A stretch of 64,000 nt of DNA from Clostridia bacterium (GTDB lineage Bacteria; Bacillota; Clostridia; Oscillospirales; Acutalibacteraceae). The translations under genes and the position numbers were made by a program. The DNA lies in the NCBI GenBank assembly GCA_017407705.1, contig JAFQWA010000004.1, positions 1 through 64,000 on the forward strand, in the 5' to 3' direction. Below, one piece after another: positions 1-64,000 of this stretch (positions are counted from its first letter, which is position 1; each line of letters opens with the position of its first letter). Under the pieces are notes generated by a model. It saw only the letters and a list, made by a program, of their open reading frames with translations, was not told where the DNA came from and searched no databases.

Positions 1-145
1 ATTCGTGGTGTAAAATCTGTTTCGGCGTATTTTTTTGGTTGGTTTCGTGTACTTTTATAGGGGTAATGTACTGTTTTTGACTGCGAGAAACCCTGTGTTT
101 ATGCGGGTTTGCGGAAAAGTCCTATAAGAGCACCCCGACCAGTCG
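1..145 (+). other. Structured segment of unknown identity at the window edge
   Basis: No convincing gene is visible. The segment ends in a clear plus-strand terminator, so it is probably the 3' part of a transcript that begins outside the window. It can fold: CTTTTATAGG near 50 pairs with CCTATAAGAG near 121, enclosing a smaller hairpin (AAACCC with GGGTTT). One reading frame stays open from base 1 to a TAG at 58-60 and could be the last 19 residues of a protein, but that is too short to judge. I compared it by eye with tmRNA, SRP RNA and RNase P RNA and recognised none of them. Confidence 0.25.
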
Positions 146-189
146 AGAGCCTCGACACGCAAACGCGTAGTTGAGGCTCTTCTTTTTTT
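146..189 (+). terminator. Rho-independent terminator
   Basis: AGAGCCTCGAC (146-156) pairs with GTTGAGGCTCT (170-180) with one G-T pair, and a T-rich tract follows at 181-189. It ends a plus-strand transcript entering from the left edge. Confidence 0.8.
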
Positions 190-276
190 ATGTTATTACC
201 TCGCGTTTATAATTAGTTCTTATTTCTACTTTTTCACCGAATTAAGTCAAAGGGCTTAGTTCGGTTATTTTTTTGC

Positions 277-307
277 AAAAAAGGAGTGGGTATAACCACT
301 CCTTTTT
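277..307 (-). terminator. Terminator of the Hdr-Flx-fumarate operon
   Basis: The hairpin has arms AAAAGGAGTGG and CCACTCCTTTT around a short loop and is U-rich when read on the minus strand. It lies just beyond the fumarase beta stop codon and closes the ~11.5 kb minus-strand operon. Confidence 0.8.
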
Positions 308-310
308 ACT

Positions 311-868
311 TTATTTATTTCCGTTTAAATAGTTTTCTCTGCCGATCTCGTAAAGGTTGTTACCATCGCTGTCGATAATAACCACCAGCGGCATATCCTC
401 AACGTAAAGCTTACGCAGTGCCTCAGCACCCAAGTCCTCATAAGCAATAAGCTCAGCTTTTTTTATGCACTTAGCCAGCAGCGCACCTGCACCGCCAATA
501 GCGCCAAAATAAACTCCTGAATGCTTTTTCATAGCCTCAACAACCTCAGGCAGACGTGCGCCCTTGCCGATCATACCTCTTGCTCCAACGCTCATCATTG
601 TGGGAGCATAAGCGTCCATACGGCCACTGGTTGTGGGACCTGCAGAACCGATAACCTGACCGGGCTTTGCAGGAGTGGGGCCAACGTAATAAATAGTAGC
701 ATCTGTGGGATCGAAGGGCAGCTGCTCACCCTTAGCTAATGCCTCGCACATACGCTTGTGACCTGCATCACGGGAGGTGTAGATAGTGCCGGTAACCAGC
801 ACGGAGTCACCTGCTTTAAGGGTTTTTGCCAACTGTTCTGTTAAAGGTAAAGTAATGCGTTTTTCCAT
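311..868 (-). CDS. Class I fumarate hydratase, beta subunit
   Basis: This is the C-terminal-type subunit of the oxygen-sensitive [4Fe-4S] fumarase (fumarate + water to malate) or of the closely related tartrate dehydratase. At 185 residues it has the usual length of the separate beta subunit. Family motifs seen are SRDAGHKR (32-39) and GPTTSGRMD (77-85). The ATG follows AGAGGTGATATAAT. It lies one base after the alpha gene and is the last gene of the operon. The fumarate reductase upstream points to fumarate/malate rather than tartrate as substrate: malate would be dehydrated to fumarate to feed the reductase. The two activities cannot be separated by sequence reading alone. Confidence 0.88.
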   Translation of the reverse strand: MEKRITLPLTEQLAKTLKAGDSVLVTGTIYTSRDAGHKRMCEALAKGEQLPFDPTDATIYYVGPTPAKPGQVIGSAGPTTSGRMDAYAPTMMSVGARGMIGKGARLPEVVEAMKKHSGVYFGAIGGAGALLAKCIKKAELIAYEDLGAEALRKLYVEDMPLVVIIDSDGNNLYEIGRENYLNGNK

Positions 869-869
869 A

Positions 870-1712
870 TTATATCACCTCTGATTTATGACGGGTAACG
901 TGGCAGTTGATGTTGATTGCACAAGGCATACCCGCAATATGAGTGGGCAGAGTTTCGATGTTAAGGCCGATAGCGGTAGTCTTACCGCCAAAGCCCTGAG
1001 GACCGATACCCAGCTGATTGATCTTCTGGAGCATCTCCACCTCTAAATCTGCATAGAAGGGATCTTCGTTTGAAGAGTCGATAGGACGCATCAATGCTTT
1101 TTTAGCCAGTAATGCTGCCTTATCAAAGGTGCCGCCGATACCAACACCCACCACCATAGGAGGACAGGGGTTAGGACCTGCTGTTTCAACGGTTTCGATG
1201 ATGAAATCCTTAATGCCCTGCAAACCTGCAGAGGGCTTAAACATACGGATAGCGCTCATATTCTCACTGCCGAAGCCTTTGGGTCCCACAGTGATTTTAA
1301 CCTGCTCACCGGGAACGATCTCGGTGTAAAGCATAGCAGGAGTGTTATCCCCGGTATTGCCACGACGAACGGGATCCTTTACAACAGACTTACGCAGATA
1401 GCCCTTGTCATAGCCTCTTCTGACGCCCTCGTCAACAGCCTCTCTTAAGTCGCCGCCGATAAGGTGAACGTCCTGACCGATCTCCAGGAAAACACAAGCC
1501 ATCCCTGTGTCCTGACAAATGGGCACGTTTTCATTATCTGCAATTTCAAAGTTTTCAATGATATTATCCAAAACGCCCTTTGCGATCTCACCGTCTTCAC
1601 ATTTACGGCAATTTCTGATAGCGCATTTAACGTCCTGGGGCAGATGATTGTTTGCTTCTATACACAGCTTTTCAACAACATCTGTGATTACACTTACATT
1701 GATCTCACGCAT
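870..1712 (-). CDS. Class I fumarate hydratase, alpha subunit
   Basis: This is the iron-sulfur catalytic subunit of the two-subunit class I fumarase. The start is placed at the ATG at 1712 (protein begins MREINVS), preceded by AAGGAGTAG; a longer reading to 1766 has no ribosome binding site. The 280-residue length fits the family. Conserved cysteines that could hold the [4Fe-4S] cluster are C66 (PICQDTG), C183 (NPCPP) and C270 (NINCH). The GVGIGGTFDKA segment near 189-199 and the GPQGFGGKTTA segment near 237-247 are typical. It is adjacent to the beta gene and 13 bp downstream of the transporter gene, so it is cotranscribed with the fumarate reductase genes. Confidence 0.9.
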   Translation of the reverse strand: MREINVSVITDVVEKLCIEANNHLPQDVKCAIRNCRKCEDGEIAKGVLDNIIENFEIADNENVPICQDTGMACVFLEIGQDVHLIGGDLREAVDEGVRRGYDKGYLRKSVVKDPVRRGNTGDNTPAMLYTEIVPGEQVKITVGPKGFGSENMSAIRMFKPSAGLQGIKDFIIETVETAGPNPCPPMVVGVGIGGTFDKAALLAKKALMRPIDSSNEDPFYADLEVEMLQKINQLGIGPQGFGGKTTAIGLNIETLPTHIAGMPCAININCHVTRHKSEVI

Positions 1713-1725
1713 AAAAGCTACTCCT

Positions 1726-2997
1726 TTACTTGAATATAATAATAAGGAACTGAGAAACCAGCACAACTGCGATCAAGGCAATAGGATAAGTTGCAGCATA
1801 AGCAGCAGCAACCTCCTCAGTACCTGCAGTGTTGATAAGAGTACCTAATGCAGGGGTTGAAGTCATACCGCCGGTGATGGAGCCTAAGTTGTTAAGCAAA
1901 CTGAGTTTTAACACATACTTTGCAAAGATAAAGCCGATTATCATGGGAATAATGGTCATAATTACGCCGTAAACAAAGTACATCGGATCGAAGTTCTCCA
2001 CAAACTCTGCACCGCCGGGAATACCGGCACCGATAAGGAACAGCATAAGACCCAACTCACGGAACACCTTAAGAGTGGATTCCTGAGGCATAATGCTTAC
2101 CTTTCCTACTCTGCTAAAATGACCAAAAACCAGTGACATCAAGAGACAGCCGCCGGTGGTAGTCAGCGAGAAGGCGGTGCCTTTTATTCCCTCACCTGCA
2201 AACAGTGATGTGTAACCCTCTGCGGTTAAGGGAATTTTGATCATACCCACCAAAACTCCGATAATAGCAGCCAGTGCAAACGCACCAAAGCCGAAGGAGT
2301 CGATATGTATAAGCTTGCCGGTGTAAGGCTTTTTAGTGGCACCCTCAGACACCTGAGTTAACTTTGCTCTTTCCTCTTCCATATTTGCCTTTGAAAGCTT
2401 GGGCACCAGCTGAACAAACAAAACAACGCCCAAAACACCAAATATGTAAGCAATACCGTGACCAACTGAAACCAAGCTTTCATACTGGGTAGCAACTGTA
2501 TCCTTTGCTGCAGAGAAAGCAGGAGTTGATGTAAGTGAGCCTGAAAGCAAGCCAACTATCATAGCAGTAAAGCCTTCACGGGTCTGGATAGTGGAGCCGT
2601 AACCCACTAATTCACCTAAATAGATACAAGCAACTGCTGAAAGTCCACCTGCGATTATGATAAGCAGACCAAGTAAAACGTAGGATTTAAAGTTTTTCTT
2701 CATATTGCTGAAGAATTTAGGACCTGCAATAAAGCCAACTGAAGTAACAAACAGAATAAGACCTAAATTTTCAACTATCTTTAACGCTTTATCTGTGTAA
2801 TTGGGAAGCTGATCTGCCAAGGGTGTGAAGAAAAAGCAACCGAACAGCAGTGCTACGATAAACACACCTGCTGTGCCCAGATTAACGCCTTTTACTGTTA
2901 TACGTCCCAGTGCATAACCCACTGCGGCAATAACAAAAACACTGAACATCAAAAAAGTAATTCCGCTAACGGAAATTACACCGCCGAAAAGTGACAT
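1726..2997 (-). CDS. AspT/YidE-type transporter, candidate C4-dicarboxylate exchanger
   Basis: A membrane protein of about 10-12 segments built from two homologous halves. Each half carries the family signature: GSLTSTPAFSAA in the first half and GGMTSTPALGTL in the second. These are typical of the aspartate:alanine exchanger family. At 423 residues it is shorter than AspT/YidE proteins (about 540-560). The stretch between the halves is a short hydrophilic loop instead of paired TrkA_C (RCK_C) domains. Its place between frdA and fumarase suggests exchange of malate, fumarate or aspartate for succinate. That substrate is inferred from the neighbours, not from residues. The ATG follows GAAAGGAAATG. 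Confidence 0.75.
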   Translation of the reverse strand: MSLFGGVISVSGITFLMFSVFVIAAVGYALGRITVKGVNLGTAGVFIVALLFGCFFFTPLADQLPNYTDKALKIVENLGLILFVTSVGFIAGPKFFSNMKKNFKSYVLLGLLIIIAGGLSAVACIYLGELVGYGSTIQTREGFTAMIVGLLSGSLTSTPAFSAAKDTVATQYESLVSVGHGIAYIFGVLGVVLFVQLVPKLSKANMEEERAKLTQVSEGATKKPYTGKLIHIDSFGFGAFALAAIIGVLVGMIKIPLTAEGYTSLFAGEGIKGTAFSLTTTGGCLLMSLVFGHFSRVGKVSIMPQESTLKVFRELGLMLFLIGAGIPGGAEFVENFDPMYFVYGVIMTIIPMIIGFIFAKYVLKLSLLNNLGSITGGMTSTPALGTLINTAGTEEVAAAYAATYPIALIAVVLVSQFLIIIFK

Positions 2998-3040
2998 AAG
3001 TACATTTCCTTTCTCAGTTTAAACATTTTATTTTTACGCA

Positions 3041-3080
3041 AGGTCGGGCGAAAACGCTGTTTTACGTTTCCGCCCTACCT
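3041..3080. other. Intergenic hairpin between frdA and the transporter gene
   Basis: AGGTCGGGCG (3041-3050) pairs with CGCCCTACCT (3071-3080) with one mismatch, and the inner ACG/CGT extends the stem. There is no U tract on either strand, so it does not look like a terminator. It may be a processing or stability element that sets different amounts of the upstream and downstream parts of the operon mRNA. Confidence 0.45.
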
Positions 3081-3096
3081 ATTGCTTTTATAAAAA

Positions 3097-4698
3097 TTAT
3101 CTCTCATGACGTGCGTATTTCGGCAACAGCAAAGGAGAAACATCATTTGACTCAATACCTGCTTTTTGAAGTTCTTTAGCGTAGTCGTTGATGTGCTCTA
3201 AGGTCATAGCGCCAAGCTCAACCTGTTTTGCCTTTGCGGCAGCAGCCTTACCTGCATTTCTGCCGAACACGATAATATCTAACAGTGAGTTGCCCATCAA
3301 ACGGTTTCTTCCGTGGATACCGCCGACTGCCTCACCTGCTACCAACAGATTGTCAATAGCCTTGGTAAATCCGTCGCCACCGATCTCCAAACCGCCGTTC
3401 TGATAGTGCAGTGTGGGATAAATAAGGATCGGCACCTTTCTCATATCTATGCCGTAGTTTAAATACATACGCAGCATAGCAGGAATTCTCTTTTCAATAG
3501 TACCCTCACCGTGGAGCTGCTCGATCATAGGAGTATCCAGCCAGATACCAAAGCCGGTGGGTGTGGGAACGCCCTTGCCACGGTCAGAACATTCTCTGAT
3601 GATAGATGCGGCAGAAACGTCACGAGTCTCTAAGGGGTGCATAAATGCCTCACCGTCAACGTTGACCAGCATAGCACCGATAGAACGTACCTTCTCGGTT
3701 ACCAACGCACCGAAAATCTGTGCAGGATAAGCAACGCCTGTGGGGTGGTACTGAATTGTATCCTGATAAAGCAAGGGTGCACCTGCACGGTAGCCCAGCA
3801 CCAAACCGTCAGCAGTAGCGCCGTAGTGGTTGGAGGTGGGGAAATTCTGATAGTGAAGTCTTCCTGCGCCGCCGGTGGCAATAATAACTGTTTTTGCCTT
3901 GGCAACCATATAATCATCGGTTTCCATATTAAGCAAAACAGCACCTGCAACCTGACCCTTATCGTCTTTAATAAGCTCAACTGCTGAGGTAAACTCAACA
4001 ACGGGGATCTGACGGTTTATTACCTCATCACGGAGTGTACGCATAATTTCTGCACCGGAATAGTCCTTGCAAGCGTGCATTCTTTTTCTTGAAGTACCTC
4101 CGCCGTGGGTGGTTACCATATTGCCATCAGCGTCTTTATCGAACATAACGCCCAATTTATTAAGCCACTGGATAGCATCAGGAGCTTCCATAACAAGGCG
4201 TCGGAGCAGTTCGGGTCTTGCGGCAAAATGACCGCCGCCGAAAGCATCAAGATAATGCTGAACGGGAGAGTCGTTCTCCTTATCAGCTGCCTGAATACCG
4301 CCCTCTGCCATCATTGTGTTGGCATCACCAATACGCAGCTTTGTTACGATCATAACGTTAGCGCCGGCTTCGTGGGCCTCAATAGCGGCAGATGCACCTG
4401 CACCGCCACCGCCGATAACCAAAACGTCAACGTCGTAATCAACCTTGTTTAAATCTATATTAGCATTTAAAATGCGGCTGTTAGAGTGAAGTAAATGTCC
4501 CAGCTCTGCGGGAACCTTCTCGCCCTTGTTAGGGCCAATCTTAATCTCAGCAAAGCCATCAGCACGGTAGTCGGGATGGTATGCCTTTAACAGCTCACTT
4601 TTTTCCTCTGCAGTCATTCTTCTGGGTTCAGTGCCCATTCTGGCTTCACGGGTAGCCTCAACCTTTTTGATCGACTGGAGCATTTCAGGTGTAAACAT
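3097..4698 (-). CDS. frdA: Soluble fumarate reductase flavoprotein subunit (FrdA/TfrA type)
   Basis: An FAD protein of the fumarate reductase/succinate dehydrogenase/aspartate oxidase family. An extra N-terminal region of about 88 residues precedes the dinucleotide-binding motif GGGGAG (96-101). Active-site landmarks are HPTG (318-321), ETRD (357-360), HYQNGG (431-436), and GRNR with NSLLD (463-474). At the position where membrane FrdA/SdhA bind FAD covalently through His (SHT), this protein has DANTMMAEGG (125-134). The flavin is therefore probably non-covalent, as in aspartate oxidase. No membrane anchor subunit is encoded nearby. Together with frdB and the Hdr-Flx genes this suggests a cytosolic enzyme fed by the Hdr complex. 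The ATG follows TAAGGAGGGATAAGT. Confidence 0.87.
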   Translation of the reverse strand: MFTPEMLQSIKKVEATREARMGTEPRRMTAEEKSELLKAYHPDYRADGFAEIKIGPNKGEKVPAELGHLLHSNSRILNANIDLNKVDYDVDVLVIGGGGAGASAAIEAHEAGANVMIVTKLRIGDANTMMAEGGIQAADKENDSPVQHYLDAFGGGHFAARPELLRRLVMEAPDAIQWLNKLGVMFDKDADGNMVTTHGGGTSRKRMHACKDYSGAEIMRTLRDEVINRQIPVVEFTSAVELIKDDKGQVAGAVLLNMETDDYMVAKAKTVIIATGGAGRLHYQNFPTSNHYGATADGLVLGYRAGAPLLYQDTIQYHPTGVAYPAQIFGALVTEKVRSIGAMLVNVDGEAFMHPLETRDVSAASIIRECSDRGKGVPTPTGFGIWLDTPMIEQLHGEGTIEKRIPAMLRMYLNYGIDMRKVPILIYPTLHYQNGGLEIGGDGFTKAIDNLLVAGEAVGGIHGRNRLMGNSLLDIIVFGRNAGKAAAAKAKQVELGAMTLEHINDYAKELQKAGIESNDVSPLLLPKYARHER

Positions 4699-4710
4699 AC
4701 TTATCCCTCC

Positions 4711-5385
4711 TTATTTCTCAATATCTCTTGTGTTGTAAAGCTCTTGCATCTCAGCAATAGGCTTTTGCATAATTGCCTCAATCAGCTCGTCATAAGCGCC
4801 GGAGTTGATCTCGTCCACACGGTTTGCGAGGTGCTTTGACTCGGGGGCAATATATTTGCCCACCAAACGTCTTGCCAGCAGTGCAACGTGAGGATGAGAA
4901 ATACCTGCAGGACATCTTACAGTGCAGCAGCCACAGCCAACGCAATCGAAAGATGCTTCAGCGCATTTTTCGAACTCGCCTCTCTGAGCATAGGCAATAT
5001 ACTGCATAACGTTAAGGTCCTGAGTGCAGGCCTTAGTGCAGGCGTTACATCCGATACAGCTGTAAATCTCGGGGTACAGCTCCATCATGATCTGACGCTT
5101 TGCCTCAATATCGTTAATATCGTAGAGCTTTTTATCTGTGGGGAAGAAAGGAATACTTGCTACACACATACCCTCAACCACCTGTGTCTGACAGGCAAGA
5201 CAGGTTTTAAGCTCATTTTTTCCTTTGATACGGTAAATAGTTGCACAAGCACCGCAAAAACCGTGACGGCAGCCGCAACCTCTTTTTAAGGTGTAGCCTG
5301 CATATTCCATAGCGGTCATAATGGTGAGATCTGCGGGAACGCTGTATTTCTTACCGTAAAAATATACGTTTACCATATTTTCCAT
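4711..5385 (-). CDS. frdB: Fumarate reductase iron-sulfur subunit (FrdB type)
   Basis: The electron-transfer partner of the flavoprotein. Near the N-terminus is a ferredoxin-like [2Fe-2S] site (C37, C39, C44, C47, C62). It is followed by two [4Fe-4S] motifs of CxxCxxCxxxC type: C110/113/116/120 and C148/151/154/158. Two [4Fe-4S] motifs differ from the [4Fe-4S]+[3Fe-4S] pair of membrane FrdB and resemble the front part of TfrB of thiol:fumarate reductase. TfrB also carries a C-terminal HdrB-like CCG domain; this 224-residue protein stops before it, and a separate HdrB is encoded in the same operon. The gap to frdA is 12 bp. Confidence 0.85.
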   Translation of the reverse strand: MENMVNVYFYGKKYSVPADLTIMTAMEYAGYTLKRGCGCRHGFCGACATIYRIKGKNELKTCLACQTQVVEGMCVASIPFFPTDKKLYDINDIEAKRQIMMELYPEIYSCIGCNACTKACTQDLNVMQYIAYAQRGEFEKCAEASFDCVGCGCCTVRCPAGISHPHVALLARRLVGKYIAPESKHLANRVDEINSGAYDELIEAIMQKPIAEMQELYNTRDIEK

Positions 5386-5403
5386 GATAATATCAGTCCT
5401 TTC

Positions 5404-6258
5404 TTAGTATTCGTTGGGCAATTCATCGATTTCATCAAATCGGAATACAGGTCCGTCTTTACATACATATTTAGAACCAATATTACATCTGCCGCATTTA
5501 CCGACTCCGCATTTCATACGAAGCTCCAATGTTGTATAGACCTGCTCTTTGGTAAAGCCCATTTCCTGCAAGCCTGCCAATACGAATTTGATCATAATGG
5601 GCGGTCCGCAAACTAAGGCTACCTTGTTGGTATCAAAGCCGATCTCTTTAAGATAGGAAGGAACAAAACCCACGTGACCGTCCCAACCCTCTTGCTCACG
5701 GTCGATAGTCAAATAAACGTTAACACCCTCTGCTTTCATCCAGACTTCCTGAATTTCTTTCAGCTGAACCAAATCGTCAGCAGAACGGGAGCCGTAAAGA
5801 ATGTCAACAGTGCCGTAATTTTCACGGTTATCCAACACATAGTTGATAACGGAACGCAAAGGAGCAAGTCCGATACCACCGGCGATAAACAGAAGGTTTT
5901 TACCCTTAAGCTCGGTTTCAACGGGGAAGCTGTTGCCGTAAGGTCCTCGAACGGTGATCTCGTCGCCCACGTTAAGGCTGTGGAGATAATCGGTCAAAAT
6001 TCCGCACTTTTTAATGCTGAATTCCTGATACTCCTTATTAGTGGGTGAAGATGTTATGGAGAACATACCTTCACTTACACCGGGAACACATACCATAGCG
6101 CACTGACCGGGCAGATGCTCAAACAGTTTTCCACCCTCAGGTGCGTTTACACGGAAGGTTTTTACATCAGGTGTTTCCTGACGGATATCTGTGATAATGC
6201 CAACCTTGGGAATCAAGGTATCCAGTGTGTAATTTTCATGACAGTTGCAATCGCACAT
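5404..6258 (-). CDS. flxA: FlxA-like NAD(P)H:flavin oxidoreductase subunit
   Basis: A 284-residue ferredoxin-reductase-type protein related to AsrB and PyrK. It has an FAD-binding beta barrel in the first ~110 residues, an NAD(P)-binding segment with GGIGLAPLRS near 128, the CGPP motif near 218, and a C-terminal [2Fe-2S] cysteine cluster (CGVGKCGRC then YVC, about 250-270). In FlxABCD-HdrABC systems this subunit takes electrons from NADH. The N-terminus has extra cysteines (MCDCNC). Its ATG overlaps the flxB stop by one base (TAATG), which suggests translational coupling. The usual role of this module is electron entry for flavin-based bifurcation by HdrA. Confidence 0.85.
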   Translation of the reverse strand: MCDCNCHENYTLDTLIPKVGIITDIRQETPDVKTFRVNAPEGGKLFEHLPGQCAMVCVPGVSEGMFSITSSPTNKEYQEFSIKKCGILTDYLHSLNVGDEITVRGPYGNSFPVETELKGKNLLFIAGGIGLAPLRSVINYVLDNRENYGTVDILYGSRSADDLVQLKEIQEVWMKAEGVNVYLTIDREQEGWDGHVGFVPSYLKEIGFDTNKVALVCGPPIMIKFVLAGLQEMGFTKEQVYTTLELRMKCGVGKCGRCNIGSKYVCKDGPVFRFDEIDELPNEY

Positions 6259-7295
6259 TATCTTTCACCCTCCTTACTAAATGCTTTTATTACTTTAACT
6301 ATATTCAATGCCGACGGGCATTTGTCAACACATCTGCCACATCCCACGCAGGAATACATACCCTGATTATTTGCAGGGAAATATACCAGCTTGTGCATAA
6401 ACCTCTGACGGAAACGCTGCATCTGGCTGGTACGGTTGTTACCGTGGGCCATCATGGTAAAGTCGGAGTACATACAAGAATCCCAACAACGGTAACGCTG
6501 TACGCCGTTGCCTGTGTTGTAGTCCTTGATGTCGTAGCACTGGCAGGTAGGACATACGAAGGTGCAGGTTCCGCAGGCAAGGCAAGGCTTGTAAAGCTCT
6601 TCCCAAAGGGCAGAGTCAAATTTTTCAGTTAAAACGTCGCCGTTCCAGCCCTCTAATGAAAGGTTGGAATAGGGCAGTTTTTCAACTATCTTATGAATAG
6701 CAGCCTTTTTATTTTCAACTGCGGCTTCATCGGAGCTGTCTGCATCCTCTAAAACCTCAGCCAGTGACTTAGTCAGCGCCTCACCCTTATCGGTAAGTGC
6801 TTTCCAATACATAACGTCCTCTGCCATCCACACTGTCACGTCAGCAGTAGGCTCGGCACAGTCAACGCCAAACACTTTACAAAAGCAAGACTCCTCAGGC
6901 TCGTTACAAGCCAGTGCAACGATAGTGCCGTGGGCTCTTCTTGCAGCGTAAAAGCTGTCAACAGGCTCGGATAAAAACACTCTGTCTAAAACCTCAATGC
7001 CCTTAACGTCGCAGCCCTTCATACCGAATACAACAAAGTCCTTATCCTTCAAGGCTTCCGGCTCAATCTTCATTTTGCCATCGTTTTTGGTTACGGTATA
7101 AAGATTTTCACTTTGAGGAAAGAATGCGTCTTTAGGGGATTTTACGGTTTTGAGTGTGTCAAGATCCACCTTGGCATCCTCAGTATAAGCGGCAAAGTTC
7201 ACCTGACCGCTCACATTAACGGGCAGATACAAATCTCTGTTTTCTGCAATCAGGCGGAATAATGCGCTTAAATTTGCTTTAGCTATTTTTTTCAT
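6258..7295 (-). CDS. flxB: FlxB-like iron-sulfur subunit (AsrA/HydB-like)
   Basis: A 345-residue protein of the anaerobic sulfite reductase subunit A type. The C-terminal third has two ferredoxin-like motifs: CLACGTCTFVCPTC near 238-251 and CVGCGRCVDKCP near 315-326. Between them is the conserved QRYRCWDSC segment. The N-terminal two thirds carry no obvious cofactor site, apart from a region with Cys residues (EPEESCFCKVFGVDC) that is common in the family. It is expected to relay electrons between FlxA and FlxC/FlxD. The start is ATG after AGAAAGGGGATAATGT. The family is clear; the position in the relay is taken from known Flx-Hdr complexes. Confidence 0.82.
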   Translation of the reverse strand: MKKIAKANLSALFRLIAENRDLYLPVNVSGQVNFAAYTEDAKVDLDTLKTVKSPKDAFFPQSENLYTVTKNDGKMKIEPEALKDKDFVVFGMKGCDVKGIEVLDRVFLSEPVDSFYAARRAHGTIVALACNEPEESCFCKVFGVDCAEPTADVTVWMAEDVMYWKALTDKGEALTKSLAEVLEDADSSDEAAVENKKAAIHKIVEKLPYSNLSLEGWNGDVLTEKFDSALWEELYKPCLACGTCTFVCPTCQCYDIKDYNTGNGVQRYRCWDSCMYSDFTMMAHGNNRTSQMQRFRQRFMHKLVYFPANNQGMYSCVGCGRCVDKCPSALNIVKVIKAFSKEGER

Positions 7296-7298
7296 ACA

Positions 7299-8273
7299 TT
7301 ATCCCCTTTCTGCCACAACACTTGGCTCTGCATCATCAAAAGTAAAGTCTGTAAGCGGACCCTTTGACTCAGCATCGGCACCTGCCTGATACTCACCGTA
7401 AAGCTCATTTATATCCTTAATAAACTTGCGGTTGAAAAGATGAAGCGGTATGCCCTGAGGACATACTCTGCTGCACTCACCGCAGTCGGTACATCTGCCT
7501 GCCACGTGGAAAGCACGGATAATATGGAACATCTTTTCTTCAAAAGAATCCACGTTTGCCTTTTGTGCACTGTCGAACTTGTTGCTGTCAAACACACACT
7601 TTCTGCAGCTGCAAGCAGGGCATACGTTTCTACAAGCATTACAACGGATACATTTGCTAAGCTCTGCTTTGAAAAACTCGAATTTCTCCTCAGGGCTCAT
7701 AGCCTCGATCTTCTCGATCTCAGCAAAACGCTCAGCATCCTTAGTATCCTTCGACTCACCTATCAGCTCGTCGTAAATAACATGGTCCTTGCCCTTGCAA
7801 ACGTGACAACGCTCTAACATTGCATCGGCATAAGACATGGTTTTATCACCGTAAATGGTTTTGATCTCTAAGGTATCGGCGGCATCGGTCATTTCAATTC
7901 CTGAAATGCTCTCAATACCCTTAATCCCTGCTTTTTTGATCTTTTCAATATCCAGCTTACCTTTACAGCCAACACCTACTATGTACGCCTTATCACGGTC
8001 AACTCGGTGCTCTTTGATAAGCTGATTAAAGCTATAACTGTCGCAGGGCTTTAAGCAGATCATGGTCTTGCCCTCTAATTTAGAAGCCTCGATCATATAT
8101 TTGCTAAGGTTAGCTCCGCAAAATCCGTTATACACAAAATTTTCAAGATCCTTTGCAGTTTCAAAGTAGGCGGGTTCGGGGTTATAGGGCAGATCGCCGA
8201 TTTTCCAGCCCAAAACACGTGCTACTGTGCCGTTTTCTAAAAGCTCTTTAGCTCGACTGATTATTTCTTGCAT
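7299..8273 (-). CDS. flxC: FlxC-like iron-sulfur subunit (FrhB/FdhB-related)
   Basis: A 324-residue protein. Its first half resembles the FrhB/FdhB family (coenzyme F420 hydrogenase beta-like) with scattered cysteines (GFCGANL, LKPCDS, GCKGK, CHVCKG). The second half has two [4Fe-4S] motifs, CIRCNACRNVCP near 208-219 and CTDCGECSRVCP near 257-268. In Flx modules this subunit connects FlxAB to the MvhD-like FlxD. The ATG lies inside the end of flxD (13 bp overlap) with its own site GGGGGATTTAAG, so the genes are coupled. It has no F420 context here, and a flavin or Fe-S role is more likely. Confidence 0.82.
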   Translation of the reverse strand: MQEIISRAKELLENGTVARVLGWKIGDLPYNPEPAYFETAKDLENFVYNGFCGANLSKYMIEASKLEGKTMICLKPCDSYSFNQLIKEHRVDRDKAYIVGVGCKGKLDIEKIKKAGIKGIESISGIEMTDAADTLEIKTIYGDKTMSYADAMLERCHVCKGKDHVIYDELIGESKDTKDAERFAEIEKIEAMSPEEKFEFFKAELSKCIRCNACRNVCPACSCRKCVFDSNKFDSAQKANVDSFEEKMFHIIRAFHVAGRCTDCGECSRVCPQGIPLHLFNRKFIKDINELYGEYQAGADAESKGPLTDFTFDDAEPSVVAERG

Positions 8274-8698
8274 CTTAAATCCCCCAGTCTTACATTCTCG
8301 CCCAGAGAACGGATCTTATCCACAAACTCATTCATTGTCTGTGAGAATTTAACACCCTCAGCGGCAGACACCCATTCCACACGGGTACGTCCGTTTTCTA
8401 TGCCGATATAATCCAGCATAGAGAAAAGCAGAGTCATACGTCTTCTTGCATAGTAGTTGCCTGTGCTGTAATGGCAGTCACCGGGGTGGCAACCGCAGAT
8501 AATAACACCGTCAGCACCCTTTTCAAAGGCACGAAGAATGAACATAGGATTAACTCGGCAGGAGCAAGGTACACGGATGATCTTTACATCGGCAGGGTAA
8601 GTTAAACGGCTGCTGCCTGCAAGGTCAGCACCTGCATAACTACACCAGTTGCAGCAGAATGCTACAATTTTCGGTTTAAACTGATTTTCTACTGACAT
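8261..8698 (-). CDS. flxD: FlxD/MvhD-like [2Fe-2S] adaptor subunit
   Basis: A 145-residue MvhD-family protein, the piece that docks an electron-input module onto HdrA. Conserved cysteine motifs are FCCNWCSYAGAD near 13-24, PCSCRVNP near 45-52, and GCHPGDCHY near 69-77. The length is normal for the family. It overlaps hdrA upstream by 10 bp and flxC downstream by 13 bp, so the three proteins are probably made in equal amounts. An MvhD-like subunit next to hdrA is one of the best markers that the Hdr complex takes electrons from an attached dehydrogenase, here FlxABC with NADH. Confidence 0.88.
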   Translation of the reverse strand: MSVENQFKPKIVAFCCNWCSYAGADLAGSSRLTYPADVKIIRVPCSCRVNPMFILRAFEKGADGVIICGCHPGDCHYSTGNYYARRRMTLLFSMLDYIGIENGRTRVEWVSAAEGVKFSQTMNEFVDKIRSLGENVRLGDLRCKK

Positions 8699-10677
8699 AT
8701 AGCATCCACCTCCGAAATGATCTGTAAGTTAGAGAAGCCCTGCAGGTCCATAGCGCCGGAAGGACAGGTTACGGTACAAGCACCGCAGCCCTGACACAGT
8801 GCGCTGTTTACCACAGCAACTCTGCGCTGCTCACGGATACCGTGGTCGTTTACCTCTTTAACCTCATAGGAAATTGCGCCGTAAGGACATACGTTTGCAC
8901 AAGCAGAGCAACCGTTACACAAAAGCTCGTCTGCTTTAGCGGTGCAGGGGTTGGTAAGCAACTTATCCTTAGCAAGCAGGCCGATAGCCTTAACTGCTGC
9001 TGCCCCTGCCTGAGCTACTGTTTCGGGAATATCCTTAGGTCCCTGGCAAACACCTGACAAGAAAATACCTGCAGTAGGTGACTCAACGGGTCTGAGCTTT
9101 GCGTGGGCCTCTGTTAAGAAGTTGTTTGTATCAATACTTGCTGTGAGCATAGTTGCGATCTTACGAACGTCGGGATCGGGCTCAATAGCGGTTGCCAAAA
9201 CCACCATATCTGCCTGCTTTAAGATCTGCTTGTTATCCAGCAGGTCCACACCCTGCACCAGCAAGGAACCGTCAGGCTGGGGAATAACCTTTCCTACCTG
9301 ACCTTTAATATAGTTAACGCCGTATTGCTCAACGGCTCTTCTGTAAAACTCGTCAAAGTTTTTACCCGGTGTACGAACATCAATGTAAAATACAGTAACG
9401 TTTACATCGGGGTATTTATCACGGATAAGCATAGCGTGTTTTGCGGTGTACATACAGCAGATTTTAGAGCAATAGCTCTTACCTCTGTCATCAGCACAAC
9501 GGCTGCCAACACACTGAATAAACACAATATCTTTAGGTGCCTTGCCGTCAGAAAGGCGCTCAAGATGACCCTTTGTGGTACCTGCGGCGTTCATAACACG
9601 CTCAAGTTCCAAGGATGTGATAACGTCTTTACTCTGGGAATAGGCATACTCGTCGTAGTTATCCAGCTTTATGGTATCAAAGCCGGTTGCCACAACGATA
9701 GCACCGTATTTCTCGGTTATGATCTCGTCCTTCTGCTCATAATCAATAGCTCCTGCCTGACATACCTTAGCACAAATTCCGCACTTACCTGTTTTGAATT
9801 TGATGCAGTTTTCTCTGTCGATAACGGGAACGTTGGGGATTGCCTGAGCAAAGGGAGTGTAAATAGCGCTTCTGGTGCCAAGTCCGCGGTTAAACTCACT
9901 GGGTGCCTTCTTGGAAGGACATTTTTCCTGACAAACACCGCAACCGGTACATTTATCCATATCAACGCTTCTGGCTTTTTTACGAATATCAACGGTGAAA
10001 TCACCCACAAAGCCCGAAACCTTATCCACCTCACTATAAGTGTAGATGTTGATTTTCTCATGGGCTGCTGCTTCCACCATTTTAGGTGTTAAGATACAAG
10101 CAGAGCAGTCAAGGGTGGGGAAGGTTTTATCAAGCTGTGACATTCTGCCGCCAATACTGGGGGTTTTCTCAACAATGTCAACCTCATAGCCCGCATCAGC
10201 AATGTCCAGTGCAGTCTGAATACCTGCAATACCGCCGCCGATAACCAAAGCACGTTTGGTAACACGGCTCTCGCCGGGCTTTAAGGGTGTGTTCAGATTA
10301 ACCTTTGCAATAGCCGCTCTTGCTAAGATAACCGCCTTTTCGGTAGCCTCTACAATATCCTTATGTATCCAAGAGCAGTGCTCACGGATGTTTGCAATCT
10401 CAACCATATAAGGGTTAAGCCCCGCTCTCTCAGCAGCCTTACGGAAGGTGGCCTCGTGCATACGGGGTGAGCAGGAACAAACAACTATTCCGGTAAGCGC
10501 CTTTTCCTTAATTGCCTTGGCAATAAGCGCCTGACCTGCCTCTGAGCACATATACTGGTAATCCTCAGCGTGGACCACGCCGGGCTCATTGCTGATCGCT
10601 TCAACAACTCTTTTAACATCAACTGTGGCTGCGATGTTGCTGCCGCAGTGACAAACAAATACTCCAACTCTTTGCAC
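8689..10677 (-). CDS. hdrA: HdrA, FAD and iron-sulfur bifurcating subunit
   Basis: At 662 residues this is the normal length for HdrA. In order there is an N-terminal domain with VCHCGSN near 8-14, an FAD-binding GGGIAG near 147, the Cys-rich CTGCGVCQEKCP near 243 and CGICAKVC near 301, the QCVGSRC segment near 390, and two C-terminal ferredoxin motifs (CNGCSACANVCP and CQGCGACTVTCP). In known complexes the HdrA flavin splits electron pairs between ferredoxin and the HdrB disulfide site. The start is GTG at 10677, preceded by AGGAGG that overlaps the last two Arg codons of hdrC. Only one hdrA and no hydrogenase are present, so electron input is through Flx. Confidence 0.93.
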   Translation of the reverse strand: MQRVGVFVCHCGSNIAATVDVKRVVEAISNEPGVVHAEDYQYMCSEAGQALIAKAIKEKALTGIVVCSCSPRMHEATFRKAAERAGLNPYMVEIANIREHCSWIHKDIVEATEKAVILARAAIAKVNLNTPLKPGESRVTKRALVIGGGIAGIQTALDIADAGYEVDIVEKTPSIGGRMSQLDKTFPTLDCSACILTPKMVEAAAHEKINIYTYSEVDKVSGFVGDFTVDIRKKARSVDMDKCTGCGVCQEKCPSKKAPSEFNRGLGTRSAIYTPFAQAIPNVPVIDRENCIKFKTGKCGICAKVCQAGAIDYEQKDEIITEKYGAIVVATGFDTIKLDNYDEYAYSQSKDVITSLELERVMNAAGTTKGHLERLSDGKAPKDIVFIQCVGSRCADDRGKSYCSKICCMYTAKHAMLIRDKYPDVNVTVFYIDVRTPGKNFDEFYRRAVEQYGVNYIKGQVGKVIPQPDGSLLVQGVDLLDNKQILKQADMVVLATAIEPDPDVRKIATMLTASIDTNNFLTEAHAKLRPVESPTAGIFLSGVCQGPKDIPETVAQAGAAAVKAIGLLAKDKLLTNPCTAKADELLCNGCSACANVCPYGAISYEVKEVNDHGIREQRRVAVVNSALCQGCGACTVTCPSGAMDLQGFSNLQIISEVDAICQ

Positions 10678-10682
10678 CTATA

Positions 10683-11072
10683 CTACCTCCTGTATCTTCT
10701 GAAAGCACTGACTAAAAGCTGCTGAGGAAGGCCCTCATCTAAAAGCTCGGGGATCTCATCTGCAGTCAGGTAATCCTTACCTCTCTGACGAACCACCAGC
10801 TGTCTTGCAGCATCAATAAGCTTGGCGGGTTTAACGTCTCTGGGGCAACGCTCCAAACAAGCAAAGCAGGAAAGACATTTGTAAAGCGACTTGGAATTTA
10901 CCAAGGCTTCAATGTCGCCGTTTGCCACGTAAGACACAAACTGATGGGGTTTAATATCCATCTCGTTAAAGGAAGGGCAGGATGCAGAGCATTTGCCGCA
11001 CTTCATACATTTCAGCGGATCAGCACCGCTGATCTCTTTTATCTGCTGAGCGCAGTTTTTCTCGCTACTCAT
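10683..11072 (-). CDS. hdrC: HdrC, iron-sulfur subunit of the Hdr complex
   Basis: A 129-residue protein with two classical [4Fe-4S] motifs: C22/C25/C28/C32 followed by Pro, and C66/C69/C72/C76 followed by Pro. It passes electrons from HdrA to HdrB. It is shorter than some methanogen HdrC proteins but complete across both clusters. Its ATG overlaps the hdrB stop (ATGA, 4 bp), and the site GAGGAGGG lies inside hdrB. It is a soluble protein with no membrane segment, as expected for HdrABC and not HdrDE. Confidence 0.92.
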   Translation of the reverse strand: MSSEKNCAQQIKEISGADPLKCMKCGKCSASCPSFNEMDIKPHQFVSYVANGDIEALVNSKSLYKCLSCFACLERCPRDVKPAKLIDAARQLVVRQRGKDYLTADEIPELLDEGLPQQLLVSAFRRYRR

Positions 11073-11866
11073 TGATCTTTACCCTCCTCTTTTACTCCTA
11101 AAGCTTCTGCCAACAGCTCAGTAAAGTAATAAACCGGCAGCTTGTCGGTGGTGCTGTTGTTCAGGTTGTATAAGCATAAGGGACAGGCGGTGATGAGCAT
11201 ATCGGCGCCAAAACCCTTTGCACTGTCCATAATCTTATCGCACATATTTTTTGCCATATCCTTTTCCTTTAAGGAAATGTATCCGCCGCAGCACTCGTTG
11301 CGGTAAGGATAAACAACAGGCTCGGCTCCGATAGCACGAATGAAGTCCTCAATTATAGTGGGGTTTTCGGGATTATCAAACTGCAACAGCTTTCCGGGAC
11401 GAAGCAGCAAGCAGCCGTAATATGCACCGATCTTTACACCTGTAAGAGGATTTACTACCTTCTCTTTAAGCTTGTCAAAGCCGACTTTATCTCTCAAAAC
11501 CTCCAAAAAATGCAAAACCTCAGTCTCGCCCATATAAGGCTCAGAAAGCTGCATATAGTTATTGGCTCTTGTGCGGATATCCTCCACGTTTTTCATATCG
11601 TCATTTACTCGTTTTATCACGTGGTGACAAGCAGAACACAAGGTCACCAGCGGCTGACCTTTTTCCTTAGCCTCATTAAGAGCACGTACTGAAGAAAGCT
11701 TGGTGGCAATCTCGTCACTGCCTAAGGGATAAACACCACCGCAGCACTGCCAGTTTTCAATCTCCTCCAGTTCAAAGCCCAAAGCCTTTGCAGACGCTCT
11801 GGCATAATCGTCCAGATCCTTTGCCTTTGTTCTGAGCGTACACCCCGGATAATAACTGTACTTCAT
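11069..11866 (-). CDS. hdrB: HdrB, CCG-domain (disulfide-reducing) subunit
   Basis: A 265-residue protein with two complete CCG motifs: C9...C41-C42...C77xxC80 and C152...C192-C193...C228xxC231. In methanogens these bind the noncubane [4Fe-4S] clusters that reduce the CoM-S-S-CoB heterodisulfide. A clostridium has no such cofactors, so the acceptor must be another disulfide, or the electrons must go on to the fumarate reductase subunits encoded downstream. All cluster cysteines are retained, so it is not a decayed copy. It is the first gene of the operon. Confidence 0.92.
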   Translation of the reverse strand: MKYSYYPGCTLRTKAKDLDDYARASAKALGFELEEIENWQCCGGVYPLGSDEIATKLSSVRALNEAKEKGQPLVTLCSACHHVIKRVNDDMKNVEDIRTRANNYMQLSEPYMGETEVLHFLEVLRDKVGFDKLKEKVVNPLTGVKIGAYYGCLLLRPGKLLQFDNPENPTIIEDFIRAIGAEPVVYPYRNECCGGYISLKEKDMAKNMCDKIMDSAKGFGADMLITACPLCLYNLNNSTTDKLPVYYFTELLAEALGVKEEGKDQ

Positions 11867-12002
11867 AATCTTGTTTTCCTTTCCTTGCCCACTAAAATCG
11901 GGCTGATGTAAAATTCAAGTCGGTATAAATACCAAGCCGTAAATATTAACGTGTTAATTACCCCTTCAACCCAAAAAGGGCGCAAAAAGGCACCATAAAT
12001 AG

Positions 12003-12029
12003 ATTATCAGTTTAAGCCCTATAAGTCAA
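12003..12029 (-). promoter_or_regulatory. Possible promoter of the Hdr-Flx-fumarate operon
   Basis: Read on the minus strand, TTGACT (12029-12024) and GATAAT (12008-12003) lie 15 bp apart, about 140 bp upstream of hdrB. The boxes are good but the spacing is 1-2 bp short, so the assignment is tentative. An inverted repeat, ATTAAC-GT-GTTAAT at 11945-11958, lies in the leader and could be an operator. Confidence 0.35.
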
Positions 12030-12097
12030 TGTTTTTCGCCATAAAAATACACCCTTTTTTGCGTATTTTTTTGGTTAATTTTTTATTTGGAAAAAGT

Positions 12098-12115
12098 TTG
12101 TTAACTTTTTGTCAA
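12098..12115. promoter_or_regulatory. Rex-box-like palindrome upstream of hdrB
   Basis: TTGTTAACTTTTTGTCAA matches the Rex pattern TTGTTAA-N4-TTAACAA at 12 of 14 fixed positions. Rex senses the NADH/NAD ratio and represses fermentative and fumarate-type redox genes. The site lies ~70 bp upstream of the candidate -35 box and ~230 bp from hdrB, which is rather far for direct repression. No rex gene is in the window. Confidence 0.35.
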
Positions 12116-12149
12116 TTTATTGTACAAAACGCATAAAACCTAATAACGA

Positions 12150-12217
12150 GAGCGCGAAAAGAGTAACGGGACGTGGTGGCGTCACCCCCCTACAGTGTGC
12201 ACAATATAGGGGTGTAT
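12150..12217. repeat. Repeat A, copy 1 (palindromic, ~68 bp)
   Basis: This segment shares GGGACGTGGTGGCG, TGTGCACAATATAGGGGTG and flanking bases with 12451-12517. The core CCCCTA...GTGCAC...TAGGGG is nearly self-complementary. The two copies bracket repeat B copy 1 in the 735 bp non-coding gap (11867-12601). Confidence 0.75.
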
Positions 12218-12311
12218 CGTGAGGAGCGGCGTGGGTGGGAAAAAAAGGTTGGCGGGATAAATAGCCTATCCTCTACAACATACCAATTCGCTTAAAATTT
12301 AAACAATACTC

Positions 12312-12440
12312 ACTGGGGATTCTCAAGGGCGAGCCCTTGAGCCATTCGGGAAAGGGTTTGCAAAGGGAAAACCCAGTTCTAAAGGGTTGTCCCTTTGCTG
12401 CGTCTTTCCCCCTTTTCTTCGCATAAAGAAAAGGGGTGCC
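12312..12440 (+). repeat. Repeat B, copy 1 (~130 bp multi-hairpin interspersed repeat)
   Basis: It is conserved with 23526-23651 (same strand) and 60870-60998 (opposite strand). Landmarks in order are GGGGATT, the hairpin AAGGGCGAGCCCTT, CCATTCGGGAAAGGG, GCAAAGGGAAAACCC, GCTGCGTCTTT, and the hairpin CCCCTTTTCTTCGC with AAAGAAAAGGGG. It has no open reading frame shared by the copies and no transposase. It is probably a non-autonomous or REP-like element. Confidence 0.85.
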
Positions 12441-12450
12441 AAAGCGGCAT

Positions 12451-12517
12451 GAGCGTGTGAAAAGAGGACCGGGACGTGGTGGCGCCGTCCCCTACAATGT
12501 GCACAATATAGGGGTGT
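12451..12517. repeat. Repeat A, copy 2
   Basis: The second copy of the palindromic repeat at 12150-12217. It directly follows the tail of repeat B copy 1, so A and B may be modules of one compound element. It ends ~45 bp before the terminator of the membrane-protein gene. Confidence 0.75.
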
Positions 12518-12560
12518 ATTATGGGGACGAAAATTGTGTGTACCATACCCCTACACAAGC

Positions 12561-12598
12561 AAAAAAGACCTAAAGCAAATTGCTTTAAGTCTTTTTTT
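12561..12598 (-). terminator. Terminator of the murI-argS operon
   Basis: On the minus strand AAAAGACTTAAAGCA pairs with TGCTTTAGGTCTTTT, followed by a U run. It lies 4 bp after the stop codon of the membrane-protein gene. Confidence 0.8.
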
Positions 12599-12601
12599 AA
12601 T

Positions 12602-14278
12602 TTACTCACCGTAATGATACACTCTGAATCCCGACACAGTAAAGGAGCCGTCCTCACTAACATCCAGGAAGACATCCGCTGCATCCCCTACCACTGTAAA
12701 GGGCAGCATATCCGACAAGCTGATGTCCACAGTATATATCTGCTTATCATCATAAAACTTGATATAATACTTGGTGTTGCCGTTTACAACAGCTGTTGCA
12801 ATACTCTCAACCAAACCGCCTTTTTTAACCTTTTCGGTCTCCGGCTCAGCGGTCATATTCTCGTCTTTGAGCTTAGAAACATAGTCCTTTCTTGCGGCGT
12901 CCACACTGTTTCCGGTACCCACTATCTGATACTGCTCAACGTCAATAAATGCGTACATTTTAACCAGTCCGGCATCGTCCTTTAAGGATACGAAATAGGT
13001 AGGACGGTCCGACACGTTAAGCAAAAGCGGGAAGGTGGAAACATATTTCAAGTTCTGCACCTGACCCTCTGCTGACTCCATAGCAGAGTACTCCTCAGCA
13101 CCGGGGATAGCGTAAAACTTAGACTCCTTTGTGCGGAGATTTATCAGCACAAATCCAACGTTAGACTCATCGCTGGTAACAGAGGTCATACCTGTGTAAA
13201 GCCACACATCGTCGTTTATAGCAAGGTAGTTATAGCCCTCGGTAGGCTGTAAAACGCCCTTCTGACCAAATACAGAGTTGAAAAATCCTGAACGGTATTT
13301 TCCGTTATAAGACAGCTGCTCGATAACCATATCAGCACTGTACACCTGATCCACCCAGGTGGGTATCTCAGCTAAATCGTAGTACTTGCTCTCACCTGTA
13401 ATAGCATTAACAAGCACTGCACCGCCGATATCTCTGCCGCTCCAGTAAGCTATTCTGAATTTCACGGTAGAGGCTACCCAATAGGGCACACCGCTTTCGT
13501 CAATTTCAAAGGAAATGTCATCAAAAATCTTGGTGGGATAATTAAATCTCAAATAACGGTAAATATTTCTCATAAAATATTCGCTTTCGGAATATTTTAT
13601 ACCCTCTTTAAGTCTTACAAGCTCGGTTTCCTGAGTGGTCATATCCACCTTGATATAAGCAGGAATACCGCTACTCTGGTTGTTGAGCCACTTAATGGGG
13701 TCGCCGTAAGCCAAAGGAGTTACTCTCGCAGGCTTACCCTTATAGTTTATCTGAGTATAATTTTCGTTGATCTCAAACTGAGACACCAGATCCGACATCT
13801 CACCCAGCTTACGTTTACCCAAACGGGTTGCAGTATCTCTGTCAACAACGGGAATTTGTGACATAGACAGCTCTGCAACATCGGTTTTGAAGTCGCCGTC
13901 GTTTAAAACCATAAGCTTGTTATAAGCAGAAGCGTTAAACACTTCCCAACCCACTGCACTAACACCTATCATAAACACAACTATCAGTGCTATGGCAAGT
14001 GCCGCAAATTTGACGGGCTTTTTCATATCCTTTTTATCATAGCTTTTTCCTTCAACGGTAAACCCTCTTTTTTCGTCGATCTTCACTCTTTTTATAAAGG
14101 ATATAACCGAGGAAAAAGCATAGACTACCATACAGATAACTATGCAGGAAATTACGAAAAACCAGAACTCACCGCTACGCAGATTTATGGGCGGTAAGGT
14201 GATCCAGAAGTCGATAAAAATTACAACAGCACAAGCTATCGCTTTTAGAATGATTGATAAAACATTGTTTTTTTTCAT
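12602..14278 (-). CDS. Membrane-anchored protein of unknown function
   Basis: 558 residues. I do not recognise a characterised family. There are three hydrophobic segments near the N-terminus (about 7-30, 38-62 and 90-112). A short basic cytoplasmic stretch separates the second and third, and a large extracytoplasmic region of about 440 residues follows. That region contains repeats of the type VNAITGESKYY and INLRTKESKFY, reminiscent of PepSY-like beta folds. It is the last gene of the murI-DUF1934-argS-methyltransferase operon, 15 bp after the previous gene, with site TAGGAG. Similar large proteins occur in many Clostridia. No catalytic motif was seen. Confidence 0.6.
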   Translation of the reverse strand: MKKNNVLSIILKAIACAVVIFIDFWITLPPINLRSGEFWFFVISCIVICMVVYAFSSVISFIKRVKIDEKRGFTVEGKSYDKKDMKKPVKFAALAIALIVVFMIGVSAVGWEVFNASAYNKLMVLNDGDFKTDVAELSMSQIPVVDRDTATRLGKRKLGEMSDLVSQFEINENYTQINYKGKPARVTPLAYGDPIKWLNNQSSGIPAYIKVDMTTQETELVRLKEGIKYSESEYFMRNIYRYLRFNYPTKIFDDISFEIDESGVPYWVASTVKFRIAYWSGRDIGGAVLVNAITGESKYYDLAEIPTWVDQVYSADMVIEQLSYNGKYRSGFFNSVFGQKGVLQPTEGYNYLAINDDVWLYTGMTSVTSDESNVGFVLINLRTKESKFYAIPGAEEYSAMESAEGQVQNLKYVSTFPLLLNVSDRPTYFVSLKDDAGLVKMYAFIDVEQYQIVGTGNSVDAARKDYVSKLKDENMTAEPETEKVKKGGLVESIATAVVNGNTKYYIKFYDDKQIYTVDISLSDMLPFTVVGDAADVFLDVSEDGSFTVSGFRVYHYGE

Positions 14279-14293
14279 AAATAACTCCTACTT

Positions 14294-15490
14294 TTAATAA
14301 ATTATTGCACCGTATTTACTTGCAATTTCACAAAGGATGTTTTCATCCATTTCAACGTTAGTATTAACGATTGCTCTGCCCTGATAACTGCGTAACGCTG
14401 CCTGGAGCACGTCAGCAGAGTCGGTGGTAATGGCAATGGGCAGACGTGCCATGTGCACGCTTTCTGCAAAAATCTCCACATCGCTGAGAGTGTTTATTCT
14501 CACCTGTGCCACGTTTATACCGTCGTCCTCAATGTCGATAAGATCGTCTTCCAAAGAAAAACCGCACTCAATTTCCTCGCTGAGCTTTAGATTATCTCTG
14601 TCAAGGAAATATACGTCTCTCTCCGAAGTAGCCGCCAGAACCTCTTCTGCTTCACAAGGCTTAATGTCGCCATAGTTATCCAACATACCTCGCAGCAAAG
14701 CAATATGCTCCGGCGTGGTTCCGCAACAGCCGCCGATGATAGACGCACCTGCATCTACCAGCTTTTTACAGCCCTCACAAAATGCCTCGGGGGATAATTC
14801 ACTGCCGGGCAATGATGCGTTGGGCTTGGCAATCAGCGGAATTTTTGCATATTTTTTAAGCTTTTCAATTTCAACAGCCATATTTTCAGGACCGTTAGAA
14901 CAGTTAAGTCCGAAAGCAGCCACACCCATTTCCTGCAGCATAATAAGTGCGCAAAGAGGGGTGGTGCCCGACATGGTTCTGCCGTTTTCATCAACGGTAA
15001 TGGTGACAAAAATCGGCAAATCTACAGTTTTTGCGGCTATTACAGCGGCTCTTATGTCCGAAAGATTGCTTAAAGTCTCGCAGACTATAAGGTCTGCACC
15101 TGCCTCGTATAACGCTTTAACCTGCTCTGTGTAGATCTCCACGATCTCCTCAAACTGAGCATCGCCAAAGGGTGCGATAAACAGACCTGTGGGGGATAAA
15201 TCTCCCGCCACCATAACCTTATCACTGACTGCGGATTTTGATAATTTAACCAAGTCCTTATTAAGCTCGGCCACCTTATCCGACAGTCCATAGTGCTTAA
15301 GGGCAGCACTGTTAGCGCCGAAGGTGGGGGCATACACCACGTCAGACCCTGCTTTTTCATACTCACCTTGCAGAGAAACCATAACGTCGGGATGCTCCAA
15401 CACCCACTGCTCCACGCAGCAGCCTTTAGGCATACCCGCCTTTATTAAATTGGAACCGGTGGCACCGTCCAGCAATAACGGAAGCTTCAT
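14294..15490 (-). CDS. Homocysteine S-methyltransferase domain protein with a partial pterin-binding tail
   Basis: Residues 1 to about 290 form the MetH N-terminal (S-methyl_trans) barrel that activates homocysteine on zinc. Zinc ligands are the Cys in GLNCSNG (near 200) and the pair in GGCCGTTPEH (near 258-267). The last ~100 residues do not belong to that domain. The stretch from ITTDSADVLQAAL to IVNTNVE resembles the middle of a methyltetrahydrofolate (pterin-binding) barrel such as the one encoded at 50112-50894, but the rest of that barrel is missing. The full reaction would need a separate corrinoid protein. It lies 11 bp downstream of argS, with RBS TAAGGAG. Confidence 0.8.
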   Translation of the reverse strand: MKLPLLLDGATGSNLIKAGMPKGCCVEQWVLEHPDVMVSLQGEYEKAGSDVVYAPTFGANSAALKHYGLSDKVAELNKDLVKLSKSAVSDKVMVAGDLSPTGLFIAPFGDAQFEEIVEIYTEQVKALYEAGADLIVCETLSNLSDIRAAVIAAKTVDLPIFVTITVDENGRTMSGTTPLCALIMLQEMGVAAFGLNCSNGPENMAVEIEKLKKYAKIPLIAKPNASLPGSELSPEAFCEGCKKLVDAGASIIGGCCGTTPEHIALLRGMLDNYGDIKPCEAEEVLAATSERDVYFLDRDNLKLSEEIECGFSLEDDLIDIEDDGINVAQVRINTLSDVEIFAESVHMARLPIAITTDSADVLQAALRSYQGRAIVNTNVEMDENILCEIASKYGAIIY

Positions 15491-15501
15491 TTTATTTCTC
15501 C

Positions 15502-17190
15502 TTACATACTTTCAGGTGCTGAAATTTTCAGCAGTGAGAGTGCATTCTGAATAACGGTTTTAACTGCAACACAAAGACACAGTCTTGCAGCTCTTACGTT
15601 TTCTGAAGCGGACTTAACGGGACAAGCATTGTAAAATTTATGGAACAAGGTTGCCAGCTCGATAGCATAACGGGTTACAACCGAAGGATTATACTCCTTA
15701 GCGCCGTCGATAATACTGCCGGTATAAGCGGCAATATGGCGGATAAGCTCACGCTCCTCAGGTGATGTTAGTACGTCCAACTGCTCGGCAGATAAGGATT
15801 TCACCTCAATGCCGTCACTAAGCAAATTCTTCAATATACTGCAAATTCTTGCGTGGGCATACTGAACATAGTAAACAGGGTTCTGTGAATCCTGTGCCAC
15901 GGCAAGGTCAAGGTCAAACTCCAGATGGCTGTTAGGCTCTCTTAAGTTAAAGAAAAGTCTTGCAGCGTCAATGGGCACCTCATCCAGCAAGGTTTCCAGG
16001 GTTATCGCCTTGCCTGAACGCTTAGACAGCTTGTAGGTCTCGCCGTTTTTAACTAAACGTACCATCTGCATGATAACCACGTCAAGACGGTCGGGATCTA
16101 CTCCCAGTGCCTGCAGTGATGCTCTCATACGGGGCACGTAGCCGTGGTGGTCGGCGCCCAGCACGTCAATGGCAATATCATAGCCACGGGTTACCAGCTT
16201 GTTGTAATGATATGCAATATCGGGCACAAAGTAGGTGGGAATTCCGTTGGCACGAACCAGAACACGGTCTTTTTCCTCACCAAAGGCAGTGGACTTAAAC
16301 CACAAAGCGCCGTCCTGCTCATAGGTGTAGCCCGATGCTTTCAGCTTTTCTATGATTTCTGCCACAGCGCCGTTGTTATGCAGGGTGCTCTCACGAAACC
16401 ATTTGTCGTAGGTTATGCGATACTTTTTCAAATCGTCCTCTAACTTCTGAATATTTAAAGGCAACGCAAAATCACACAGTGCCTGACGACGGGTTTCGCT
16501 ATCGCAATTTACATATTTATCCCCGTTGATCTTTTCAAAATTACGGGCGTGGATAACAATGTCCTCACCTAAATATGCATCCTCGGGAATCTCTACAGTT
16601 TCATCAAAAATCTGTAAATATCTTGCTTCAAGAGATGTCTTGAACTTCTCAATCTGGTTACCGGCGTCGTTTACATAAAACTCCCTATCCACCTGATAAC
16701 CTGCTGCTTCCAGCACCGATGCCAGACAGTCACCCAAGGCACCGCCACGGGCGTTACCAATGTGCATGGGACCTGTGGGGTTGGCAGATACAAACTCAAC
16801 CAGTATTTTCTTACCCTCACCGAAATCGGAACGTCCGTAATCGGCGGCTTTAGTTTCAACGTCCTTGATTATCTCGCTGTAATAACGGGCAGAAAGGGTG
16901 AAGTTGATAAAGCCGGGACCTGCAATTTCATAAGACACGATAAAGGTATCGGTAAGGTCCATATGTGAGCAGATTATCTCGGCGATCTTTCTGGGTGCTA
17001 ACCTAAAAGCACGGGCAGATACCATTGCCGCATTTACTGCATAATCGCCGTGGGAACGGTCAGATGGGATCTCCACAGCAAATGAAGGCAGCTGCTCATT
17101 GGGCAGCTCACCTGCTGCTATCGCCTTCTCCACTGCGTTTAATATAAGTTCCTTTATTTGCTGTTCAACTTTGTTTACCAATTTTGACAT
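15502..17190 (-). CDS. argS: Arginyl-tRNA synthetase
   Basis: A class I synthetase of 562 residues. It has the N-terminal Arg-tRNA additional domain, the HIGH-type motif HIGN near 132, the KMSKS-type motif KLSKRSG near 391, and a C-terminal DALR anticodon-binding domain. It charges tRNA-Arg. The length is normal. The ATG follows ATAAGGAGTTTATGTT. It lies 12 bp after the DUF1934 gene, an arrangement often seen in Firmicutes, and is the third gene of the murI operon. Confidence 0.96.
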   Translation of the reverse strand: MSKLVNKVEQQIKELILNAVEKAIAAGELPNEQLPSFAVEIPSDRSHGDYAVNAAMVSARAFRLAPRKIAEIICSHMDLTDTFIVSYEIAGPGFINFTLSARYYSEIIKDVETKAADYGRSDFGEGKKILVEFVSANPTGPMHIGNARGGALGDCLASVLEAAGYQVDREFYVNDAGNQIEKFKTSLEARYLQIFDETVEIPEDAYLGEDIVIHARNFEKINGDKYVNCDSETRRQALCDFALPLNIQKLEDDLKKYRITYDKWFRESTLHNNGAVAEIIEKLKASGYTYEQDGALWFKSTAFGEEKDRVLVRANGIPTYFVPDIAYHYNKLVTRGYDIAIDVLGADHHGYVPRMRASLQALGVDPDRLDVVIMQMVRLVKNGETYKLSKRSGKAITLETLLDEVPIDAARLFFNLREPNSHLEFDLDLAVAQDSQNPVYYVQYAHARICSILKNLLSDGIEVKSLSAEQLDVLTSPEERELIRHIAAYTGSIIDGAKEYNPSVVTRYAIELATLFHKFYNACPVKSASENVRAARLCLCVAVKTVIQNALSLLKISAPESM

Positions 17191-17202
17191 AACATAAACT
17201 CC

Positions 17203-17598
17203 TTATAAAATATCTATCCTGATTTTCAAACTCAATGCCTGCTGGGACAGATCAAAAATATCATATTCAAGCTCTAAAAAGCCCTTATCGTCTTTTATAT
17301 CATAGCTTATCTGCTTGGCAAATACCCTTACGGGAACGGTGGCAAACATCAAGCCGTACTGACTGTTGGTGGTTTTCCCCTTTTGCAGAATAAGTGATGT
17401 TTTAGAAGGACTGCTACGGGATATCACCGCTCTGCCATCAGTTAACATAATATCGGTTTTGAGAGGAATGTCCTCGGTGATTAGGGTAAAGCTTAACAGT
17501 ATTTTATCATCACGGTATTTTATCTCACCGTTATCCACTGTGCTTACCACGGTATCTCCGTCAGATGTGGAGGTTATTTTAAGCTTTAGCTTTCCCAT
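17203..17598 (-). CDS. DUF1934 (YwiB-like) beta-barrel protein
   Basis: A 131-residue protein of the DUF1934 family (YwiB of Bacillus), predicted to be a calycin-like beta barrel. Alternating hydrophobic strands fill most of the length, with no Cys and no membrane segment. Its function is unknown, but the gene is very often next to argS, as here. It starts 2 bp after murI, so translation is probably coupled. Confidence 0.8.
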   Translation of the reverse strand: MGKLKLKITSTSDGDTVVSTVDNGEIKYRDDKILLSFTLITEDIPLKTDIMLTDGRAVISRSSPSKTSLILQKGKTTNSQYGLMFATVPVRVFAKQISYDIKDDKGFLELEYDIFDLSQQALSLKIRIDIL

Positions 17599-17600
17599 CT

Positions 17601-18404
17601 CTATATCGCCACCTGTGACACGTTAGCACCAATGTCCTCCTGCAAAAACAGACTTGCTATTTTCTGAAAACCGTCAGGACGGTCGGTAACGTAAAAATCG
17701 TATTTACCACTGCCACTTTTATCGGTAAGCAGGTTATCCTGCTTCAGCTTGTGTGCAGCACTCTCAGCGGCGGCGGCACCGGCACTTATCAGCGTAACAC
17801 CGCTACCCATAATATCCCCGATAATATCCGAAAGCAAAGGATAATGAGTGCAACCCAAAATCAGAGTATCCACACCTGCCTGCTGCATAGGTTCAAGATA
17901 GCGCTTTGCAGTAAAGATCGCCACCTGATCGTTTCTGTCTATCCAGCCTGATTCCACTATGGGTACAAACAGCGGACAGTCCACTGCAGTTATCTGGAAG
18001 CTATCATCATGTTGGAGCAACGCTTTTTCATAGGCCTTACTTGCAATGGTTGCCGACGTGCCTATAACACCGATCTTTTTATTTTTAGTAGCCTTTGCGG
18101 CGGCATCAGCGGCAGGTCCCACCACTCCCAAAAAGGGTACGGGCAACTCATCACCCGTATGGGGTGCCACTGAGCTTACAGTACCGCAAGCAGCTATTAT
18201 CATCTTAACGTTTTTAGAAAGCAGAAAGCTCTCGTCCTCACGGGCATACTGTTCAATAGTCTGAGAACTGCGAGTACCGTAAGGCACACGACCGGTATCC
18301 CCGAAATATACAATATCTTCATTTGGCAAAAGACGTTTCAATTCCCTGACCACGGTAAGTCCGCCCAGGCCCGAATCAAAAACGCCGATAGGACGATCTG
18401 ACAT
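17601..18404 (-). CDS. murI: Glutamate racemase
   Basis: It converts L- to D-glutamate for peptidoglycan. It has the N-terminal GVFDSGLGGLTV, catalytic Cys73 in AACGTVS, and a second catalytic Cys near 184 in LGCTHYPLL. The ATG at 18404 (protein begins MSDRPIG) is chosen because AGGTG lies 6 bp upstream. A GTG three codons earlier is possible but has a poorer site. It is the first gene of the operon running to 12602. Confidence 0.94.
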   Translation of the reverse strand: MSDRPIGVFDSGLGGLTVVRELKRLLPNEDIVYFGDTGRVPYGTRSSQTIEQYAREDESFLLSKNVKMIIAACGTVSSVAPHTGDELPVPFLGVVGPAADAAAKATKNKKIGVIGTSATIASKAYEKALLQHDDSFQITAVDCPLFVPIVESGWIDRNDQVAIFTAKRYLEPMQQAGVDTLILGCTHYPLLSDIIGDIMGSGVTLISAGAAAAESAAHKLKQDNLLTDKSGSGKYDFYVTDRPDGFQKIASLFLQEDIGANVSQVAI

Positions 18405-18477
18405 CCGATTCACCTACTCTAAAATTTATATCAACTTACATTGTACCACAATTTAACAGTTAGGGCAATAGTTAATT

Positions 18478-18510
18478 AAAAAAGCAATCCCCATAAAGGA
18501 CTGCTTTTTA
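18478..18510 (-). terminator. Terminator of the dtxR-type gene
   Basis: On the minus strand AAAAAGCAGTCC pairs with GGGATTGCTTTTTT. The hairpin begins at the stop codon. Confidence 0.75.
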
Positions 18511-18876
18511 CTTACTTTTTTCTACATATTTCTTAATAGCGGCAAAGGACTGATCACTAATATCGTGCTCCAATTTACAAGCATCACTTGCTGCCACCTT
18601 AGGATCCACACCCAAACCTATCAGCAGATCTGTAAGTATGGTATGACGAGCGTATATCTTTTCAGCCACTAGGCTGCCGCTCTCTGTTAGGGTGATATAC
18701 CCATCCTTGCTGACAGTGATATACTCACCGTCTTTAAGCAGCTTTACCGCACGGCTGACGCTGGGTTTAGAATAACCCATATGCTCGGCAACATCCAAAG
18801 AACGCACCGAATTACCCTGCTTTGACAGAACATATATGGTTTCTAAATACATTTCTCCCGATTCCTGCAACCGCAT
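18508..18876 (-). CDS. DtxR/MntR-family metal-dependent repressor
   Basis: 122 residues. There is an N-terminal winged helix (recognition helix in MGYSKPSVSRAVKLL, about 33-47) and a short dimerisation/metal domain with conserved YARHTILTDLL and ACKLEHDIS. The Cys-Glu-His of the latter are the usual metal ligands. There is no C-terminal SH3-like domain, so it is of the short MntR/IdeR-like type. It is divergent from the feo operon and most likely represses it when ferrous iron is plentiful, through the palindromes at 19008-19062. The metal (Fe or Mn) cannot be read with certainty; the neighbours favour iron. The ATG follows AAGGAGAGCGGTAT. Confidence 0.88.
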   Translation of the reverse strand: MRLQESGEMYLETIYVLSKQGNSVRSLDVAEHMGYSKPSVSRAVKLLKDGEYITVSKDGYITLTESGSLVAEKIYARHTILTDLLIGLGVDPKVAASDACKLEHDISDQSFAAIKKYVEKSK

Positions 18877-18971
18877 ATACCGCTCTCCTTAATCTTACTT
18901 TCTATATCATACCACCAAAGGGCAAAAATTTCAAGTTTTTGAGTTATCTAATAAATTTTTCCAAAAAACTC

Positions 18972-19001
18972 TTGACAAATACGGGGGAAATGCAGTATCA
19001 T
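18972..19001 (+). promoter_or_regulatory. Promoter of the feo operon
   Basis: TTGACA (18972-18977), an 18 bp spacer and TATCAT (18996-19001). The predicted start point falls at the first base of the palindrome at 19008. Confidence 0.75.
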
Positions 19002-19007
19002 ATTGTA

Positions 19008-19025
19008 AGTTAGCAGCCGCTAACT
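19008..19025. promoter_or_regulatory. Operator palindrome 1, feo promoter
   Basis: AGTTAGC-AGCC-GCTAACT is a perfect 7+7 dyad just downstream of the -10 box. The TTAGC half-site recalls DtxR/IdeR-type operators. Confidence 0.65.
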
Positions 19026-19040
19026 GAATTATTTTAGGCA

Positions 19041-19062
19041 GCAGTTAGCCACTGCTAATTGC
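19041..19062. promoter_or_regulatory. Operator palindrome 2, feo leader
   Basis: GCAGTTAGC-CACT-GCTAATTGC has the same half-site as operator 1, with one mismatch between the arms. It is centred 35 bp from operator 1. Confidence 0.6.
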
Positions 19063-19089
19063 ATAATATAAAAGTGAGGATTATTTAGT

Positions 19090-19302
19090 ATGATGCCGCT
19101 GACATTTGCCGATGTAGGCGAAGAAAATACAATTAAAAAGATCGGTGGAAATCCCGAAACTAAAAAGCATCTTGAAAATCTGGGATTTATCGTAGGTGGC
19201 GCCGTTACTGTTATAAACGCCCTTGGCGGTAACGTTATTGTTAAAGTCAAGGAAGCCAGAATTGCCATTAGTCAGGAAATGGCGCAGAAGATTATGATTT
19301 AG
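19090..19302 (+). CDS. feoA: FeoA-domain protein, first copy
   Basis: A 70-residue SH3-like FeoA protein, an accessory to the ferrous iron transporter FeoB. It has the typical pattern of a leading LGF turn (LENLGFIVGGAVTVI) and GGNVIVKVKEARIAIS near the end. It starts ATG ATG; the site GTGAGG is about 11 bp upstream. A second FeoA gene follows after 9 bp. Double FeoA genes before feoB are common in Clostridia. Confidence 0.88.
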   Translation: MMPLTFADVGEENTIKKIGGNPETKKHLENLGFIVGGAVTVINALGGNVIVKVKEARIAISQEMAQKIMI

Positions 19303-19311
19303 GAGGCTATT

Positions 19312-19533
19312 ATGAAAACTCTCAGAGATGTAAAGATCGGCGACACCGTGAAGGTAGTTAAGCTGCACGGAGAAGGTGCGGTAAAGCGCCGTATTATGGA
19401 TATGGGACTTACCAAAGGCGTTGAGGTGAACCTCCGTAAGGTGGCACCGCTTGGCGACCCCTTAGAGATTACAGTAAGAGGCTATGAGCTTTCTATCCGT
19501 AAGGCAGACGCTCAGATGATCGAGGTCGAATAG
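19312..19533 (+). CDS. feoA: FeoA-domain protein, second copy
   Basis: 73 residues, more conserved than the first copy. It has GAVKRRIMDMGLTKGVEVNL followed by APLGDPLEI and the final GYELSIRKADAQMIEVE, a textbook FeoA sequence. It probably binds the cytosolic side of FeoB and modulates transport. The start ATG follows TAGGAGGCTATT. Confidence 0.93.
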   Translation: MKTLRDVKIGDTVKVVKLHGEGAVKRRIMDMGLTKGVEVNLRKVAPLGDPLEITVRGYELSIRKADAQMIEVE

Positions 19534-19572
19534 TTTTGCAAGGGAGCAGCCGCTCCCTGCTTTAAAGCTTAT

Positions 19573-19592
19573 CAGTTAGCAACAGCTAACTG
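19573..19592. promoter_or_regulatory. Palindrome 3 between feoA and feoB
   Basis: CAGTTAGC-AACA-GCTAACTG is a perfect 8+8 dyad with the same TTAGC half-sites as the two operators at the feo promoter. It is 18 bp before the feoB start and could be an internal operator or an mRNA hairpin. Confidence 0.6.
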
Positions 19593-19610
19593 CAGAAAGG
19601 AAATGTATAT

Positions 19611-21745
19611 ATGGAATTAAGAATTGCCCTTGCAGGCAACCCCAACTGCGGCTGACCACGCTGTTTAACGCACTTACCGGTGCTAATCAGTATGTGGGTA
19701 ACTGGCCGGGAGTTACAGTTGAAAAGAAGGAAGGTAAGCTGAAAAAGCACAGTGACGTTACCATCACCGACCTTCCCGGAATTTACTCACTTTCCCCTTA
19801 CACGTTAGAAGAAGTGGTGGCAAGAAATTATCTTGTGGGTGAACGTCCCGATGCTATTTTGAACATTATCGACGGCACTAACTTAGAGCGAAATCTTTAT
19901 CTCACCACTCAGCTTATTGAGCTCGGTATTCCTGTAGTTGCCGCCATCAATATGATGGATATAGTAAGAAAAAACGGTGATAAGATAAACACTGATGAGT
20001 TGTCCCGTCAGCTTGGATGTAAGATAGTTGAAATATCTGCTTTGAAAAGTGACGGTATTTTACAAGCGGCTGAGGCGGCTATTAAAGCGGCTGAAAGCGG
20101 TAAGCCGGTGCCACAGCACACCTTCTCAGGTGCAGTGGAACACGCTATCGCTCACATTGAAGAGGCTGCCGTACATAATCTGCCCTTAGAACAGCAACGT
20201 TGGTATGCGGTTAAAATATTTGAGCGTGATGAAAAAATTCTCGCCCAGCTTAACCTTAGTGAAACCACACTGGAGCATATTGAGCAGGATATTTTAGCGG
20301 CAGAAAAAGAACTGGACGACGATGCTGAAAGCATCATCACCAACGAGCGCTACGTTTATATAGCGTCGCTGATGAAGGCTTGCTACAAGAAAAAGAGCGT
20401 GGGCAAGCTGACCACATCGGATAAAATAGATAAGATAGTCACCAACCGAATTTTGGCTTTGCCCATATTTGCATTTGCTATGTTTTTGGTGTATTATATA
20501 TCTATCGGTTCCATTGGCGACTGGACAGTAGGCTTTATGAACGACACTCTGTTCGGTGAGTGGATAGTGCCGTGGGTGGCATCAAGCCTTGATGCCATTG
20601 GCTGTGCCGACTGGCTGAACGGACTTATTGCCGACGGTATTATCGGCGGTGTGGGTGCTGTTTTGGGCTTTGTTCCCCAGATGATGATACTGTTCCTTTT
20701 GCTGTCTATATTGGAGGACTGCGGCTATATGTCACGAGTTGCCTTTATTATGGACCGTATTTTCCGCAAGTTCGGACTTTCTGGTAAAAGCTTTATTCCT
20801 ATGCTGGTGGCATCAGGATGTGGTGTTCCCGGTATTATGGCATCCCGTACTATTGAGCAGGACCGTGACCGCAAAATGACCATTATGACCACAGGCTTTA
20901 TACCTTGCGGTGCAAAGATGCCCATTGTTGCTTTTATCGCAGGTGCGCTTTTTGGTGGCAGTGCCTGGGTGGCTACCGCCGCTTACTTTATCGGTGTTGG
21001 CGCTGTTATCGTATCCGGTATTATCCTGAAAAAGACTAAAGCCTTTGCAGGTGATCCCGCTCCTTTTGTTATGGAGCTGCCGTCGTATCACGCACCCGTT
21101 GCCTCCAACATTTTCAGAGCAACCTGGGAACGTGGTTGGTCGTTTATTAAGCGTGCAGGCACTGTTATTCTTGCCGCAAGTATTATAATCTGGGTGCTCA
21201 ACAGCCTTTCCTTTGAGGGTGGCTTCCACTATATCGGTGAGGGTGACTCTAAATCGATCCTTAACGTGATCGGCGAGTGGATTGCGGTTGTTTTTGCTCC
21301 TTTAGGCTTTGGCAACTGGCAAGCGGCTGTGGCGACCATACTGGGTCTTGTGGCTAAGGAAGAGGTTGTTGGTGTGTTCGGCTCACTGGCAGGTATGGAA
21401 AATATGTTGGATTTGGTGGAGATGGGCGACCTTACCTCTCAGCAGCAGGCAGGTCTGTTGTTCTTTGGCGGCAGTAAGCTGGCAGGCTTCTCCTTTATGA
21501 TATTCAACCTGTTGTGTGCTCCCTGCTTTGCGGCTATGGGTGCTATAAAGCGTGAGATGAACAACGCAAAATGGACTTGGTTTGCTATTGGTTATATGTG
21601 CGTTTTTGCTTACGCTATCTCCCTTATTGTATATCACATCGGTCTGCTGTTTGGCGGCGTGTTCTCTGCTTGGACTGTTATCGCATTTATCTTACTTGCC
21701 GCTTTGATATATCTGCTGGTCAGAAAAAACAAGCATACTGCTTAA
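19611..21745 (+). pseudogene. feoB: Ferrous iron transporter FeoB, frameshifted at the P-loop
   Basis: The true start is the ATG at 19611 (protein begins MELRIALAGNPNCG). After the GGC codon at 19650-19652 there are only two bases (TG) where the Lys codon of GNPNCGKTTLF should be. The frame runs into TGA (19653-19655) and the rest of the protein (TTLFNALTG onward) continues intact in another frame to 21745. The remaining ~695 residues contain the G domain switch DLPGIYSL, the NMMD guanine motif, the cytosolic helical domain and the FeoB membrane gates. No other break was seen. Either this is a recent pseudogene, or a one-base sequencing/assembly error, or translation restarts downstream (ATG at 19694), giving a protein without a P-loop. 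Confidence 0.88.
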
Positions 21746-21760
21746 AAGGAGTGTTGTGTT

Positions 21761-21934
21761 ATGTTTGACTTTATAGTACAAAACCTTGCAACGATTATTG
21801 TATTTACCATACTGCTTGTTATAGTTGCGGCTATCATAATCAATATGATACGCAACAAAAAGCTGGGTAAGTCCTCTTGCAGCTGCGGATGTAAAGCCTG
21901 CCCTATGAGTGACACCTGCCACAGTAAAAAATAA
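21761..21934 (+). CDS. Small FeoB-associated Cys-rich membrane protein
   Basis: 57 residues. There is one N-terminal membrane helix (about 8-30), then a basic stretch and a cysteine cluster SSCSCGCKACPMSDTC (five Cys in the last 20 residues). This matches the FeoB-associated Cys-rich membrane proteins that follow feoB in many Firmicutes, which may act in place of FeoC. The ATG has the site AAAAGGAGTGTTGTGTT and lies 15 bp after feoB. Confidence 0.85.
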   Translation: MFDFIVQNLATIIVFTILLVIVAAIIINMIRNKKLGKSSCSCGCKACPMSDTCHSKK

Positions 21935-21951
21935 AGTAAAAGAGGTGCTTA

Positions 21952-22156
21952 GAGGCACCCTCCGTAAGGAAGGTGCCTCAGTTATATTCGTGCTTTGCAC
22001 GAGCGATATATCATACGATGCGATATGCGTAAACGCGTGATATACGGCTTTCGCCGTACCCGGTAGCACGAATATAATATCGCAAAAGCCGAAGGCTTTT
22101 ATATCGCTTTTGCAATACGCAAAAATATCGCTGTGAGACCTGTCTCACAATATCAC
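21952..22156 (+). repeat. Hairpin array 1 (variable stems, constant GCGATAT/ATATCGC linker)
   Basis: After a first hairpin (GAGGCACC 21952-21959 with GGTGCCTC 21972-21979) comes a row of short hairpins. They are TCGTGC/GCACGA (21988-22002), GCGT/ACGC (22027-22036), ACGGC/GCCGT (22044-22057), AAAAGCC/GGCTTTT (22084-22100), TTTTGC/GCAAAA (22108-22124) and TGTGAGA/TCTCACA (22132-22149). Linkers in the left half are GCGATAT (22003, 22020) and GTGATAT (22037). In the right half they are ATATCGC (22077, 22101, 22125) and ATATCAC (22150), the reverse complement. ATATTCGTGC (21984) also pairs with GCACGAATAT (22066). No coding potential was seen in this 370 bp gap. Confidence 0.8.
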
Positions 22157-22207
22157 TTATAATTTTTATTTTTGAGATAGGTAAAAATTTAAAGTATGTA
22201 ACCCCCT

Positions 22208-22245
22208 ATGACACTTTCGTTCTGAAAGTGTCATTTTTCTTTTTT
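22208..22245 (+). terminator. Terminator
   Basis: ATGACACTTTC (22208-22218) pairs with GAAAGTGTCAT (22224-22234), followed by a T-rich tract. It ends the feo transcript or the hairpin-array transcript. Confidence 0.8.
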
Positions 22246-22246
22246 G

Positions 22247-22274
22247 TTTACATTATAAAAAATTATGATATAAT
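22247..22274 (+). promoter_or_regulatory. Promoter of the chromate-transporter pair
   Basis: TTTACA (22247-22252), a 16 bp spacer and TATAAT (22269-22274), 30 bp upstream of the start codon. Confidence 0.65.
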
Positions 22275-22303
22275 ACAATATATACTGAAAAAGGAGCGAT
22301 TTA

Positions 22304-22855
22304 ATGAAATCGGCTTTAAAGCTATTTTTGGTGTTTGCCCGAATCGGTGCCTTCACCTTCGGCGGTGGCTACGCTATGCTGCCGTTAATACAAAAAGAAG
22401 CGGTTGAAAATCAGAAATGGATCAGTGATGACGACCTGCTCAGCATAGTGGCTATTGCAGAGTCCACCCCGGGCCCTATCGCTATCAACACCGCCACCTT
22501 TGTGGGATATAAGGTTGCAGGGATTTTGGGTTCGGCTTGTGCAACACTGGGCGTGGTTATGCCCTCGTTTTTGATAATCTATGCTATTTCCTTTGTGTTG
22601 GAGCAGTTTCAGAGTTTACAAATCATTCAGTATGCCTTCAACGGTATCAGAGCAGGTGTTTTAGCTTTGATAGTCAAGGCACTGTGGACTATGTATAAAA
22701 AATGCCCCAAGCATTTGGTGTCCTACATCATCACGGCACTTGCCTTTGTTGTGGCGGCATTTACTGATGTGAACATAATATTTATTATCATCGCCTGTGC
22801 TGTTATCGGCATTATCTACGGCAAGTGGCAGACAAGGAAGGTGAAGGATAAATGA
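22304..22855 (+). CDS. CHR-family (chromate) transporter, first short subunit
   Basis: A 183-residue half-size CHR protein with about five membrane segments. It carries the family signature FTFGGGYAMLPLI near 18-30 and ESTPGPIAINTATFVGY near 58-74. Half-size CHR proteins are encoded as pairs that insert with opposite topology and act together. The natural substrate in anaerobes is unclear; chromate efflux is the named activity of the family. It overlaps the second gene by ATGA. RBS AAAAAGGAG. Confidence 0.88.
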   Translation: MKSALKLFLVFARIGAFTFGGGYAMLPLIQKEAVENQKWISDDDLLSIVAIAESTPGPIAINTATFVGYKVAGILGSACATLGVVMPSFLIIYAISFVLEQFQSLQIIQYAFNGIRAGVLALIVKALWTMYKKCPKHLVSYIITALAFVVAAFTDVNIIFIIIACAVIGIIYGKWQTRKVKDK

Positions 22856-23424
22856 TATTTCTTGAACTGTTACTCTCCTTTTTAAAAATCGGTGCCTTTA
22901 CCGTTGGCGGCGGCTACGCTATGTTGCCTCTAATGCAGGAGGAAGTGGCGGCTAAGGGCTGGATGACCGATCAGGAGATCGTTAACTTTATTGCAGTCAG
23001 CGAAAGTACTCCCGGCCCCTTTGCCATAAACGCAGCCACTTATATCGGTTCTCAGGTGGCAGGCGTTTTGGGTGCAATATGTGCAACCTTGGGCGTGGTG
23101 CTGCCCTCGTTTATCATCATACTCATTATTGCAAAATTCTTTGCTAAATTCCAGAACAACCCCGTTGTGAAGGGTGCTATGGGCGGACTTAAACCCGCTG
23201 TTATCGGACTTATCGGCTCAGCGGTGGTGTCTATCGGTGCAGCAGTGTTTTTCCCAGCAGGCTTTTCCTTAGGCGTTTTCACCACCTACGCTTTTATCAC
23301 CTCACTGATTATATTCATCATAATGGCGGTGCTGTCCTTTAAAAAGGTGCATCCCATAATAGTTATCCTGCTATCCGCCGCATTAGGCATCGCAGTAGGA
23401 TACCTACAGCCCTATATAATGTAA
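22852..23424 (+). CDS. CHR-family (chromate) transporter, second short subunit
   Basis: A 190-residue partner of the preceding protein. It carries FTVGGGYAMLPLMQEE near 16-31 and STPGPFAINAATYIG near 57-71, with about six membrane segments. The 4 bp overlap implies coupled translation and fixed stoichiometry. The transcript ends at the terminator directly after the stop codon. Confidence 0.88.
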   Translation: MIFLELLLSFLKIGAFTVGGGYAMLPLMQEEVAAKGWMTDQEIVNFIAVSESTPGPFAINAATYIGSQVAGVLGAICATLGVVLPSFIIILIIAKFFAKFQNNPVVKGAMGGLKPAVIGLIGSAVVSIGAAVFFPAGFSLGVFTTYAFITSLIIFIIMAVLSFKKVHPIIVILLSAALGIAVGYLQPYIM

Positions 23425-23458
23425 AAAAGACCGTCGGCTGTACCGACGGTCTTTTTGT
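23424..23458 (+). terminator. Terminator of the chromate-transporter pair
   Basis: AAAAAGACCGTCGG pairs with CCGACGGTCTTTTT around CTGTA, followed by T-rich sequence. Confidence 0.85.
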
Positions 23459-23525
23459 TTGGCTATATTTAAGAAAATTTTCTTTCGAGATAACCTCATT
23501 TGTAATTTGCTTTATGCAAACTTAA

Positions 23526-23651
23526 TGGGGATTTTTAAGGGCGAGCCCTTAAACCATTCGGGAAAGGGATTGCAAAGGGAAAACCCAGTTTGGAAGGGTT
23601 TTCCCTTGCTGCGTCTTTTCCCCTTTTCTTCGCATAAAGAAAAGGGGCGCC
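23526..23651 (+). repeat. Repeat B, copy 2
   Basis: It is about 90% identical by eye to 12312-12440 and has the same order of hairpins. It fills most of the 290 bp gap between the CHR pair and the convergent ABC transporter gene. Confidence 0.85.
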
Positions 23652-23714
23652 ACCACGGCGTGAGTGGGAAAAATACGCAACAATAAATTTTCAGCCAAAC
23701 AGCTATCTATTGTT

Positions 23715-26700
23715 TTACTCAGTTCTCAGTGCTACTACGGGGTCTTTCTTTGCCGCACTTCTTGAAGGAATTATTCCTGCAAACAGTGTGAGCACCACGC
23801 TGATAACAATAAGTATCAACGCCACGGGCAACGGCAAATAAGCACTCAGGTTGTTTATCCCCGTAAGTCCCTGCACAATGGCATTTACGGGAATGCACAG
23901 CAGATACGTCAGCAACACACCCAGTAAACCTGACGTAAAGCCGATTATCATAGTTTCCGCATTAAACATACCCGACACGTTGCGTTTCGAGGCACCGATA
24001 GCACGTAAAATACCGATTTCTTTGGTACGCTCCTGCACCGAAATCAGAGTGATAACGCCTATCATAATAGACGAAACTATCAACGAAATTGCAACGAAAG
24101 CGATAAGCACGTAGGTTATTGCGTTGATTATGGTGGTGATGGATGACATCATCAGGCCCACGTAATCGGTATAGCTGATTTTTTTCAGTTCCTCTACCGA
24201 CTTGTTGTAATCAGCAATAGTTTCCTCAATAATATCCTTGTTTTCAAAGCTGCTGGCAAACAAATTCACCGAAGCGGGAGTGTCGATATCCACACTGCCA
24301 AGCTCTCTCAGATTTTCCTCATAGGTACTCTCAGAAAACTCTAAAACTTCATCGTAATACACTGCAAACTGCTCTAAGGTGTAGCCTTTCACAGACATAT
24401 CCAGCGCCGCTGCCAACTGTTGTGTGCTCATAGCGGCCATCTGCTGCTTCACACCGTTAGCATACTGCATTTTTACACGCTCTGCCAACATCTCTTTAAA
24501 CAGCTTTGTCAGCTCGTCGTCGGTCATTTTGCCGATATACTCACGTAGCTCTGTTTCGTTTACTCCCATTTGCTGAGTAAGTGCTGTTACCATAGTGGTT
24601 TCCATATACTCACGGTTGACGTTTGTCATAGCCTGAGCAACAGCGTTATCCAGATACTCCTTAGTGGGAATACTCATAATTTTAACATAGGCCTCGGCTT
24701 TACCCTTTTCATCAAGGGTGGCAATATACTTCTCAAACTCCGCCTTTTTCTGTTCATCGGTCAAGCTACCGGAATTCTCTTTAAAAGGCAAGCCTGTGAA
24801 GATATCAATAGTATTCTTATCCTGCTGCGCCTTAATAACCTCTGCCTCTTTAGACTTAGCTATTATATGCTGAGTCAGCTTGTTGGTGTAACCGATAGAG
24901 CCTTTAAGCATAGTTGAGGTGGCATCCTCATTGGGCTTGATAATACCCGATACCTTTAAGTCAAAGCCATTATCGTAAAGATATCTCATACCTGCGTCGG
25001 TCAAACGCATATCCTCATAGAGACCTGTTTTTTCGTTTAACTTGTAGCAATCGGAATTAAGCACCACACGAAAATCCATATTGCATATCTCTTCATAAGA
25101 CCATTTTTGCTGATCGGTGGATACTTCCTCTTTATTCATAACCGCTTTAAAGATCTTGTTGATCTCCTCTTCGGTTTTGAGTCCTAAGGCATAAAGGGTA
25201 AGGTCCTCCAGCTCGTTATTTTCATCCAGCACCAAAACTATCTCGTTATACTGATTGGGCCAGGTACCGTGAACTATATCATACTGCTCTTTCAGCAGCG
25301 GACTTACGGGATCACCGTTTTTGCCTGAAAGCATCTCGGTCCAGAGCTGACCGTTGCCGCCCGGTGACATAGACATCATTGGGCTGTCTGCAGAAAAGCC
25401 CATCTGTTCACCTGCGGAGATCATACCCTCCATATCCAGACTCATATTCTCTGCAAGAATTTTGGACAACAGCTTTTGAGTGTCGGAATGAACGATAGCG
25501 CCGTCAACGTTTTCGGTATATACCAAAAGATCAAAATCATAGGTATATTGTACACCGCTTAGTGCTTGGGATAGCGGGGACTCACTGTTTTTAAGCTGTT
25601 TTTCAATGTATGCCTTAAAGGATTTCAGATCATTTTCCGACTCCTCCATATTGTTCAGTGCGTTTATCATCTTATACAGCACCGCACGGGAATACACTGC
25701 ATCGTTTTCGTGTTTTATCTCACCCTCAGCGGCAACGCCCATAAAGGTTTGCATCAGCACACCCAAGTCAACGTTGGTGGCTTGAATGGTTAAAGGATAA
25801 GATGTAAGGGTATCCTCCTGCAGTTCGTCGATAAAGGTGGTGGTGCCCTGAGACACCGCAAAAATCAGTGCAATACCAATAATACCGATAGAACCTGCAA
25901 AAGAGGTTAAAATAGTACGTCCTTTTTTGGTGAAAAGATTTTTCAGCGACAAGCCAAAAGAGGTGAAAAATGACATAGACGGCTTTTTAACCTTAGTTTT
26001 GACCGCCGCTTTTTTAGCGTCTTCCTCTTTGTAAGCACTCATCTCCTCCTCAGTAAGAGGCATAGAATCGTCGGTGATAACACCGTCAAGCATACGGATA
26101 ATTCGGGTGGAATACTGGTCCGCCAGGTCGGGGTTGTGGGTTACCATAATTACCAAACGGTCTTTGGAAACCTCTTTTAATATCTCCATAACCTGCACAC
26201 TGGTTTCGGTATCCAACGCACCTGTAGGCTCATCCGCAAGAATAATGTCGGGGTTGTTTACTAAAGCACGGGCAATGGCGACACGCTGCATCTGACCGCC
26301 TGACATCTCGCTGGGCTTCTTTTTAAACTGATCTCCCAGCCCCACTGCCTCCAGTGCCTGTTTTGCACGTTGACGGCGCTCAGCCTTGGACACGCCCGAA
26401 AGAGTCAGTGCCAGTTCAACGTTTTGAAGTACTGACTGATGAGGGATAAGGTTGTAGGTTTGGAACACAAAGCCCACCGAGTGGTTACGGTAAGCATCCC
26501 AATCTCTGTCTTTGAAGTCTTTAGTGGATTTTCCGTCAATGATCAGGTCACCCTCGGTGTACTGATCAAGTCCGCCGATGATGTTAAGCATGGTAGTTTT
26601 ACCGCAGCCCGACTGGCCCAGTATGGAAACAAACTCACTCTCTCGAAAGCACAAGTCTATGCCCTTTAAGGCGTGGACTGTATTTTCGCCGGCAGCATAG

Positions 26701-26729
26701 TCTTTTTTAATGTTTTTAAGCTGTAACAT
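23715..26729 (-). CDS. Fused ABC transporter ATPase-permease (MacB/FtsX type)
   Basis: A 1004-residue fusion. Residues 1 to ~230 are an ATPase of the LolD/MacB class (Walker A GQSGCGKTT near 38, signature SGGQMQRVA near 142, Walker [12 protein letters not shown] near 161). After a linker comes a membrane helix (about 280-300), a large extracytoplasmic domain of ~500 residues, and three C-terminal helices with an FtsX fold (TKEIGILRAIGASKRNV near 895). Such mechanotransmission transporters move peptides, antibiotics or lipids, or signal to cell-wall enzymes; the substrate is not readable. The start is ATG at 26729 with RBS GGAGA; a TTG six codons upstream is less likely. Confidence 0.88.
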   Translation of the reverse strand: MLQLKNIKKDYAAGENTVHALKGIDLCFRESEFVSILGQSGCGKTTMLNIIGGLDQYTEGDLIIDGKSTKDFKDRDWDAYRNHSVGFVFQTYNLIPHQSVLQNVELALTLSGVSKAERRQRAKQALEAVGLGDQFKKKPSEMSGGQMQRVAIARALVNNPDIILADEPTGALDTETSVQVMEILKEVSKDRLVIMVTHNPDLADQYSTRIIRMLDGVITDDSMPLTEEEMSAYKEEDAKKAAVKTKVKKPSMSFFTSFGLSLKNLFTKKGRTILTSFAGSIGIIGIALIFAVSQGTTTFIDELQEDTLTSYPLTIQATNVDLGVLMQTFMGVAAEGEIKHENDAVYSRAVLYKMINALNNMEESENDLKSFKAYIEKQLKNSESPLSQALSGVQYTYDFDLLVYTENVDGAIVHSDTQKLLSKILAENMSLDMEGMISAGEQMGFSADSPMMSMSPGGNGQLWTEMLSGKNGDPVSPLLKEQYDIVHGTWPNQYNEIVLVLDENNELEDLTLYALGLKTEEEINKIFKAVMNKEEVSTDQQKWSYEEICNMDFRVVLNSDCYKLNEKTGLYEDMRLTDAGMRYLYDNGFDLKVSGIIKPNEDATSTMLKGSIGYTNKLTQHIIAKSKEAEVIKAQQDKNTIDIFTGLPFKENSGSLTDEQKKAEFEKYIATLDEKGKAEAYVKIMSIPTKEYLDNAVAQAMTNVNREYMETTMVTALTQQMGVNETELREYIGKMTDDELTKLFKEMLAERVKMQYANGVKQQMAAMSTQQLAAALDMSVKGYTLEQFAVYYDEVLEFSESTYEENLRELGSVDIDTPASVNLFASSFENKDIIEETIADYNKSVEELKKISYTDYVGLMMSSITTIINAITYVLIAFVAISLIVSSIMIGVITLISVQERTKEIGILRAIGASKRNVSGMFNAETMIIGFTSGLLGVLLTYLLCIPVNAIVQGLTGINNLSAYLPLPVALILIVISVVLTLFAGIIPSRSAAKKDPVVALRTE

Positions 26730-26831
26730 ACGGCTTTCTCCTTTCAAAATTTAATTACCATAATAAGTATAACGCCTGATCCCCGCAGAATCTATAACAA
26801 TTTGTAAATTTTTTAATTTTATAACGCAAAA

Positions 26832-26870
26832 ACAAGCCGCCACTTTTCAAATGAAAAGAGGCGGTGTTGT
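26832..26870 (-). terminator. Terminator of the small RHH gene
   Basis: On the minus strand CCGCCTCTTTTC pairs with GAAAAGTGGCGG and is followed by a U-rich run. It lies at the stop codon of the 56-residue gene. Confidence 0.7.
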
Positions 26871-27040
26871 TATTTTATTTCAATTTTCCCGTGTTTTTCT
26901 TCAAACTGAGCAACACATTTCTTTATATGCTGCTCTATTTCCTTATTTGCTGAACGACCCTGATACTCCGCAATATAACGAAACTTAGCAAACAAATCCC
27001 TATCTATACGAAGTGTGTACCTTAAAAGATTTTCATCCAT
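26870..27040 (-). CDS. Arc-like ribbon-helix-helix DNA-binding protein
   Basis: A 56-residue protein. The pattern is a beta strand (LLRYTLRID, 5-13) followed by two helices (DLFAKFRYIAEYQ and SANKEIEQHIKKCVAQFEEK). This is the Arc/MetJ ribbon-helix-helix fold, with the turn GRSANKEI as in Arc-type repressors. The ATG follows AGAGGGCACTGTT. It is divergent from a SLOG-family gene, and the shared promoter region has a GCGTCAC/GTGACGC inverted repeat, a likely binding site. Confidence 0.78.
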   Translation of the reverse strand: MDENLLRYTLRIDRDLFAKFRYIAEYQGRSANKEIEQHIKKCVAQFEEKHGKIEIK

Positions 27041-27097
27041 AACAGTGCCCTCTTTCGTGTGTTTAACATTATTTTGACTTAATTATAGCGAAAATAT

Positions 27098-27142
27098 TGC
27101 GTCACAGCTCAAATGGTGGTATAATGACGAAATAGTGACGCA
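27098..27142. promoter_or_regulatory. Divergent promoter with inverted repeat TGCGTCAC...GTGACGCA
   Basis: TGCGTCAC (27098-27105) and GTGACGCA (27135-27142) are perfect inverted half-sites. Between them lies the plus promoter of the SLOG gene: TTGCGT (27097-27102), 17 bp, TATAAT (27120-27125). One half-site overlaps the -35 box and the other the start point, as expected for a repressor. A minus-strand TATAAT (27087-27082) can serve the RHH gene. Confidence 0.65.
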
Positions 27143-27165
27143 TTTTTTGATTTAGGAGGAACAAA

Positions 27166-27513
27166 ATGAAAGTGGCTGTAATAGGATCACGAAATTTAAT
27201 TGTAGATGATCTTGGAAAATATCTGCCAAAAGATACTGGGGAAATTATCAGCGGCGGTGCTAAGGGTATTGATAGCTGTGCAAGGAAATTTGCACTAGAA
27301 AACAACATAAAGCTTACGGAGTTTCTGCCTGAATATGCAAAATACGGAAGATCAGCTCCCCTTTACCGTAATGTATCAATAATAGAACACGCTGACTTAG
27401 TTATAGCATTTTGGGATGGCAAGTCAAGAGGAACAAAATTTACAATCAACAAGTGTGTTAAAAGAAATATTCCTCTTAAAATTTTTAAGGCAAAAGACAA
27501 AGCAGACACCTGA
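27166..27513 (+). CDS. SLOG-fold nucleotide-binding protein (YspA/DprA-like)
   Basis: 115 residues covering a minimal Rossmann-like SLOG domain. It has MKVAVIGSRN at the N-terminus, SGGAKGIDSCARKFA (30-44), a DLVIAFWDG strand (77-85), and GTKFTINKC (89-97). Related proteins bind nucleotides or nucleotide-derived signals, or process them in stress and phage-defence systems, but single-domain versions have no assigned role. It is divergent from an RHH repressor-like gene. RBS TTTAGGAGG. Confidence 0.75.
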   Translation: MKVAVIGSRNLIVDDLGKYLPKDTGEIISGGAKGIDSCARKFALENNIKLTEFLPEYAKYGRSAPLYRNVSIIEHADLVIAFWDGKSRGTKFTINKCVKRNIPLKIFKAKDKADT

Positions 27514-27533
27514 TTTCTCATTCAGGTGTCTGC
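27501..27533. terminator. Convergent hairpin between the SLOG and tannase genes
   Basis: AGCAGACACCTGA pairs with TTCAGGTGTCTGCT around a 7-base loop. The stem includes the SLOG stop codon and there is only a weak T tract after it. It probably ends transcription from both sides. Confidence 0.6.
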
Positions 27534-27540
27534 TCCTCAT

Positions 27541-28977
27541 TTAAAATATCTCACAAACCTTTGTGTGGGGTTTTATGGGGTTTTGCTCCGAGCCATAAGG
27601 ATAAACCTTGCGGACAAATTCAGTTTTATTATCCACAACTCTTGCTGCATAAATCTCATTTGGTGCAACACCCTGCTCACACCAATCCTTTATCAGCATA
27701 AACAAGCTTTTTTCGCCCGTTTCATTTCCCCATTCACGATTGGCTCCCCTACCGCCATTGCCGTGGTCTTTGCCGGGAAGCAGATAAAATCTAAAAAATT
27801 CCTGCGCCTTGTCAATTCCCATTAAATCAAACATACGGTTGCAATAGCCCTCTGCATCGGGATAAGGCACACAAGGGTCAGCACTGCCGGAATAAACAAG
27901 TATTTTGCCGCCCTGCTCATAAAAGGCAGTCAGATCGGGGTTATTAGAGTCCATATCATCGGATAAGGTTTCGCGAAGACGCTTATAATCATCAGAAAAG
28001 TCAAAATCATAAGGGTTGTAGTTATCGCCAAAGCACCAAATAAACGGATAGTAATGAGGGCTTTCGGGGTCCTGACAGTCTTTAAGTCCGCAGCCGTAGA
28101 TCTCGGAGCCTATGGGCATACCGTTGTATATCTGCTTACCGGTTTTGGGGTCAACGGGGCCTTGATAAACCGCTCTAAGCGCCTCACACTGCTCTATATT
28201 AAAGCCGTTGTTTGAGATAATCTCAATAAGCTCAGCTATAGTTTCATCATCACGACGAGGGTAAGATACAAAGTCATCCCCTTTTTCACCGTCACTTTTA
28301 TTTTGGAAAAACTCTACTGCCAAGCGGTTGATTTTTTCAATCTCAAAAGCTGAAAACATTACGCTGCCATCCGGTTTTCTAAGGTGGTTATGGTTCCATA
28401 AAAAATAGGTATGTAAAGCTATTCTGTTATTGGCAGGTACACCTGCAACGATGCCGTTAAAGTCAGTCGGAAAACGCTGTGCTAAGGAAAAGGCCTGCTG
28501 ACCTCCTGTGGAGCCACCCAAAAAGTAGGAATAATCGGGTGCCTTGCCAAAACCAATCTCACACAGTGCCTTGCCCAAAACCGCCATACCGTGAGTTGAG
28601 CGCCAGCCAAAGTCACGCCAAACTGCAGGGTTATTTATTCCTCGCTCTCTGCCCCCTGAGGTGCCCATATCTGTGTGAACAGACACAAAGCCCTTGGATG
28701 TAAAATTCACCAAATCCCAATAGTAAAAACCGCCCGCCATACCTCCGTTGCCAAAAGCGGCAAGACATCCGTTAAAGCTCTCGGGAAGCCACACAGTTGT
28801 ATAAACCAACGAGCCTTCCTCGTAAACGCTTTTCAAGTCAACTCGGTAAAAATTATAAGACTTATCTCCAAAATAAAATTCCTTATAATTATCTGAACAG
28901 TCATAGGTTACCGACTGCACCTCAGTGAAGGGAATTTTCGCATTTAAAAGTTTGTTTATAAGTTCTTTGTTTTCCAT
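27541..28977 (-). CDS. Tannase/feruloyl esterase family hydrolase
   Basis: An alpha/beta hydrolase of 478 residues with the tannase-family nucleophile motif GGSTGGQQA (near 153-161). It also has SGSADPCVPY for the acid residue and HGNGG for the catalytic His. The family cleaves esters of gallic or ferulic acid. The family's CS-D-HC disulfide arrangement is not complete: the residue before the nucleophile Ser is Gly, not Cys. There is no signal peptide, so the substrate is probably taken up first. The ATG at 28977 is chosen because AAGGTGAT lies 4-5 bp upstream. It is 20 bp downstream of the WbsX-like gene, in one operon. Confidence 0.8.
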   Translation of the reverse strand: MENKELINKLLNAKIPFTEVQSVTYDCSDNYKEFYFGDKSYNFYRVDLKSVYEEGSLVYTTVWLPESFNGCLAAFGNGGMAGGFYYWDLVNFTSKGFVSVHTDMGTSGGRERGINNPAVWRDFGWRSTHGMAVLGKALCEIGFGKAPDYSYFLGGSTGGQQAFSLAQRFPTDFNGIVAGVPANNRIALHTYFLWNHNHLRKPDGSVMFSAFEIEKINRLAVEFFQNKSDGEKGDDFVSYPRRDDETIAELIEIISNNGFNIEQCEALRAVYQGPVDPKTGKQIYNGMPIGSEIYGCGLKDCQDPESPHYYPFIWCFGDNYNPYDFDFSDDYKRLRETLSDDMDSNNPDLTAFYEQGGKILVYSGSADPCVPYPDAEGYCNRMFDLMGIDKAQEFFRFYLLPGKDHGNGGRGANREWGNETGEKSLFMLIKDWCEQGVAPNEIYAARVVDNKTEFVRKVYPYGSEQNPIKPHTKVCEIF

Positions 28978-28997
28978 TTTTATCACCTTATAATTTC

Positions 28998-30098
28998 TTA
29001 TTTTGAAAATGCTTTTTTAACAGCCTCTAAATATCCGTAACCGTACAGATCATCCGGCTCTAAATAACTGGTTTCGGTCCACTCGTTCCAGCTGTTTACC
29101 GTAATCAGCGAAACATTGGATTCATCGGCAAACCTTTTTGCCAACATCAATGCTTTTTCAACATTTTCGGGGGTGTTGTTTTTGACTATCCCCGGTCTGA
29201 ACTCTTTAAATCTGGGGTTGTTATCCCATCCCACCGAAATGTGCGGGAAATACGGAATGGTGTGCTCACTTTTTATCTTATCCCACTCTTTTGTTACGTC
29301 AGACATTATCTCTGTGTAATCTCTGTCAATATCAGTGAAGTGAACAAACTGGTAGTGGGTAAGGGAGTTAAAGCCCAGTTCCTCTATAAGTTTCGGATCA
29401 AATTCCTTTACGTCAGCATCCACGCCTGACATATTGGTCACCCTGCCGCTCCACCGAACAAACTGGAAGTGCACACCTGCAAGTCCGTTGTTTTTAGCTT
29501 GGTTATCCAGCCATTTTAGTGCATCAGCGGTGTTTTTTATGCCGCCAAGTCCTGAGATGAGGTTGTTAAGATCATATATGCTTACCACCGGTTTGCCGTC
29601 GATCTTATAATAATTTTCTTTAGAAAAATACTGATTTATCCATCGGTTGCCAATGATCTCAAACTGCTTTCGGTCAACTGCTCCCTGCCAGATAGTGGTG
29701 TCAAACTCACCTGCGTTTCGGATATCCCAGGTGTAATTTGCATCGTGGTTTGCCCACATAATATAAAACTTCATTTTATTGCAGTTGTCTGCCTTTAAAA
29801 ATCCGTCGTTCAGGCAGTTTTCCAGAAACGGACGGTTATCGTACCAGTACCAGTCATAAATAAACACATTTACTCCGTGCTCAGTAGCGGCATCTATCTG
29901 CTTACTCATAACCTGCGGGTCGGCTTCGTTTACATAGCCCCACAAGGGCTTTCGGTTCCACAGATATCCACAGTCTTTAACAGCGGCGTTTTTCACCGTT
30001 TGCCACTCACCCATGCCCTCTTCCCAGAACAATCTTGTGCGTGGCTCGTCGCCTGTGTATGCAGGCCACACGTATGCAGCAACATCGTAAGTTTTCAT
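28998..30098 (-). CDS. WbsX/GH99-like protein
   Basis: A 366-residue (beta/alpha)-barrel protein of the glycosyltransferase-WbsX/GH99-like family. Typical segments are AAYVWPAY near the N-terminus, NVFIYDWYWY near 76-85, FYIMWANHD near 112, GKPVVSIYD near 168, and NSWNEWTETSYLEP near the C-terminus. GH99 enzymes are endo-mannosidases; WbsX-like members occur in polysaccharide clusters and are poorly studied. There is no signal peptide. With the esterase it may act on a decorated plant or mannan oligosaccharide, which is an inference. The ATG follows AGAGGTGAGTTGCT. Confidence 0.78.
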   Translation of the reverse strand: MKTYDVAAYVWPAYTGDEPRTRLFWEEGMGEWQTVKNAAVKDCGYLWNRKPLWGYVNEADPQVMSKQIDAATEHGVNVFIYDWYWYDNRPFLENCLNDGFLKADNCNKMKFYIMWANHDANYTWDIRNAGEFDTTIWQGAVDRKQFEIIGNRWINQYFSKENYYKIDGKPVVSIYDLNNLISGLGGIKNTADALKWLDNQAKNNGLAGVHFQFVRWSGRVTNMSGVDADVKEFDPKLIEELGFNSLTHYQFVHFTDIDRDYTEIMSDVTKEWDKIKSEHTIPYFPHISVGWDNNPRFKEFRPGIVKNNTPENVEKALMLAKRFADESNVSLITVNSWNEWTETSYLEPDDLYGYGYLEAVKKAFSK

Positions 30099-30146
30099 AG
30101 CAACTCACCTCTGGGAATATTCTACCACAAACTTTTATTTGTGGCA

Positions 30147-30181
30147 ACAAAAATAACGACCTTCGGCAACCGAAGGTCGTT
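30147..30181 (-). terminator. Terminator of the OPT-PqqD operon
   Basis: AACGACCTTCGG (30155-30166) pairs with CCGAAGGTCGTT (30170-30181). On the minus strand it is followed by ATTTTTG. Confidence 0.8.
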
Positions 30182-30186
30182 AAAAT

Positions 30187-30534
30187 TTATTTCATACTAA
30201 CAAAGCCGTAGCTTTCCAAAATCTGAAAGAACTTGGCAAGTCGCTCATACAAGGGATGTGCTGTCTCACCGAAATGCTCGTCCACCAACTTACCTATCTC
30301 AACTATGTTTCTCTCACCGTCTATCACAGGCCACACAAAGCTACCCATTTCATCCAGATGAATATAGCTGATCTTAGGCTTTTTAAACAGCTTTTGAGCT
30401 ATTCGGTTAAAAACGCCCTTGTTTTCAATTTCCAAGGTTACCTTGTCATCATCGCCCTTAGACCAGTTAATATCCGCTCTTGCAACGGGGATATTTTCAA
30501 GGTAATTTTTTGCTGATTTCTTTACTTTTCTCAT
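30187..30534 (-). CDS. PqqD-like protein
   Basis: 115 residues. The second half matches the PqqD fold: a strand with the conserved LDEMGSFVWPVIDGERN, then helices in IVEIGKLVDEHFGE. PqqD proteins present peptide precursors to radical SAM enzymes in RiPP synthesis. Here no radical SAM enzyme or precursor peptide is nearby, and the gene overlaps the OPT transporter by 4 bp (ATGA). It may instead bind a transported peptide or regulate the transporter. The N-terminal ~45 residues are basic and not part of the domain. Confidence 0.75.
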   Translation of the reverse strand: MRKVKKSAKNYLENIPVARADINWSKGDDDKVTLEIENKGVFNRIAQKLFKKPKISYIHLDEMGSFVWPVIDGERNIVEIGKLVDEHFGETAHPLYERLAKFFQILESYGFVSMK

Positions 30535-32444
30535 GCGTCTTTACGTTTCTTCCAAATAGTGAATTTCAAAAGAATGAGAATGATAACTGCAAACAAACCA
30601 AGACCGCCTAAGTCTGCAACTACCTGAGGAATACCAAGTATTTCGGAAAGGTTAAGCATCTTATCAATGCCGAATATCGCAAGTACTGCCAAGATAATAC
30701 CAACAATACCCTCACCTGCGATCATACCTGAGCAGAACAGAACACCGTCGTTAACGATCTCGTCTTTCTTCTCTTTCTTGCTGCTGAGCTTCTCAACCAA
30801 CCAACGGATAACGCCGCCCACCATAATACAAGCATTAAGCTGAACAGGCAGATAAACACCGATAGCAAAGGGAAGTACGGGAATACCGATAAGCTCAACC
30901 ACGATTGCAATAAACACACCGGTAAATACCAATGCCCAAGGCAGGTTACCACCCATAACGCCCTCAACGATAAGCTTCATCAAGGTTGCCTGAGGAGCAC
31001 CAAGCTCAGGTGTACCAAAGCCCCAAGCCTCGTTAAGCAGATAAAGAGTGCCGCCGATAGCCAAGGCTGATGCAGCAACGCCGATAAGCTCACCGATCTG
31101 CTGCTTTTTAGGTGTGGAGCCTAAGAGATAGCCTGTTTTAAGGTCTTGTGATGTGTCACCTGCAATAGCAGAAACAATACAAATAATTGAACCGATGGCA
31201 ATAGCGCTGCACATACCTGCAATTCCGCTATAACCTGTAACCTTAAGGATCAAGGTTGCTACCAGCAAGGTTGCAATAGCCATACCTGAAACGGGGTTGT
31301 TACTGCTTCCTACCAAGCCTACCATTCTGGAAGAAACAGTAGCGAAGAAGAAGCCAAACACAACGATGATCAAAGCACCGATAAAGTTTACGGGAATAGC
31401 AGGAAGCAACCAGATAAGCAGCGTCAAAACAGCAATACCGCCAATAACAACTGCCATGTTAAGATCTGTTGTTGTACGGGTCTGAATACCTGTTTTGTTA
31501 CCTTTAAGGCTCTTGATAGCGCCGCTAAAGGTCTTAACGATAAGGGGCAGTGATTTAATAAGGCTGATAATACCGCCTGCAGTCAAAGCACCTGCACCGA
31601 TGTATCTGATGTATGTACCCCAGATACCTGATGCGCCGCTTTCTGCAAAAATCTCACCGATAGTAGCAGTTCCGGGAGCTAAAATAGTCTCACCGCCAAA
31701 CAGCACGATAAGCGGAATAAGCACTAACCAGCTTAACACACCGCCGCTGAACATATAAGATGAAATTCTGGGACCGCAGATGTAACCAACGCTCATAACA
31801 GCAGGATAAATCTGAGTTCCGATCTCACCGGCATAGCCCTTTACTCTGAAAGAGATCTCACCTGATACAGCTTTAAGTCCGTCAATAATAAACTTGAACA
31901 ATGCTGCAAAGCCCATACCTGCAAAAACAGTAGAAGCGTTTGCACCGCCCTGCTCACCTGCCAACAGAACCTCTGCACAAGCAGTTCCTTCGGGATAAGG
32001 CAAAATGCCGTGTTCCTTAACGATAAGTGCATTTCTTAAAGGAACCATAAACAACACGCCAAGCAAACCGCCGATCAACGCAATAAGTGTGATCTCGATT
32101 AAGTTGGGGGCTGCATCGGCATGTCCCTCTGCTGCCCAGATAAAAAGTGCAGGCAGGGTGAAGATAGCACCTGCTGCCAATGACTCACCGGCAGAACCGA
32201 TTGTTTGAACGATGTTGCTCTCTAATATGGAGTTTTTACGCATCAAAATACGAATAACGCCCATAGAGATAACTGCCGCAGGAATAGATGCAGATACTGT
32301 CATACCTACTCTAAGCCCTAAATATGCGTTTGCCGCACCGAATACTACTGCCAAAATAATACCCATAATAATAGATGTAACTGTTATTTCGGGAGTTATT
32401 TTCTCAGCAGGAATATAAGGCTTAAACTCATTTTTGTTTTCCAT
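30531..32444 (-). CDS. OPT-family oligopeptide transporter
   Basis: A 637-residue integral membrane protein with about 15 hydrophobic segments. The bacterial OPT signature is seen at the N-terminus (TVTSIIMGIILAVVFGAANAYLGLRVGMT) and in SNNPVSGMAIATL near 378-390. It probably imports small peptides with protons. A peptidase gene (pepD) lies just downstream in the other operon, and a PqqD-like gene is coupled to its 3' end. RBS GGATAGGAGAAATT. Confidence 0.92.
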   Translation of the reverse strand: MENKNEFKPYIPAEKITPEITVTSIIMGIILAVVFGAANAYLGLRVGMTVSASIPAAVISMGVIRILMRKNSILESNIVQTIGSAGESLAAGAIFTLPALFIWAAEGHADAAPNLIEITLIALIGGLLGVLFMVPLRNALIVKEHGILPYPEGTACAEVLLAGEQGGANASTVFAGMGFAALFKFIIDGLKAVSGEISFRVKGYAGEIGTQIYPAVMSVGYICGPRISSYMFSGGVLSWLVLIPLIVLFGGETILAPGTATIGEIFAESGASGIWGTYIRYIGAGALTAGGIISLIKSLPLIVKTFSGAIKSLKGNKTGIQTRTTTDLNMAVVIGGIAVLTLLIWLLPAIPVNFIGALIIVVFGFFFATVSSRMVGLVGSSNNPVSGMAIATLLVATLILKVTGYSGIAGMCSAIAIGSIICIVSAIAGDTSQDLKTGYLLGSTPKKQQIGELIGVAASALAIGGTLYLLNEAWGFGTPELGAPQATLMKLIVEGVMGGNLPWALVFTGVFIAIVVELIGIPVLPFAIGVYLPVQLNACIMVGGVIRWLVEKLSSKKEKKDEIVNDGVLFCSGMIAGEGIVGIILAVLAIFGIDKMLNLSEILGIPQVVADLGGLGLFAVIILILLKFTIWKKRKDA

Positions 32445-32492
32445 AATTTCTCCTATCCACCTGTGTTTTCACACAGATAATTATTTATAAAA

Positions 32493-32521
32493 ATTATATC
32501 ATATCCAAAGCATTAAATCAA
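32493..32521 (-). promoter_or_regulatory. Promoter of the OPT-PqqD operon
   Basis: On the minus strand TTGATT (32521-32516), a 17 bp spacer and TATAAT (32498-32493). A small hairpin, CTGTGT-GAAA-ACACAG, lies in the leader before the RBS. Confidence 0.7.
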
Positions 32522-32531
32522 ATCATAATAT

Positions 32532-33971
32532 TTAACAGATTTTTTCTAATGTTTTCAGCAATATGCTGAAAATCTGCTCCGTTGAGGATATACTCAGCTT
32601 CTCATTTACGGTATGAACATCGTAAAGACTGGGACCGATGGCGATGCAGTCAAGTCCGTCTATCTTCGCTGAGAACACGCCGCACTCCAGACCTGCGTGA
32701 ATAGCCTCAACCTTGGGGGCAATGCCGAAATGGTCGGTATAGACCCCGATATACGTTTTCTGAAGCTGTGAATTTTCTTTAAATTCCCAGGGCGGATAGT
32801 GGCCTGAGGTGTATATCCGGCAAGGAATGTTACTGAAAAGGCCCTTCATCTTCTGCTCTAAGAATATCAGTGCCGACTGCTTGTTGCTTCTCAATGCAAA
32901 CTGCATCAAAATGCCGTCATCATCAGTGGCAAGTACGCCTAAATTAAGGGAGGTTTCCACCAATCCGGGAATTTCAACGCTCATATCCATAACCCCGTTG
33001 GGCACACAAAGCAGAGTATACATCGCGCTGTTTTTAAGTTGCTGACTGAAAACAGCGTACTCACCCTTTGATTTAACAGTTATCTCACTTACAAAAGCGG
33101 GTTCACGTCTTGCAATTTCTTTTTTGATAACCTCAAAGCAATCATTGGCACACTTTATAAAGCCATCGGCATCTGCGGTGCACAGCTCTATAACAGTGGT
33201 ATTGGGGATAGCGTTAGACTTATCTCCACCGTTTATGCTGATAATGTCAAAATCCACTTTATCCTTTACGCAGTTTAAAAATCTACCTGCTAAAATGTTG
33301 GAATTCACTCTGCCGCTGTTTATCTCAACACCTGAGTGACCGCCCTTAAGTCCCTTTATGGTAACGGTTACGGCAGTGCCCTTTTTAGCCTCACGGGTAA
33401 TAGGAATTACCGCTTTAAAATCACTGCCGCCTGCACAGGAAACGGTAACGGTATCGTCTTCCTCGGCATCGAGATTTATCATTTTCTTACCTTTAAGCAA
33501 ACTGCAATCCAAAGCAGTGGCGCCTATCATACCGATCTCCTCATCAGTGGTGAAAAGCGCTTCAATAGGCGGATGAGAAATGTCATTGCGCTCCAGTATA
33601 GCAAGTATCATAGCCACTGCAACACCGTTGTCAGCGCCCAGAGTTGTGCCCCTTGCCTTGACAAAATCGCCGTCCACAAAAATGTCTATTCCGTCTTTTA
33701 AAAAGTCAATATTACTGTCGGCTGTTTTTTGGCATACCATATCCAGATGACCTTGTAAAATAATAGGCTCATTGCTGACACAGTTGGTTGCAGGCTTGTA
33801 TATAACAATGTTGTTTGCCTTATCACGAACAGCCTTCAGCTGATTCTCATTTGCAAAATCCATGCAAAACTGAGCCACACCCTCCATATTTCCCGAGCCT
33901 CTGGGGACAGCGCACAGCTCCTCAAATATCTGAAAGACTCTCTGAATTTTTATGGTATCAAACTTGGACAT
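32532..33971 (-). CDS. pepD: PepD-type aminoacyl-histidine dipeptidase (M20C)
   Basis: A 479-residue metallopeptidase that cleaves dipeptides such as Xaa-His. Metal-site motifs are LQGHLDMVCQK near 69-79, the Asp of GADNGVAVA near 108, and DEEIGMIGA near 138-146. A lid domain follows, and the last His is in the C-terminal HTVNEKLS segment. The length fits the family. The ATG follows CGGAGGAAGACAA. Next to the OPT importer it would release amino acids from imported peptides. Confidence 0.92.
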   Translation of the reverse strand: MSKFDTIKIQRVFQIFEELCAVPRGSGNMEGVAQFCMDFANENQLKAVRDKANNIVIYKPATNCVSNEPIILQGHLDMVCQKTADSNIDFLKDGIDIFVDGDFVKARGTTLGADNGVAVAMILAILERNDISHPPIEALFTTDEEIGMIGATALDCSLLKGKKMINLDAEEDDTVTVSCAGGSDFKAVIPITREAKKGTAVTVTIKGLKGGHSGVEINSGRVNSNILAGRFLNCVKDKVDFDIISINGGDKSNAIPNTTVIELCTADADGFIKCANDCFEVIKKEIARREPAFVSEITVKSKGEYAVFSQQLKNSAMYTLLCVPNGVMDMSVEIPGLVETSLNLGVLATDDDGILMQFALRSNKQSALIFLEQKMKGLFSNIPCRIYTSGHYPPWEFKENSQLQKTYIGVYTDHFGIAPKVEAIHAGLECGVFSAKIDGLDCIAIGPSLYDVHTVNEKLSISSTEQIFSILLKTLEKIC

Positions 33972-34045
33972 TTGTCTTCCTCCGTATTACTCAGCAGTTA
34001 ATTTATATTGTTATTATTGTACCACACCTTCCCGCTCTATGCAAC

Positions 34046-34085
34046 AAAAAACACCCTGCAAGGTTATTCCTTTGCAGGGTGTTTT
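34046..34085 (-). terminator. Terminator of the nitroreductase gene
   Basis: On the minus strand AACACCCTGCAAAGG pairs with CCTTGCAGGGTGTT, followed by a U run. Confidence 0.85.
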
Positions 34086-34091
34086 GAAAAC

Positions 34092-34619
34092 TTATTTTTC
34101 CGATACTAACTCACTTATGCTTTTGCGCTTTTTAGGACGCAGAGTGTCGCTGTCATCAGCATATCCCAAAGTAATTACCAACCTTACGGGGTGATCAATG
34201 CCGCAGATCTTTCGGATTTTCCCATCGTCAAACCAACCCAAAATGCAGCTGCTCAGCCCCTGTGCAGTGGCTTCGGCGGTAAGATACGCTGCAGCTATAC
34301 CGATGTCAATAGAGCGGTAGTCGTTGCCCTTAAGCTTTGCACCAAGTCCCGCAGATTTAACGTAGGGCTGCTCGGATACAACTATCATTACGGGCGCCTT
34401 ATCGGCAAATTTGTTCATACCCATTCCCTGAGTGGCAACAGCTACGTCTTTAGCTGCTTGTCCGTGGCAGACAGTAAAGTGGTAGGGCTGACCGTTGCAA
34501 GCGGAAGGGGCAAGTCTTGCCGCTTCTAAAACAGCATTAAGCTTTTCCTGCTCCACCGACTTTGCTTCATTATAATTGCGGCAAGACTGCCGCGTATTCG
34601 CAATCTCTAAAAAGTTCAT
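34092..34619 (-). CDS. Nitroreductase-family FMN oxidoreductase
   Basis: A 175-residue protein of the nitroreductase superfamily. It has N-terminal RQSCRNYNEAKSVEQEKL, the FMN segment APSACNGQPYHF near 37-48, and SSCILGWFDDGKIRKICG near 121-138. It reduces nitro compounds, quinones or flavins with NAD(P)H; the substrate is not defined. It is a single gene. RBS GAGAGGGCTTAAAA. Confidence 0.88.
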   Translation of the reverse strand: MNFLEIANTRQSCRNYNEAKSVEQEKLNAVLEAARLAPSACNGQPYHFTVCHGQAAKDVAVATQGMGMNKFADKAPVMIVVSEQPYVKSAGLGAKLKGNDYRSIDIGIAAAYLTAEATAQGLSSCILGWFDDGKIRKICGIDHPVRLVITLGYADDSDTLRPKKRKSISELVSEK

Positions 34620-34683
34620 TTTTAAGCCCTCTCTTGATATGTTGGTTTTACTTATTTTACCACACTATCGCCTTAAGCACAAC

Positions 34684-34723
34684 AAAAAAAGAAAAAGCCT
34701 ATCGGAATTAACCGATAGGCTTT
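34684..34723 (-). terminator. Terminator of the secreted-protein gene
   Basis: On the minus strand AAAGCCTATCGG pairs with CCGATAGGCTTT, followed by TTCTTTTTTTG. Confidence 0.85.
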
Positions 34724-34742
34724 AATTATTCTTTAGAGAGGA

Positions 34743-36329
34743 TTATCTCTTTTTAGATTTGTAGAGAACTACGCCTGCTGCTGCAGCCATTACCAGAATG
34801 CTGATAGGTGCTGCTGCGCCTGTTGATGCGTTATCGTCATCATCAGTGCCTGCGTTGTTGTTATCGTTGTTATCCTCATCCTCGTCGCCGATGTTGTCAT
34901 CGTCGTTAGCAGGAATGTCCATCTCGTTGTAGAGGTTCAACAGCTCTGTGTAAACATCAGCTGTGATGCCATGCTCGTCAGCAAGATATTTTACAGTTGC
35001 ATTGTTGATTGTTGCATACTCCTCTAAGAAGCTCTCCAATGCGATGTACTGATCATAAGTAAACTCATCAGTGAGATCCTCAGGAAGCTCGCCTAACAAT
35101 TCAACGATCTTCTCTGCTGCTGCAGTATCTACTGCTTCTGTTGTAGCATTGGGATCTGCTGTTGTTGTTTCAAGAGCATCGCCTACCTTGTAAGCTGTGA
35201 AGTTACCAACATATGCATTAACCTTAACGGGTGTGTCTTCGCCTACCCATTTGTCAAATGCAAATGTTACAACTGAAATGTTTTTGTAAAGATCAGGTGT
35301 GATCTCGTCTTTAGCATCTGTCATAGCACCCTCAAAGAGAACAACGTGCTCGATGTTGTCCTTTGTAAGTGTAACTGCTTTTGAATAGATCTTTCCACCG
35401 TCAACTGTAAGCTTAACTGTTACAGCCTTGTTGAAGTTATGACCGTCACCATAGTAGCCCTTGAACTTAATACCGTCCATACCGTCGAGCTTACCTTTGA
35501 TGCCTGCATAAGCACCGATCTGAGCGTCTTTCCAGCCGTTGATAGTGCCGGACCACTCAACCTTAGCGCCGTCTGCATCAGGTGTTACTGTAGGTGTGCA
35601 AGCGCCGCCTTCCCAATAGCCCTTGGGAGTCTGGTTCCATTTGAATGTAAATCTGTCAGTTGAAGGAGCAACTGTTGTGCCTTCAGCTGCTGTTGTGCCT
35701 GCTGCGGTTGTTGTGGGAGCTGCAGTTGTAGCTGCTGCTGTTGTTGTGGGAGCTGCGGTTGTTGTAGCTTCAGAACCATCTTCTGTGTAAACAGAAATGT
35801 TGCTTATATAAGCGTCAACTGCCAAGTCAGTTGCTGAGCCTACCCATTTGTCAAATACAATGATAACATCAGTGATATTTGCATAATCAGCAGGAGTAAT
35901 AGCTACCTGAGCATCTGTTTTTGCGGTTGAGATGTCAACCTTATACTCTGTAGCAGTTGTTGAAAGAGTACCTGCGCTAACTGCAAAAATTGTGCTGCCA
36001 GCCTTCAACTTGATGTTCAAGCCTTTGTTGAAGTTGTGAGCTGCACCGATGTTAGCAGTGAATTTAACGCCTGTAGCATCAGTAAGTTTGCCGCCAAAGC
36101 CGTAAGCGCCAACCTGAGCGTCTTTCCAGTTGCTGAAGTTGCCTGACCATTCGATCTTAGCGCCGTTAGCATCGGGAGTTACTGTGGGTGAGCAAGAGCC
36201 GCCCTTCCAGTAGTTTCCGCTGCTCCACTTAAATGTGAAGGTTTCAGCAGCTGAAGCTGTCATTACTGCCATTGATACAACCAATGTCAATGCCAGAACG
36301 ATAGCAAGAGCTTTCTTTACCATTTTCAT
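34743..36329 (-). CDS. Secreted protein with two related beta-sandwich domains and a wall-sorting-like tail
   Basis: 528 residues. There is a signal peptide of ~28 residues ending ASAAE. Two tandem related domains follow (about 29-185 and 225-385; both have FTFKW...YWxGGxC.PTVTPDA.GAK.EWSG...WKDAQ.GAY). A Thr/Ala/Pro linker of TTTAAP repeats separates them. A helical stretch, an acidic Asp/Asn-rich region, and a tail STGAAAP + hydrophobic stretch + KSKKR come last. The domains look like non-catalytic carbohydrate-binding or scaffold modules. The tail resembles a degenerate sortase signal. No enzyme domain is present. The start at 36329 follows TTAGGAGGAATTACT. Confidence 0.75.
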   Translation of the reverse strand: MKMVKKALAIVLALTLVVSMAVMTASAAETFTFKWSSGNYWKGGSCSPTVTPDANGAKIEWSGNFSNWKDAQVGAYGFGGKLTDATGVKFTANIGAAHNFNKGLNIKLKAGSTIFAVSAGTLSTTATEYKVDISTAKTDAQVAITPADYANITDVIIVFDKWVGSATDLAVDAYISNISVYTEDGSEATTTAAPTTTAAATTAAPTTTAAGTTAAEGTTVAPSTDRFTFKWNQTPKGYWEGGACTPTVTPDADGAKVEWSGTINGWKDAQIGAYAGIKGKLDGMDGIKFKGYYGDGHNFNKAVTVKLTVDGGKIYSKAVTLTKDNIEHVVLFEGAMTDAKDEITPDLYKNISVVTFAFDKWVGEDTPVKVNAYVGNFTAYKVGDALETTTADPNATTEAVDTAAAEKIVELLGELPEDLTDEFTYDQYIALESFLEEYATINNATVKYLADEHGITADVYTELLNLYNEMDIPANDDDNIGDEDEDNNDNNNAGTDDDDNASTGAAAPISILVMAAAAGVVLYKSKKR

Positions 36330-36397
36330 AGTAATTCCTCCTAAAAAGAATAAATTTTTATTAATAGAGATTCTCCGCACCCCTATTTATAACAGAT

Positions 36398-36426
36398 ATA
36401 ATACCACATTTTGTTGGTTAACACAA
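36398..36426 (-). promoter_or_regulatory. Promoter of the secreted-protein gene
   Basis: On the minus strand TTGTGT (36426-36421), a 17 bp spacer and TATTAT (36403-36398). Confidence 0.6.
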
Positions 36427-36550
36427 TATTTTTTTGTTTAAACAAGGGCTTTTTGGCACATTACACTAAAACAGGAACTGTTTTTTGTATATGTTGATAC
36501 TGCCATATCCATAACTTGTGTTAACGCTTATTTTGGGCACAAAATACAGA

Positions 36551-37981
36551 TTACTTTTTCTTACCTGTAACCTCTTTATAAAGCTTCAGATAGTCACCTG
36601 CCGACTTAACCCAGCTGTTATCAGTTGCCATACCACGATGGGTAAGCTTTTTCCACTCTTTTTTGTTGGCGTAGCAGCCGATAGCACGGTACATAGCACC
36701 TGCCATATCGTGAGCGTTGTAGGTTTTGAAGGTATAGCCCACACCCTCAGGCTCGCCTGCATCTAAAATTGTGTCGTTTAAGCCGCCGGTCTGACGTACT
36801 ACGGGGACACAACCGTATCTTAATGCGATCATTTGTGACAGTCCGCAGGGCTCCTGCTTTGAGGGCATTAAGAAAATGTCGGAGCCTGCATAGATCTTGT
36901 GTGCCAATGCGGGGTCAAATCCGCAACGGAAAGCAAATCTGCCTTCATACTCCAAGCTCTTTAAGTGGAAGAACATTTCATACTCTTCCTCACCTGAGCC
37001 CAGCAACACAAACTGAATGTTCTGTGCCATAAGCTCATCAAAAACAAACTTGACCAGTTCAAGGCCCTTGTGTGATGCCAGTCTTGTTACCATTGCAACG
37101 ATGGGCACGTCAGGATTTTCAGGCAATCCCAGTGAACGCTGAAGATCAGCCTTGCAAACAGCCTTGTTCTCAGGCTTGTCCGCACTGAAGTTTGCTGCAA
37201 GATACTTGTCTGTTTCGGGGTTGTACAGATCCACGTCGATACCGTTTAAAATACCGCTGAGCTTATAGCTTCTCTCACGCAGAATTCTGTCCAACGAATA
37301 AGAGAACCAAGGATCCATAATCTCGTTAGCGTAAGTGGGGCTAACGGTGGTAACTCTGTCGGCACTTTCAATACCGCCCTTTAAGAGGTTTACGTCGTCA
37401 TCATACTCAACCAGCGATTCTGCCCAGTTGGGAATGCCGAAAACATCCTCCAGCAGCTGCTTTGAGTATCTGCCCTGATACTGAATGTTATGAATAGTCA
37501 TAATAGTTTTGATGTTTTCATAACCGGGACGGTTGTAATAATAAAGTCTGTAATAAGGGGGCACAAGGGCAGTCTGCCAGTCGTTACAGTGGATAACGTC
37601 GGGGTTAAAGTCAATATGAGGAATAGCCTCCAACACAGCACGGGCAAAAAACGCAAAGCGTTCTGCATCGTCAAACTCACCGTAAAGAGAAGCACGTTTA
37701 AAGTAAAACTCATTGTCCAGCAGGATATATGTAACACCGTCATACTTTGCCTGGAAAATGCCGCAATACTGCATACGCCAGGACACAGGCACGGTAATGT
37801 TGGTGATAAACTGCAAGCTTGCTTTGAGCTCCTCAGGCATCTGCTCAGTGTAAAGGGGCATAATTACTCTGCAACCCACTACCTTTTTACGCAGTGCTTT
37901 AGGCAACGCATAAGCCACGTCACCCAGACCGCCCGATACAGCAAAAGGATAAGCTTCACTGGTGGCAAATAATACTTTCAT
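36551..37981 (-). CDS. glgA: Glycogen synthase (ADP-glucose, GT5)
   Basis: A 476-residue GT-B enzyme that extends alpha-1,4-glucan from ADP-glucose. It has the N-terminal substrate loop AVSGGLGDVAYALPKAL (14-30), HCNDWQTALVP near 135, and the C-terminal nucleotide-sugar site KQEPCGLSQM near 377 with RQTGGL near 398. The length is normal. The other glycogen genes (glgC, glgB, glgP) are not in the window, so it stands alone. It is divergent from spoIIGA. RBS GAAAGGATGATATTAAA. Confidence 0.95.
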   Translation of the reverse strand: MKVLFATSEAYPFAVSGGLGDVAYALPKALRKKVVGCRVIMPLYTEQMPEELKASLQFITNITVPVSWRMQYCGIFQAKYDGVTYILLDNEFYFKRASLYGEFDDAERFAFFARAVLEAIPHIDFNPDVIHCNDWQTALVPPYYRLYYYNRPGYENIKTIMTIHNIQYQGRYSKQLLEDVFGIPNWAESLVEYDDDVNLLKGGIESADRVTTVSPTYANEIMDPWFSYSLDRILRERSYKLSGILNGIDVDLYNPETDKYLAANFSADKPENKAVCKADLQRSLGLPENPDVPIVAMVTRLASHKGLELVKFVFDELMAQNIQFVLLGSGEEEYEMFFHLKSLEYEGRFAFRCGFDPALAHKIYAGSDIFLMPSKQEPCGLSQMIALRYGCVPVVRQTGGLNDTILDAGEPEGVGYTFKTYNAHDMAGAMYRAIGCYANKKEWKKLTHRGMATDNSWVKSAGDYLKLYKEVTGKKK

Positions 37982-38101
37982 TTTAATATCATCCTTTCAA
38001 AACAAATTCCTTTTAATTTATTGTAACAGTTTTACCCCCAAAAGTAAACTGTTAATTCATCGCAACGGCCATTATTTTATCACAGCCACACTGTAAAAAA
38101 A

Positions 38102-38167
38102 TGTCGCAATAATAAGGACAAGTCAGGTTTATTACGACAGCAATCGACTGAGTGTAAAAGCTATAAT
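38102..38167 (+). promoter_or_regulatory. spoIIG promoter region with Spo0A-box-like sites
   Basis: TATAAT at 38162-38167 has no good -35 box at 17 bp. Two near-matches to the Spo0A box (TGNCGAA) lie upstream: TGTCGCA (38102-38108) and, on the opposite strand, TGTCGTA (38139-38133). A poor -35 box plus upstream 0A boxes is how spoIIG promoters are organised in Bacillus and Clostridium. Confidence 0.4.
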
Positions 38168-38185
38168 CGTTGTGAGGTGATAGGG

Positions 38186-39046
38186 TTGGTCATTTACATA
38201 GACGTGTTGCTGGGACTGAATATGTTTGTAAACTACTTTTTACTGTTGGCAACCGGCGGTGCAAATCGCACAAGACCGCCGTTTATACGGTTGTTGCTGG
38301 GTGCTTTAACGGGTGCGGCAGTGTCTTTAATAATATTTCTGCCGCCGCTTCATTTTTTACTGGACACACTGTTTAAAGCCCTATGGTGCGGTGTGATGGT
38401 GCTGGTGACCTTTTCATTTAAAGGTCTGCGTCGGTTTTTACGGTTTTACGGCACTTTTTTAGGTATGTCCTTTAGCTTTGCAGGGGTGATGCTGGCAATA
38501 TGGTTTGCCTTTAAGCCTCAGGGTATGGCAATAAACAATTTCACGGTGTATTTCAACGTTTCTCCCGTGTTGCTTATATTATCAACAGTGGTAAGCTATA
38601 TGATCATCAAGCTGGTTTGCCGTTTTTCCGAGAAAAAAGCCGCAAACGGGAACATTTACAAGTTAGAAATATCCATGAACGCCCACAGTGTTTGCTGTGA
38701 TGCACTGCTGGATACGGGCAACAGTCTGCGGGACTTATTCAGCGGTGATCCCGTTATCGTGGTGGAATACGACCTGATAAAGCCGTTGCTTACCAAACGG
38801 GCACAGTATGCTTTTTCAGGTGGGGTGTCTGCATCAGACTATGCTATGGACGAAAAATATCGGCTTATTCCATATTCAGCAGTGGGTAAAGAGGGATTTT
38901 TACCTGCCTTTCGGCCTGAAAGCGTGTGCGTTAGATTGGCCGGTAAGGAGTTTAAGACTAATAAGGTTATGATAGCCGTAAGCAGTGGGCCTATTTCGTC
39001 GGAGTACAAGGCGCTGATAGGTAATGATATTGCAGAAAATTTATAA
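38186..39046 (+). CDS. spoIIGA: SpoIIGA, pro-sigma-E processing peptidase
   Basis: A 286-residue sporulation protein. The first half has five membrane helices and the second half is an aspartic-protease-like domain with DALLDTGNSLRD near 174-185. It cleaves the pro-sequence of SigE in the mother cell when signalled from the forespore. The start is a TTG at 38186, giving MVIYIDVL as in other SpoIIGA proteins, with GAGGTGA 5-6 bp upstream. A GTG three codons earlier lacks a site. It lies 9 bp before sigE. Confidence 0.9.
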   Translation: MVIYIDVLLGLNMFVNYFLLLATGGANRTRPPFIRLLLGALTGAAVSLIIFLPPLHFLLDTLFKALWCGVMVLVTFSFKGLRRFLRFYGTFLGMSFSFAGVMLAIWFAFKPQGMAINNFTVYFNVSPVLLILSTVVSYMIIKLVCRFSEKKAANGNIYKLEISMNAHSVCCDALLDTGNSLRDLFSGDPVIVVEYDLIKPLLTKRAQYAFSGGVSASDYAMDEKYRLIPYSAVGKEGFLPAFRPESVCVRLAGKEFKTNKVMIAVSSGPISSEYKALIGNDIAENL

Positions 39047-39055
39047 AAGGAGATA

Positions 39056-39790
39056 ATGCAGGTGAAAAATATAATAGCAAAGATATTTCAATGGCTAAAC
39101 AGCATAAAAGTGAGGTTACTTACCCTTATAAAAGAGGAAAATCAAATATATTACATAAACGGACCCCAGGTGCTGCCACCGCCCTTGTCTGCTGAGGAGG
39201 AAGCAAGTCTGCTTGACAGATATGCCAAAGGCGATACCGATGCAAAGGATCAGCTGATAGTACATAATCTGCGACTGGTGGTGTATATTTCCCGTAAGTT
39301 CGACGCAGCAGGTGCAGGTATTGAGGACCTGATTTCCATCGGCACCATCGGACTTATCAAAGCGGTAAACACCTTTAAATCCGATAAAAACATCAAACTT
39401 GCCACCTACGCCTCACGGTGCATTGAAAACGAGATACTTATGTATTTGAGAAAGACCAATCCCATAAAAACAGAGGTGTCTATTGACGAGCCCTTAAACG
39501 TGGATTGGGACGGCAACGAGCTGCTGTTATCTGACGTGCTTGGCAGTGAGCCCGACGCAGTAAACCGTAACGTAGAGTTGGAGGACGAGCGTGGCATCAT
39601 ACTGACTTTAGTCAACAAGTTGCCTTACCGTGAGCGGCAGATAATGCAGATGCGGTTTGGATTTTCCGGCTATGATGAGCACACCCAGAAGCAAGTGGCA
39701 GACAGCTTAGGTATATCCCAAAGCTACATATCAAGGCTGGAAAAAAAGATAATCGGGCGGCTAAAAAAGGAACTGGAAAGAATGGTGTAA
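39056..39790 (+). CDS. sigE: RNA polymerase sigma-E, sporulation mother cell
   Basis: A 244-residue sigma-70-family factor. It has a hydrophobic pro-sequence of ~25 residues, [16 protein letters not shown] and [14 protein letters not shown] of region 2, [17 protein letters not shown] of region 2.4, and a C-terminal helix-turn-helix ([21 protein letters not shown]). Pairing with spoIIGA confirms SigE. In many Clostridia sigG follows; here the next gene is pduL. RBS AAAAGGAGATA. Confidence 0.95.
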
Positions 39791-39893
39791 ATTTTTTGTC
39801 AAATGGTGTTGCAAAATTGTGATAAATAATATAAAATAGATATACATTTCGGGATTTCACTCCCGATTCATTTTTGAAAGGAAGTTTTAAATT

Positions 39894-40463
39894 ATGGCTG
39901 AAAATTTTATCATTGAAACATCTGCAAGACACGTTCACGTATCCCAGAAGGATCTTGAGATCTTGTTCGGAGAGGGCTACCAGCTCACTCCTAAAAAGGA
40001 TTTGTCACAGCCCGGTCAGTTTGCTTGTGAAGAGAGAGTTACTGTTGTGGGCACTAAAAAGGAGCTGCCCGGCGTTAGCATTTTAGGACCTGTTCGTCCT
40101 GCAACTCAGGTTGAGCTTTCCGCTACCGACTGCCGTTCTATCGGTGTTGGCATCGTTATCCGTGAGTCTGGCGACGTTGCCGGTACTCCCGGTTGTAAGT
40201 TGGTTGGTCCTTGCGGCGAGGTTGAAATTGCTGAGGGCGTTATCGTTGCAAAACGTCATATCCATATGACTCCTGCTGATGCTGAGAAGCTGGGCGTTGA
40301 GGATAAAGAGATCGTTAACGTTAAAACCGAGTCTGACGGACGTTCACTGGTATTCGGTGACGTTGTAGTTCGTGTAAGCGATAAGTTCAGTCTTGCTATG
40401 CACATCGACACCGACGAGAGCAACGCTGCTTTCGGTGTAAAGAGCGGTAGCATCGTAAAATAA
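39894..40463 (+). CDS. pduL: PduL-type phosphotransacylase
   Basis: A 189-residue zinc-dependent phosphate acyltransferase (acetyl- or propanoyl-CoA + Pi to acyl-phosphate + CoA), unrelated to Pta. It has two barrel halves with metal-binding His motifs SARHVHVS (10-17) and KRHIHMTP (119-126). It lacks the N-terminal encapsulation peptide of microcompartment PduL proteins and no shell genes are nearby, so it is probably the general acetate-pathway enzyme. It has a clear RBS (GAAAGGAAG). A -10-like TATAAA lies ~70 bp upstream. Confidence 0.9.
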   Translation: MAENFIIETSARHVHVSQKDLEILFGEGYQLTPKKDLSQPGQFACEERVTVVGTKKELPGVSILGPVRPATQVELSATDCRSIGVGIVIRESGDVAGTPGCKLVGPCGEVEIAEGVIVAKRHIHMTPADAEKLGVEDKEIVNVKTESDGRSLVFGDVVVRVSDKFSLAMHIDTDESNAAFGVKSGSIVK

Positions 40464-40481
40464 AAATCAGGCGGTGTAACT

Positions 40482-40844
40482 GTGGCAACAAACAATGAGT
40501 TTTTGGTGGAGGTACCCGGTTGGTTTAAATACTTTTACGAGTCCTTGACCAGACGAGAGGTTTTTTGTCAGAAAACCGGTGCTATTATAAAATCCACCGG
40601 TAAAAGCCGTGAGTATGTGTGCCGTCTTTTTAAAAGCGCCACCGGTGCAACACTGGGAGTGTTTTTAAACGAGATTCGCATTGAACACGCTGCGGCTATG
40701 CTTACAACTACCTCGAATGATATTATTGATATTGCTTTGGAAAGTGGCTTTGAAAATTTAAGCACCTTTTATCATCTGTTTAAAAAGCGTAAACAGATAA
40801 GTCCTAAGCAGTATCGCAGTTTATATTCAATTTACAATGTTTAG
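40482..40844 (+). CDS. Stand-alone AraC-type DNA-binding domain
   Basis: A 120-residue protein made only of the double helix-turn-helix of AraC/XylS regulators (STGKSREYVCRLFKSATG, and IIDIALESGFENLSTFYHLFKKRKQISPKQYR at the end), with no sensor domain. The start is GTG with AGGCGGTG close upstream. It ends 2 bp before the CE2-like esterase gene, so it probably regulates that gene or needs another protein for sensing. Confidence 0.85.
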   Translation: MATNNEFLVEVPGWFKYFYESLTRREVFCQKTGAIIKSTGKSREYVCRLFKSATGATLGVFLNEIRIEHAAAMLTTTSNDIIDIALESGFENLSTFYHLFKKRKQISPKQYRSLYSIYNV

Positions 40845-40846
40845 AG

Positions 40847-41869
40847 GTGTCTATTATCAGCAGGTTTTTAAATATGCAGCAGCTTAGCCGCTGTACAAAA
40901 CCCCTTGGCAGAACGCTGATGCGTGATGATATGCTATATGCTAACTTTTCTGCCACCGGTTTTGAAACAAATATTATTTGCAGCGGAGAAGTTAGCTTGT
41001 CGCTTATCTGCAATACCGAGGATTCCTGCAGAATCACCGTTGTTATTGACGGTGATGAGCAAAATTCCTTTAAGCTGTTTGTGAAAAACGGTGAGAACAA
41101 GCTGAAGCTGGCTGAGGGTCTGGCTGATGGCAGTCATACCATTAAAGTGGTTAAGCTCACTGAAAGTATGATCGCTCAGATCAAATTCTGTGGCTTGGAG
41201 TTTGACGGTGAGGTCGGCGAAAGACCTAAGGATAAGCCTATCAAATTAGAGGTTTACGGTGACTCCATCACCTGCGGCTACTGGAACGAAACCACTGACC
41301 GTGACGTAACTGGTATGCTTCGTGGCGATTATGAGGATGGATATAACAGCTATGCTGCTATTGCCGCAAAGCTGCTTAATGCCGAATATCAGGCAGTGTC
41401 TATGTCCGGCTGGGGGCTTGTTATGGGCTATGGCCCCAACCCCGATGCATTGCTCCCTAAGGTTTGGGACAAAACCATTCCCAGCACCGACAGGTCCGTT
41501 GATTGGGATTTCTCAAACTATGTAGCAGACGTGGTCGTGGTGAACTTAAGCACCAACGATACCAGTGCCTATACCGATGAAAACGGCTTGTTTACCCGTA
41601 AGTTCTTTGAGGATAAGGCAGTTTGGATGTTGACTCAGCTAAGAGAAAAATATCCCGATGCTTATATTATCTGGGCAAACGGTTTGATGGGTGAGGGCCA
41701 TTTTGCAGGGGAGATAAAGTCGGCTATTGCAAGATGCAATGACGATAAAATGAGTTATTTCGTTATGCCGCTGGATAATTTCGGCGGTGAGTGGCACCCC
41801 ACTATGAAAGGTCATATTGCAGCAGGTAATGCTCTTTACGAGGAAATAAAACGAATAATGAAAATATAG
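40847..41869 (+). CDS. CE2-like SGNH/GDSL carbohydrate esterase, cytoplasmic
   Basis: 340 residues. There is an N-terminal beta-sandwich (about 10-120) and a C-terminal SGNH hydrolase domain. Its block I is YGDSITCGYW near 136-145, block III is NLSTND, and the catalytic His lies in WHPTMKGH near 317. This arrangement is that of carbohydrate esterase family 2 (deacetylation of sugars). There is no signal peptide, so it would deacetylate imported oligosaccharides. A GTG start at 40847 directly after the AraC stop is shown; ATG at 40874 with AGCAGG upstream is equally possible. A secreted paralog is encoded at 54094-55434. Confidence 0.85.
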   Translation: MSIISRFLNMQQLSRCTKPLGRTLMRDDMLYANFSATGFETNIICSGEVSLSLICNTEDSCRITVVIDGDEQNSFKLFVKNGENKLKLAEGLADGSHTIKVVKLTESMIAQIKFCGLEFDGEVGERPKDKPIKLEVYGDSITCGYWNETTDRDVTGMLRGDYEDGYNSYAAIAAKLLNAEYQAVSMSGWGLVMGYGPNPDALLPKVWDKTIPSTDRSVDWDFSNYVADVVVVNLSTNDTSAYTDENGLFTRKFFEDKAVWMLTQLREKYPDAYIIWANGLMGEGHFAGEIKSAIARCNDDKMSYFVMPLDNFGGEWHPTMKGHIAAGNALYEEIKRIMKI

Positions 41870-41907
41870 TGCTCAAAAGCGTTTGCGCTATATAAGGAGA
41901 TGCAAAA

Positions 41908-43128
41908 ATGACTAAGATCGAACAAAAAATTTTTAACTTTGTGCAGAAGCATATTATATTTATTTCGTTTGTAGCAGTAACTATATTAGGCATTGCAATT
42001 CGTATGTGCGGTAAGGATTTTCAAAGCGGTGATTACAACAGTTTTTTATGTCCTTGGTGGGTAGAAATCAAAGAGGCAGGAATACATGGACTTGGCTCTC
42101 AGGTTGGAAATTATAATATACCTTATCAGATCATAATCTATTTTTTCACCTTGTTGCCATTTGGTCCTCTGTACTCATATAAAATTTTGTCAATAATTTT
42201 TGATTTTGTATTAGCATACAGTGCGTCACTGCTTGTAAAAAGTTTTAGTAAAAACCATTCAGAACTGAAATGTTTTATTACCTATGCTCTTGTTTTTTGT
42301 TCTTTAACAGTAGTTTTAAACTCTGCATTTTGGGCACAGTGCGACTCAATTTATGTTGCATTTATCCTACTTGCTTTATATTACTTGAAATCGGGTAAAA
42401 ACATTACCTCTTTTGTTATGTTAGGTCTTGCGTTTGCATTTAAACTTCAGTTTATTTTTATTTTACCGTTATTCCTGTTTTTCTATGTATCAACCCGCAG
42501 GATATCTATACTGCACTTCCCTATTATTCCTGTTGTAAATCTTGCCTTATGCTTACCTGCGCTTATAATGGGCAGAAATATTTTTGACACATTTACTATC
42601 TACGCAGAACAAACTGATTACGGCAAGCTTATCCAGATGAACTGCCCTAATATTTATGCTTTTATGTGTAACGGCTATGATGTTAACAACTACTATCTGT
42701 TCAAAACCTTCTCCATTCTTTTTACCTTCACCATTCTCGGAATCGCTCTTGCTTTGATAATTTTCAAAAGAATTGATCTGGCAAAATCGCAGAATTTTCT
42801 GCTTTGCTCTATCTGGACTGTTTTTACCTGTATAATGTTCTTATCGTCAATGCACGAAAGATATACATATTTGCTTGACATTCTTTTGATTATATATGTA
42901 ATAGTCGTAGCAAAAAGAGTGTGGCTTGCAGTTGCTTGCAATCTTATAAGCTTGAGAGGATATTGTTATTATCTGTTTGGGTTTGAGGCTTTTGGTTTAA
43001 AAACTGCATCGGTTATCTATTTAGCTCTCTATGTATACGTTACATATATATTTGTTAAAGAGGTCGTTCTGCATAAAGAGACATTACCCGACGCAACTGA
43101 AAAGATTGATCAAATCTGTCAAAACTAA
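41908..43128 (+). CDS. GT-C-type membrane glycosyltransferase
   Basis: A 406-residue protein with about 10 membrane helices. It has an acidic first external loop, KDFQSGDYNSFLCPWW (near 37-52), which in the GT-C fold carries the catalytic Asp. It resembles polyprenyl-phosphate-dependent mannosyl/glucosyltransferases of the GT87/GT39 type. It would add a sugar from a lipid carrier to a wall polymer or protein outside the membrane. The coding sequence is more AT-rich than its neighbours, a possible sign of transfer. RBS ATAAGGAGATGCAAAA. Confidence 0.75.
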   Translation: MTKIEQKIFNFVQKHIIFISFVAVTILGIAIRMCGKDFQSGDYNSFLCPWWVEIKEAGIHGLGSQVGNYNIPYQIIIYFFTLLPFGPLYSYKILSIIFDFVLAYSASLLVKSFSKNHSELKCFITYALVFCSLTVVLNSAFWAQCDSIYVAFILLALYYLKSGKNITSFVMLGLAFAFKLQFIFILPLFLFFYVSTRRISILHFPIIPVVNLALCLPALIMGRNIFDTFTIYAEQTDYGKLIQMNCPNIYAFMCNGYDVNNYYLFKTFSILFTFTILGIALALIIFKRIDLAKSQNFLLCSIWTVFTCIMFLSSMHERYTYLLDILLIIYVIVVAKRVWLAVACNLISLRGYCYYLFGFEAFGLKTASVIYLALYVYVTYIFVKEVVLHKETLPDATEKIDQICQN

Positions 43129-43143
43129 TAGCAATGCAGATAT

Positions 43144-43175
43144 AAAAAACACCGCTTCGAAGAAGCGGTGTTTTT
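43144..43175. terminator. Bidirectional terminator
   Basis: AAAACACCGCTTC pairs with GAAGCGGTGTTTT, with A and T tracts on both sides. It lies between the convergent GT-C and GH130 genes. Confidence 0.85.
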
Positions 43176-43176
43176 G

Positions 43177-44223
43177 TTATTTATTCTCACTGCATAAGGC
43201 AATCAGGTCGTCAACGTTGGCGGTGGCTACACACTCCACTGTATCAGCGGCACCGTAATAAATCTTCACCTGACCGTCATCCTCTAAAATCATTCCGCCG
43301 GGGAATATAACGTTCTGACGGAAGCCCTCATCTGCTTCGTAACTGAGCTCAGGTGCAATCAGCGGCAATTTACTCATACCGATAACCTTGGTGGGATCTT
43401 GGAGGTCCAGCAGCACAATACCCGCTGTGTATCTTTTATTCCACCAAAACTCCCAGGTGGTCTGACCTCTGCCGCTATCCTGCTTATCCACTGCGTGGAA
43501 GGTGGTGAGCCAGCCTTTTTCGGTCTTTACAGGCGGTGCGGCAGGACCTATCTTGCTGTTGCAGAAAGGCACGTGCTCCGCTCCCAAAACCAACTGACTT
43601 TCACCCCAGAATTTCATATCGGGTGATTTGGACGCCCACAGATCAAACTGCTCACCGCCACGGCTGTAAACCGGGAACGGACGCTCCAATCTCATATAAT
43701 ATCCGCCGATTTTTTCGGGAAACAGCACCATATTTCGGTTATCGGGCACCGATGCACTGATGATCTCGTAATCGGTAAGATCCTGATTAAGCTTTGCAAT
43801 GCAACCTCTTACGCCGTGGTGAGTGTCCATAGCAAGGCAAAGGTAAATTTCATCGTCTATCACAGTAATGCGAGGGTCGTAAAGTCGGGTGGTATCATCA
43901 AATCCATTGGACTTCTCAGTTGCGTTTTTCTTATGCTTATAGCTGATAAGCGGCAAGGGACGAACCTGCCAGTTGTCAATACCGTTATCGCTTATGGCAA
44001 TACCGATGTCGGTGCAGTCAAGACCCTTTTCTTTTTTCTCATATTGCTCTCGGCTGGCGCCGTAATCGTTACGAAATGCCATAACGTATTTGCCATTTAT
44101 TTTCGCCACACCTGCGTTGAAAATAAGCTCGGCTTCATAAGGAATATCGTCCTTTGTGAGAATGGGTTTTTTAAGCTTTTTAATACAGTCAGCACTTTTT
44201 AAAACCGGCTCCCAAATCGGCAT
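43177..44223 (-). CDS. GH130 mannoside phosphorylase
   Basis: A 348-residue five-bladed beta-propeller enzyme of GH130, which phosphorolyses beta-mannosides (mannosyl-glucose, mannobiose or mannosyl-N-acetylglucosamine). It has NAGVAKINGKYVMAFRND near 37-54, YDPRITVIDDEIYL (Asp of the DPR motif), FHAVDKQ, and WNKRYTAGIVLLDLQDP. It is cytoplasmic. The start is ATG at 44223 with AAAGGAGATGGTATT; a longer frame to 44271 has no site. Together with the CE2 esterases and the GH99-like protein it suggests use of acetylated mannans. Confidence 0.9.
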   Translation of the reverse strand: MPIWEPVLKSADCIKKLKKPILTKDDIPYEAELIFNAGVAKINGKYVMAFRNDYGASREQYEKKEKGLDCTDIGIAISDNGIDNWQVRPLPLISYKHKKNATEKSNGFDDTTRLYDPRITVIDDEIYLCLAMDTHHGVRGCIAKLNQDLTDYEIISASVPDNRNMVLFPEKIGGYYMRLERPFPVYSRGGEQFDLWASKSPDMKFWGESQLVLGAEHVPFCNSKIGPAAPPVKTEKGWLTTFHAVDKQDSGRGQTTWEFWWNKRYTAGIVLLDLQDPTKVIGMSKLPLIAPELSYEADEGFRQNVIFPGGMILEDDGQVKIYYGAADTVECVATANVDDLIALCSENK

Positions 44224-44335
44224 AATACCATCTCCTTTCCCCCATTGTAGCACAGAACACACAGATGTCAATACAGTAAATATATTCGGTTCTGTTGCTG
44301 TTATGTATTGGGCGTCAGGTTAGGGCACAATTATT

Positions 44336-44416
44336 TTGCCAAGAAAACTTTGCAAAAAACTCTTGACAAGTTTACTTGGCAGTGCTATAATGCAGTTGTG
44401 CACAGAAAACTTGGCA
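44336..44416 (+). promoter_or_regulatory. Promoter and three operators of the Xre operon
   Basis: A consensus promoter, TTGACA (44363-44368), 17 bp, TATAAT (44386-44391). Three 18 bp dyads of type TGCCAAG-N4-CTTGGCA lie at 44337-44354, 44364-44381 (overlapping the -35 and spacer) and 44399-44416 (downstream of the start). The Xre protein of the operon is the obvious binder, giving autorepression. Confidence 0.75.
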
Positions 44417-44429
44417 AAGGAGATTTGTT

Positions 44430-44750
44430 ATGACTAAAAATGATATTTTGGAAAAAAGCCGTAAGGAAAATCAGAACGGTGATGAAATGGAAACAAAAGT
44501 AAGACTGCACTCATACGGTATGAGCGCCGCAATCGGTGGTTTAATTTGTATGGCTTTTGTAATTGTCGAAAGTATTATATTCGACAGAAGCACAGCACTA
44601 ATATGGACAATATACAGCGGAATGTACTTTTCAAAAAGTATATTAGACGCTGTTAAATTAAAAAAGAAAATTGATATTTGTTTATCTATTCTTTGGGGAC
44701 TTGTCTTTGTGCTTAATATCGTTTCATATATATTAGATAACATTGGGTGA
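44430..44750 (+). CDS. Small membrane protein paired with an Xre regulator (DUF6442-like)
   Basis: 106 residues. There is a polar N-terminus of ~28 residues and three hydrophobic segments (about 33-50, 56-72 and 84-103) with short loops. I do not know a function; it resembles the small membrane proteins (DUF6442 type) that are cotranscribed with short Xre regulators in Firmicutes. It is 4 bp before the regulator gene. RBS AAAGGAGATTTGTT. Confidence 0.65.
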   Translation: MTKNDILEKSRKENQNGDEMETKVRLHSYGMSAAIGGLICMAFVIVESIIFDRSTALIWTIYSGMYFSKSILDAVKLKKKIDICLSILWGLVFVLNIVSYILDNIG

Positions 44751-44754
44751 GAGT

Positions 44755-44964
44755 ATGGAAGATTCACTTGTTTTAAAAAATAATTTAAAAAAAGCCAGAA
44801 CGGAAGCCAATTTGTCGCAACAACAGTTGGCGGAAATGGTAGGTGTTTCACGCAATACCATCAGTTCAATCGAAACAGGCCAGTTTAATCCCACAGCCAA
44901 ATTGGCTTTGGTTTTGTGTATTGCTTTAGATAAGTCGTTTGAGGAATTGTTCTATTTTGAGTAA
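44755..44964 (+). CDS. Xre-family regulator
   Basis: A 69-residue Cro/CI-type helix-turn-helix protein. The core is KKARTEANLSQQQLAEMVGVSRNTISSIETG followed by FNPTAKLALVLCIALDKSFEELF, the common form of short YgzD-like regulators. The ATG at 44755 has GGGTGAGA upstream; an in-frame TTG at 44743 is less likely. It probably represses its own promoter through the three dyads at 44336-44416. Confidence 0.85.
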   Translation: MEDSLVLKNNLKKARTEANLSQQQLAEMVGVSRNTISSIETGQFNPTAKLALVLCIALDKSFEELFYFE

Positions 44965-44965
44965 A

Positions 44966-45026
44966 CCCTTGACTGATTCGGTCAATGTAGGGGCGGCTGT
45001 CAGCCGCCCTTTTTTGTTGCTGTTAT
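44966..45026 (+). terminator. Terminator-repeat, copy 1
   Basis: A first hairpin (TTGAC...GTCAA) is followed by GGGCGGCT/AGCCGCCC and TTTTTT. It is nearly identical to 45926-45987. It ends the Xre operon. Confidence 0.8.
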
Positions 45027-45114
45027 ATGCCCCTTCGCTTGGGTCAACTCAGGGCAAGTATTTTGCAAAATTAACGGTTTTGTGATATAATTGATAAAAA
45101 TTATTAAAAATCAC

Positions 45115-45145
45115 TTGACTGTAAACCTTGTTTATAGTGTATAAG
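45115..45145 (+). promoter_or_regulatory. MerR-type promoter with 19 bp spacer and operator
   Basis: TTGACT (45115-45120) and TATAAG (45140-45145) are 19 bp apart. The perfect dyad TAAAC-CTT-GTTTA (45122-45134) lies in the spacer. This is the arrangement MerR regulators untwist, so the gene downstream controls itself. Confidence 0.75.
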
Positions 45146-45164
45146 TAACGCAGAGGTGATGAAT

Positions 45165-45920
45165 ATGAAGATTAGAGAGTTAGAAAATCTATTATCAATT
45201 TCCCGCTCTAACATTCGTTTCTATGAAAAACAGGGCTTGTTTTCTCCTGAGCGTAAAAATAATAATTACAGAGAATATACTGAGCAAGATATCGAGGTTC
45301 TTAAGAAAATCATTGTTTTTAGAAAAATGGGGTTTACTATTGAGGAAATCAAACTTATCCAAAATGACCAATTACCGTTTACTGAAGCAACAGCCAATGT
45401 GCAACAACGAATTGAAAATGAAATTGAACAATTAAACGGCTCTTTAAAACTTATTAAACAGGTATCGGGAGAAAACTTGTCTTTTGACGAGATTAACATT
45501 GATGAGCATTGGAACGCAATAACCGAATCTGAAAAATTGGGTGAAAAGTTTGTTGATATTTGCAAAGATTTTTTGGAATTTGAACTCAACTCGTTTGACT
45601 TTATGTGGAAATATGCGTTTTTTCACGATTTCAAAAAGTCAAGGGCTAAACACGGCACGGTAATTGCTTGCGGTATATTGTTGCTGTTATGCATTTTGCG
45701 AGGTATTGGTAAAGTTCTTATTTGGAAAGAATCTTTTTGGTCGGGATTTCTATACCCCTTTGCTGTTGCATTAGCCGGAACAATCATTATCTTACCACTC
45801 TTTTTATTAAGCAAAAAGTTCCCCAAGGTTGCATCCGTTATTGCAACTGTTCTTATAGGATTAATAGTTTTGTTTCTTGCCGGTATAATTATCTTGCTAA
45901 TTTATTCAATAATTTCATAA
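45165..45920 (+). CDS. MerR-family regulator with a C-terminal membrane domain
   Basis: 251 residues. There is an N-terminal MerR helix-turn-helix (SISRSNIRFYEKQGLFSPERK, YREYTEQDIEVLKKIIVFRKMGFTIEEI) and a coiled region to ~100. A spacer with EHWNAITESEK follows, and then three hydrophobic helices (about 167-185, 198-215 and 220-248). No effector domain or Cys metal site is seen. The fusion to membrane helices suggests a one-component regulator that reads a membrane or envelope signal. The ATG at 45165 is chosen from the AGGTGAT site. Confidence 0.85.
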   Translation: MKIRELENLLSISRSNIRFYEKQGLFSPERKNNNYREYTEQDIEVLKKIIVFRKMGFTIEEIKLIQNDQLPFTEATANVQQRIENEIEQLNGSLKLIKQVSGENLSFDEINIDEHWNAITESEKLGEKFVDICKDFLEFELNSFDFMWKYAFFHDFKKSRAKHGTVIACGILLLLCILRGIGKVLIWKESFWSGFLYPFAVALAGTIIILPLFLLSKKFPKVASVIATVLIGLIVLFLAGIIILLIYSIIS

Positions 45921-45925
45921 CAAAA

Positions 45926-45987
45926 CCCTTGACCGATTCGGTCAATGTAGAGGGCGGCTATCAGCCGCCCTTTTTTGTTGCCATTAT
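45926..45987 (+). terminator. Terminator-repeat, copy 2
   Basis: TTGACCGATTCGGTCAA hairpin, then GGGCGGCT/AGCCGCCC and TTTTTT. It ends the merR gene and matches copy 1 at 44966. The following TTGCCATTATGTATCAGGCG echoes a fragment near 44292-44320. Confidence 0.8.
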
Positions 45988-46023
45988 GTATCAGGCGGCA
46001 GGTTGCCGCTGCTACTTTATGTT

Positions 46024-46154
46024 CGGCTCCCTCTGACGAGGGAGCTGTCGAAACCGTAGGTTTTGACTGAGGGAGAGAATGGGGATCTATGTTGTTTTCT
46101 CTCCCTCCGTCTTTTTGCTTTGCAAAAATCCACCTCCCTCGTCAGAGGGAGGCT
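46024..46154. mobile_element. MITE-like element with GGGAG inverted ends
   Basis: The left end CTCCCTCTGACGAGGGAG and right end CTCCCTCGTCAGAGGGAG are exact reverse complements, and each is itself a hairpin. Inside, GGGAGAGAA and TTCTCTCCC also pair. Similar CTCCCTC elements are frequent in Faecalibacterium-type genomes as I recall them. There is no coding capacity. Confidence 0.7.
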
Positions 46155-46177
46155 TGGACACATTCAGCCCTTTTATT

Positions 46178-46615
46178 TTAAAACAACCCTACCAACACCA
46201 GCACTAAGCCGTAAACAAAGGCGGCAACAACGCCATAGGCGATTACCGGCCCTGCAATAGAAAACAGCTTTGCACCAATACCCAGTATATGCCCCTCTGC
46301 TTTAAACTCAATGGCGGGTGAGGACATGGCATTTGCAAAGCCCGTAATGGGTACCAGCGTACCCGCACCTGCAAACTTTGCTATTTTCTGATACCAGGTA
46401 AGTCCCGTTAAAATAATGGAAATGCCGATCAGCGTTATGGACACCGCCATACTGGCCTCGGTCTTTTCAAGTCCTGCACGGCCGTACAGCTCCATAAAAA
46501 TCTGCCCTATCAGACAAATCGTTCCACCCACCCAAAAAGCGTTTATGCAATCCAGCATCACCTTAGAGCCCGGTGATGTTTTTTTAGTTAACTCAGAGTA
46601 TTCCTTGTTTGTCAC
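46178..46615 (-). CDS. spoVAC: SpoVAC-like spore protein
   Basis: 145 residues with four or five membrane helices. It has the SpoVAC pattern: VMLDCINAFWVGGTICLIGQ near 17-36, KIAKFAGAGTLVPITGFANAM near 77-97, and GPVIAYGVVAAFVYGL near the end. SpoVAC is part of the channel that moves dipicolinic acid into the forespore. No spoVAD or spoVAE gene is adjacent, which is unusual. The start is taken as GTG at 46615 (GAAAGG upstream); longer readings to 46708 lack a site and would overlap the divergent ABC gene. Confidence 0.82.
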   Translation of the reverse strand: MTNKEYSELTKKTSPGSKVMLDCINAFWVGGTICLIGQIFMELYGRAGLEKTEASMAVSITLIGISIILTGLTWYQKIAKFAGAGTLVPITGFANAMSSPAIEFKAEGHILGIGAKLFSIAGPVIAYGVVAAFVYGLVLVLVGLF

Positions 46616-46699
46616 AAAATCAAACCTTTCAATTTTTATATACATATTTTTCACAACCCAATCAACAATATACATATAACAAAAAATCGGGGTGGGAAA

Positions 46700-47392
46700 A
46701 TGACTCATAATCTTATAAAAATCGAAAACGTGTATAAAATCTACAACAGAGGCGAAAACGAGGTACGTGCTTTAAACGGCGTGTCGGTGACGGTGGATAA
46801 AGGCGAATTTGTGGCAATAACGGGACATTCCGGCTCGGGCAAATCTACCCTTATGAACATTTTAGGCTGTTTGGACCTGCCCGATGAGGGTGACTATTAT
46901 TTAGATAACACCAACGTTAAACTGTTAAACGAGAAAAAGCTTTCTCAGATAAGAAGTGAGAAAATCGGGTTTGTGTTTCAGGGGTTTAACCTTATCCCAA
47001 CCCTCACCGCCCTGGAAAACGTGGAGCTGCCTATGATGTATATGGGAATGAGTCAGAAGCGGCGACGTCAGTTGGCGTTGGCGGCACTGCAACGAGTGGG
47101 ACTCAGCAAACGCCTTAACCACAAGCCCTGCGAAATGTCGGGCGGACAGCAGCAGCGTGTGGCTATTGCACGGGCTATTGCATCGGGTCCTGAGGTGATA
47201 CTTGCCGACGAACCCACGGGAAATCTGGACACCGCCACCGGCATTGAGGTGATAAATCTGCTTAAAAGTTTGCACGCCGAGGGTAAGACCATAATCCTCA
47301 TTACCCACGACGAAAAAACCGCTTTAGCCGCAAAACGTCAGATCACCGTTTGCGACGGAAAAATTGCAAAAAAACAAATGTTTGCTTTTTGA
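46700..47392 (+). CDS. ABC transporter ATPase, LolD/MacB type, without permease
   Basis: 230 residues. It has Walker [10 protein letters not shown] near 40, the Q-loop in [13 protein letters not shown], signature [13 protein letters not shown] near 145, Walker [13 protein letters not shown] near 166, and a switch His in ITHDEKTA. This class energises FtsX/MacB-like permeases, but the neighbours are spoVAC and lexA and no permease is present. It may serve a permease encoded elsewhere. Confidence 0.88.
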
Positions 47393-47410
47393 TAAGTTAT
47401 GTGTTATAAT
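47372..47410 (+). promoter_or_regulatory. lexA promoter with possible LexA box
   Basis: TTGCTT (47382-47387), 17 bp, TATAAT (47405-47410). The dyad AAAC-AAAT-GTTT (47372-47383) overlaps the -35 box and resembles the Gram-positive SOS box GAAC-N4-GTTC with the outer bases changed. It lies inside the 3' end of the ABC gene. Confidence 0.5.
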
Positions 47411-47446
47411 AAGCATATCAGAATTTTGGTCGGAGGAGATTTGCTT

Positions 47447-48031
47447 ATGTTAACACAAAATCAGCAAAAGGTTTTTGACTTTTTAAAAGAGAAAATTCAA
47501 GAGTCTATTCCTCCCACAGTAAGGGAAATTTGTGAGGCCTGCGGTATTAAATCCACCTCTACGGTCCACGGCATTTTAAACGCCTTAGAGCAGCAGGGTC
47601 TTATCAGCCGTGATGCTCAGAACGCCCGTGCTATTCATATTGTGGGTGCCGCCAGAACAGTGCAGGTACCAATTTTAGGCAGAGTCACTGCAGGTATGCC
47701 TATACTGGCAGTGGAGCAGATCGAGGACTATATCCCCTTCACCGCCCGAATTTCATCGGATAAAGAGCTGTTTGCTTTGCGTGTTGTGGGTGAAAGTATG
47801 ATAAAAGCCGGTATTTTAGACGGTGATTTGGTTGTGTGTGAAAGAGCTCAGACTGCGGACGACGGTCAGATAGTTGTGGCTATGATAGACGATGAAGCCA
47901 CTGTAAAGCGACTGTACCGTGAGAAGTTTGGTGTAAGGCTGCAGCCGGAGAATGACGCTTTTGACCCCATTTACGCCGCTGAGGTAACGATTTTGGGTAA
48001 GGTCATCGCAAGTATAAGAAATTATCAGTAA
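47447..48031 (+). CDS. lexA: LexA, SOS response repressor
   Basis: 194 residues. There is an N-terminal winged helix (PPTVREICEACGIKSTSTVHGIL) and a C-terminal self-cleaving protease domain. The cleavage bond is Ala82-Gly83, the nucleophile is Ser117 in GESM, and the base is Lys154 in TVKRL. It represses DNA-repair genes until RecA triggers cleavage. The ATG at 47447 follows CGGAGGAGATTTGCTT; a longer frame from 47399 has no site. Its terminator appears to be split by an inserted element. Confidence 0.95.
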   Translation: MLTQNQQKVFDFLKEKIQESIPPTVREICEACGIKSTSTVHGILNALEQQGLISRDAQNARAIHIVGAARTVQVPILGRVTAGMPILAVEQIEDYIPFTARISSDKELFALRVVGESMIKAGILDGDLVVCERAQTADDGQIVVAMIDDEATVKRLYREKFGVRLQPENDAFDPIYAAEVTILGKVIASIRNYQ

Positions 48032-48035
48032 TATT

Positions 48036-48350
48036 AAAACTTCCGACAAAAGGGAGTTGCGGTTAGGGATAAATTGCCTTAAAAGGGGAATTTTTGCGGT
48101 CTAATGCGTTAAAAAGTCGCGGTATGCGTCAGCATTACCGCGGTTTTTTGCCTTTTATCCCATCAAAAATTTTCCCTTTTAAGGTGCAAAGCAGTTTTGT
48201 AAGAATAAATTTGTTATGATTTCGAAGTCGAGGAAATGCAGAAATACTTTGTGTCTTTCAAATTTTCTCGACAAGAAAGAATACAAATTTATCTGAAAAA
48301 CCTAATTCTCCCTAATCGCAACTCCCCAAATCGGAAGTTTTTGCTTTTTT
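48036..48350 (+). terminator. lexA terminator split by an inserted palindromic element
   Basis: AAAACTTCCGA (48036-48046) is 5 bases after the lexA stop, and its perfect partner TCGGAAGTTTT (48331-48341) is followed by TGCTTTTTT. Together they would make a normal terminator with a CAAA loop. About 275 bp of palindromic DNA now sits in that loop. Confidence 0.65.
48052..48326. mobile_element. Nested palindromic MITE-like element in the lexA terminator loop
   Basis: Terminal inverted repeats are GGGAGTTGCGGTTAGGGA (48052-48069) and TCCCTAATCGCAACTCCC (48309-48326), 17 of 18 pairing. The flanks are CAAA (48047-48050 and 48327-48330), a candidate target duplication. Inside are two arms. One has CCTTAAAAGGG (48077-48087) paired with CCCTTTTAAGG (48174-48184) around a T-tailed hairpin at 48118-48149. 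The other has ATAAATTTGT near 48205 paired with ACAAATTTAT near 48283, around GTCGAGGAAA/TTTTCTCGAC. No gene is in it. Confidence 0.7.
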
Positions 48351-48401
48351 ATGAAATATGTGGTATTATATTTTTTAGAAAAATTATAGGTGGAATTAAA
48401 A

Positions 48402-50111
48402 TTGAACAAAACTATTATTTTTGACGGTGCTTTCGGCACGTATATCTCCTCTATGGGATTAAATCTAAGCTTTCCCGAAGAGGCAAATATCTTGTATCCC
48501 AACAAGGTAACCGAGATACATAAGGAATACATTGCCGCCGGTGCTACCGCCATAAAAACCAATACCTTCGGGGCTAATCCTAACAACATAGAGCAGTCTG
48601 ACCGTTTGGTGCAGATATTAAAAAGTGGCTACCGACTTGCTGAAAAAGCCGCAGGGGAAAACGTTTTGGTGTTTGCGGATATGGGTCCTATCTCAGGGGA
48701 AAACGCCCTTTCGGATTACATTTTCATAGCAGATACCTTTATAAGCTGCAACGCTAAAAACTTTCTTATAGAAACTCTCACAGATATGGACACGGTAAGT
48801 GAGGTAATTGCCTACATAAAAGGTAAAGTGAAGGATGCTTTTATCATAACCTCCTTTGCTGTAGGTCAGGACGGTTACAGCCGCAGCGGTAACTACTATC
48901 TGTCTTTGTTTGATGAGGCAATAAAAGCAGGTGCCGATTATGTGGGACTTAACTGCGTTTGCGGTCCTGCCCACATCTTAAACCTGCTCAAACAAACAGA
49001 CACCCATAAATACAACCTTTGTGCTATGCCTAACTCGGGATATCCCGGTATGCAAAACCAACGTACTGTTTATATCGACAACCCCGAATACTTCTCCAAT
49101 AAATTGTCTGAGATATATTCTCTGGGCGTGAAGGCTGTGGGTGGTTGCTGTGGCACCACACCCCGTCATATTGAGATGTTTACCCGTTTGATAAAGGGTG
49201 CTGTTCCCACTGCTAAGACAGTGAGTGAGCAAAAGGCAAAGACTCAGCCTGTTTTTACCGCCTGTTCCTTTGACAAGCCCTTTATTGCAGTAGAACTTGC
49301 CGCTCCCGTTGATACAGATTGTGAATACATTTTATCTGCGGCGAAGGAAGTAAAGTCTGCAGGTGCCGATTTTGTGACTATCCCCGACTCACCCTTGGGA
49401 AAAACCCGAGCAAACAGCTTTATGATCTCATCACTTATCCGTAGGACTGTGCAGATTGAGGTAATTCCGCATATTTGCTGCAGAGATAAAAATCAGATTG
49501 CCATAAAAGGCGACCTGATAGGTGCAAACATAGAGGGTGTTAAAAACATTCTTGCCATTACCGGTGACGCCATTGGTGAGGCAGACCGCAGTACTGCTAA
49601 AAACGTGTTTGGTTTTAACTCATTAAAGCTGATTTCGTTTATAAATCAATTAAACCAAACGGTGTTTGCCCATAAGCCCTACGGCATCTGTGCCGCTTTG
49701 AATATCAACGCCGTTAATTTCGACGCTGAGTTAAAACGTGCTCATAAAAAAGTGGAAAACGGTGCGGTTTGCCTGTTTACTCAGCCTATATTTACTGAGC
49801 AAAATGTTGAAAACTATAAAAAGGCAAAGCGTGAGCTTAACTGCAAGATTGCTGTGGGCATTATGCCCTTGGCAGGATACAAAAACGCCTTGTTTTTGAA
49901 CAACGAGGTGGCGGGAATCGAGATTCCTCAAAGCATTATTGACTCTCTTAAAGATAAAGATGCCGATGAAGTAAAAGACATCTGCATTGACTACGCTAAG
50001 ACCATTATTGATAAAATAAAAGACGGGTGTGACGGTTATTATATTATGACACCACTAAAAAAGACCCAACTTTCCGTTGAACTGATAAAGTATATAAAGG
50101 AGAATATGTAA
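48402..50111 (+). CDS. Bifunctional homocysteine S-methyltransferase / methylenetetrahydrofolate reductase
   Basis: 569 residues, YitJ-like. Residues 1-270 are a homocysteine-methyltransferase barrel (DGAFGTY near 8-14; zinc ligands in GLNCVCG and GGCCGTTPRH). Residues ~285-569 are an FAD-dependent methylene-THF reductase (VELAAP, HICCRD, NILAITGD, FTQPIFT, GIMPL). It could make methyl-THF and help methylate homocysteine with the pterin-binding protein encoded next. The start is the TTG at 48402, because TAGGTGG lies 8 bp upstream; a GTG at 48390 has no site. Confidence 0.9.
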   Translation: MNKTIIFDGAFGTYISSMGLNLSFPEEANILYPNKVTEIHKEYIAAGATAIKTNTFGANPNNIEQSDRLVQILKSGYRLAEKAAGENVLVFADMGPISGENALSDYIFIADTFISCNAKNFLIETLTDMDTVSEVIAYIKGKVKDAFIITSFAVGQDGYSRSGNYYLSLFDEAIKAGADYVGLNCVCGPAHILNLLKQTDTHKYNLCAMPNSGYPGMQNQRTVYIDNPEYFSNKLSEIYSLGVKAVGGCCGTTPRHIEMFTRLIKGAVPTAKTVSEQKAKTQPVFTACSFDKPFIAVELAAPVDTDCEYILSAAKEVKSAGADFVTIPDSPLGKTRANSFMISSLIRRTVQIEVIPHICCRDKNQIAIKGDLIGANIEGVKNILAITGDAIGEADRSTAKNVFGFNSLKLISFINQLNQTVFAHKPYGICAALNINAVNFDAELKRAHKKVENGAVCLFTQPIFTEQNVENYKKAKRELNCKIAVGIMPLAGYKNALFLNNEVAGIEIPQSIIDSLKDKDADEVKDICIDYAKTIIDKIKDGCDGYYIMTPLKKTQLSVELIKYIKENM

Positions 50112-50894
50112 ATGATAATAATAGGCGAAAAGCTTAACAGCTCCATACCCAAAACCCTTGCTGCATTAACTGAGCATAATGAACAGTTTATTGTTGATAC
50201 CATAAAAAGTCAGGCTGATAACGGCGCTGACTATATCGACATCAACACCGCCCTGACAGGTGATGATGAAATAAAAAATATGAAATGGATAATCGAGCTT
50301 ACCAAAGCAAACTGCTCCTGCGGTATTGTTTTGGACTCTCCTAACCCTCAGGTGATTATGGAGTGTCTGCCCTTGTGCAACGGCAGAAAGGTGATAGTAA
50401 ATTCCATTACCCTTTCGGATAAATACGACCGGCTTATCAGCGCTGTAAAAGAGTGTGGCGCAGGAGTTATCTGTCTGCCCATTTCCGACGGTAGAATACC
50501 TGCTGATGCAGAGAGTCGTTTTGAAAATGCAGCTAAAATGATCGAGAAGCTGCAAAGTGTGGGTATTGCCCCTGAAAACATCTATATCGACGTGCTTATT
50601 GAAGCGGTTGCCACCAATCAGGATGCCGCTGCAACTACCTTAAAAACCGTTGCTATGCTTACAAAGGAGTATAAGGACGTAAACACCGTTTGCGGCCTTT
50701 CCAACGTTTCCTTCGGACTTCCCTGCCGTGCAAAGCTTAACAGTGCGTTTTTGTCAATGCTTATGTCAGCAGGACTTAAAGCGGCTATTTTAGACGCTGC
50801 ATCTGCAAGCATTGCTGATACTGTATGTATTGCCAACGCACTGCTGGGTGAAGATGAATACTGTATGGATTACATCACCCGTTTCAGGAGCTGA
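50112..50894 (+). CDS. Pterin-binding methyltransferase (MetH middle domain/AcsE-like)
   Basis: A 260-residue TIM barrel of the pterin-binding family. It has IIGEKLNSS at the start, DNGADYIDIN near 36-45, VLDSPNPQV near 74-82, IYIDVLIEAV near 156-165, and CGLSNVSFGLP near 193-203. It would transfer a methyl group from methyl-THF to a corrinoid protein. The gene begins at the base after the upstream stop codon. The cobalamin-binding part of methionine synthase is not in the window, so the enzyme is split over at least three proteins. Confidence 0.88.
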   Translation: MIIIGEKLNSSIPKTLAALTEHNEQFIVDTIKSQADNGADYIDINTALTGDDEIKNMKWIIELTKANCSCGIVLDSPNPQVIMECLPLCNGRKVIVNSITLSDKYDRLISAVKECGAGVICLPISDGRIPADAESRFENAAKMIEKLQSVGIAPENIYIDVLIEAVATNQDAAATTLKTVAMLTKEYKDVNTVCGLSNVSFGLPCRAKLNSAFLSMLMSAGLKAAILDAASASIADTVCIANALLGEDEYCMDYITRFRS

Positions 50895-51990
50895 CCTCTA
50901 ACTCACTGAGCACCTTAACCAGTGCTTTTCCCACCAGCTCACCGCTGTAAATTGCCTGCTCCAACGTGTTTGCCTCACTGCCCATTTCAATTAAAATGGA
51001 GCCGCAGTTTAAATCGTGGTTATACTTTTTAGACACGAAATACATTGGCCTTGCAAGGTTTTTATACATCTTCTCACAGGTCTGCTGCAGTCTTATGGCA
51101 AAACGGAAGTTTTTTCGCCAATTAGGGTATGATGTCACCGAGCCTGACTGACAGCCGGTGGCAATCATTATCTGTGCCGCAGACTTGCCGTTTATGGTGG
51201 CACTGGGCTTTATTTTGGTACCGTCATTTTGAGTAATGGCGTCACGGTGGATATCCAACACCACGTCAATGGACGGATATTTTTTCAGATAGCTTTGAAT
51301 TGTTACTCTGGCTCGGTCATAGGAGCCGTTGTAGGACGTTTGATCGTGCAGAGTTTTATCGTGGATGGTGGTGATGTTTGCCGCCTCTAACTGCTTTGCA
51401 ATCTCAGCCCCCACCCTCACCACGTTTTTGCTTTTATCGGTGGTGCGTGATGACCAACTGCTTTTATAGGTGCCATCACTTTCGGGGAAATACCCTTCGG
51501 TGCCGTGGGTGTGGATAATAAGCACCTGAGGTTTTTCGTTTTTATAAATTTCAATTTCGGGAGCGATCTTTAATTCCTTGGCAAGGTCCACCGACACTCC
51601 TGTTTTGTTGCTGATATGCAGATCGGTTATGCTTAAATTAGCGCCGCCAACACCGATAGTTTGTGTGTAGATCTTACCTGCCGCATCGGAAGACGCCGCC
51701 ACAGTTTTGTTAGTGGCTTTGGCAGTGGTGGACTCAATTTTTTTGGTGGTGGCGGTAACCTTATCTGCTTTTTGTGTGGCGGCTACCGTGGTGGTTTGCG
51801 CCTGGGTAGGTGCTGATACCATAACGGCTTCGGGCAAGGCAGCGGCAGCGTAAAAGCTGCCAAGCTTTTGGGCGGTATATTTTACCGGCTGCTCAAAATG
51901 GCTGCGTTGGGAAAATAAAAACGTTGCTAAAGCAAAGCACAGCACACATATTACAGGTTTTTTGAAATTATATTTTGTTATTCTTCTCAC
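50884..51990 (-). CDS. spoIIP: SpoIIP, forespore engulfment amidase/endopeptidase
   Basis: 368 residues. There is an N-terminal membrane anchor (about 11-27), a Thr/Ala/Lys-rich linker (about 60-105), and the SpoIIP catalytic domain with VLIIHTHGTEGY near 155-166, VVLDIHRDA near 244-252, and ILIEMGSEANTLEQA near the C-terminus. It degrades peptidoglycan during engulfment with SpoIID and SpoIIM. The start is GTG at 51990. Its 3' end overlaps the convergent pterin-binding gene by 11 bp. Confidence 0.9.
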   Translation of the reverse strand: MRRITKYNFKKPVICVLCFALATFLFSQRSHFEQPVKYTAQKLGSFYAAAALPEAVMVSAPTQAQTTTVAATQKADKVTATTKKIESTTAKATNKTVAASSDAAGKIYTQTIGVGGANLSITDLHISNKTGVSVDLAKELKIAPEIEIYKNEKPQVLIIHTHGTEGYFPESDGTYKSSWSSRTTDKSKNVVRVGAEIAKQLEAANITTIHDKTLHDQTSYNGSYDRARVTIQSYLKKYPSIDVVLDIHRDAITQNDGTKIKPSATINGKSAAQIMIATGCQSGSVTSYPNWRKNFRFAIRLQQTCEKMYKNLARPMYFVSKKYNHDLNCGSILIEMGSEANTLEQAIYSGELVGKALVKVLSELEVSS

Positions 51991-52052
51991 TTTACCACCG
52001 CCGTAGGTTTCAAATTTTATACATTATAAATTATGAAAAAGGGGTAGATTTT

Positions 52053-52568
52053 ATGAAAAAACTGTTGGTGATAATTGACTGTCAGAAGGATTTTGTCAGC
52101 GGCTCACTGGGTTTTGACGGTGCTGATAAAATTATGGACAATATTGTTAAAAAGGCCGAAAGCTTTGACGGTGATATTGCCTTTACCATGGACACTCATT
52201 CATCGGAATATAAGGATACCCGTGAGGGTAAAAATCTGCCCGTTATCCACTGCCAGAAAGGGACTGAGGGTTGGCAGATAGTAGATAAGCTGCAGAAATT
52301 CACTGAAAATGCAGTTGTTTTTGAGAAGCAAACCTTTGGCTCCTACGACTTTTTGGAGTTCTTGAAAAAATCTCAGTACGACCAGATAACACTTACCGGT
52401 GTTGTAACGAATATTTGCGTTATATCCAACGCTGTAATGGCGTTAACCGCTCTGCCCTATGCTGAAATAATCGTTGATGCTGCTTGCGTGGGCGGCGGTG
52501 ATGACGTTACTGCTCAAAAGGCACTGGACGTTATGGAATCTATCCACATAAAGGTGATAAACAGATGA
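52053..52568 (+). CDS. Isochorismatase-family amidase (nicotinamidase-like)
   Basis: 171 residues with the cysteine-hydrolase triad: Asp in IIDCQKDFVSG (near 8), the Lys near 80-90 in the EKQTFGSYDF area, and Cys in TGVVTNICVISNA (near 126). A cis-peptide-type VVTNI is present. It is probably a nicotinamidase of NAD salvage. The neighbour nnrD, overlapping by 4 bp, repairs hydrated NAD(P)H, which supports a nicotinamide role. Start at 52053 with AAAAAGGGGTAG. Confidence 0.85.
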   Translation: MKKLLVIIDCQKDFVSGSLGFDGADKIMDNIVKKAESFDGDIAFTMDTHSSEYKDTREGKNLPVIHCQKGTEGWQIVDKLQKFTENAVVFEKQTFGSYDFLEFLKKSQYDQITLTGVVTNICVISNAVMALTALPYAEIIVDAACVGGGDDVTAQKALDVMESIHIKVINR

Positions 52569-53425
52569 ACATTGAGCTTATAACTCCACAGAGTGCCTTT
52601 TCGGTTTTCAAAAAGCGTGATGACCTGGCAAATAAGGGTGATTTTGGCAAAGCTATGCTCATTTGCGGCTGTTACGGAATGGCAGGTGCCGCCGTTTTGG
52701 CTGCTAAGGCTTGTTTAAAAAGCGGCGTGGGGCTGTGTCAGGTGGTTTGCCCTGAAGAAATTTATCCTATTGTGGCGGCTTCGGTCCACGAGCCTGTTTT
52801 CTTGCCCTTTGATGGAAATATGGACAAGGTGGCAGAGGATATAAATAAGGCTGATTGCGTGGTTTTAGGGTGTGGTATGGGTAACACCGATTACACCTTA
52901 AATATGCTGAAAACTGCGCTTAAATGCAGCAAAGTGCCCCTTATAATTGACGCTGATGGCATAAACGTGCTAAGCCAAAACATAGAATTATTACAAGGAC
53001 ACACCTGCCCCTTAGTGCTGACCCCACACCCCGGTGAAATGGCACGTCTTATTAACACCACTGTGGAGTATGTTCAGCAAAACCGTGTGGCTGTTGCGGT
53101 GGAGTTTGCCAAAAAGCATAACGTTATTTTAGTGCTTAAGGGTCATAACACCTTAATAGCGTTGCCAAGCGGTGAAGTGTTTGTAAATACTTCGGGTAAT
53201 CCCGGTATGGCGACCGGCGGCAGCGGTGATATGCTCTGCGGCGTTATGGCGGCGCTTGTTGCACAGAAAATCGCCCTTTCTGATGCAGTGAAGTCAGCGG
53301 TGTATATCCACGGCTTAGCAGGAGATCTATCGGCGGCTAAGCTGTCACAGATCAGCACTACCCCAACAGATATGATAGACTGTCTGCCTATAATTTTTTC
53401 GGATATTGAAAGGAGTTTTCAGTAG
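52565..53425 (+). CDS. nnrD: ADP/ATP-dependent NAD(P)H-hydrate dehydratase
   Basis: A 286-residue ribokinase-fold enzyme that repairs damaged NADHX/NADPHX. It has FGKAMLICGCYGMAGAAVLAAKACLKSG near 26-53, GCGMG near 100, LTPHPGEMARL near 157-167, and NPGMATGGSGDMLCGVMAAL near 215-234. The usual N-terminal epimerase domain (NnrE) is missing, so this is the single-domain form. Its ATG overlaps the upstream stop (ATGA). Confidence 0.9.
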   Translation: MNIELITPQSAFSVFKKRDDLANKGDFGKAMLICGCYGMAGAAVLAAKACLKSGVGLCQVVCPEEIYPIVAASVHEPVFLPFDGNMDKVAEDINKADCVVLGCGMGNTDYTLNMLKTALKCSKVPLIIDADGINVLSQNIELLQGHTCPLVLTPHPGEMARLINTTVEYVQQNRVAVAVEFAKKHNVILVLKGHNTLIALPSGEVFVNTSGNPGMATGGSGDMLCGVMAALVAQKIALSDAVKSAVYIHGLAGDLSAAKLSQISTTPTDMIDCLPIIFSDIERSFQ

Positions 53426-53920
53426 TTGAAACGTGCATTTTGCATAATGGCGGCTATTATGATAGCCCTCTTATCAGGATGTGCAAAGCAAAAGGAAATT
53501 GTAACAGTTCCCGTAACGGAAGGGTTAAACTGCAAATTTGATGCCACCTATAACGGTATTCAGTTGCAAGGGAATTTGAAAATATCGGAAAATATGCATA
53601 CGGTAATCAATATTCAGAAGCCCGATGCTTTAAAGGGTATGAAGCTCGAGATAAACGGCGAAAATATGAAGGTTGCCTATTTAGGACTTACCACCGATCT
53701 AAAGCTGTCAGACTCAAAGCAAGGTGCTTTTGCAGGACTTATGGTTTCGGCTTTGAAAAGTGCGGCGGCTTCGGTGGGGGTTGATGCGCAGCAGACTGAT
53801 GAGGGCTACGTCTTAAGCGGTAGCTGTGAAATGGGCGATTATACTCTGCTTTTAGACAAAGCTCTGCACCCGTTACAAATAAAAATGGACTCGCAAAATT
53901 TTTGTGTTAATTTTTCGTGA
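53426..53920 (+). CDS. Small lipoprotein of unknown function
   Basis: 164 residues with a lipoprotein signal (LLSGC at 16-20). The mature part is beta-rich, roughly 145 residues, similar in layout to LolA/LppX-like or YcdO-like outer-surface proteins, but I recognise no family. The start is TTG with GAAAGGAG upstream, directly after nnrD. It probably belongs to the same transcript. Confidence 0.65.
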   Translation: MKRAFCIMAAIMIALLSGCAKQKEIVTVPVTEGLNCKFDATYNGIQLQGNLKISENMHTVINIQKPDALKGMKLEINGENMKVAYLGLTTDLKLSDSKQGAFAGLMVSALKSAAASVGVDAQQTDEGYVLSGSCEMGDYTLLLDKALHPLQIKMDSQNFCVNFS

Positions 53921-53929
53921 TTTTGGATA

Positions 53930-53963
53930 CAAAAGGGTAGGATTTTCCTACCCTTTTCATTTT
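53930..53963 (+). terminator. Terminator
   Basis: AAAAGGGTAG pairs with CTACCCTTTT around a T-rich loop. It ends the pncA-like/nnrD/lipoprotein transcript. Confidence 0.75.
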
Positions 53964-54093
53964 GCACAAAAAAGCTTATGCAGTTTAGGTCAAGTTGCCC
54001 AAACCCACTGTAAATATCTACAAATAGCGATTGACTTTAGTACTATAAAATGATAAGGTGAATTTGTACATTATGATAAAAAGGAGTTTTATT

Positions 54094-55434
54094 ATGAAAC
54101 GAGTATTATCCTTAATCCTTGCAATGATGTTAGTTTTTGCTTTAGCATCTTGCACCGACACCCCCGATACTGATGCAAACGGTACCACAACCACCACCGC
54201 TCAGTCGGCTCAGGAAACCACCGCTTTAAACGAAGGTGACGGTGAAACCAATGCCACCACTCAGGCAGTGGGACAGACTCAAGCTAATAGCAGTATTGCC
54301 ACAACCACCGCTGTAAAAACCACAGCAGGCGGCAACAATCCTACCACTACCAAGGCACCCACCACTAAAGTGCCTGTAACCACAAAACCCCAACCCACCA
54401 CCACAAAGCCTTTGCCTCAGAACGTTGACTATTCAGCAAAGGATTTTGACGTTAATAAACTTGGCACATCCTTGCGTGTTGTGGGCAGAGCAGTTAATGC
54501 TGACAACAAGGTTACCGCTCAGTTTACCGACGGCGGTGTGGAGTTTAACCTTATCTGTAAGGGCGACGTTACCATTAAGATCAACTGGACAAGAGGTCCG
54601 GGACTTTTGGGCGTTGTTATCAATAACGATGAGCAGAACGTTACCAATTACAAAATAACTACCTCAACTAAGGAAGTAACCATTGCCAAAGGTCTTAAAG
54701 CTGGCAGATACACCTTTAAGGTCATCAAGCTTAACGAGGTAAGCTTGAACACATTTAATTTTTTAGGCGTAAAGTTTAACGGAATTTTGGGCGATAAGGC
54801 AACCCAGAGAAAAATTAAGATCGAGGCTTACGGCGACTCCATCACCTGCGGACTCTGGAATATGCTGGATCAGCACGGTGTTGACGGCTATGAACAGGGC
54901 TATTATCAGGACGGTTACAGCACCTACGTGGGCTTTGCCGCAAGAAATTTAGGAGCTGATTTAAGTGTTGTTGCCCGTTCCGGCTGGGGTCTTATCCACT
55001 CACCCTACGGTCTTGGCTACGACGGTGCTATCCCGAAAATTTGGGATCAGATATTGCCCTCCACCATTCCCGATTTAAAATGGGATTTTTCAAGCTACGT
55101 TCCTGATGTAGTTGTTGTAAACTTGGGTACTAATGATAAGACATCAGGCAAACCTACTGCTATGGAAATGTCAAATGAAGTAAAGAGATTTTCCAAAGAA
55201 CTCCGCTCAAAATATCCTAAATGCGCTATTATCTGGGTAACAGGTATGATGGGTGATTTCGGCGGCTACACTGCTTCTATGCAGGCTGCTGTTAAACAGC
55301 TTAAAGACGATAAGATCAAGTTTGTTTCACTGCCTTATAACACAAGCGGCGGTCAGTGGCACCCCAATCTTGCAGGTCATAAGGCTGCAGGTGCTGCTTT
55401 ACAGGCAGAAATAGAAAAAATTCTCGGTTTGTAA
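54094..55434 (+). CDS. CE2-like carbohydrate esterase, secreted lipoprotein
   Basis: 446 residues. There is a lipoprotein signal with lipobox LASC (Cys20), a ~90-residue Thr/Pro/Lys spacer (TTTTT, TTKAP, TTKPQP), an N-terminal beta-sandwich (about 110-230), and an SGNH domain with YGDSITCG near 248-255, NLGTND, and the catalytic His in WHPNLAGH. It is homologous over both domains to the cytoplasmic protein at 40847-41869. It would deacetylate cell-surface-bound polysaccharide. The start is ATG at 54094 with AAAAAGGAG. Confidence 0.88.
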   Translation: MKRVLSLILAMMLVFALASCTDTPDTDANGTTTTTAQSAQETTALNEGDGETNATTQAVGQTQANSSIATTTAVKTTAGGNNPTTTKAPTTKVPVTTKPQPTTTKPLPQNVDYSAKDFDVNKLGTSLRVVGRAVNADNKVTAQFTDGGVEFNLICKGDVTIKINWTRGPGLLGVVINNDEQNVTNYKITTSTKEVTIAKGLKAGRYTFKVIKLNEVSLNTFNFLGVKFNGILGDKATQRKIKIEAYGDSITCGLWNMLDQHGVDGYEQGYYQDGYSTYVGFAARNLGADLSVVARSGWGLIHSPYGLGYDGAIPKIWDQILPSTIPDLKWDFSSYVPDVVVVNLGTNDKTSGKPTAMEMSNEVKRFSKELRSKYPKCAIIWVTGMMGDFGGYTASMQAAVKQLKDDKIKFVSLPYNTSGGQWHPNLAGHKAAGAALQAEIEKILGL

Positions 55435-55450
55435 AAAGAAGGCGTTGTGC

Positions 55451-56830
55451 ATGTCATATTTGCTGAAAAAAGAAATTCCCGTTGAAGATGGCTACGATAT
55501 GGTAGTTTGCGGTGGTGGAATGGGCGGTGCTACTGCCGCCATTACCGCCGCAAGGCTGGGACTTAAGGTTTTAATTGTTGAACACACCGGCTGTTTGGGT
55601 GGTATGGGCACATCAGGACTTGTTTGTGCCTTTGACCCTATGGCTGACGGTGAGAAACCCGTTGTGGGCGGACTTATGCAGGAGATAGTAAAAACTCTGT
55701 ATGAGCGCAAAAAGCTCGGTCCTGAGATTACCCCTGAGGACTACCTGAAAAACTATCTTACCTGGATCCCCTTTGACCCCGAAGCCTTGAAAATATTGCT
55801 GGACGAATTGTGTGTAAAAGCAGGGGTTGAGATAAGATATTTCACCCGTGTTATTGATGCAGATGCACAAGACGGTAAGGTAAAGGGCGTTGTTATCAAT
55901 AACGTTGAGGGAACTAAGTATATAGCGGCAAAAACCTTTGTTGACGCTACCGGTGATGCGGTGTTATCCAAGCTTTGCGGCGCAAAATACCGCGAGGCAG
56001 GTGCTGATACTGAGGAAATTATGCCTGCTACCTTAACAGGCTTAATGGCAGGAATAGACTGGGAGCAGTTTAACAAAACTCAGTACGCTACCCCTTGTCA
56101 TGAGCAGATAGAACGTGCCTACAACGACGGCGTTTTATCTCAGTGTGACCGCCATTTGGTGGGTATTTTCCGCATCGGCGAAAACACAGGCTATATGAAC
56201 ACAGGCCACATTTTCAATCTAAATTCAGTAAATACCCGCAGTCTGTCTGACGGTATGATTCAAGGCAGACGTCAGTTAAACGAGTATTTGGAGTTTTACA
56301 AGCGCTATCACAAGGGCTTTGACAAGGCTCAGATCGTTGCTACGGGCACACTTATGGGTGTTCGTGAGTCACGCAGGATAGTGGGTGAGTATGAGTTGAC
56401 CGCTGACGACTATTTCGCACGTCGTCAGTTCCCCGATCAGATAGGCGTTTTCAGTAAATATATTGATATCCACCCCAAAGATACCAGCAAGGAAAGCTAC
56501 AAAGAATTTTGTGATACAATGGAAGGCAGTAAGCTGAAAAAAGGCGAATGCTACGGTATTCCTTACGGCATCACTGTTCCCAAAGGCTTTGAAAATCTGT
56601 GGGTATCGGGCAGATGTAATTCATCAGACATTTCCATGCACGGTGCAGTAAGAGTTATGCCTGCGGCGGCTATGATGGGTCAAGGCGTGGGCACAGCGGC
56701 GTATTTATCCATAAAATCAGGCAAGCCTGCAACTAAGATAAACACAGCTAAACTGGTAGAATTACTGCGTGAAAACGGTGCTATCTTACCTCAGCAGCAG
56801 TTAAGTGAAACTATGACTAAAAACTCGTAA
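55451..56830 (+). CDS. FAD-dependent oxidoreductase (FAD_oxidored family)
   Basis: 459 residues. There is an N-terminal Rossmann FAD site, VVCGGGMGGATAAITAARLGLKV (about 20-42). The family features EHTGCLGGMGTSGLV near 46-60, FVDATGDA near 166-173 and a C-terminal VSGRCNSSDISMHGAVRVMPAAA also match. The substrate is unknown; members often lie beside carbohydrate-use genes. The 10 bp gap to the esterase stop and the 12 bp to the next gene suggest one transcript. Confidence 0.85.
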   Translation: MSYLLKKEIPVEDGYDMVVCGGGMGGATAAITAARLGLKVLIVEHTGCLGGMGTSGLVCAFDPMADGEKPVVGGLMQEIVKTLYERKKLGPEITPEDYLKNYLTWIPFDPEALKILLDELCVKAGVEIRYFTRVIDADAQDGKVKGVVINNVEGTKYIAAKTFVDATGDAVLSKLCGAKYREAGADTEEIMPATLTGLMAGIDWEQFNKTQYATPCHEQIERAYNDGVLSQCDRHLVGIFRIGENTGYMNTGHIFNLNSVNTRSLSDGMIQGRRQLNEYLEFYKRYHKGFDKAQIVATGTLMGVRESRRIVGEYELTADDYFARRQFPDQIGVFSKYIDIHPKDTSKESYKEFCDTMEGSKLKKGECYGIPYGITVPKGFENLWVSGRCNSSDISMHGAVRVMPAAAMMGQGVGTAAYLSIKSGKPATKINTAKLVELLRENGAILPQQQLSETMTKNS

Positions 56831-56842
56831 AGGAGTTTTACT

Positions 56843-57898
56843 ATGAACTATAAAACCAACTGGCAGGAAACAAAACAGCATTTTGATGCCTGGTGGAAAG
56901 GCGAAAACGCCGACGGCCCTTTAATGAGGATCAACGTCCGCCGTGATAAGCCGTTACATGAGTTAGTTAACATTTCCGATGTATCCGATGCATCGGAATG
57001 TTATCTTAATGTGGAACGAAAGGCTAATCAAACCAAAAATTATTACGCGGCCTTCGAGCCTATTGCCGATTCATATCCTAACTTTGATCTAAATATCGGA
57101 GCAGGCTCGTTGGCGCTTTATTTGGGTTGTGAGCCTAAATTTACCCCCGAAACAGTGTGGTATTTGCCCTGCATTGAGGAATACGGGGATATTGTTCTGG
57201 ATAAGCAGAACAAGTGGTATAAAAAGCATATTGAAATGTTAAAACAGCAGGTTAAGCTTATAGAGGGCACCGATATAATGGGTGCTGTGCCCGACATTAT
57301 CGAGAATATCGACATTTTGTCGGCTATGCGTGATCCTCAGGAGACCTGCTTTGACTTATACGATCAGCCCGATGCGGTGAAGAAGGCTATCCGTCAGATA
57401 AACGATGCCTATATACCTTGCTACGATGATATGTACAACATTTTAAAGGGTGATGACGGGTACGTTGCCTGGAACTGCTTTTCTGTTATGGGCAAAGGCA
57501 AAACCGCTAAGGTGCAGTGCGATATGTGTGCTATGCTGTCCAAAGAGCACTTTGACGAGTTTGTGCTGGACGGACTGCGTCAGCAGACAGCCCAGCTTGA
57601 TAACGCAATTTATCATCTTGACGGTGAGGAGTGCTTTCAGCATTTGCCTTCGCTGTTATCCATTGAAGGCATAAAGGCCATTCAGTGGACCCCAGGTGAC
57701 GGCAGTGAGCAGGGTGGCAGTGAGCACTGGTTCCCCTTATACGATAAAATCCGTGAGGCAGGAAAGAGCTTGTGGATAGAGATTCCTCAGCGTGAGCTTA
57801 TTGAGCCTCAGATAGATAATATTATCAAACGCTACGGCTCAAAGGGTATTTACTTTGTGTTGCCTGAGCTAGATAGAGAGTTGCTCAGCATTTGTTAA
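56843..57898 (+). CDS. URO-D superfamily (MtaA-like) protein
   Basis: 351 residues of the uroporphyrinogen decarboxylase-like barrel class, which also contains corrinoid methyltransferases. Visible features are DAWWKGE near the N-terminus, EQGGSEHWFPLYDKIREAGKSLWIE near 291-315, and HLDGEECFQHLPSL near 255-268. It lacks the RCDL/arginine motif of true HemE, so it is not the haem enzyme. A methyltransferase or demethylase role on a plant compound is possible but not proven. RBS AAAGGAG. Confidence 0.65.
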   Translation: MNYKTNWQETKQHFDAWWKGENADGPLMRINVRRDKPLHELVNISDVSDASECYLNVERKANQTKNYYAAFEPIADSYPNFDLNIGAGSLALYLGCEPKFTPETVWYLPCIEEYGDIVLDKQNKWYKKHIEMLKQQVKLIEGTDIMGAVPDIIENIDILSAMRDPQETCFDLYDQPDAVKKAIRQINDAYIPCYDDMYNILKGDDGYVAWNCFSVMGKGKTAKVQCDMCAMLSKEHFDEFVLDGLRQQTAQLDNAIYHLDGEECFQHLPSLLSIEGIKAIQWTPGDGSEQGGSEHWFPLYDKIREAGKSLWIEIPQRELIEPQIDNIIKRYGSKGIYFVLPELDRELLSIC

Positions 57899-58038
57899 AA
57901 CGCAGAGAGGCTGAGTGGAGAAAATAATTCTCAAAAATCTGTACTGTTAACAAAATATTCTTTTATTTTGCCTTAAAGTATGATAAAATCAAAATAATAT
58001 ACAAGCTATTACACAACCGAAAGGAAGTTTTTACTAAT

Positions 58039-60783
58039 ATGGGAATCAGAGAATTGCTGTTAGGCTCATACAGTAAGCGTCAGCTTAAAAGAATTGAGCC
58101 TATAAAACAGGCTGTTCTTAATTTAGAGAGCAAGTTTAAAGAATATACTGATGATGAGCTTCGTGCTATGACTCAGAATTTCAAAGACAGATTGCAGACC
58201 GGTGAGACCTTAGACGATATTTTGCCTGAGGCTTTTGCTGTTTGCCGTGAGGCGGCAGACCGTGTTTTAGGTATGCGACCCTACCCCGTACAGATAGTGG
58301 GTGGTATCGTTTTGCATCAGGGCAGAATTGCCGAGATGAGAACAGGTGAAGGTAAGACCTTAGTGGCTACTCTGCCTGCTTATCTTAACGCCTTAAAGGG
58401 TGAAGGTGTGCATATCGTTACCGTTAACGATTACCTTGCTAAGCGTGACTCAGAGTGGATGGGCAAGCTTTACAGATTTTTGGGACTTAAAGTGGGTCTT
58501 ATAATCCACGGCCTTGATAACGACCAGCGTAAAAAGGCATATGAAGCAGACATTACTTACTGCACCAACAACGAGCTGGGCTTTGACTATCTGCGTGATA
58601 ATATGGTTACTTATAAGGAGCAGCGTGTTCAGCGTGGACACAGCTTTGCTATTGTGGATGAGGTGGACTCTATCCTTATCGACGAGGCAAGAACTCCTCT
58701 TATTATTTCAGGTCAGGGTGAAAAGTCCACCGAGCTTTATACTCAGGCAAACCGCTTTGCAAAGGGCCTTAGAATGATCAAGGTCAGACAGCTTGACGAT
58801 AAAGTGGATACCGACGATCAGCAGGAAGACGGCGACTATATCGTTGATGAAAAGGCAAGAACCGCCACTTTAACTGCTAACGGAGTTAAAAAAGCAGAGG
58901 AATTTTTCAACCTTGAAAATCTTAACGATCCCGATAACATCACCATTTCTCACCACATCAATCAGGCTATTAAAGCCCACGGTATTATGCACCGTGACAT
59001 TGACTATGTGGTTAAAGACGGCGAGGTTATCATTGTTGACGAGTTTACCGGCCGTTTGATGTTTGGCCGTCGTTATAACGAGGGCTTGCATCAGGCTATT
59101 GAAGCAAAAGAGGGCGTTAAGGTTGCCCACGAGTCAAAGACTTTGGCAACCATCACCTTCCAGAACTTCTTCCGTTTGTATAACAAGCTGTCGGGTATGA
59201 CAGGTACCGCTATGACCGAGTCACAGGAGTTTTCCGAAATTTACCGACTGGACGTTGTTGAAATCCCCACCAACCGACCTTTGGCACGTGAAGACCTTCA
59301 GGACGTGGTTTACAAAACCGAAAACGGTAAATTCAACGCAGTTGTTGCGGATATCATCCTGCGTCATCAAAAGGGTCAGCCCGTTTTGGTGGGTACTGTG
59401 TCTATTGAAAAGTCCGAGCAGTTGTCGGCACTGCTCAAAAAGCGTGGCGTAAAGCACAATGTTCTCAATGCGAAAAACCACGAAAAAGAGGCTGAAATCA
59501 TCGCTCAGGCAGGTAAGCTTGGCGCCGTTACCATTGCCACTAACATGGCAGGTCGAGGCACCGATATTATGCTGGGCGGTAACGCTGAATATATGGCAAA
59601 GGCTCAGATGAGAAAGCAGGAATTTACCGAGGAGCTTATTGCGGAAGCCACAGGCTTTGCCGAAACCGATAATGAGGAGATCTTAAACGCCCGTAAGGTA
59701 TTTACTGAGCTGAATTCTCAGTTTAAAGAAGAAATTGCTCCCGAAGCAGAGCAGGTGCGTCAGGCAGGCGGACTTTGTATTATCGGTACCGAGCGTCACG
59801 AATCCCGCCGTATTGATAATCAGCTCAGAGGCCGTGCAGGTCGTCAGGGTGACCCCGGTAGCAGTAGATTTTACATCTCATTGGAAGATGATTTGATGCG
59901 TTTGTTCGGTGGTGAACGTCTTTACAACATGATGGAAACCTTGAACGTTGACGAAAACACCCCTCTTGAGATGCAGATGCTGTCAAAATCCATTGAAACT
60001 GCTCAGCAGAGAATTGAGCTGCGTAACTTCGGTATGCGTAAAAACGTTCTGGATTTTGACGACGTTATGAACGCTCAGAGAACTCTTATCTACGATCAGC
60101 GTAACCGTGTTTTGGACGGTGACGATCTAAGATCTACCATTTTGGGTATGATGAAGGAAACCGTGAAAACCGCTTGTGATAAGTATTTGTCCGCTGATCT
60201 GCCTGAGGAATGGAACCTTGTTGGTCTTAAGGAATATATGTCCTCTTGGATCAACATCGGCGATGTCTTAGACTTTTCCACCGATGACCTTAACACTGTG
60301 GATAAAGAGTCGGTTGCCGATACTCTTTGCGATATAGTCGATGAAAAACACGCTGCCCGTGAGCAGGAGTTCGGTGAGGACCTGATGCGTGAGATCGAGC
60401 GTGTGGTATTGCTACGTAGCGTTGATAGTCACTGGATGGATCACATTGATGCTATGGACGAGCTGAGAAGCGGTATTTATCTCCGTTCCTACGGTCAGCA
60501 CGATCCCGTTGTGGAATACCGCAACGAGGGTTATGATATGTTTAATGCAATGACCGAGTCTATCCGTGAGGAAACCACCAAAATGGTGCTTAATGTAAGA
60601 ATTCGCAGAGAAGAGGACGTTAAGCGTGAGCAGGTGGCGAAGGTGACAAGTGAGGGTGCCGGCGGTGACGGTTCGGTGAAAAAGGAGCCTATCAAAAAGG
60701 GAAAGAAGATCGGCAGAAACGATCCTTGTCCTTGCGGCAGCGGTAAAAAATATAAAAAGTGCTGCGGCGCTAATGAAGAATAA
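58039..60783 (+). CDS. secA: SecA, preprotein translocase ATPase
   Basis: 914 residues. It has Walker A MRTGEGKT near 101-108, [15 protein letters not shown] near 208-222, the preprotein cross-linking domain, [10 protein letters not shown] near 502-511, [20 protein letters not shown] near 600-619, and the C-terminal zinc motif [14 protein letters not shown]. It drives secretion through SecYEG. Start ATG after GAAAGGAAG. The 140 bp gap upstream holds the promoter but no convincing -35 box. Confidence 0.97.
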
Positions 60784-60785
60784 AT

Positions 60786-60818
60786 AAAAATCCACTCCTA
60801 TATAGGGGTGGATTTTTT
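60786..60818 (+). terminator. secA terminator
   Basis: AAAATCCACTCC pairs with GGGGTGGATTTT, followed by T residues. Confidence 0.85.
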
Positions 60819-60869
60819 GATGTTAACATATTGTTTTTGGAATTTTTTCTTTCCGCTCACGTTAGCTAA

Positions 60870-60998
60870 GGCGCCCCTTTTCTTTATGCGAAGAAAAGGG
60901 GAAAAGACGCAGCAAGGGAAAACCCTTTAGAAGTGGGTTTTCCCTTTGCAATCCCTTTCCCGAATGGCTCAAGGGCTCGCGGCTTTAAGAATCCCCAG
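60870..60998 (-). repeat. Repeat B, copy 3 (inverted)
   Basis: The reverse complement of this stretch aligns along its whole length with 12312-12440 and 23526-23651. The order of the hairpins is conserved; the AAGGGCGAGCCCTT hairpin is partly changed. It lies between the convergent secA and dehydrogenase genes. Confidence 0.85.
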
Positions 60999-61039
60999 TT
61001 AGTCTATAGGTAATCCATGTAAATTGTCATATTGTATAA

Positions 61040-61076
61040 ACAAAAACAAGAAAGGGTGAGAATTTATTCTCACCCT
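61040..61076 (-). terminator. Terminator of the dehydrogenase gene
   Basis: GGGTGAGAAT pairs with ATTCTCACCC (61054-61075). On the minus strand it is followed by TTTCTTGTTTTTG. Confidence 0.75.
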
Positions 61077-61083
61077 ACTTTTC

Positions 61084-62070
61084 CTATTCGCAAATGACTG
61101 CGCCTTTTATGAAATTGTCGGTGTGCTGCTCCATATCGTAGTTTGCTTTATCAAACTCTTCCATTGTATAAATATGACGGGTGGTGCCGGTAAACTTCCA
61201 AATTCCCTTGGAAATAAGGTCCAGCGCACGACGGCACAAATCTGCCTCAAACTCAATTCTGCGTTCGTGACAGTTTATCATATCAATGGCTTTCATATTC
61301 CACAACTGAAAATCCACTGTTCTGGGACCGTCGTTATGATAACCGCCGATACCCAATCTGCCGTGGGGAACCACCATATCTGCCGCCAATTTTAAACCGT
61401 CGGGGGTGCCGGTGAATTCCATAACGTTCTGGAATCCGGTGTTAAAAATATCGGTTTTATGACCATCACGCTTTAAGTCGGGAGCATCCCAGGTGCTCCA
61501 ATTCAAATAGCGGTCACGGGTAAGCTCTTCAGGATGCAAGGCTGTGGTAGCACCAAAACGCAGTGCGTTCTCCAGTGCCTCATCACGCTTATCCACAGCA
61601 ACGATGTTGTTGTAGCCCAAAGCGCGGAACATTGAGATCATACCAAGTCCCATATAGCCTGAGCCCACAACAGCGATCTCATCGCCGAAAATACGGGGCA
61701 TCATACGGGTACCAACGCTCATCAGACAGCCCAACGGCTCCACGATAGCGTCTTCATCCTTAATGTTTTCGGGAATGTGCATAGTTTTTGATGGCTCCAT
61801 AACGATATACTCACGGTAAGCGCCGCCGCCAAGTCCCGTTACTCTGTCGCCAACAGAAAAGCCTTTAACATTTCTGCCTACCTCAGCCACATAGCCCATA
61901 GACTCGTGACCGAACTCGTCACCGGGCTTTGCCACCGACCAGGGGTACCACTCCGAATGACACATACCTGTGTATTTTACCTTAACAAGCAGCTGATCGT
62001 CGTTAATTTTGGGGATATCCACCTCAACCACTTTACTCTGCTTAGGGCCTACCATAACTATTTTCTTCAT
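61084..62070 (-). CDS. Medium-chain zinc-type dehydrogenase
   Basis: 328 residues. It has the N-terminal catalytic fold with GMCHSE near 35-40 and FGHESMG near 53-59 (metal ligands Cys36 and His55) and a Rossmann NAD(P) site VVGSGYMGLG near 134-143. The lobe with four structural-zinc cysteines of classic alcohol dehydrogenases is absent. It probably oxidises a polyol or sugar alcohol; the substrate is not clear. It is 25 bp downstream of the MATE gene, likely in one transcript. RBS GAGAGGAATGATTTT. Confidence 0.82.
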   Translation of the reverse strand: MKKIVMVGPKQSKVVEVDIPKINDDQLLVKVKYTGMCHSEWYPWSVAKPGDEFGHESMGYVAEVGRNVKGFSVGDRVTGLGGGAYREYIVMEPSKTMHIPENIKDEDAIVEPLGCLMSVGTRMMPRIFGDEIAVVGSGYMGLGMISMFRALGYNNIVAVDKRDEALENALRFGATTALHPEELTRDRYLNWSTWDAPDLKRDGHKTDIFNTGFQNVMEFTGTPDGLKLAADMVVPHGRLGIGGYHNDGPRTVDFQLWNMKAIDMINCHERRIEFEADLCRRALDLISKGIWKFTGTTRHIYTMEEFDKANYDMEQHTDNFIKGAVICE

Positions 62071-62095
62071 AAAATCATTCCTCTCAACGAAAGTT

Positions 62096-63469
62096 TTATT
62101 TTACGGATGATATCTTCTTCATCCATTTTTTACTTCTTAAGCGGAAATAACACCATACACATTTTATGATCTGGTCGATCTTCAGCATAGTGTAGATCCA
62201 GAAAGGGGGCCAGTGGAAAACCAGACCTGCCAATGCGCCCAAGGGCACCGATGCTATCCACAAAAACAGAATGTCACCAACCATAAGGAATTTAGTGTCG
62301 CCTCCTGCACGGAGCACACCTTTGGTAAGGATAGAGTTCATTGCCTGGAAAATGATTATAAAGCTAATGGAGTTCATCAGCTCGTTAGCAATAAGCTTAG
62401 TCTCAGCCGACACCTGATAGTAGCTGATAATAGGTCCTTTAAGCAGCATAATCACTGCCGCCGCAAAAATGCCCAGTACAAAGCCCAGTCCTAAGAAGGT
62501 GTAGCCCTGACGCTGCGCTTTTTTAAAGTCGCCTTTACCCATAGTGTGACCGGTGATGATGGCACTGGCGTTGGATATACCTTGTGTCAACACCGAGCTT
62601 AGCTGCTGCATTATCATAGTCACTGAATTAGCCGCCACGAAGGTCTCGCCGATTCTGCCCATTATCATTGCCACTGAGTTGTTGCCCAGCGCCAACAATG
62701 CGTCACTGATTAAAACGGGAATACTGATTTTTATGTACTCGTTCAAAAGATTTCTGCATTTTATAAACAAATCTCTAAAGCGGTACTGAATACGGTCATC
62801 TCTGAAAAAGAAATAGCCGCAGATAAACAAAAGCTCAAATATTCTTGCAATAAGAGTGCCCAGAGCCGCACCTGCTATCTCCATTCGGGGAGCGCCCAGT
62901 TTTCCGAAAATAAATACCCAGTTAAAGAAAACGTTTATAAAAAATGCGGCAATAGAGCTTATCAGAGGCAGCTTAGTCTGGCCAACGCTTCGAAGCACGA
63001 TAGTGCAGGTAAGAGATAGTCCCATACAGAAATAGGTTGGGGTTATCCACCTAAGATATGTAGTGCCGTAGGATATTATATGCGCCTCAGATGTATAGAT
63101 CTTCATTATAAGCTGAGGGCTGATTACAGTGGCAAGGGTGAACAGGCTTGCGAATATAACACACAAGCGCAGCATAATAGTAACTGCTTGTTTTAAGCCC
63201 TTAAAGTCCTCCATACCCCAAAAACGTGAGGTAAGCACCGAGGCACCCATACCGATACCCATACAGCATATCTGAAAAATATTGATAAACTGGGTTGCCA
63301 GTGATGATGCAGAAAGCTGAGCATCACCCATACTGCTGAGCATTACTGTGTCCATCAGGTTTATTCCCACGGTAATAAGCTGCTGCAGTGAGATGGGAAT
63401 AGCAATTTTTGCTATCTGACTGTAAAACTGCTTATCTCCCAAATAACTTTTTAAAACCGATTTTTCCAT
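62096..63469 (-). CDS. MATE-family efflux transporter
   Basis: 457 residues with 12 membrane helices in two repeats, of the NorM/DinF-like type. It has PISLQQLITVGINLMDTVMLSSMG near 26-49, GISNASAIITGHTMGKGDF near 278-296, and GGDTKFLMVGD. It exports drugs or metabolites in exchange for Na+ or H+. The start is the ATG at 63469 with AAGGTG upstream; GTG two codons earlier is possible. Confidence 0.92.
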   Translation of the reverse strand: MEKSVLKSYLGDKQFYSQIAKIAIPISLQQLITVGINLMDTVMLSSMGDAQLSASSLATQFINIFQICCMGIGMGASVLTSRFWGMEDFKGLKQAVTIMLRLCVIFASLFTLATVISPQLIMKIYTSEAHIISYGTTYLRWITPTYFCMGLSLTCTIVLRSVGQTKLPLISSIAAFFINVFFNWVFIFGKLGAPRMEIAGAALGTLIARIFELLFICGYFFFRDDRIQYRFRDLFIKCRNLLNEYIKISIPVLISDALLALGNNSVAMIMGRIGETFVAANSVTMIMQQLSSVLTQGISNASAIITGHTMGKGDFKKAQRQGYTFLGLGFVLGIFAAAVIMLLKGPIISYYQVSAETKLIANELMNSISFIIIFQAMNSILTKGVLRAGGDTKFLMVGDILFLWIASVPLGALAGLVFHWPPFWIYTMLKIDQIIKCVWCYFRLRSKKWMKKISSVK

Positions 63470-63622
63470 ACACACACCTTACTTTATATAACATAAATAT
63501 TATATCACTTTATTTTTAAATTTCAAGAATAGCATTTGATACTATAATAAAAGAGAGGGGCTATGTATTGTACTCTAAAGGAAAGTTTTTAAATTCAACA
63601 GAATACAGTACCTACCGACACC

Positions 63623-63662
63623 AAAAAGACGAAGAGCTATCAAAGCTCTTCGTCTTTTTTTC
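63623..63662. terminator. Bidirectional terminator
   Basis: AAAAAGACGAAGAGCT pairs with AGCTCTTCGTCTTTTT around ATCAA, with T tracts in both directions. A TATAAT at 63543-63548 on the plus strand could start a ~100 nt RNA ending here, with only a 9-codon reading frame; this is unproven. Confidence 0.75.
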
Positions 63663-63676
63663 TTTATAAGCACTGC

Positions 63677-63893
63677 ATTTGTGGACACAAATACATATTG
63701 ATGAATTGACGGCAAGCCGTCATGAATTGAAGCCTTATGGCTTCATGATTTGAAATCTAAGGATTTCATGAATTTAATTGCCCTATTTTGTCATGCCGCA
63801 GGCAATTCATGCACTAAAAGTGCAATTTATGGCGCGAGCCAATTCACGCCCGTAAGGGCAATTCATTGCGTAGTGTCCTTAAGGGCACTACGC
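63677..63893 (+). repeat. Hairpin array 2 (variable stems, constant ATGAATT/AATTCAT linker)
   Basis: Hairpins in order: ATTTGTG/CACAAAT (63677-63692), GACGGC/GCCGTC (63708-63721), GAAGCC/GGCTTC (63729-63744), GAAATC/GATTTC (63752-63767), ATTGCC/GGCAAT (63777-63806), GCACT/AGTGC (63811-63823), GGC/GCC (63831-63840), GCCC/GGGC (63848-63859), GCGTAGTG/CACTACGC (63868-63893). Linkers on the left are ATGAATT (63701, 63722, 63768) with one ATGATTT. On the right they are AATTCAT (63804, 63860), AATTTAT and AATTCAC. No gene is seen in this gap. Confidence 0.85.
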
Positions 63894-63911
63894 ATACCCC
63901 TCTCTTTTTAT

Positions 63912-64000
63912 TTATCCTTTTACCGAGCCGCCGGTAATTCCTTCAACATAAAAACGTTGCAGCACAATAAACAGTATGGTTATGGGCACTGCAATGAGCA
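63912..64000 (-). CDS. Carbohydrate ABC transporter permease, C-terminal end (partial)
   Basis: The last 28 codons of a minus-strand gene cut by the window edge. The end reads ...FIVLQRFYVEGITGGSVKG and stops, which is the hallmark C-terminus of MalG/LacG-type sugar permeases (YFVEGITAGAVKG). Its transcript likely ends at 63662-63623 after passing through the hairpin array. Confidence 0.82.
   Translation of the reverse strand, partial: LIAVPITILFIVLQRFYVEGITGGSVKG

Follow-up and report, generated by a model that had tools for sequence, protein, structure and literature searches.

A hairpin array beside a feoB operon is probably a solo copy of a mobile-looking ladder element that elsewhere adjoins IVP genes

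IVP/S23 proteins form a four-helix-bundle family (PF05635) encoded by bacterial 23S rRNA intervening sequences (IVSs). REPs share a conserved sequence that includes a GTAG/CGTC tag, and they are associated with a RAYT transposase. In the Coxiella IVS, tandem heptamers whose number varies between strains precede the S23p ORF, and the ends pair as a 28-bp stem (PMC4990558). The heptanucleotide repeats of cyanobacteria and Beggiatoaceae (STRR, TAACTGA) are intergenic and scattered, and their 7-nt units stand in tandem without intervening hairpins (PMC4679880); the parts of the TAACTGA paper covered by our search make no mention of S23 or of intervening sequences. Gut-1 (Rfam RF01706) is an orphan RNA described by Weinberg et al. 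in 2010; it was known solely from metagenomic reads of the human gut and had neither a gene nor a function assigned to it, and its 77 nt comprise hairpins with GUGAAAU linkers between them (PMC2864571). Literature searches on hairpin or palindrome arrays in Firmicutes, or on a link between IVP and hairpins, returned nothing relevant.

The window analysed here, a 64,000-nt stretch of a Clostridia genome (contig JAFQWA010000004.1), harbours between positions 21952 and 22156 of the forward strand a run of eight short hairpins whose stems are unrelated in sequence; all but the first of these hairpins alternate with 7-nt linkers. The run represents a copy of a nucleic-acid element that looks mobile and is widespread in gut bacteria and in some of their phages. 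The best explanation, which we consider probable, is that of a mobile ladder element whose complete copies include an IVP gene, the window array being a stand-alone (solo) copy of this dispersed element.

The array, all parts of which lie on the forward strand, begins with the lead hairpin H0 (GAGGCACCCTCC-GTAA-GGAAGGTGCCTC, 21952-21979), in which 11 of 12 pairs form, and with a degenerate first linker (AGTTATAT, 21980-21987) that was placed as L1 by alignment to model R1 (see below). The left half continues with the perfect hairpins H1 (TCGTGC-TTT-GCACGA, 21988-22002), H2 (ATC-ATAC-GAT, 22010-22019), H3 (GCG-TAAA-CGC, 22027-22036) and H4 (ACGGC-TTTC-GCCGT, 22044-22057), separated by two exact GCGATAT linkers, L2 (22003-22009) and L3 (22020-22026), and by the variant GTGATAT, L4 (22037-22043). 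In the right half, the equally perfect hairpins h1 (AAAAGCC-GAA-GGCTTTT, 22084-22100), h2 (TTTTGC-AATAC-GCAAAA, 22108-22124) and h3 (TGTGAGAC-CT-GTCTCACA, 22132-22149) alternate with the linkers R1 (22077-22083), R2 (22101-22107) and R3 (22125-22131), all exact ATATCGC, which are the partners of L4, L3 and L2, respectively, and with the variant ATATCAC, R4 (22150-22156), the partner of L1. The initial annotation of this DNA had already reported perfect short hairpins with unrelated stems and a linker that flips from GCGATAT to ATATCGC, both of which are borne out with the exceptions just given; it had not described the degenerate L1, the X'' segment, or the links to IVP genes and to Gut-1.

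RNA folding of positions 21900-22210 yielded -98 kcal/mol, as against -66.4 +/- 5.2 kcal/mol for shuffled sequences (z = -6.1, 0/100). Hairpin clusters of this kind occur 11 times in ~855 kb of sampled DNA and not at all in first-order-shuffled copies. As a lone word, GCGATAT is not enriched in the window (9 occurrences vs 6.3 expected), and it is only its arrangement, not its abundance, that is unusual. A scan of the window against Rfam gave no family at the gathering score, and no rRNA match was found within it.

Parsing of 29 GATAT arrays, 23 of them complete, yielded a fixed plan. On the left, H0 is followed by L1-H1-L2-H2-L3-H3-L4-H4; a short GNGA-like spacer and X'' come next, and the right half reads R1-h1-R2-h2-R3-h3-R4. 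Twenty of the 23 complete arrays, from many genera, fit this template of four units on the left and three on the right exactly, and the window array fits it too, its L1 being degenerate. Without structure guidance, RNAalifold returned the helices L1:R4, L2:R3, L3:R2 and L4:R1 with the hairpins between them, and folding of individual sequences produced the ladder in the window array, with three linker helices, as well as in one other copy, L139. The GATAT arrays are thus predicted by these models to form a ladder of perfect four-way junctions with two hairpins at each joint. Chained perfect four-way junctions without unpaired bases represent an unusual nucleic-acid architecture.

Comparisons between copies agree with this fold. 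In the GATAT arrays, pairing in the named structure reaches 94.9%, 22 pairs show double changes, and the covariation amounts to 0.303 vs 0.113 after shuffling (0/500 shuffles). Terminal pairs of the stems are paired in 82-100% of cases despite differing sequences (shuffled means 55-89%); because MAFFT misaligned the repeated linkers, a further comparison of the hairpins used blocks defined by the linkers. When arrays of the different linker types are compared, pairing in the linker helices is 91-98.5% vs 78-84% in shuffled controls, with about 20 both-side changes each, in an alignment fitted to model R1, which favours high pairing. The earlier proposal that the linkers pair, with a hairpin at every junction, is therefore supported, with two hairpins per joint in place of one, and stems vary while linkers stay constant, as it had stated.

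The same annotation had further proposed that the array grows by adding hairpins at fixed joints, by replication slippage or hairpin capture as we would put it, and the constant linkers do amount to direct repeats around unrelated hairpins. However, the number of units is constant at 4+3 in the 20 arrays and in the window array alike, and X'' is conserved together with position-specific traits, namely a first hairpin of the type AAATYCC..GGRATTT and tandem GA confined to the right half. The duplications that we did observe, at four loci (L084, L104, L140 and L151), are of whole arrays in tandem and not of single hairpins. Growth by units is hence highly improbable, and of the earlier interpretation the pairing, the branching and the recurrence of the arrays stand. 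A CRISPR-like reading was ruled out as well, because of the self-complementarity of the units and their constant number. In one pair of sister species (G153 and G100), a larger unrelated hairpin sits within the loop of h2 in both (L093/L094).

Superimposed on the ladder is a second possible pairing. X'' (AGCACGAATATAA, 22065-22077) is the exact reverse complement, over 13 nt (100%), of X (21982-21994), a segment that also builds H1 and is in part complementary to the 3' arm of that hairpin, so that X'' is an alternative partner for X. For the window array, the computed energies of the ladder (-56.5 kcal/mol) and of X:X'' (-56.7 kcal/mol) are almost the same; in other copies, the ladder is favoured. 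A complement of the X'' type of at least 8 nt is found in 46 of 56 IVP-linked arrays, vs 25 of 277 mismatched pairs; these 56 arrays comprise all linker types and were identified independently of X''. X and X'' may act as a fold switch.

Gut-1 shares the trait of constant 7-nt linkers between consecutive hairpins, with GCGATAT in the window array instead of GUGAAAU. The window array itself scores 29.3 bits with RF01706 (E = 0.048), under the 50-bit gathering score. The family is nevertheless found in two sister arrays of the same genome (89.8 bits for L059 and 51.6 bits for L010). Eighteen arrays with the GAAAT linker, located 5' of IVP genes, were also tested, and 13 of them attain the gathering score. 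These matches show Gut-1 to be, as far as sequence comparison goes, the left half of a GAAAT-linker ladder. Compared with it, the ladder unit is ~180-200 nt long, has a right half as well, occurs with further linkers and includes X'' together with an IVP gene, and the orphan Gut-1 thereby gains a full extent, a structure and a possible protein partner.

Model R1 gives the window array 121.6 bits over positions 1-178, this copy having been among its ten training sequences. L155, the copy most closely related to the window array, comes from another family, was not used for training and obtains 69.9 bits. Trained on GATAT arrays only, the model also recovers arrays with other linkers, at full length, directly 5' of IVP genes.

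In six genomes (G266, G275, G383, G317, G165 and G153) the array is followed, on the same strand, by an IVP gene whose start is 26-75 bp away, and in all but one of 56 measured cases the gene comes 14-92 nt after the array in the same orientation. Named genomes were searched with 21 IVP proteins, all of which match PF05635, and 80 loci were collected; an inverted-linker array is present in the 330 nt upstream of 57 of 77 IVP genes, vs 0/68 in far-upstream control zones, 3/77 downstream and 0/77 in Markov or shuffled copies. Linkers at these loci include GCGATAT, TCGATAT, GTGAAAT, ATGAAAT, TGAATTG, GTGAAGT, AATGATG, GTGATGT and AGCTAAA. When mapped on a tree of 56 IVPs, linker type undergoes 8 changes, for a minimum of 7 and a shuffled value of 28.4 (0/200), which shows, on the phylogeny used, that each IVP clade has one linker type and that protein and linker travel together. 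This agreement could reflect joint descent of a linked unit instead of recognition. Relatives of IVP with solved structures, 2rld and 2gsc, comprise five chains each. The function of IVP/S23p has been a question since the 1990s, and the pattern of one linker per clade makes binding experimentally approachable.

The window array departs from these complete copies in that no IVP gene lies directly 3' of it, a chromate transporter gene being found there instead; the sole IVP found in its genome is interrupted by a contig end. Solo arrays are in fact far commoner than IVP-linked ones, and some are intact without a trace of the gene. The position of the array just 5' of IVP in 55 of 56 cases, the switch-like alternative pairing X/X'/X'' and an orthologous site at which G153 has array and IVP while G100 has the same array alone could all be explained if the ladder were an immobile cis-regulatory leader through which the IVP gene regulates itself, solo arrays being remnants after its loss. 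This is unlikely in view of the great majority of solo arrays, of the mere 51 nt that separate the end of the window array from a terminator, and of the gain or loss of an array without IVP at a phage site (see below). In addition, copies of the tRNA type have a sigma-70-like promoter between array and IVP gene, which rlmD-type copies lack, so that in the former the IVP transcript may not include the array in its leader.

As for its surroundings, the window array occupies an intergenic site and not a helix of 23S rRNA as IVSs do. On its 5' side are feoB (19694-21745) and a gene for a FeoB-associated Cys-rich protein (21761-21934); on its 3' side, an intrinsic terminator (22208-22246) precedes the first of a pair of chromate transporter genes (22304-22855) that make up another operon, all on the forward strand. 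This location, with the feoB operon on one side and the terminator of that operon on the other, and the very stable fold would suit an RNA selected by the host as a stabiliser or regulator in the 3'-UTR of the operon. Such a role is very unlikely, however, since the nearest relative, L155, lies between uvrC- and HPr-like frames, other copies follow tRNA, tmRNA, rlmD or phage genes, and pairs present in the G100 copy have been lost from its sister, a solo copy in G153. Taken together, the phage site, this decay between sister copies, the presence or absence of IVP and the context of L155 argue for the behaviour of a mobile element and not of a feoB regulator, and the window copy is probably passive where it stands.

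The two strands of the element differ. Right-half hairpins contain 31 tandem G.A mismatches on the IVP strand and 0 on the antisense strand, and 18 GNRA loops vs 0. The left half is mixed, with 11 UNCG loops in the sense orientation and 26 GNRA-type loops when read antisense. From the bias of the right half and the mixed left half, it is likely that a single strand of the element is read, be it RNA or ssDNA, and we regard RNA as the probable form. The competing possibility, that it is a folded ssDNA moved by a Y1/RAYT or IS200/IS605 transposase with IVP as a DNA-binding accessory, would fit with its near self-complementarity, model R1 scoring both strands, with the hairpins that copies adjoin and with the single Y1 transposase-like gene in the genome of the window. 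In that genome, the one covered by the search, the Y1_Tnp gene is on contig C21 and adjoins none of the arrays found. Against this possibility, no Y1 gene was seen beside arrays among the loci read, and the asymmetries above (31:0 and 18:0) likewise speak against it. The ladder resembles REPs and BIMEs in being intergenic, palindromic and dispersed in many copies; unlike them, its stems differ while its linkers are constant, and the neighbouring protein is IVP instead of RAYT. No stem sequence is common to the copies, stems being unlike between units as well, and inspection revealed no GTAG/CGTC tag beside the window hairpins. A DNA-level element of this type is accordingly doubtful, and a REP/RAYT reading was rejected for want of a conserved REP sequence in a genome with one Y1 gene.

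Similar arrays elsewhere, which the initial annotation had called for, are present both in the same genome and in relatives. In the 1.6-Mb genome of the window, exact double linkers also occur on contigs C18 and C20, and arrays with other linkers were found on C17 and C3 (GTGAAAT), C8 (GTGAAG) and C4 (TATATCAT); contig ends are frequent inside arrays (C3, C4, C30), and such counts are therefore low estimates. The C4 array has the opposite linker orientation, with TATATCAT on the left and ATGATATA on the right. The pattern of three successive GCGATAT was detected in 36 of 394 genomes of the order, at up to 36 per genome, including a few coding repeats such as L103, vs 2 occurrences in one genome for the reversed control pattern. 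These genomes are mostly MAGs, one per species, and the loci were found in part through the GCGATAT pattern itself.

The surroundings of the copies have features in common. The sequence of H0 shows no likeness between copies and in some of them is an intrinsic terminator; in at least 30 of 56 IVP-linked arrays H0 is a hairpin with a T-run, further arrays come after the 3' end of rlmD, and a tRNA gene is present within 260 nt upstream of 27 of the 56. The flanks of the loci show that copies tend to be placed beside a hairpin, in many cases the terminator of a tRNA or tmRNA gene, or at the 3' end of rlmD. In the genome of the window, one ladder follows the tmRNA terminator (9281-9496 of L050, from C8), another the terminator of a tRNA gene (1-246 of L046, from C4) and a third that of another tRNA gene (18377-18555 of L059, from C17). 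The window contains a second ladder, on the minus strand (63698-63893, H0 at 63866-63893), whose linker ATGAATT/AATTCAT matches the GAATT clade of IVP genes; it lies inside a 12-bp inverted repeat (63549-63560 and 63897-63908) followed by a T-run. Insertion into terminator loops was considered, and outer inverted repeats of at least 10 bp flank 9 of 38 arrays vs 19 of 222 controls; it is convincing in a few copies only (C18, C20, the second window array and L159) and was therefore not generalised.

At one phage site the array is present in some relatives and absent from others. On a contig with terminase, portal, major head, tail and endolysin genes (L291), an array flanked by an 18-nt direct repeat lies just before the major head gene. 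Of the 79 contigs of this phage family, the contig itself (L489) included, 77 have no array at that site, which argues that the element moves, and one further contig has an array with another linker there. Empty sites of this kind open movement to direct testing. The site (L489-L568) is also a hot spot for repeats, with an inverted heptamer array GTGCACA..TGTGCAC in L539 and a GTAGGGG palindromic repeat in L494. Matches to the linker pattern in viral contigs are mostly not ladders, a handful of 86 tested loci having passed model R1, and a search of phage records with the DNA of the array gave no match. Target-site duplications are not general, with single cases of 9, 18 and 24 nt (L011, L291 and L094), so that no known transposition chemistry is implied; a classical transposon or MITE was ruled out on this inconsistency.

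In the mobile ladder element that we favour, the non-coding half consists of four 7-bp linker helices with a hairpin pair at each joint, and complete copies run straight into the IVP/S23 gene, 3' on the same strand. An IVP oligomer would recognise its own heptamer helices, and the resulting ribonucleoprotein would help copies to settle next to hairpins; solo copies, including that of the window, would have spread in trans or been left behind by gene loss. The binding by IVP, the choice between RNA and ssDNA and the route of movement are the inferred parts of this scheme. More tentatively still, one may envisage a new class of minimal mobile elements, each made of a small oligomeric IVP and a four-way-junction ladder of inverted heptamers, in which every IVP clade would recognise a heptamer of its own and would insert copies next to hairpins or maintain them there, and which would unite Gut-1, IVSs and cyanobacterial repeats. 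The findings suggest that hairpin arrays in intergenic DNA, the intervening sequences of 23S rRNA and repeated heptamers are forms of one element.

Like 23S rRNA IVSs, the ladders involve the same protein family, terminal inverted repeats, heptamers, hairpin sites and a sporadic distribution; unlike them, they are intergenic or phage-borne, have hairpins between heptamers and include solo copies without the ORF. By analogy, the four heptamer helices of a ladder would total 28 bp, as does the Coxiella IVS stem. With STRR and TAACTGA repeats they share the 7-nt unit and the scattered, intergenic location, those repeats differing by their lack of intervening hairpins. Some IVP genes have inverted tandem 7-mers in place of hairpin ladders, and runs of at least 9 at lag 7 are present in 5 of 20 Clostridia IVP loci, with none at other lags. 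Cyanobacterial IVP genes bear inverted heptamer arrays, and at five loci (L481, L484, L485, L486 and L487) inverted heptamers flank IVP on plasmids of Nostoc, Planktothrix and Treponema, a Nostoc example having AATTCGC x4 before the gene and GCGAATT x4 behind it. This arrangement suggests that at least some cyanobacterial heptamer repeats are part of IVP elements.

Other repeats were also found in the window. Positions 12322-12436 and 23534-23647 share a hairpin pair (AAGGGCGAGCCCTT-type and CCCCTTTTCTTCGCATAAAGAAAAGGGG), apparently another dispersed repeat. A palindromic repeat at 46026-46152 (GCTCCCTCTGACGAGGGAGC ... CCTCCCTCGTCAGAGGGAGG) represents a separate dispersed type, found as well in L105, L168 and L169. 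Lastly, a common stretch, TTGTACTCT(A/T)AAGGA, lies beside terminator hairpins near two ladders, at 63569-63583 (+) of the window and at ~1331-1345 (-) of L009.

Follow-up and report, generated by a model that had tools for sequence, protein, structure and literature searches.

Hairpin array 2 as a probable solo copy of the upstream module of an IVP-linked element

Hairpin array 2, found in the window (the whole stretch of DNA analysed, 64 kb), probably represents the upstream hairpin module of what can be called an "IVP element" (IVP, the 23S rRNA intervening-sequence protein), in a solo copy that lacks the IVP gene. A complete element of this kind would consist of an array of about 200 bp and, downstream of it, a gene encoding a four-helix-bundle protein of the PF05635/TIGR02436 type, with the order array, IVP gene, array at some loci. 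The 7-mer linker would serve as the identity tag of an element family, most likely recognised by its own IVP protein, and the hairpins would be structured spacers whose shape persists as the two arms are rewritten in concert, probably via template switching on single-stranded DNA. Solo arrays could come from dispersal in trans, or from recombination between flanking arrays deleting the gene, as in solo LTRs. Regarded as an element copy, array 2 links the Gut-1 RNA, 7-base tandem repeats and the IVP protein, and hints at selfish elements of a little-known type. Until now Gut-1 RNA (since 2010), bacterial heptamer repeats (with no function or mobile-element link reported) and the four-helix-bundle family IVP/S23, familiar mainly from inserts in 23S rRNA, have been left without explanation.

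The hairpin cluster of array 2 spans positions 63677-63894 and is built of short perfect hairpins and 7-nt joints, the orientation of which flips in the middle of the array. The folding is exceptionally stable both as DNA (z = -6.4) and as RNA (z = -6.0), with none of 200 shuffles equally stable in either case. In the earlier note nine hairpins with a constant joint were described. The cluster is real and the short perfect stems and the mid-array inversion were confirmed, but the joint is not constant: on the plus strand the left joints are ATGAATT (three times) and ATGATTT, and the right ones AATTCAT (twice), AATTTAT and AATTCAC. Array 2 is better read on the minus strand, from 63894 to 63701, where the family layout fits; eight hairpins (terminator-like, A, hp1-hp6) belong to this layout and the outermost one stays outside it (Table 1). 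The order on the minus strand is: terminator-like hairpin, hairpin A, three 7-mer linkers with variable hairpins, A', and four inverted linkers with hairpins. A is AATTGCCC and A' is GGGCAATT, and the linker inversion comes directly after A', which is the layout of the IVP-linked hairpin element. The stop codon of the upstream gene lies 17 bp before the element; judged by eye from its C-terminus (GITGGSVKG), this gene encodes a putative sugar-ABC permease.

Table 1. Modules of array 2, its neighbourhood and array 1 (positions within the window)
Feature	Position	Strand	Remarks
Terminator-like hairpin TGCGTAGTGCCCTTAAGGACACTACGCA	63867..63894	-	Opens the element; equivalent hairpin within the dispersed unit of L091, L109, L195/L196, L198/L199
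L0 and A hairpin ATGAATTGCCC-TTAC-GGGC	63848..63866	-	AATTGCCC also pairs with distant A'; arrangement recurs in other elements
Linker L1 GTGAATT	63841..63847	-	
Hairpin hp1 GGCTCGCGCC	63831..63840	-	
Linker L2 ATAAATT	63824..63830	-	
Hairpin hp2 GCACTTTTAGTGC	63811..63823	-	
Linker L3 ATGAATT	63804..63810	-	
Hairpin hp3 GCCTGCGGC	63795..63803	-	Compare GCCTGCGGGC at the equivalent place in Gut-1 copies
Spacer ATGACAAAATA and A' GGGCAATTAA	63774..63794	-	Linker inversion point
Inverted linker L1' ATTCAT	63768..63773	-	AATTCAT if the last A of A' is included
Hairpin hp4 GAAATCCTTAGATTTC	63752..63767	-	
Inverted linker L2' AAATCAT	63745..63751	-	Odd linker, also in IVP-linked relative L325
Hairpin hp5 GAAGCCATAAGGCTTC	63729..63744	-	
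Inverted linker L3' AATTCAT	63722..63728	-	
Hairpin hp6 GACGGCTTGCCGTC	63708..63721	-	
Inverted linker L4' AATTCAT	63701..63707	-	Final module of the element
Outermost hairpin ATTTGTG-GA-CACAAAT	63677..63692		Not in the shared layout
3' end of upstream gene	63912..64000	-	Same strand as the element; ORF continues past the window
Array 1, linker GCGATAT/GTGATAT	21952..22159	+	Same layout; A = TTATATTCGTGC, A' = GCACGAATATAA; weak Gut-1 match, 29.3 bits, under the cut-off

The shared plan, obtained from copies aligned by eye, reads terminator-like hairpin - CAA - L0 - hairpin A - L - hp1 - L - hp2 - L - hp3 - spacer - A' - L' - hp4 - L' - hp5 - L' - hp6 - L' and recurs across many genera. Array 2 matches it module by module on the minus strand and array 1 on the plus strand. 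Because A' is the reverse complement of A, the latter is able to pair locally or distantly, and the distant A:A' pairing interleaves with L:L' pairing, giving a pseudoknot-like alternative. The pattern search for such arrays in relatives, proposed earlier, was productive: three spaced ATTTCAC linkers gave matches in 63 of 300 genomes of the same bacterial family (reversed control pattern, 0) and arrays of the ATGAATT type were found in 10 of the 300 (one control match).

In the E-value mode of Rfam the ATTTCAC arrays were identified as Gut-1 RNA (RF01706, 72-90 bits in relatives and up to 91 bits overall), which disproves the opinion that there is no suitable named class. GTGAAAT/ATTTCAC, the commonest linker type, is the Gut-1 RNA of Rfam, and its arrays in the source and related genomes reach 50-91 bits, where the gathering score is 50 bits and the model takes in 77 nt of about 210, the first half and one strand only. 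Gut-1 was described by Weinberg in 2010 as confined to the "human gut only", certainly an RNA and without a regulatory or riboswitch role (PMC2864571); the Rfam entry gives no function, and a literature search for Gut-1 found no report beyond this one. The available part of the Gut-1 description does not include copy number, dyad structure or IVP linkage. Carrier genomes hold up to 25 Gut-1 matches each, at unrelated sites, and a phylum-wide sample shows Gut-1 to be rare beyond this bacterial family, with 2 of 298 genomes positive. Set against the Rfam consensus line, the minus strand of array 2 keeps the Gut-1 module order CAA - L0 - hairpin - linker - hairpin - linker - hairpin - linker, but its linker is ATGAATT and it has no RF01706 match at E <= 10; the whole 64-kb window gave zero Rfam matches at the gathering threshold. 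Array 2 is therefore not Gut-1 by the rule of Rfam, and is a member of a sister linker family that shares the Gut-1 architecture.

The linkers of the two arrays of the window do differ, but the earlier statement that array 2 shares no sequence with array 1 goes too far, as both fit RYGAWDT (ATGAATT in array 2, GCGATAT/GTGATAT in array 1) and the A / A' arrangement is common to both. Their common architecture was borne out and extended by further arrays in 785 kb of stretches, about half of the source genome. A scan for hairpins with a common flanking 7-mer found array 1 (GCGATAT), array 2 (ATGAATT) and arrays on contigs C4 (ATGATAT) and C17 (GTGAAAT), with zero arrays in a size-matched Markov control, and a fifth array (C8, linker GTGAAGT) was noticed by reading a hairpin cluster. 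An architecture detector, which itself demands mid-array linker inversion, returned array 1, array 2 and the C17 array from the same 785 kb and 0 arrays from 3.9 Mb of second-order-Markov shuffles. Since 82 elements were also orientable from the independent A/A' pairing, the mid-array inversion is taken as a rule of the family. The source genome holds 7 Gut-1 matches above the cut-off. Several arrays with different linkers and one architecture, together with a linked protein gene, speak for a general system that builds or maintains them, as had been supposed.

The IVP linkage of the arrays is well supported. Comparison of loci showed the element directly upstream of one small gene in three independent locus pairs, and the product of this gene is a TIGR02436 "four helix bundle protein" (98 bits; PF05635, 23S_rRNA_IVP) with a solved structural relative, 2RLD. 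Of the 300 genomes of this family, 144 have PF05635. These comprise 57 of the 63 with arrays and 87 of the 237 without (Fisher p = 4e-15, on presence/absence counts that ignore phylogeny); after removal of G161, whose ATTTCAC matches are simple repeats and not arrays, p = 1e-14. No IVP was detected in six array-positive genomes. Among 70 elements with full flanks, fetched regardless of IVP, ten have an IVP gene at a distance of <=700 bp, and most element copies are solo. Many IVP genes fetched regardless of arrays carry a hairpin array directly upstream, with the linkers GTGAAGT, GTGATGT, ATGATGT, GTTATAT, ATGAAGC, GTGATAT, GCTAAAT and GTGAAAT.

The linker type of array 2 adjoins an IVP gene in four other genomes (G168, G015, G224, G226). 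At locus L325 of G168 an ATGAATT array, alignable with array 2 and sharing the AAATCAT linker with it, lies directly upstream of the gene; the G015 locus (L346) has the order array-IVP-array of the ATGAATT type, and the IVP genes of G224 (L355) and G226 (L365) adjoin ATGAATT-type arrays. GTGATAT arrays resembling array 1 are situated upstream of IVP genes at L286, L288, L307, L319 and L326. No IVP gene is present in the 64-kb window or in L003, and arrays 1 and 2, having no IVP nearby, are thus solo copies. Elsewhere in the source genome an IVP fragment is located at the edge of contig C30, 0.5 kb from an array, and another one overlaps the end of an array on C32. In a tree of 33 IVP proteins the 11 linker types, labelled by eye prior to tree construction, require 11 changes (minimum 10), in comparison to a mean of 23.1 for shuffled labels, with 0 of 200 shuffles as low. 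Linker type and IVP protein are co-inherited. Such co-inheritance is a prediction of recognition, and physical linkage alone would give it too; the 7-mer may be the cognate site of the IVP protein. With one 7-mer to each IVP, cognate binding is to be expected, and solo arrays become assignable to their IVPs.

Where an IVP gene has no hairpin array, plain tandem 7-mers mostly flank it, and these are often inverted from one side of the gene to the other. When the flanks of 80 IVP loci were searched for 35-nt windows with at least 26 matches, 40 flanks passed, at lags 7 and 14 only, and shuffles gave 0; among random windows of the source genome 3 of 3000 passed the periodicity threshold, 0 of them at lag 7 or 14. 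In 37 of 79 cases the upstream flank resembles the reverse complement of its own downstream flank beyond the 99th percentile of mismatched pairs. Heptamer-flanked IVP genes occur in five phyla, plasmids of Cyanobacteria, Bacteroidota, Chloroflexota and Spirochaetota included. The unit of the Planktothrix locus L340, AATCCCC, is complementary to the reported Nostoc repeat GGGGATT, and a Bernardetia plasmid (L337) carries at least 15 perfect tandem copies of GTGATTA, a heptamer cited for Helicobacter pylori (PMC4692102), upstream of its IVP gene. Loci L270 and L279, with hairpins between heptamers around the IVP gene, are intermediates. A literature search found no report linking IVP genes to heptamers as a class. 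The heptamer-flanked IVP genes of plasmids L341, L344 and L345 have a DUF1156 and a Swt1-HEPN gene as their neighbours on either side in two phyla, and in a third precede cas1; in a 2023 survey IVP is listed beside CRISPR adaptation modules (PMC10910872).

The stems of the family covary. Across 40 ATTTCAC elements of full length, the majority of outer stem pairs occur in 2-4 Watson-Crick types, and double changes were found in 18 of 30 predicted consensus pairs. For the three outer pairs of hp1 and hp2, 235 of 240 cells are Watson-Crick and 0 are G-T, and this near-lack of G-T intermediates suggests that both arms change together, as by template switching. Variable yet perfectly paired stems would also be a natural record of arm-copying mutation. 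The second half of the element has GNA/GNNA loops (59 G.A pairs vs 2 T.C) and the first half TNC loops (14 T.C vs 0 G.A); the favoured strand of each half is the one reading ATTTCAC, which means opposite strands for the two halves. The second-half loops of array 2 itself (CTTA, ATAA, TT) lie outside the GNA rule. GNA triloops are unusually stable DNA mini-hairpins, and owing to this stability single-stranded DNA is favoured as the active form of the arrays.

The dispersed repeat unit takes in the terminator-like hairpin. Two 211-bp copies at L109 (97.6% identical), two 247-bp copies at L091 (95.5% identical) and, in the source genome, the near-identical units L195/L196 and L198/L199 all have differing flanks, such dispersed copies being known from related arrays and not from array 2. 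A tRNA gene precedes the element by about 35-40 nt at several loci, and the unit is duplicated in tandem at L047 and L046. Three IVP units are placed within tRNA-Leu genes and surrounded by direct repeats of 45, 39 and 23 bp, which look like target duplications of variable length. Among the fetched loci there was no clean case of an empty site for a solo array, the 40-bp repeat around L288 not being clean. The array elements may be mobile; should the units indeed spread, they could represent mobile DNA of a type that has no known transposase. At L091 and L109 the order is tRNA, element, non-IVP gene(s), element, over 0.7 and 2.7 kb, which is cassette-like between direct element copies; integron-like cassettes were considered because of this order, and the two L109 elements enclose an ORF that is not IVP.

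A search for an enzyme linked to the arrays had been suggested; a linked protein gene, IVP, was found, but no catalytic enzyme. RVT_1 is present in 5 of 20 array-bearing genomes, and one in the source genome lies on a different contig (C38). A local reverse transcriptase as the mover was ruled out as a general companion because it is absent in 15 of the 20 carriers. Y1_Tnp is present in 9 of the 20 and absent in 11, among them the many-copy genomes G250, G175 and G173. The "REP-type system" of the earlier note, in which REP/BIME-like arrays are moved by a Y1 (RAYT) transposase, agrees with dispersed intergenic palindromes in inverted pairs, but the arrays have variable stems and constant linkers, whereas REPs show the opposite, and the transposase is not general; this explanation is largely refuted and has hardly any probability left.

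Two other explanations of array 2 deserve attention. According to the first of them a transcript of the array functions as a folded RNA, a Gut-1-like sRNA, with IVP as a possible protein partner. Stem covariation and the identity of the commonest linker type with Gut-1, called certainly RNA by its authors, agree with it, and so does the resemblance of IVP to Avd of diversity-generating retroelements, PF05635 and BPP-1 Avd being considered homologous (PMC10053308). However, the halves favour opposite strands, so no single transcript accounts for both; triloops are frequent and tetraloops not confined to GNRA, the element comes after a terminator-like hairpin, and up to 25 matches per genome stand at unrelated sites. 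An sRNA is on these grounds unlikely. Still less likely is that the arrays are local terminators or spacers amplified by replication slippage and template switching, without movement, and that IVP is a bystander or a regulator binding them. In its favour, the scarcity of G-T intermediates in the variable stems is a sign of arm-copying mutations, units are duplicated in tandem in places and terminators adjoin the arrays, but slippage leaves unexplained how near-identical units, terminator hairpin included, came to stand at unrelated sites, one ordered layout in dozens of genera, and linker types tied to IVP clades.

The solo-copy reading of array 2 can be set against known systems. The insertions (IVSs) in 23S rRNA with an S23/IVP ORF, as in Coxiella burnetii, are likewise selfish elements with an IVP-family gene, inverted repeats and GACAGAT heptamers before the S23p ORF (PMC4990558). 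They are located inside 23S rRNA and cut out by RNase III, whereas the units described here lie between genes or in tRNA genes, mostly lack the ORF and have heptamers separated by hairpins. Heptamer tandem repeats (cyanobacterial STRR; GGGAATC of Xanthomonas, GGGGATT of Nostoc; Rehm 2015, PMC4692102) are also 7-bp units, often in inverted pairs, and no earlier tie to IVP genes was found in the literature on them. REP/BIME sequences with RAYT are alike in being dispersed inverted-pair palindromes and differ in the features named above. As for diversity-generating retroelements, no template/variable repeat pair was seen here, and RVT_1 occurs in just 5 of 20 array-bearing genomes. A wider proposal, which is tentative and falls somewhat short of an even chance, is that IVP (S23, Avd-like) is the trans-acting factor of widespread selfish elements with protein-specific 7-mer arrays, plain or hairpin-interrupted, spreading without a known transposase or a reverse transcriptase of their own; Gut-1, the 23S rRNA IVSs and at least some heptamer repeats (cyanobacterial STRR, Xanthomonas GGGAATC) would be forms of one class. 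The array 2 element is best seen as a variation on IVS/S23 elements and Gut-1, and there is a real chance that the class, taken as a whole, is new.

Other repeats were noticed in the window. Two copies of about 65 bp (44963-45026 and 45923-45987), 92-94% identical, contain a strong terminator, GGGCGGCTGTCAGCCGCCC-TTTTTT, and bracket an ORF (45156-45920) the start of which looks like a MerR-type regulator. An inverted pair, GCTCCCTCTGACGAGGGAGC / CCTCCCTCGTCAGAGGGAGG, at 46024-46152 has the look of a small MITE-type repeat. A repeat of about 155 bp is found at 12308-12462 and 23520-23673, 11.2 kb apart and 76-88% identical, and part of it recurs 303 bp off, at 12148.
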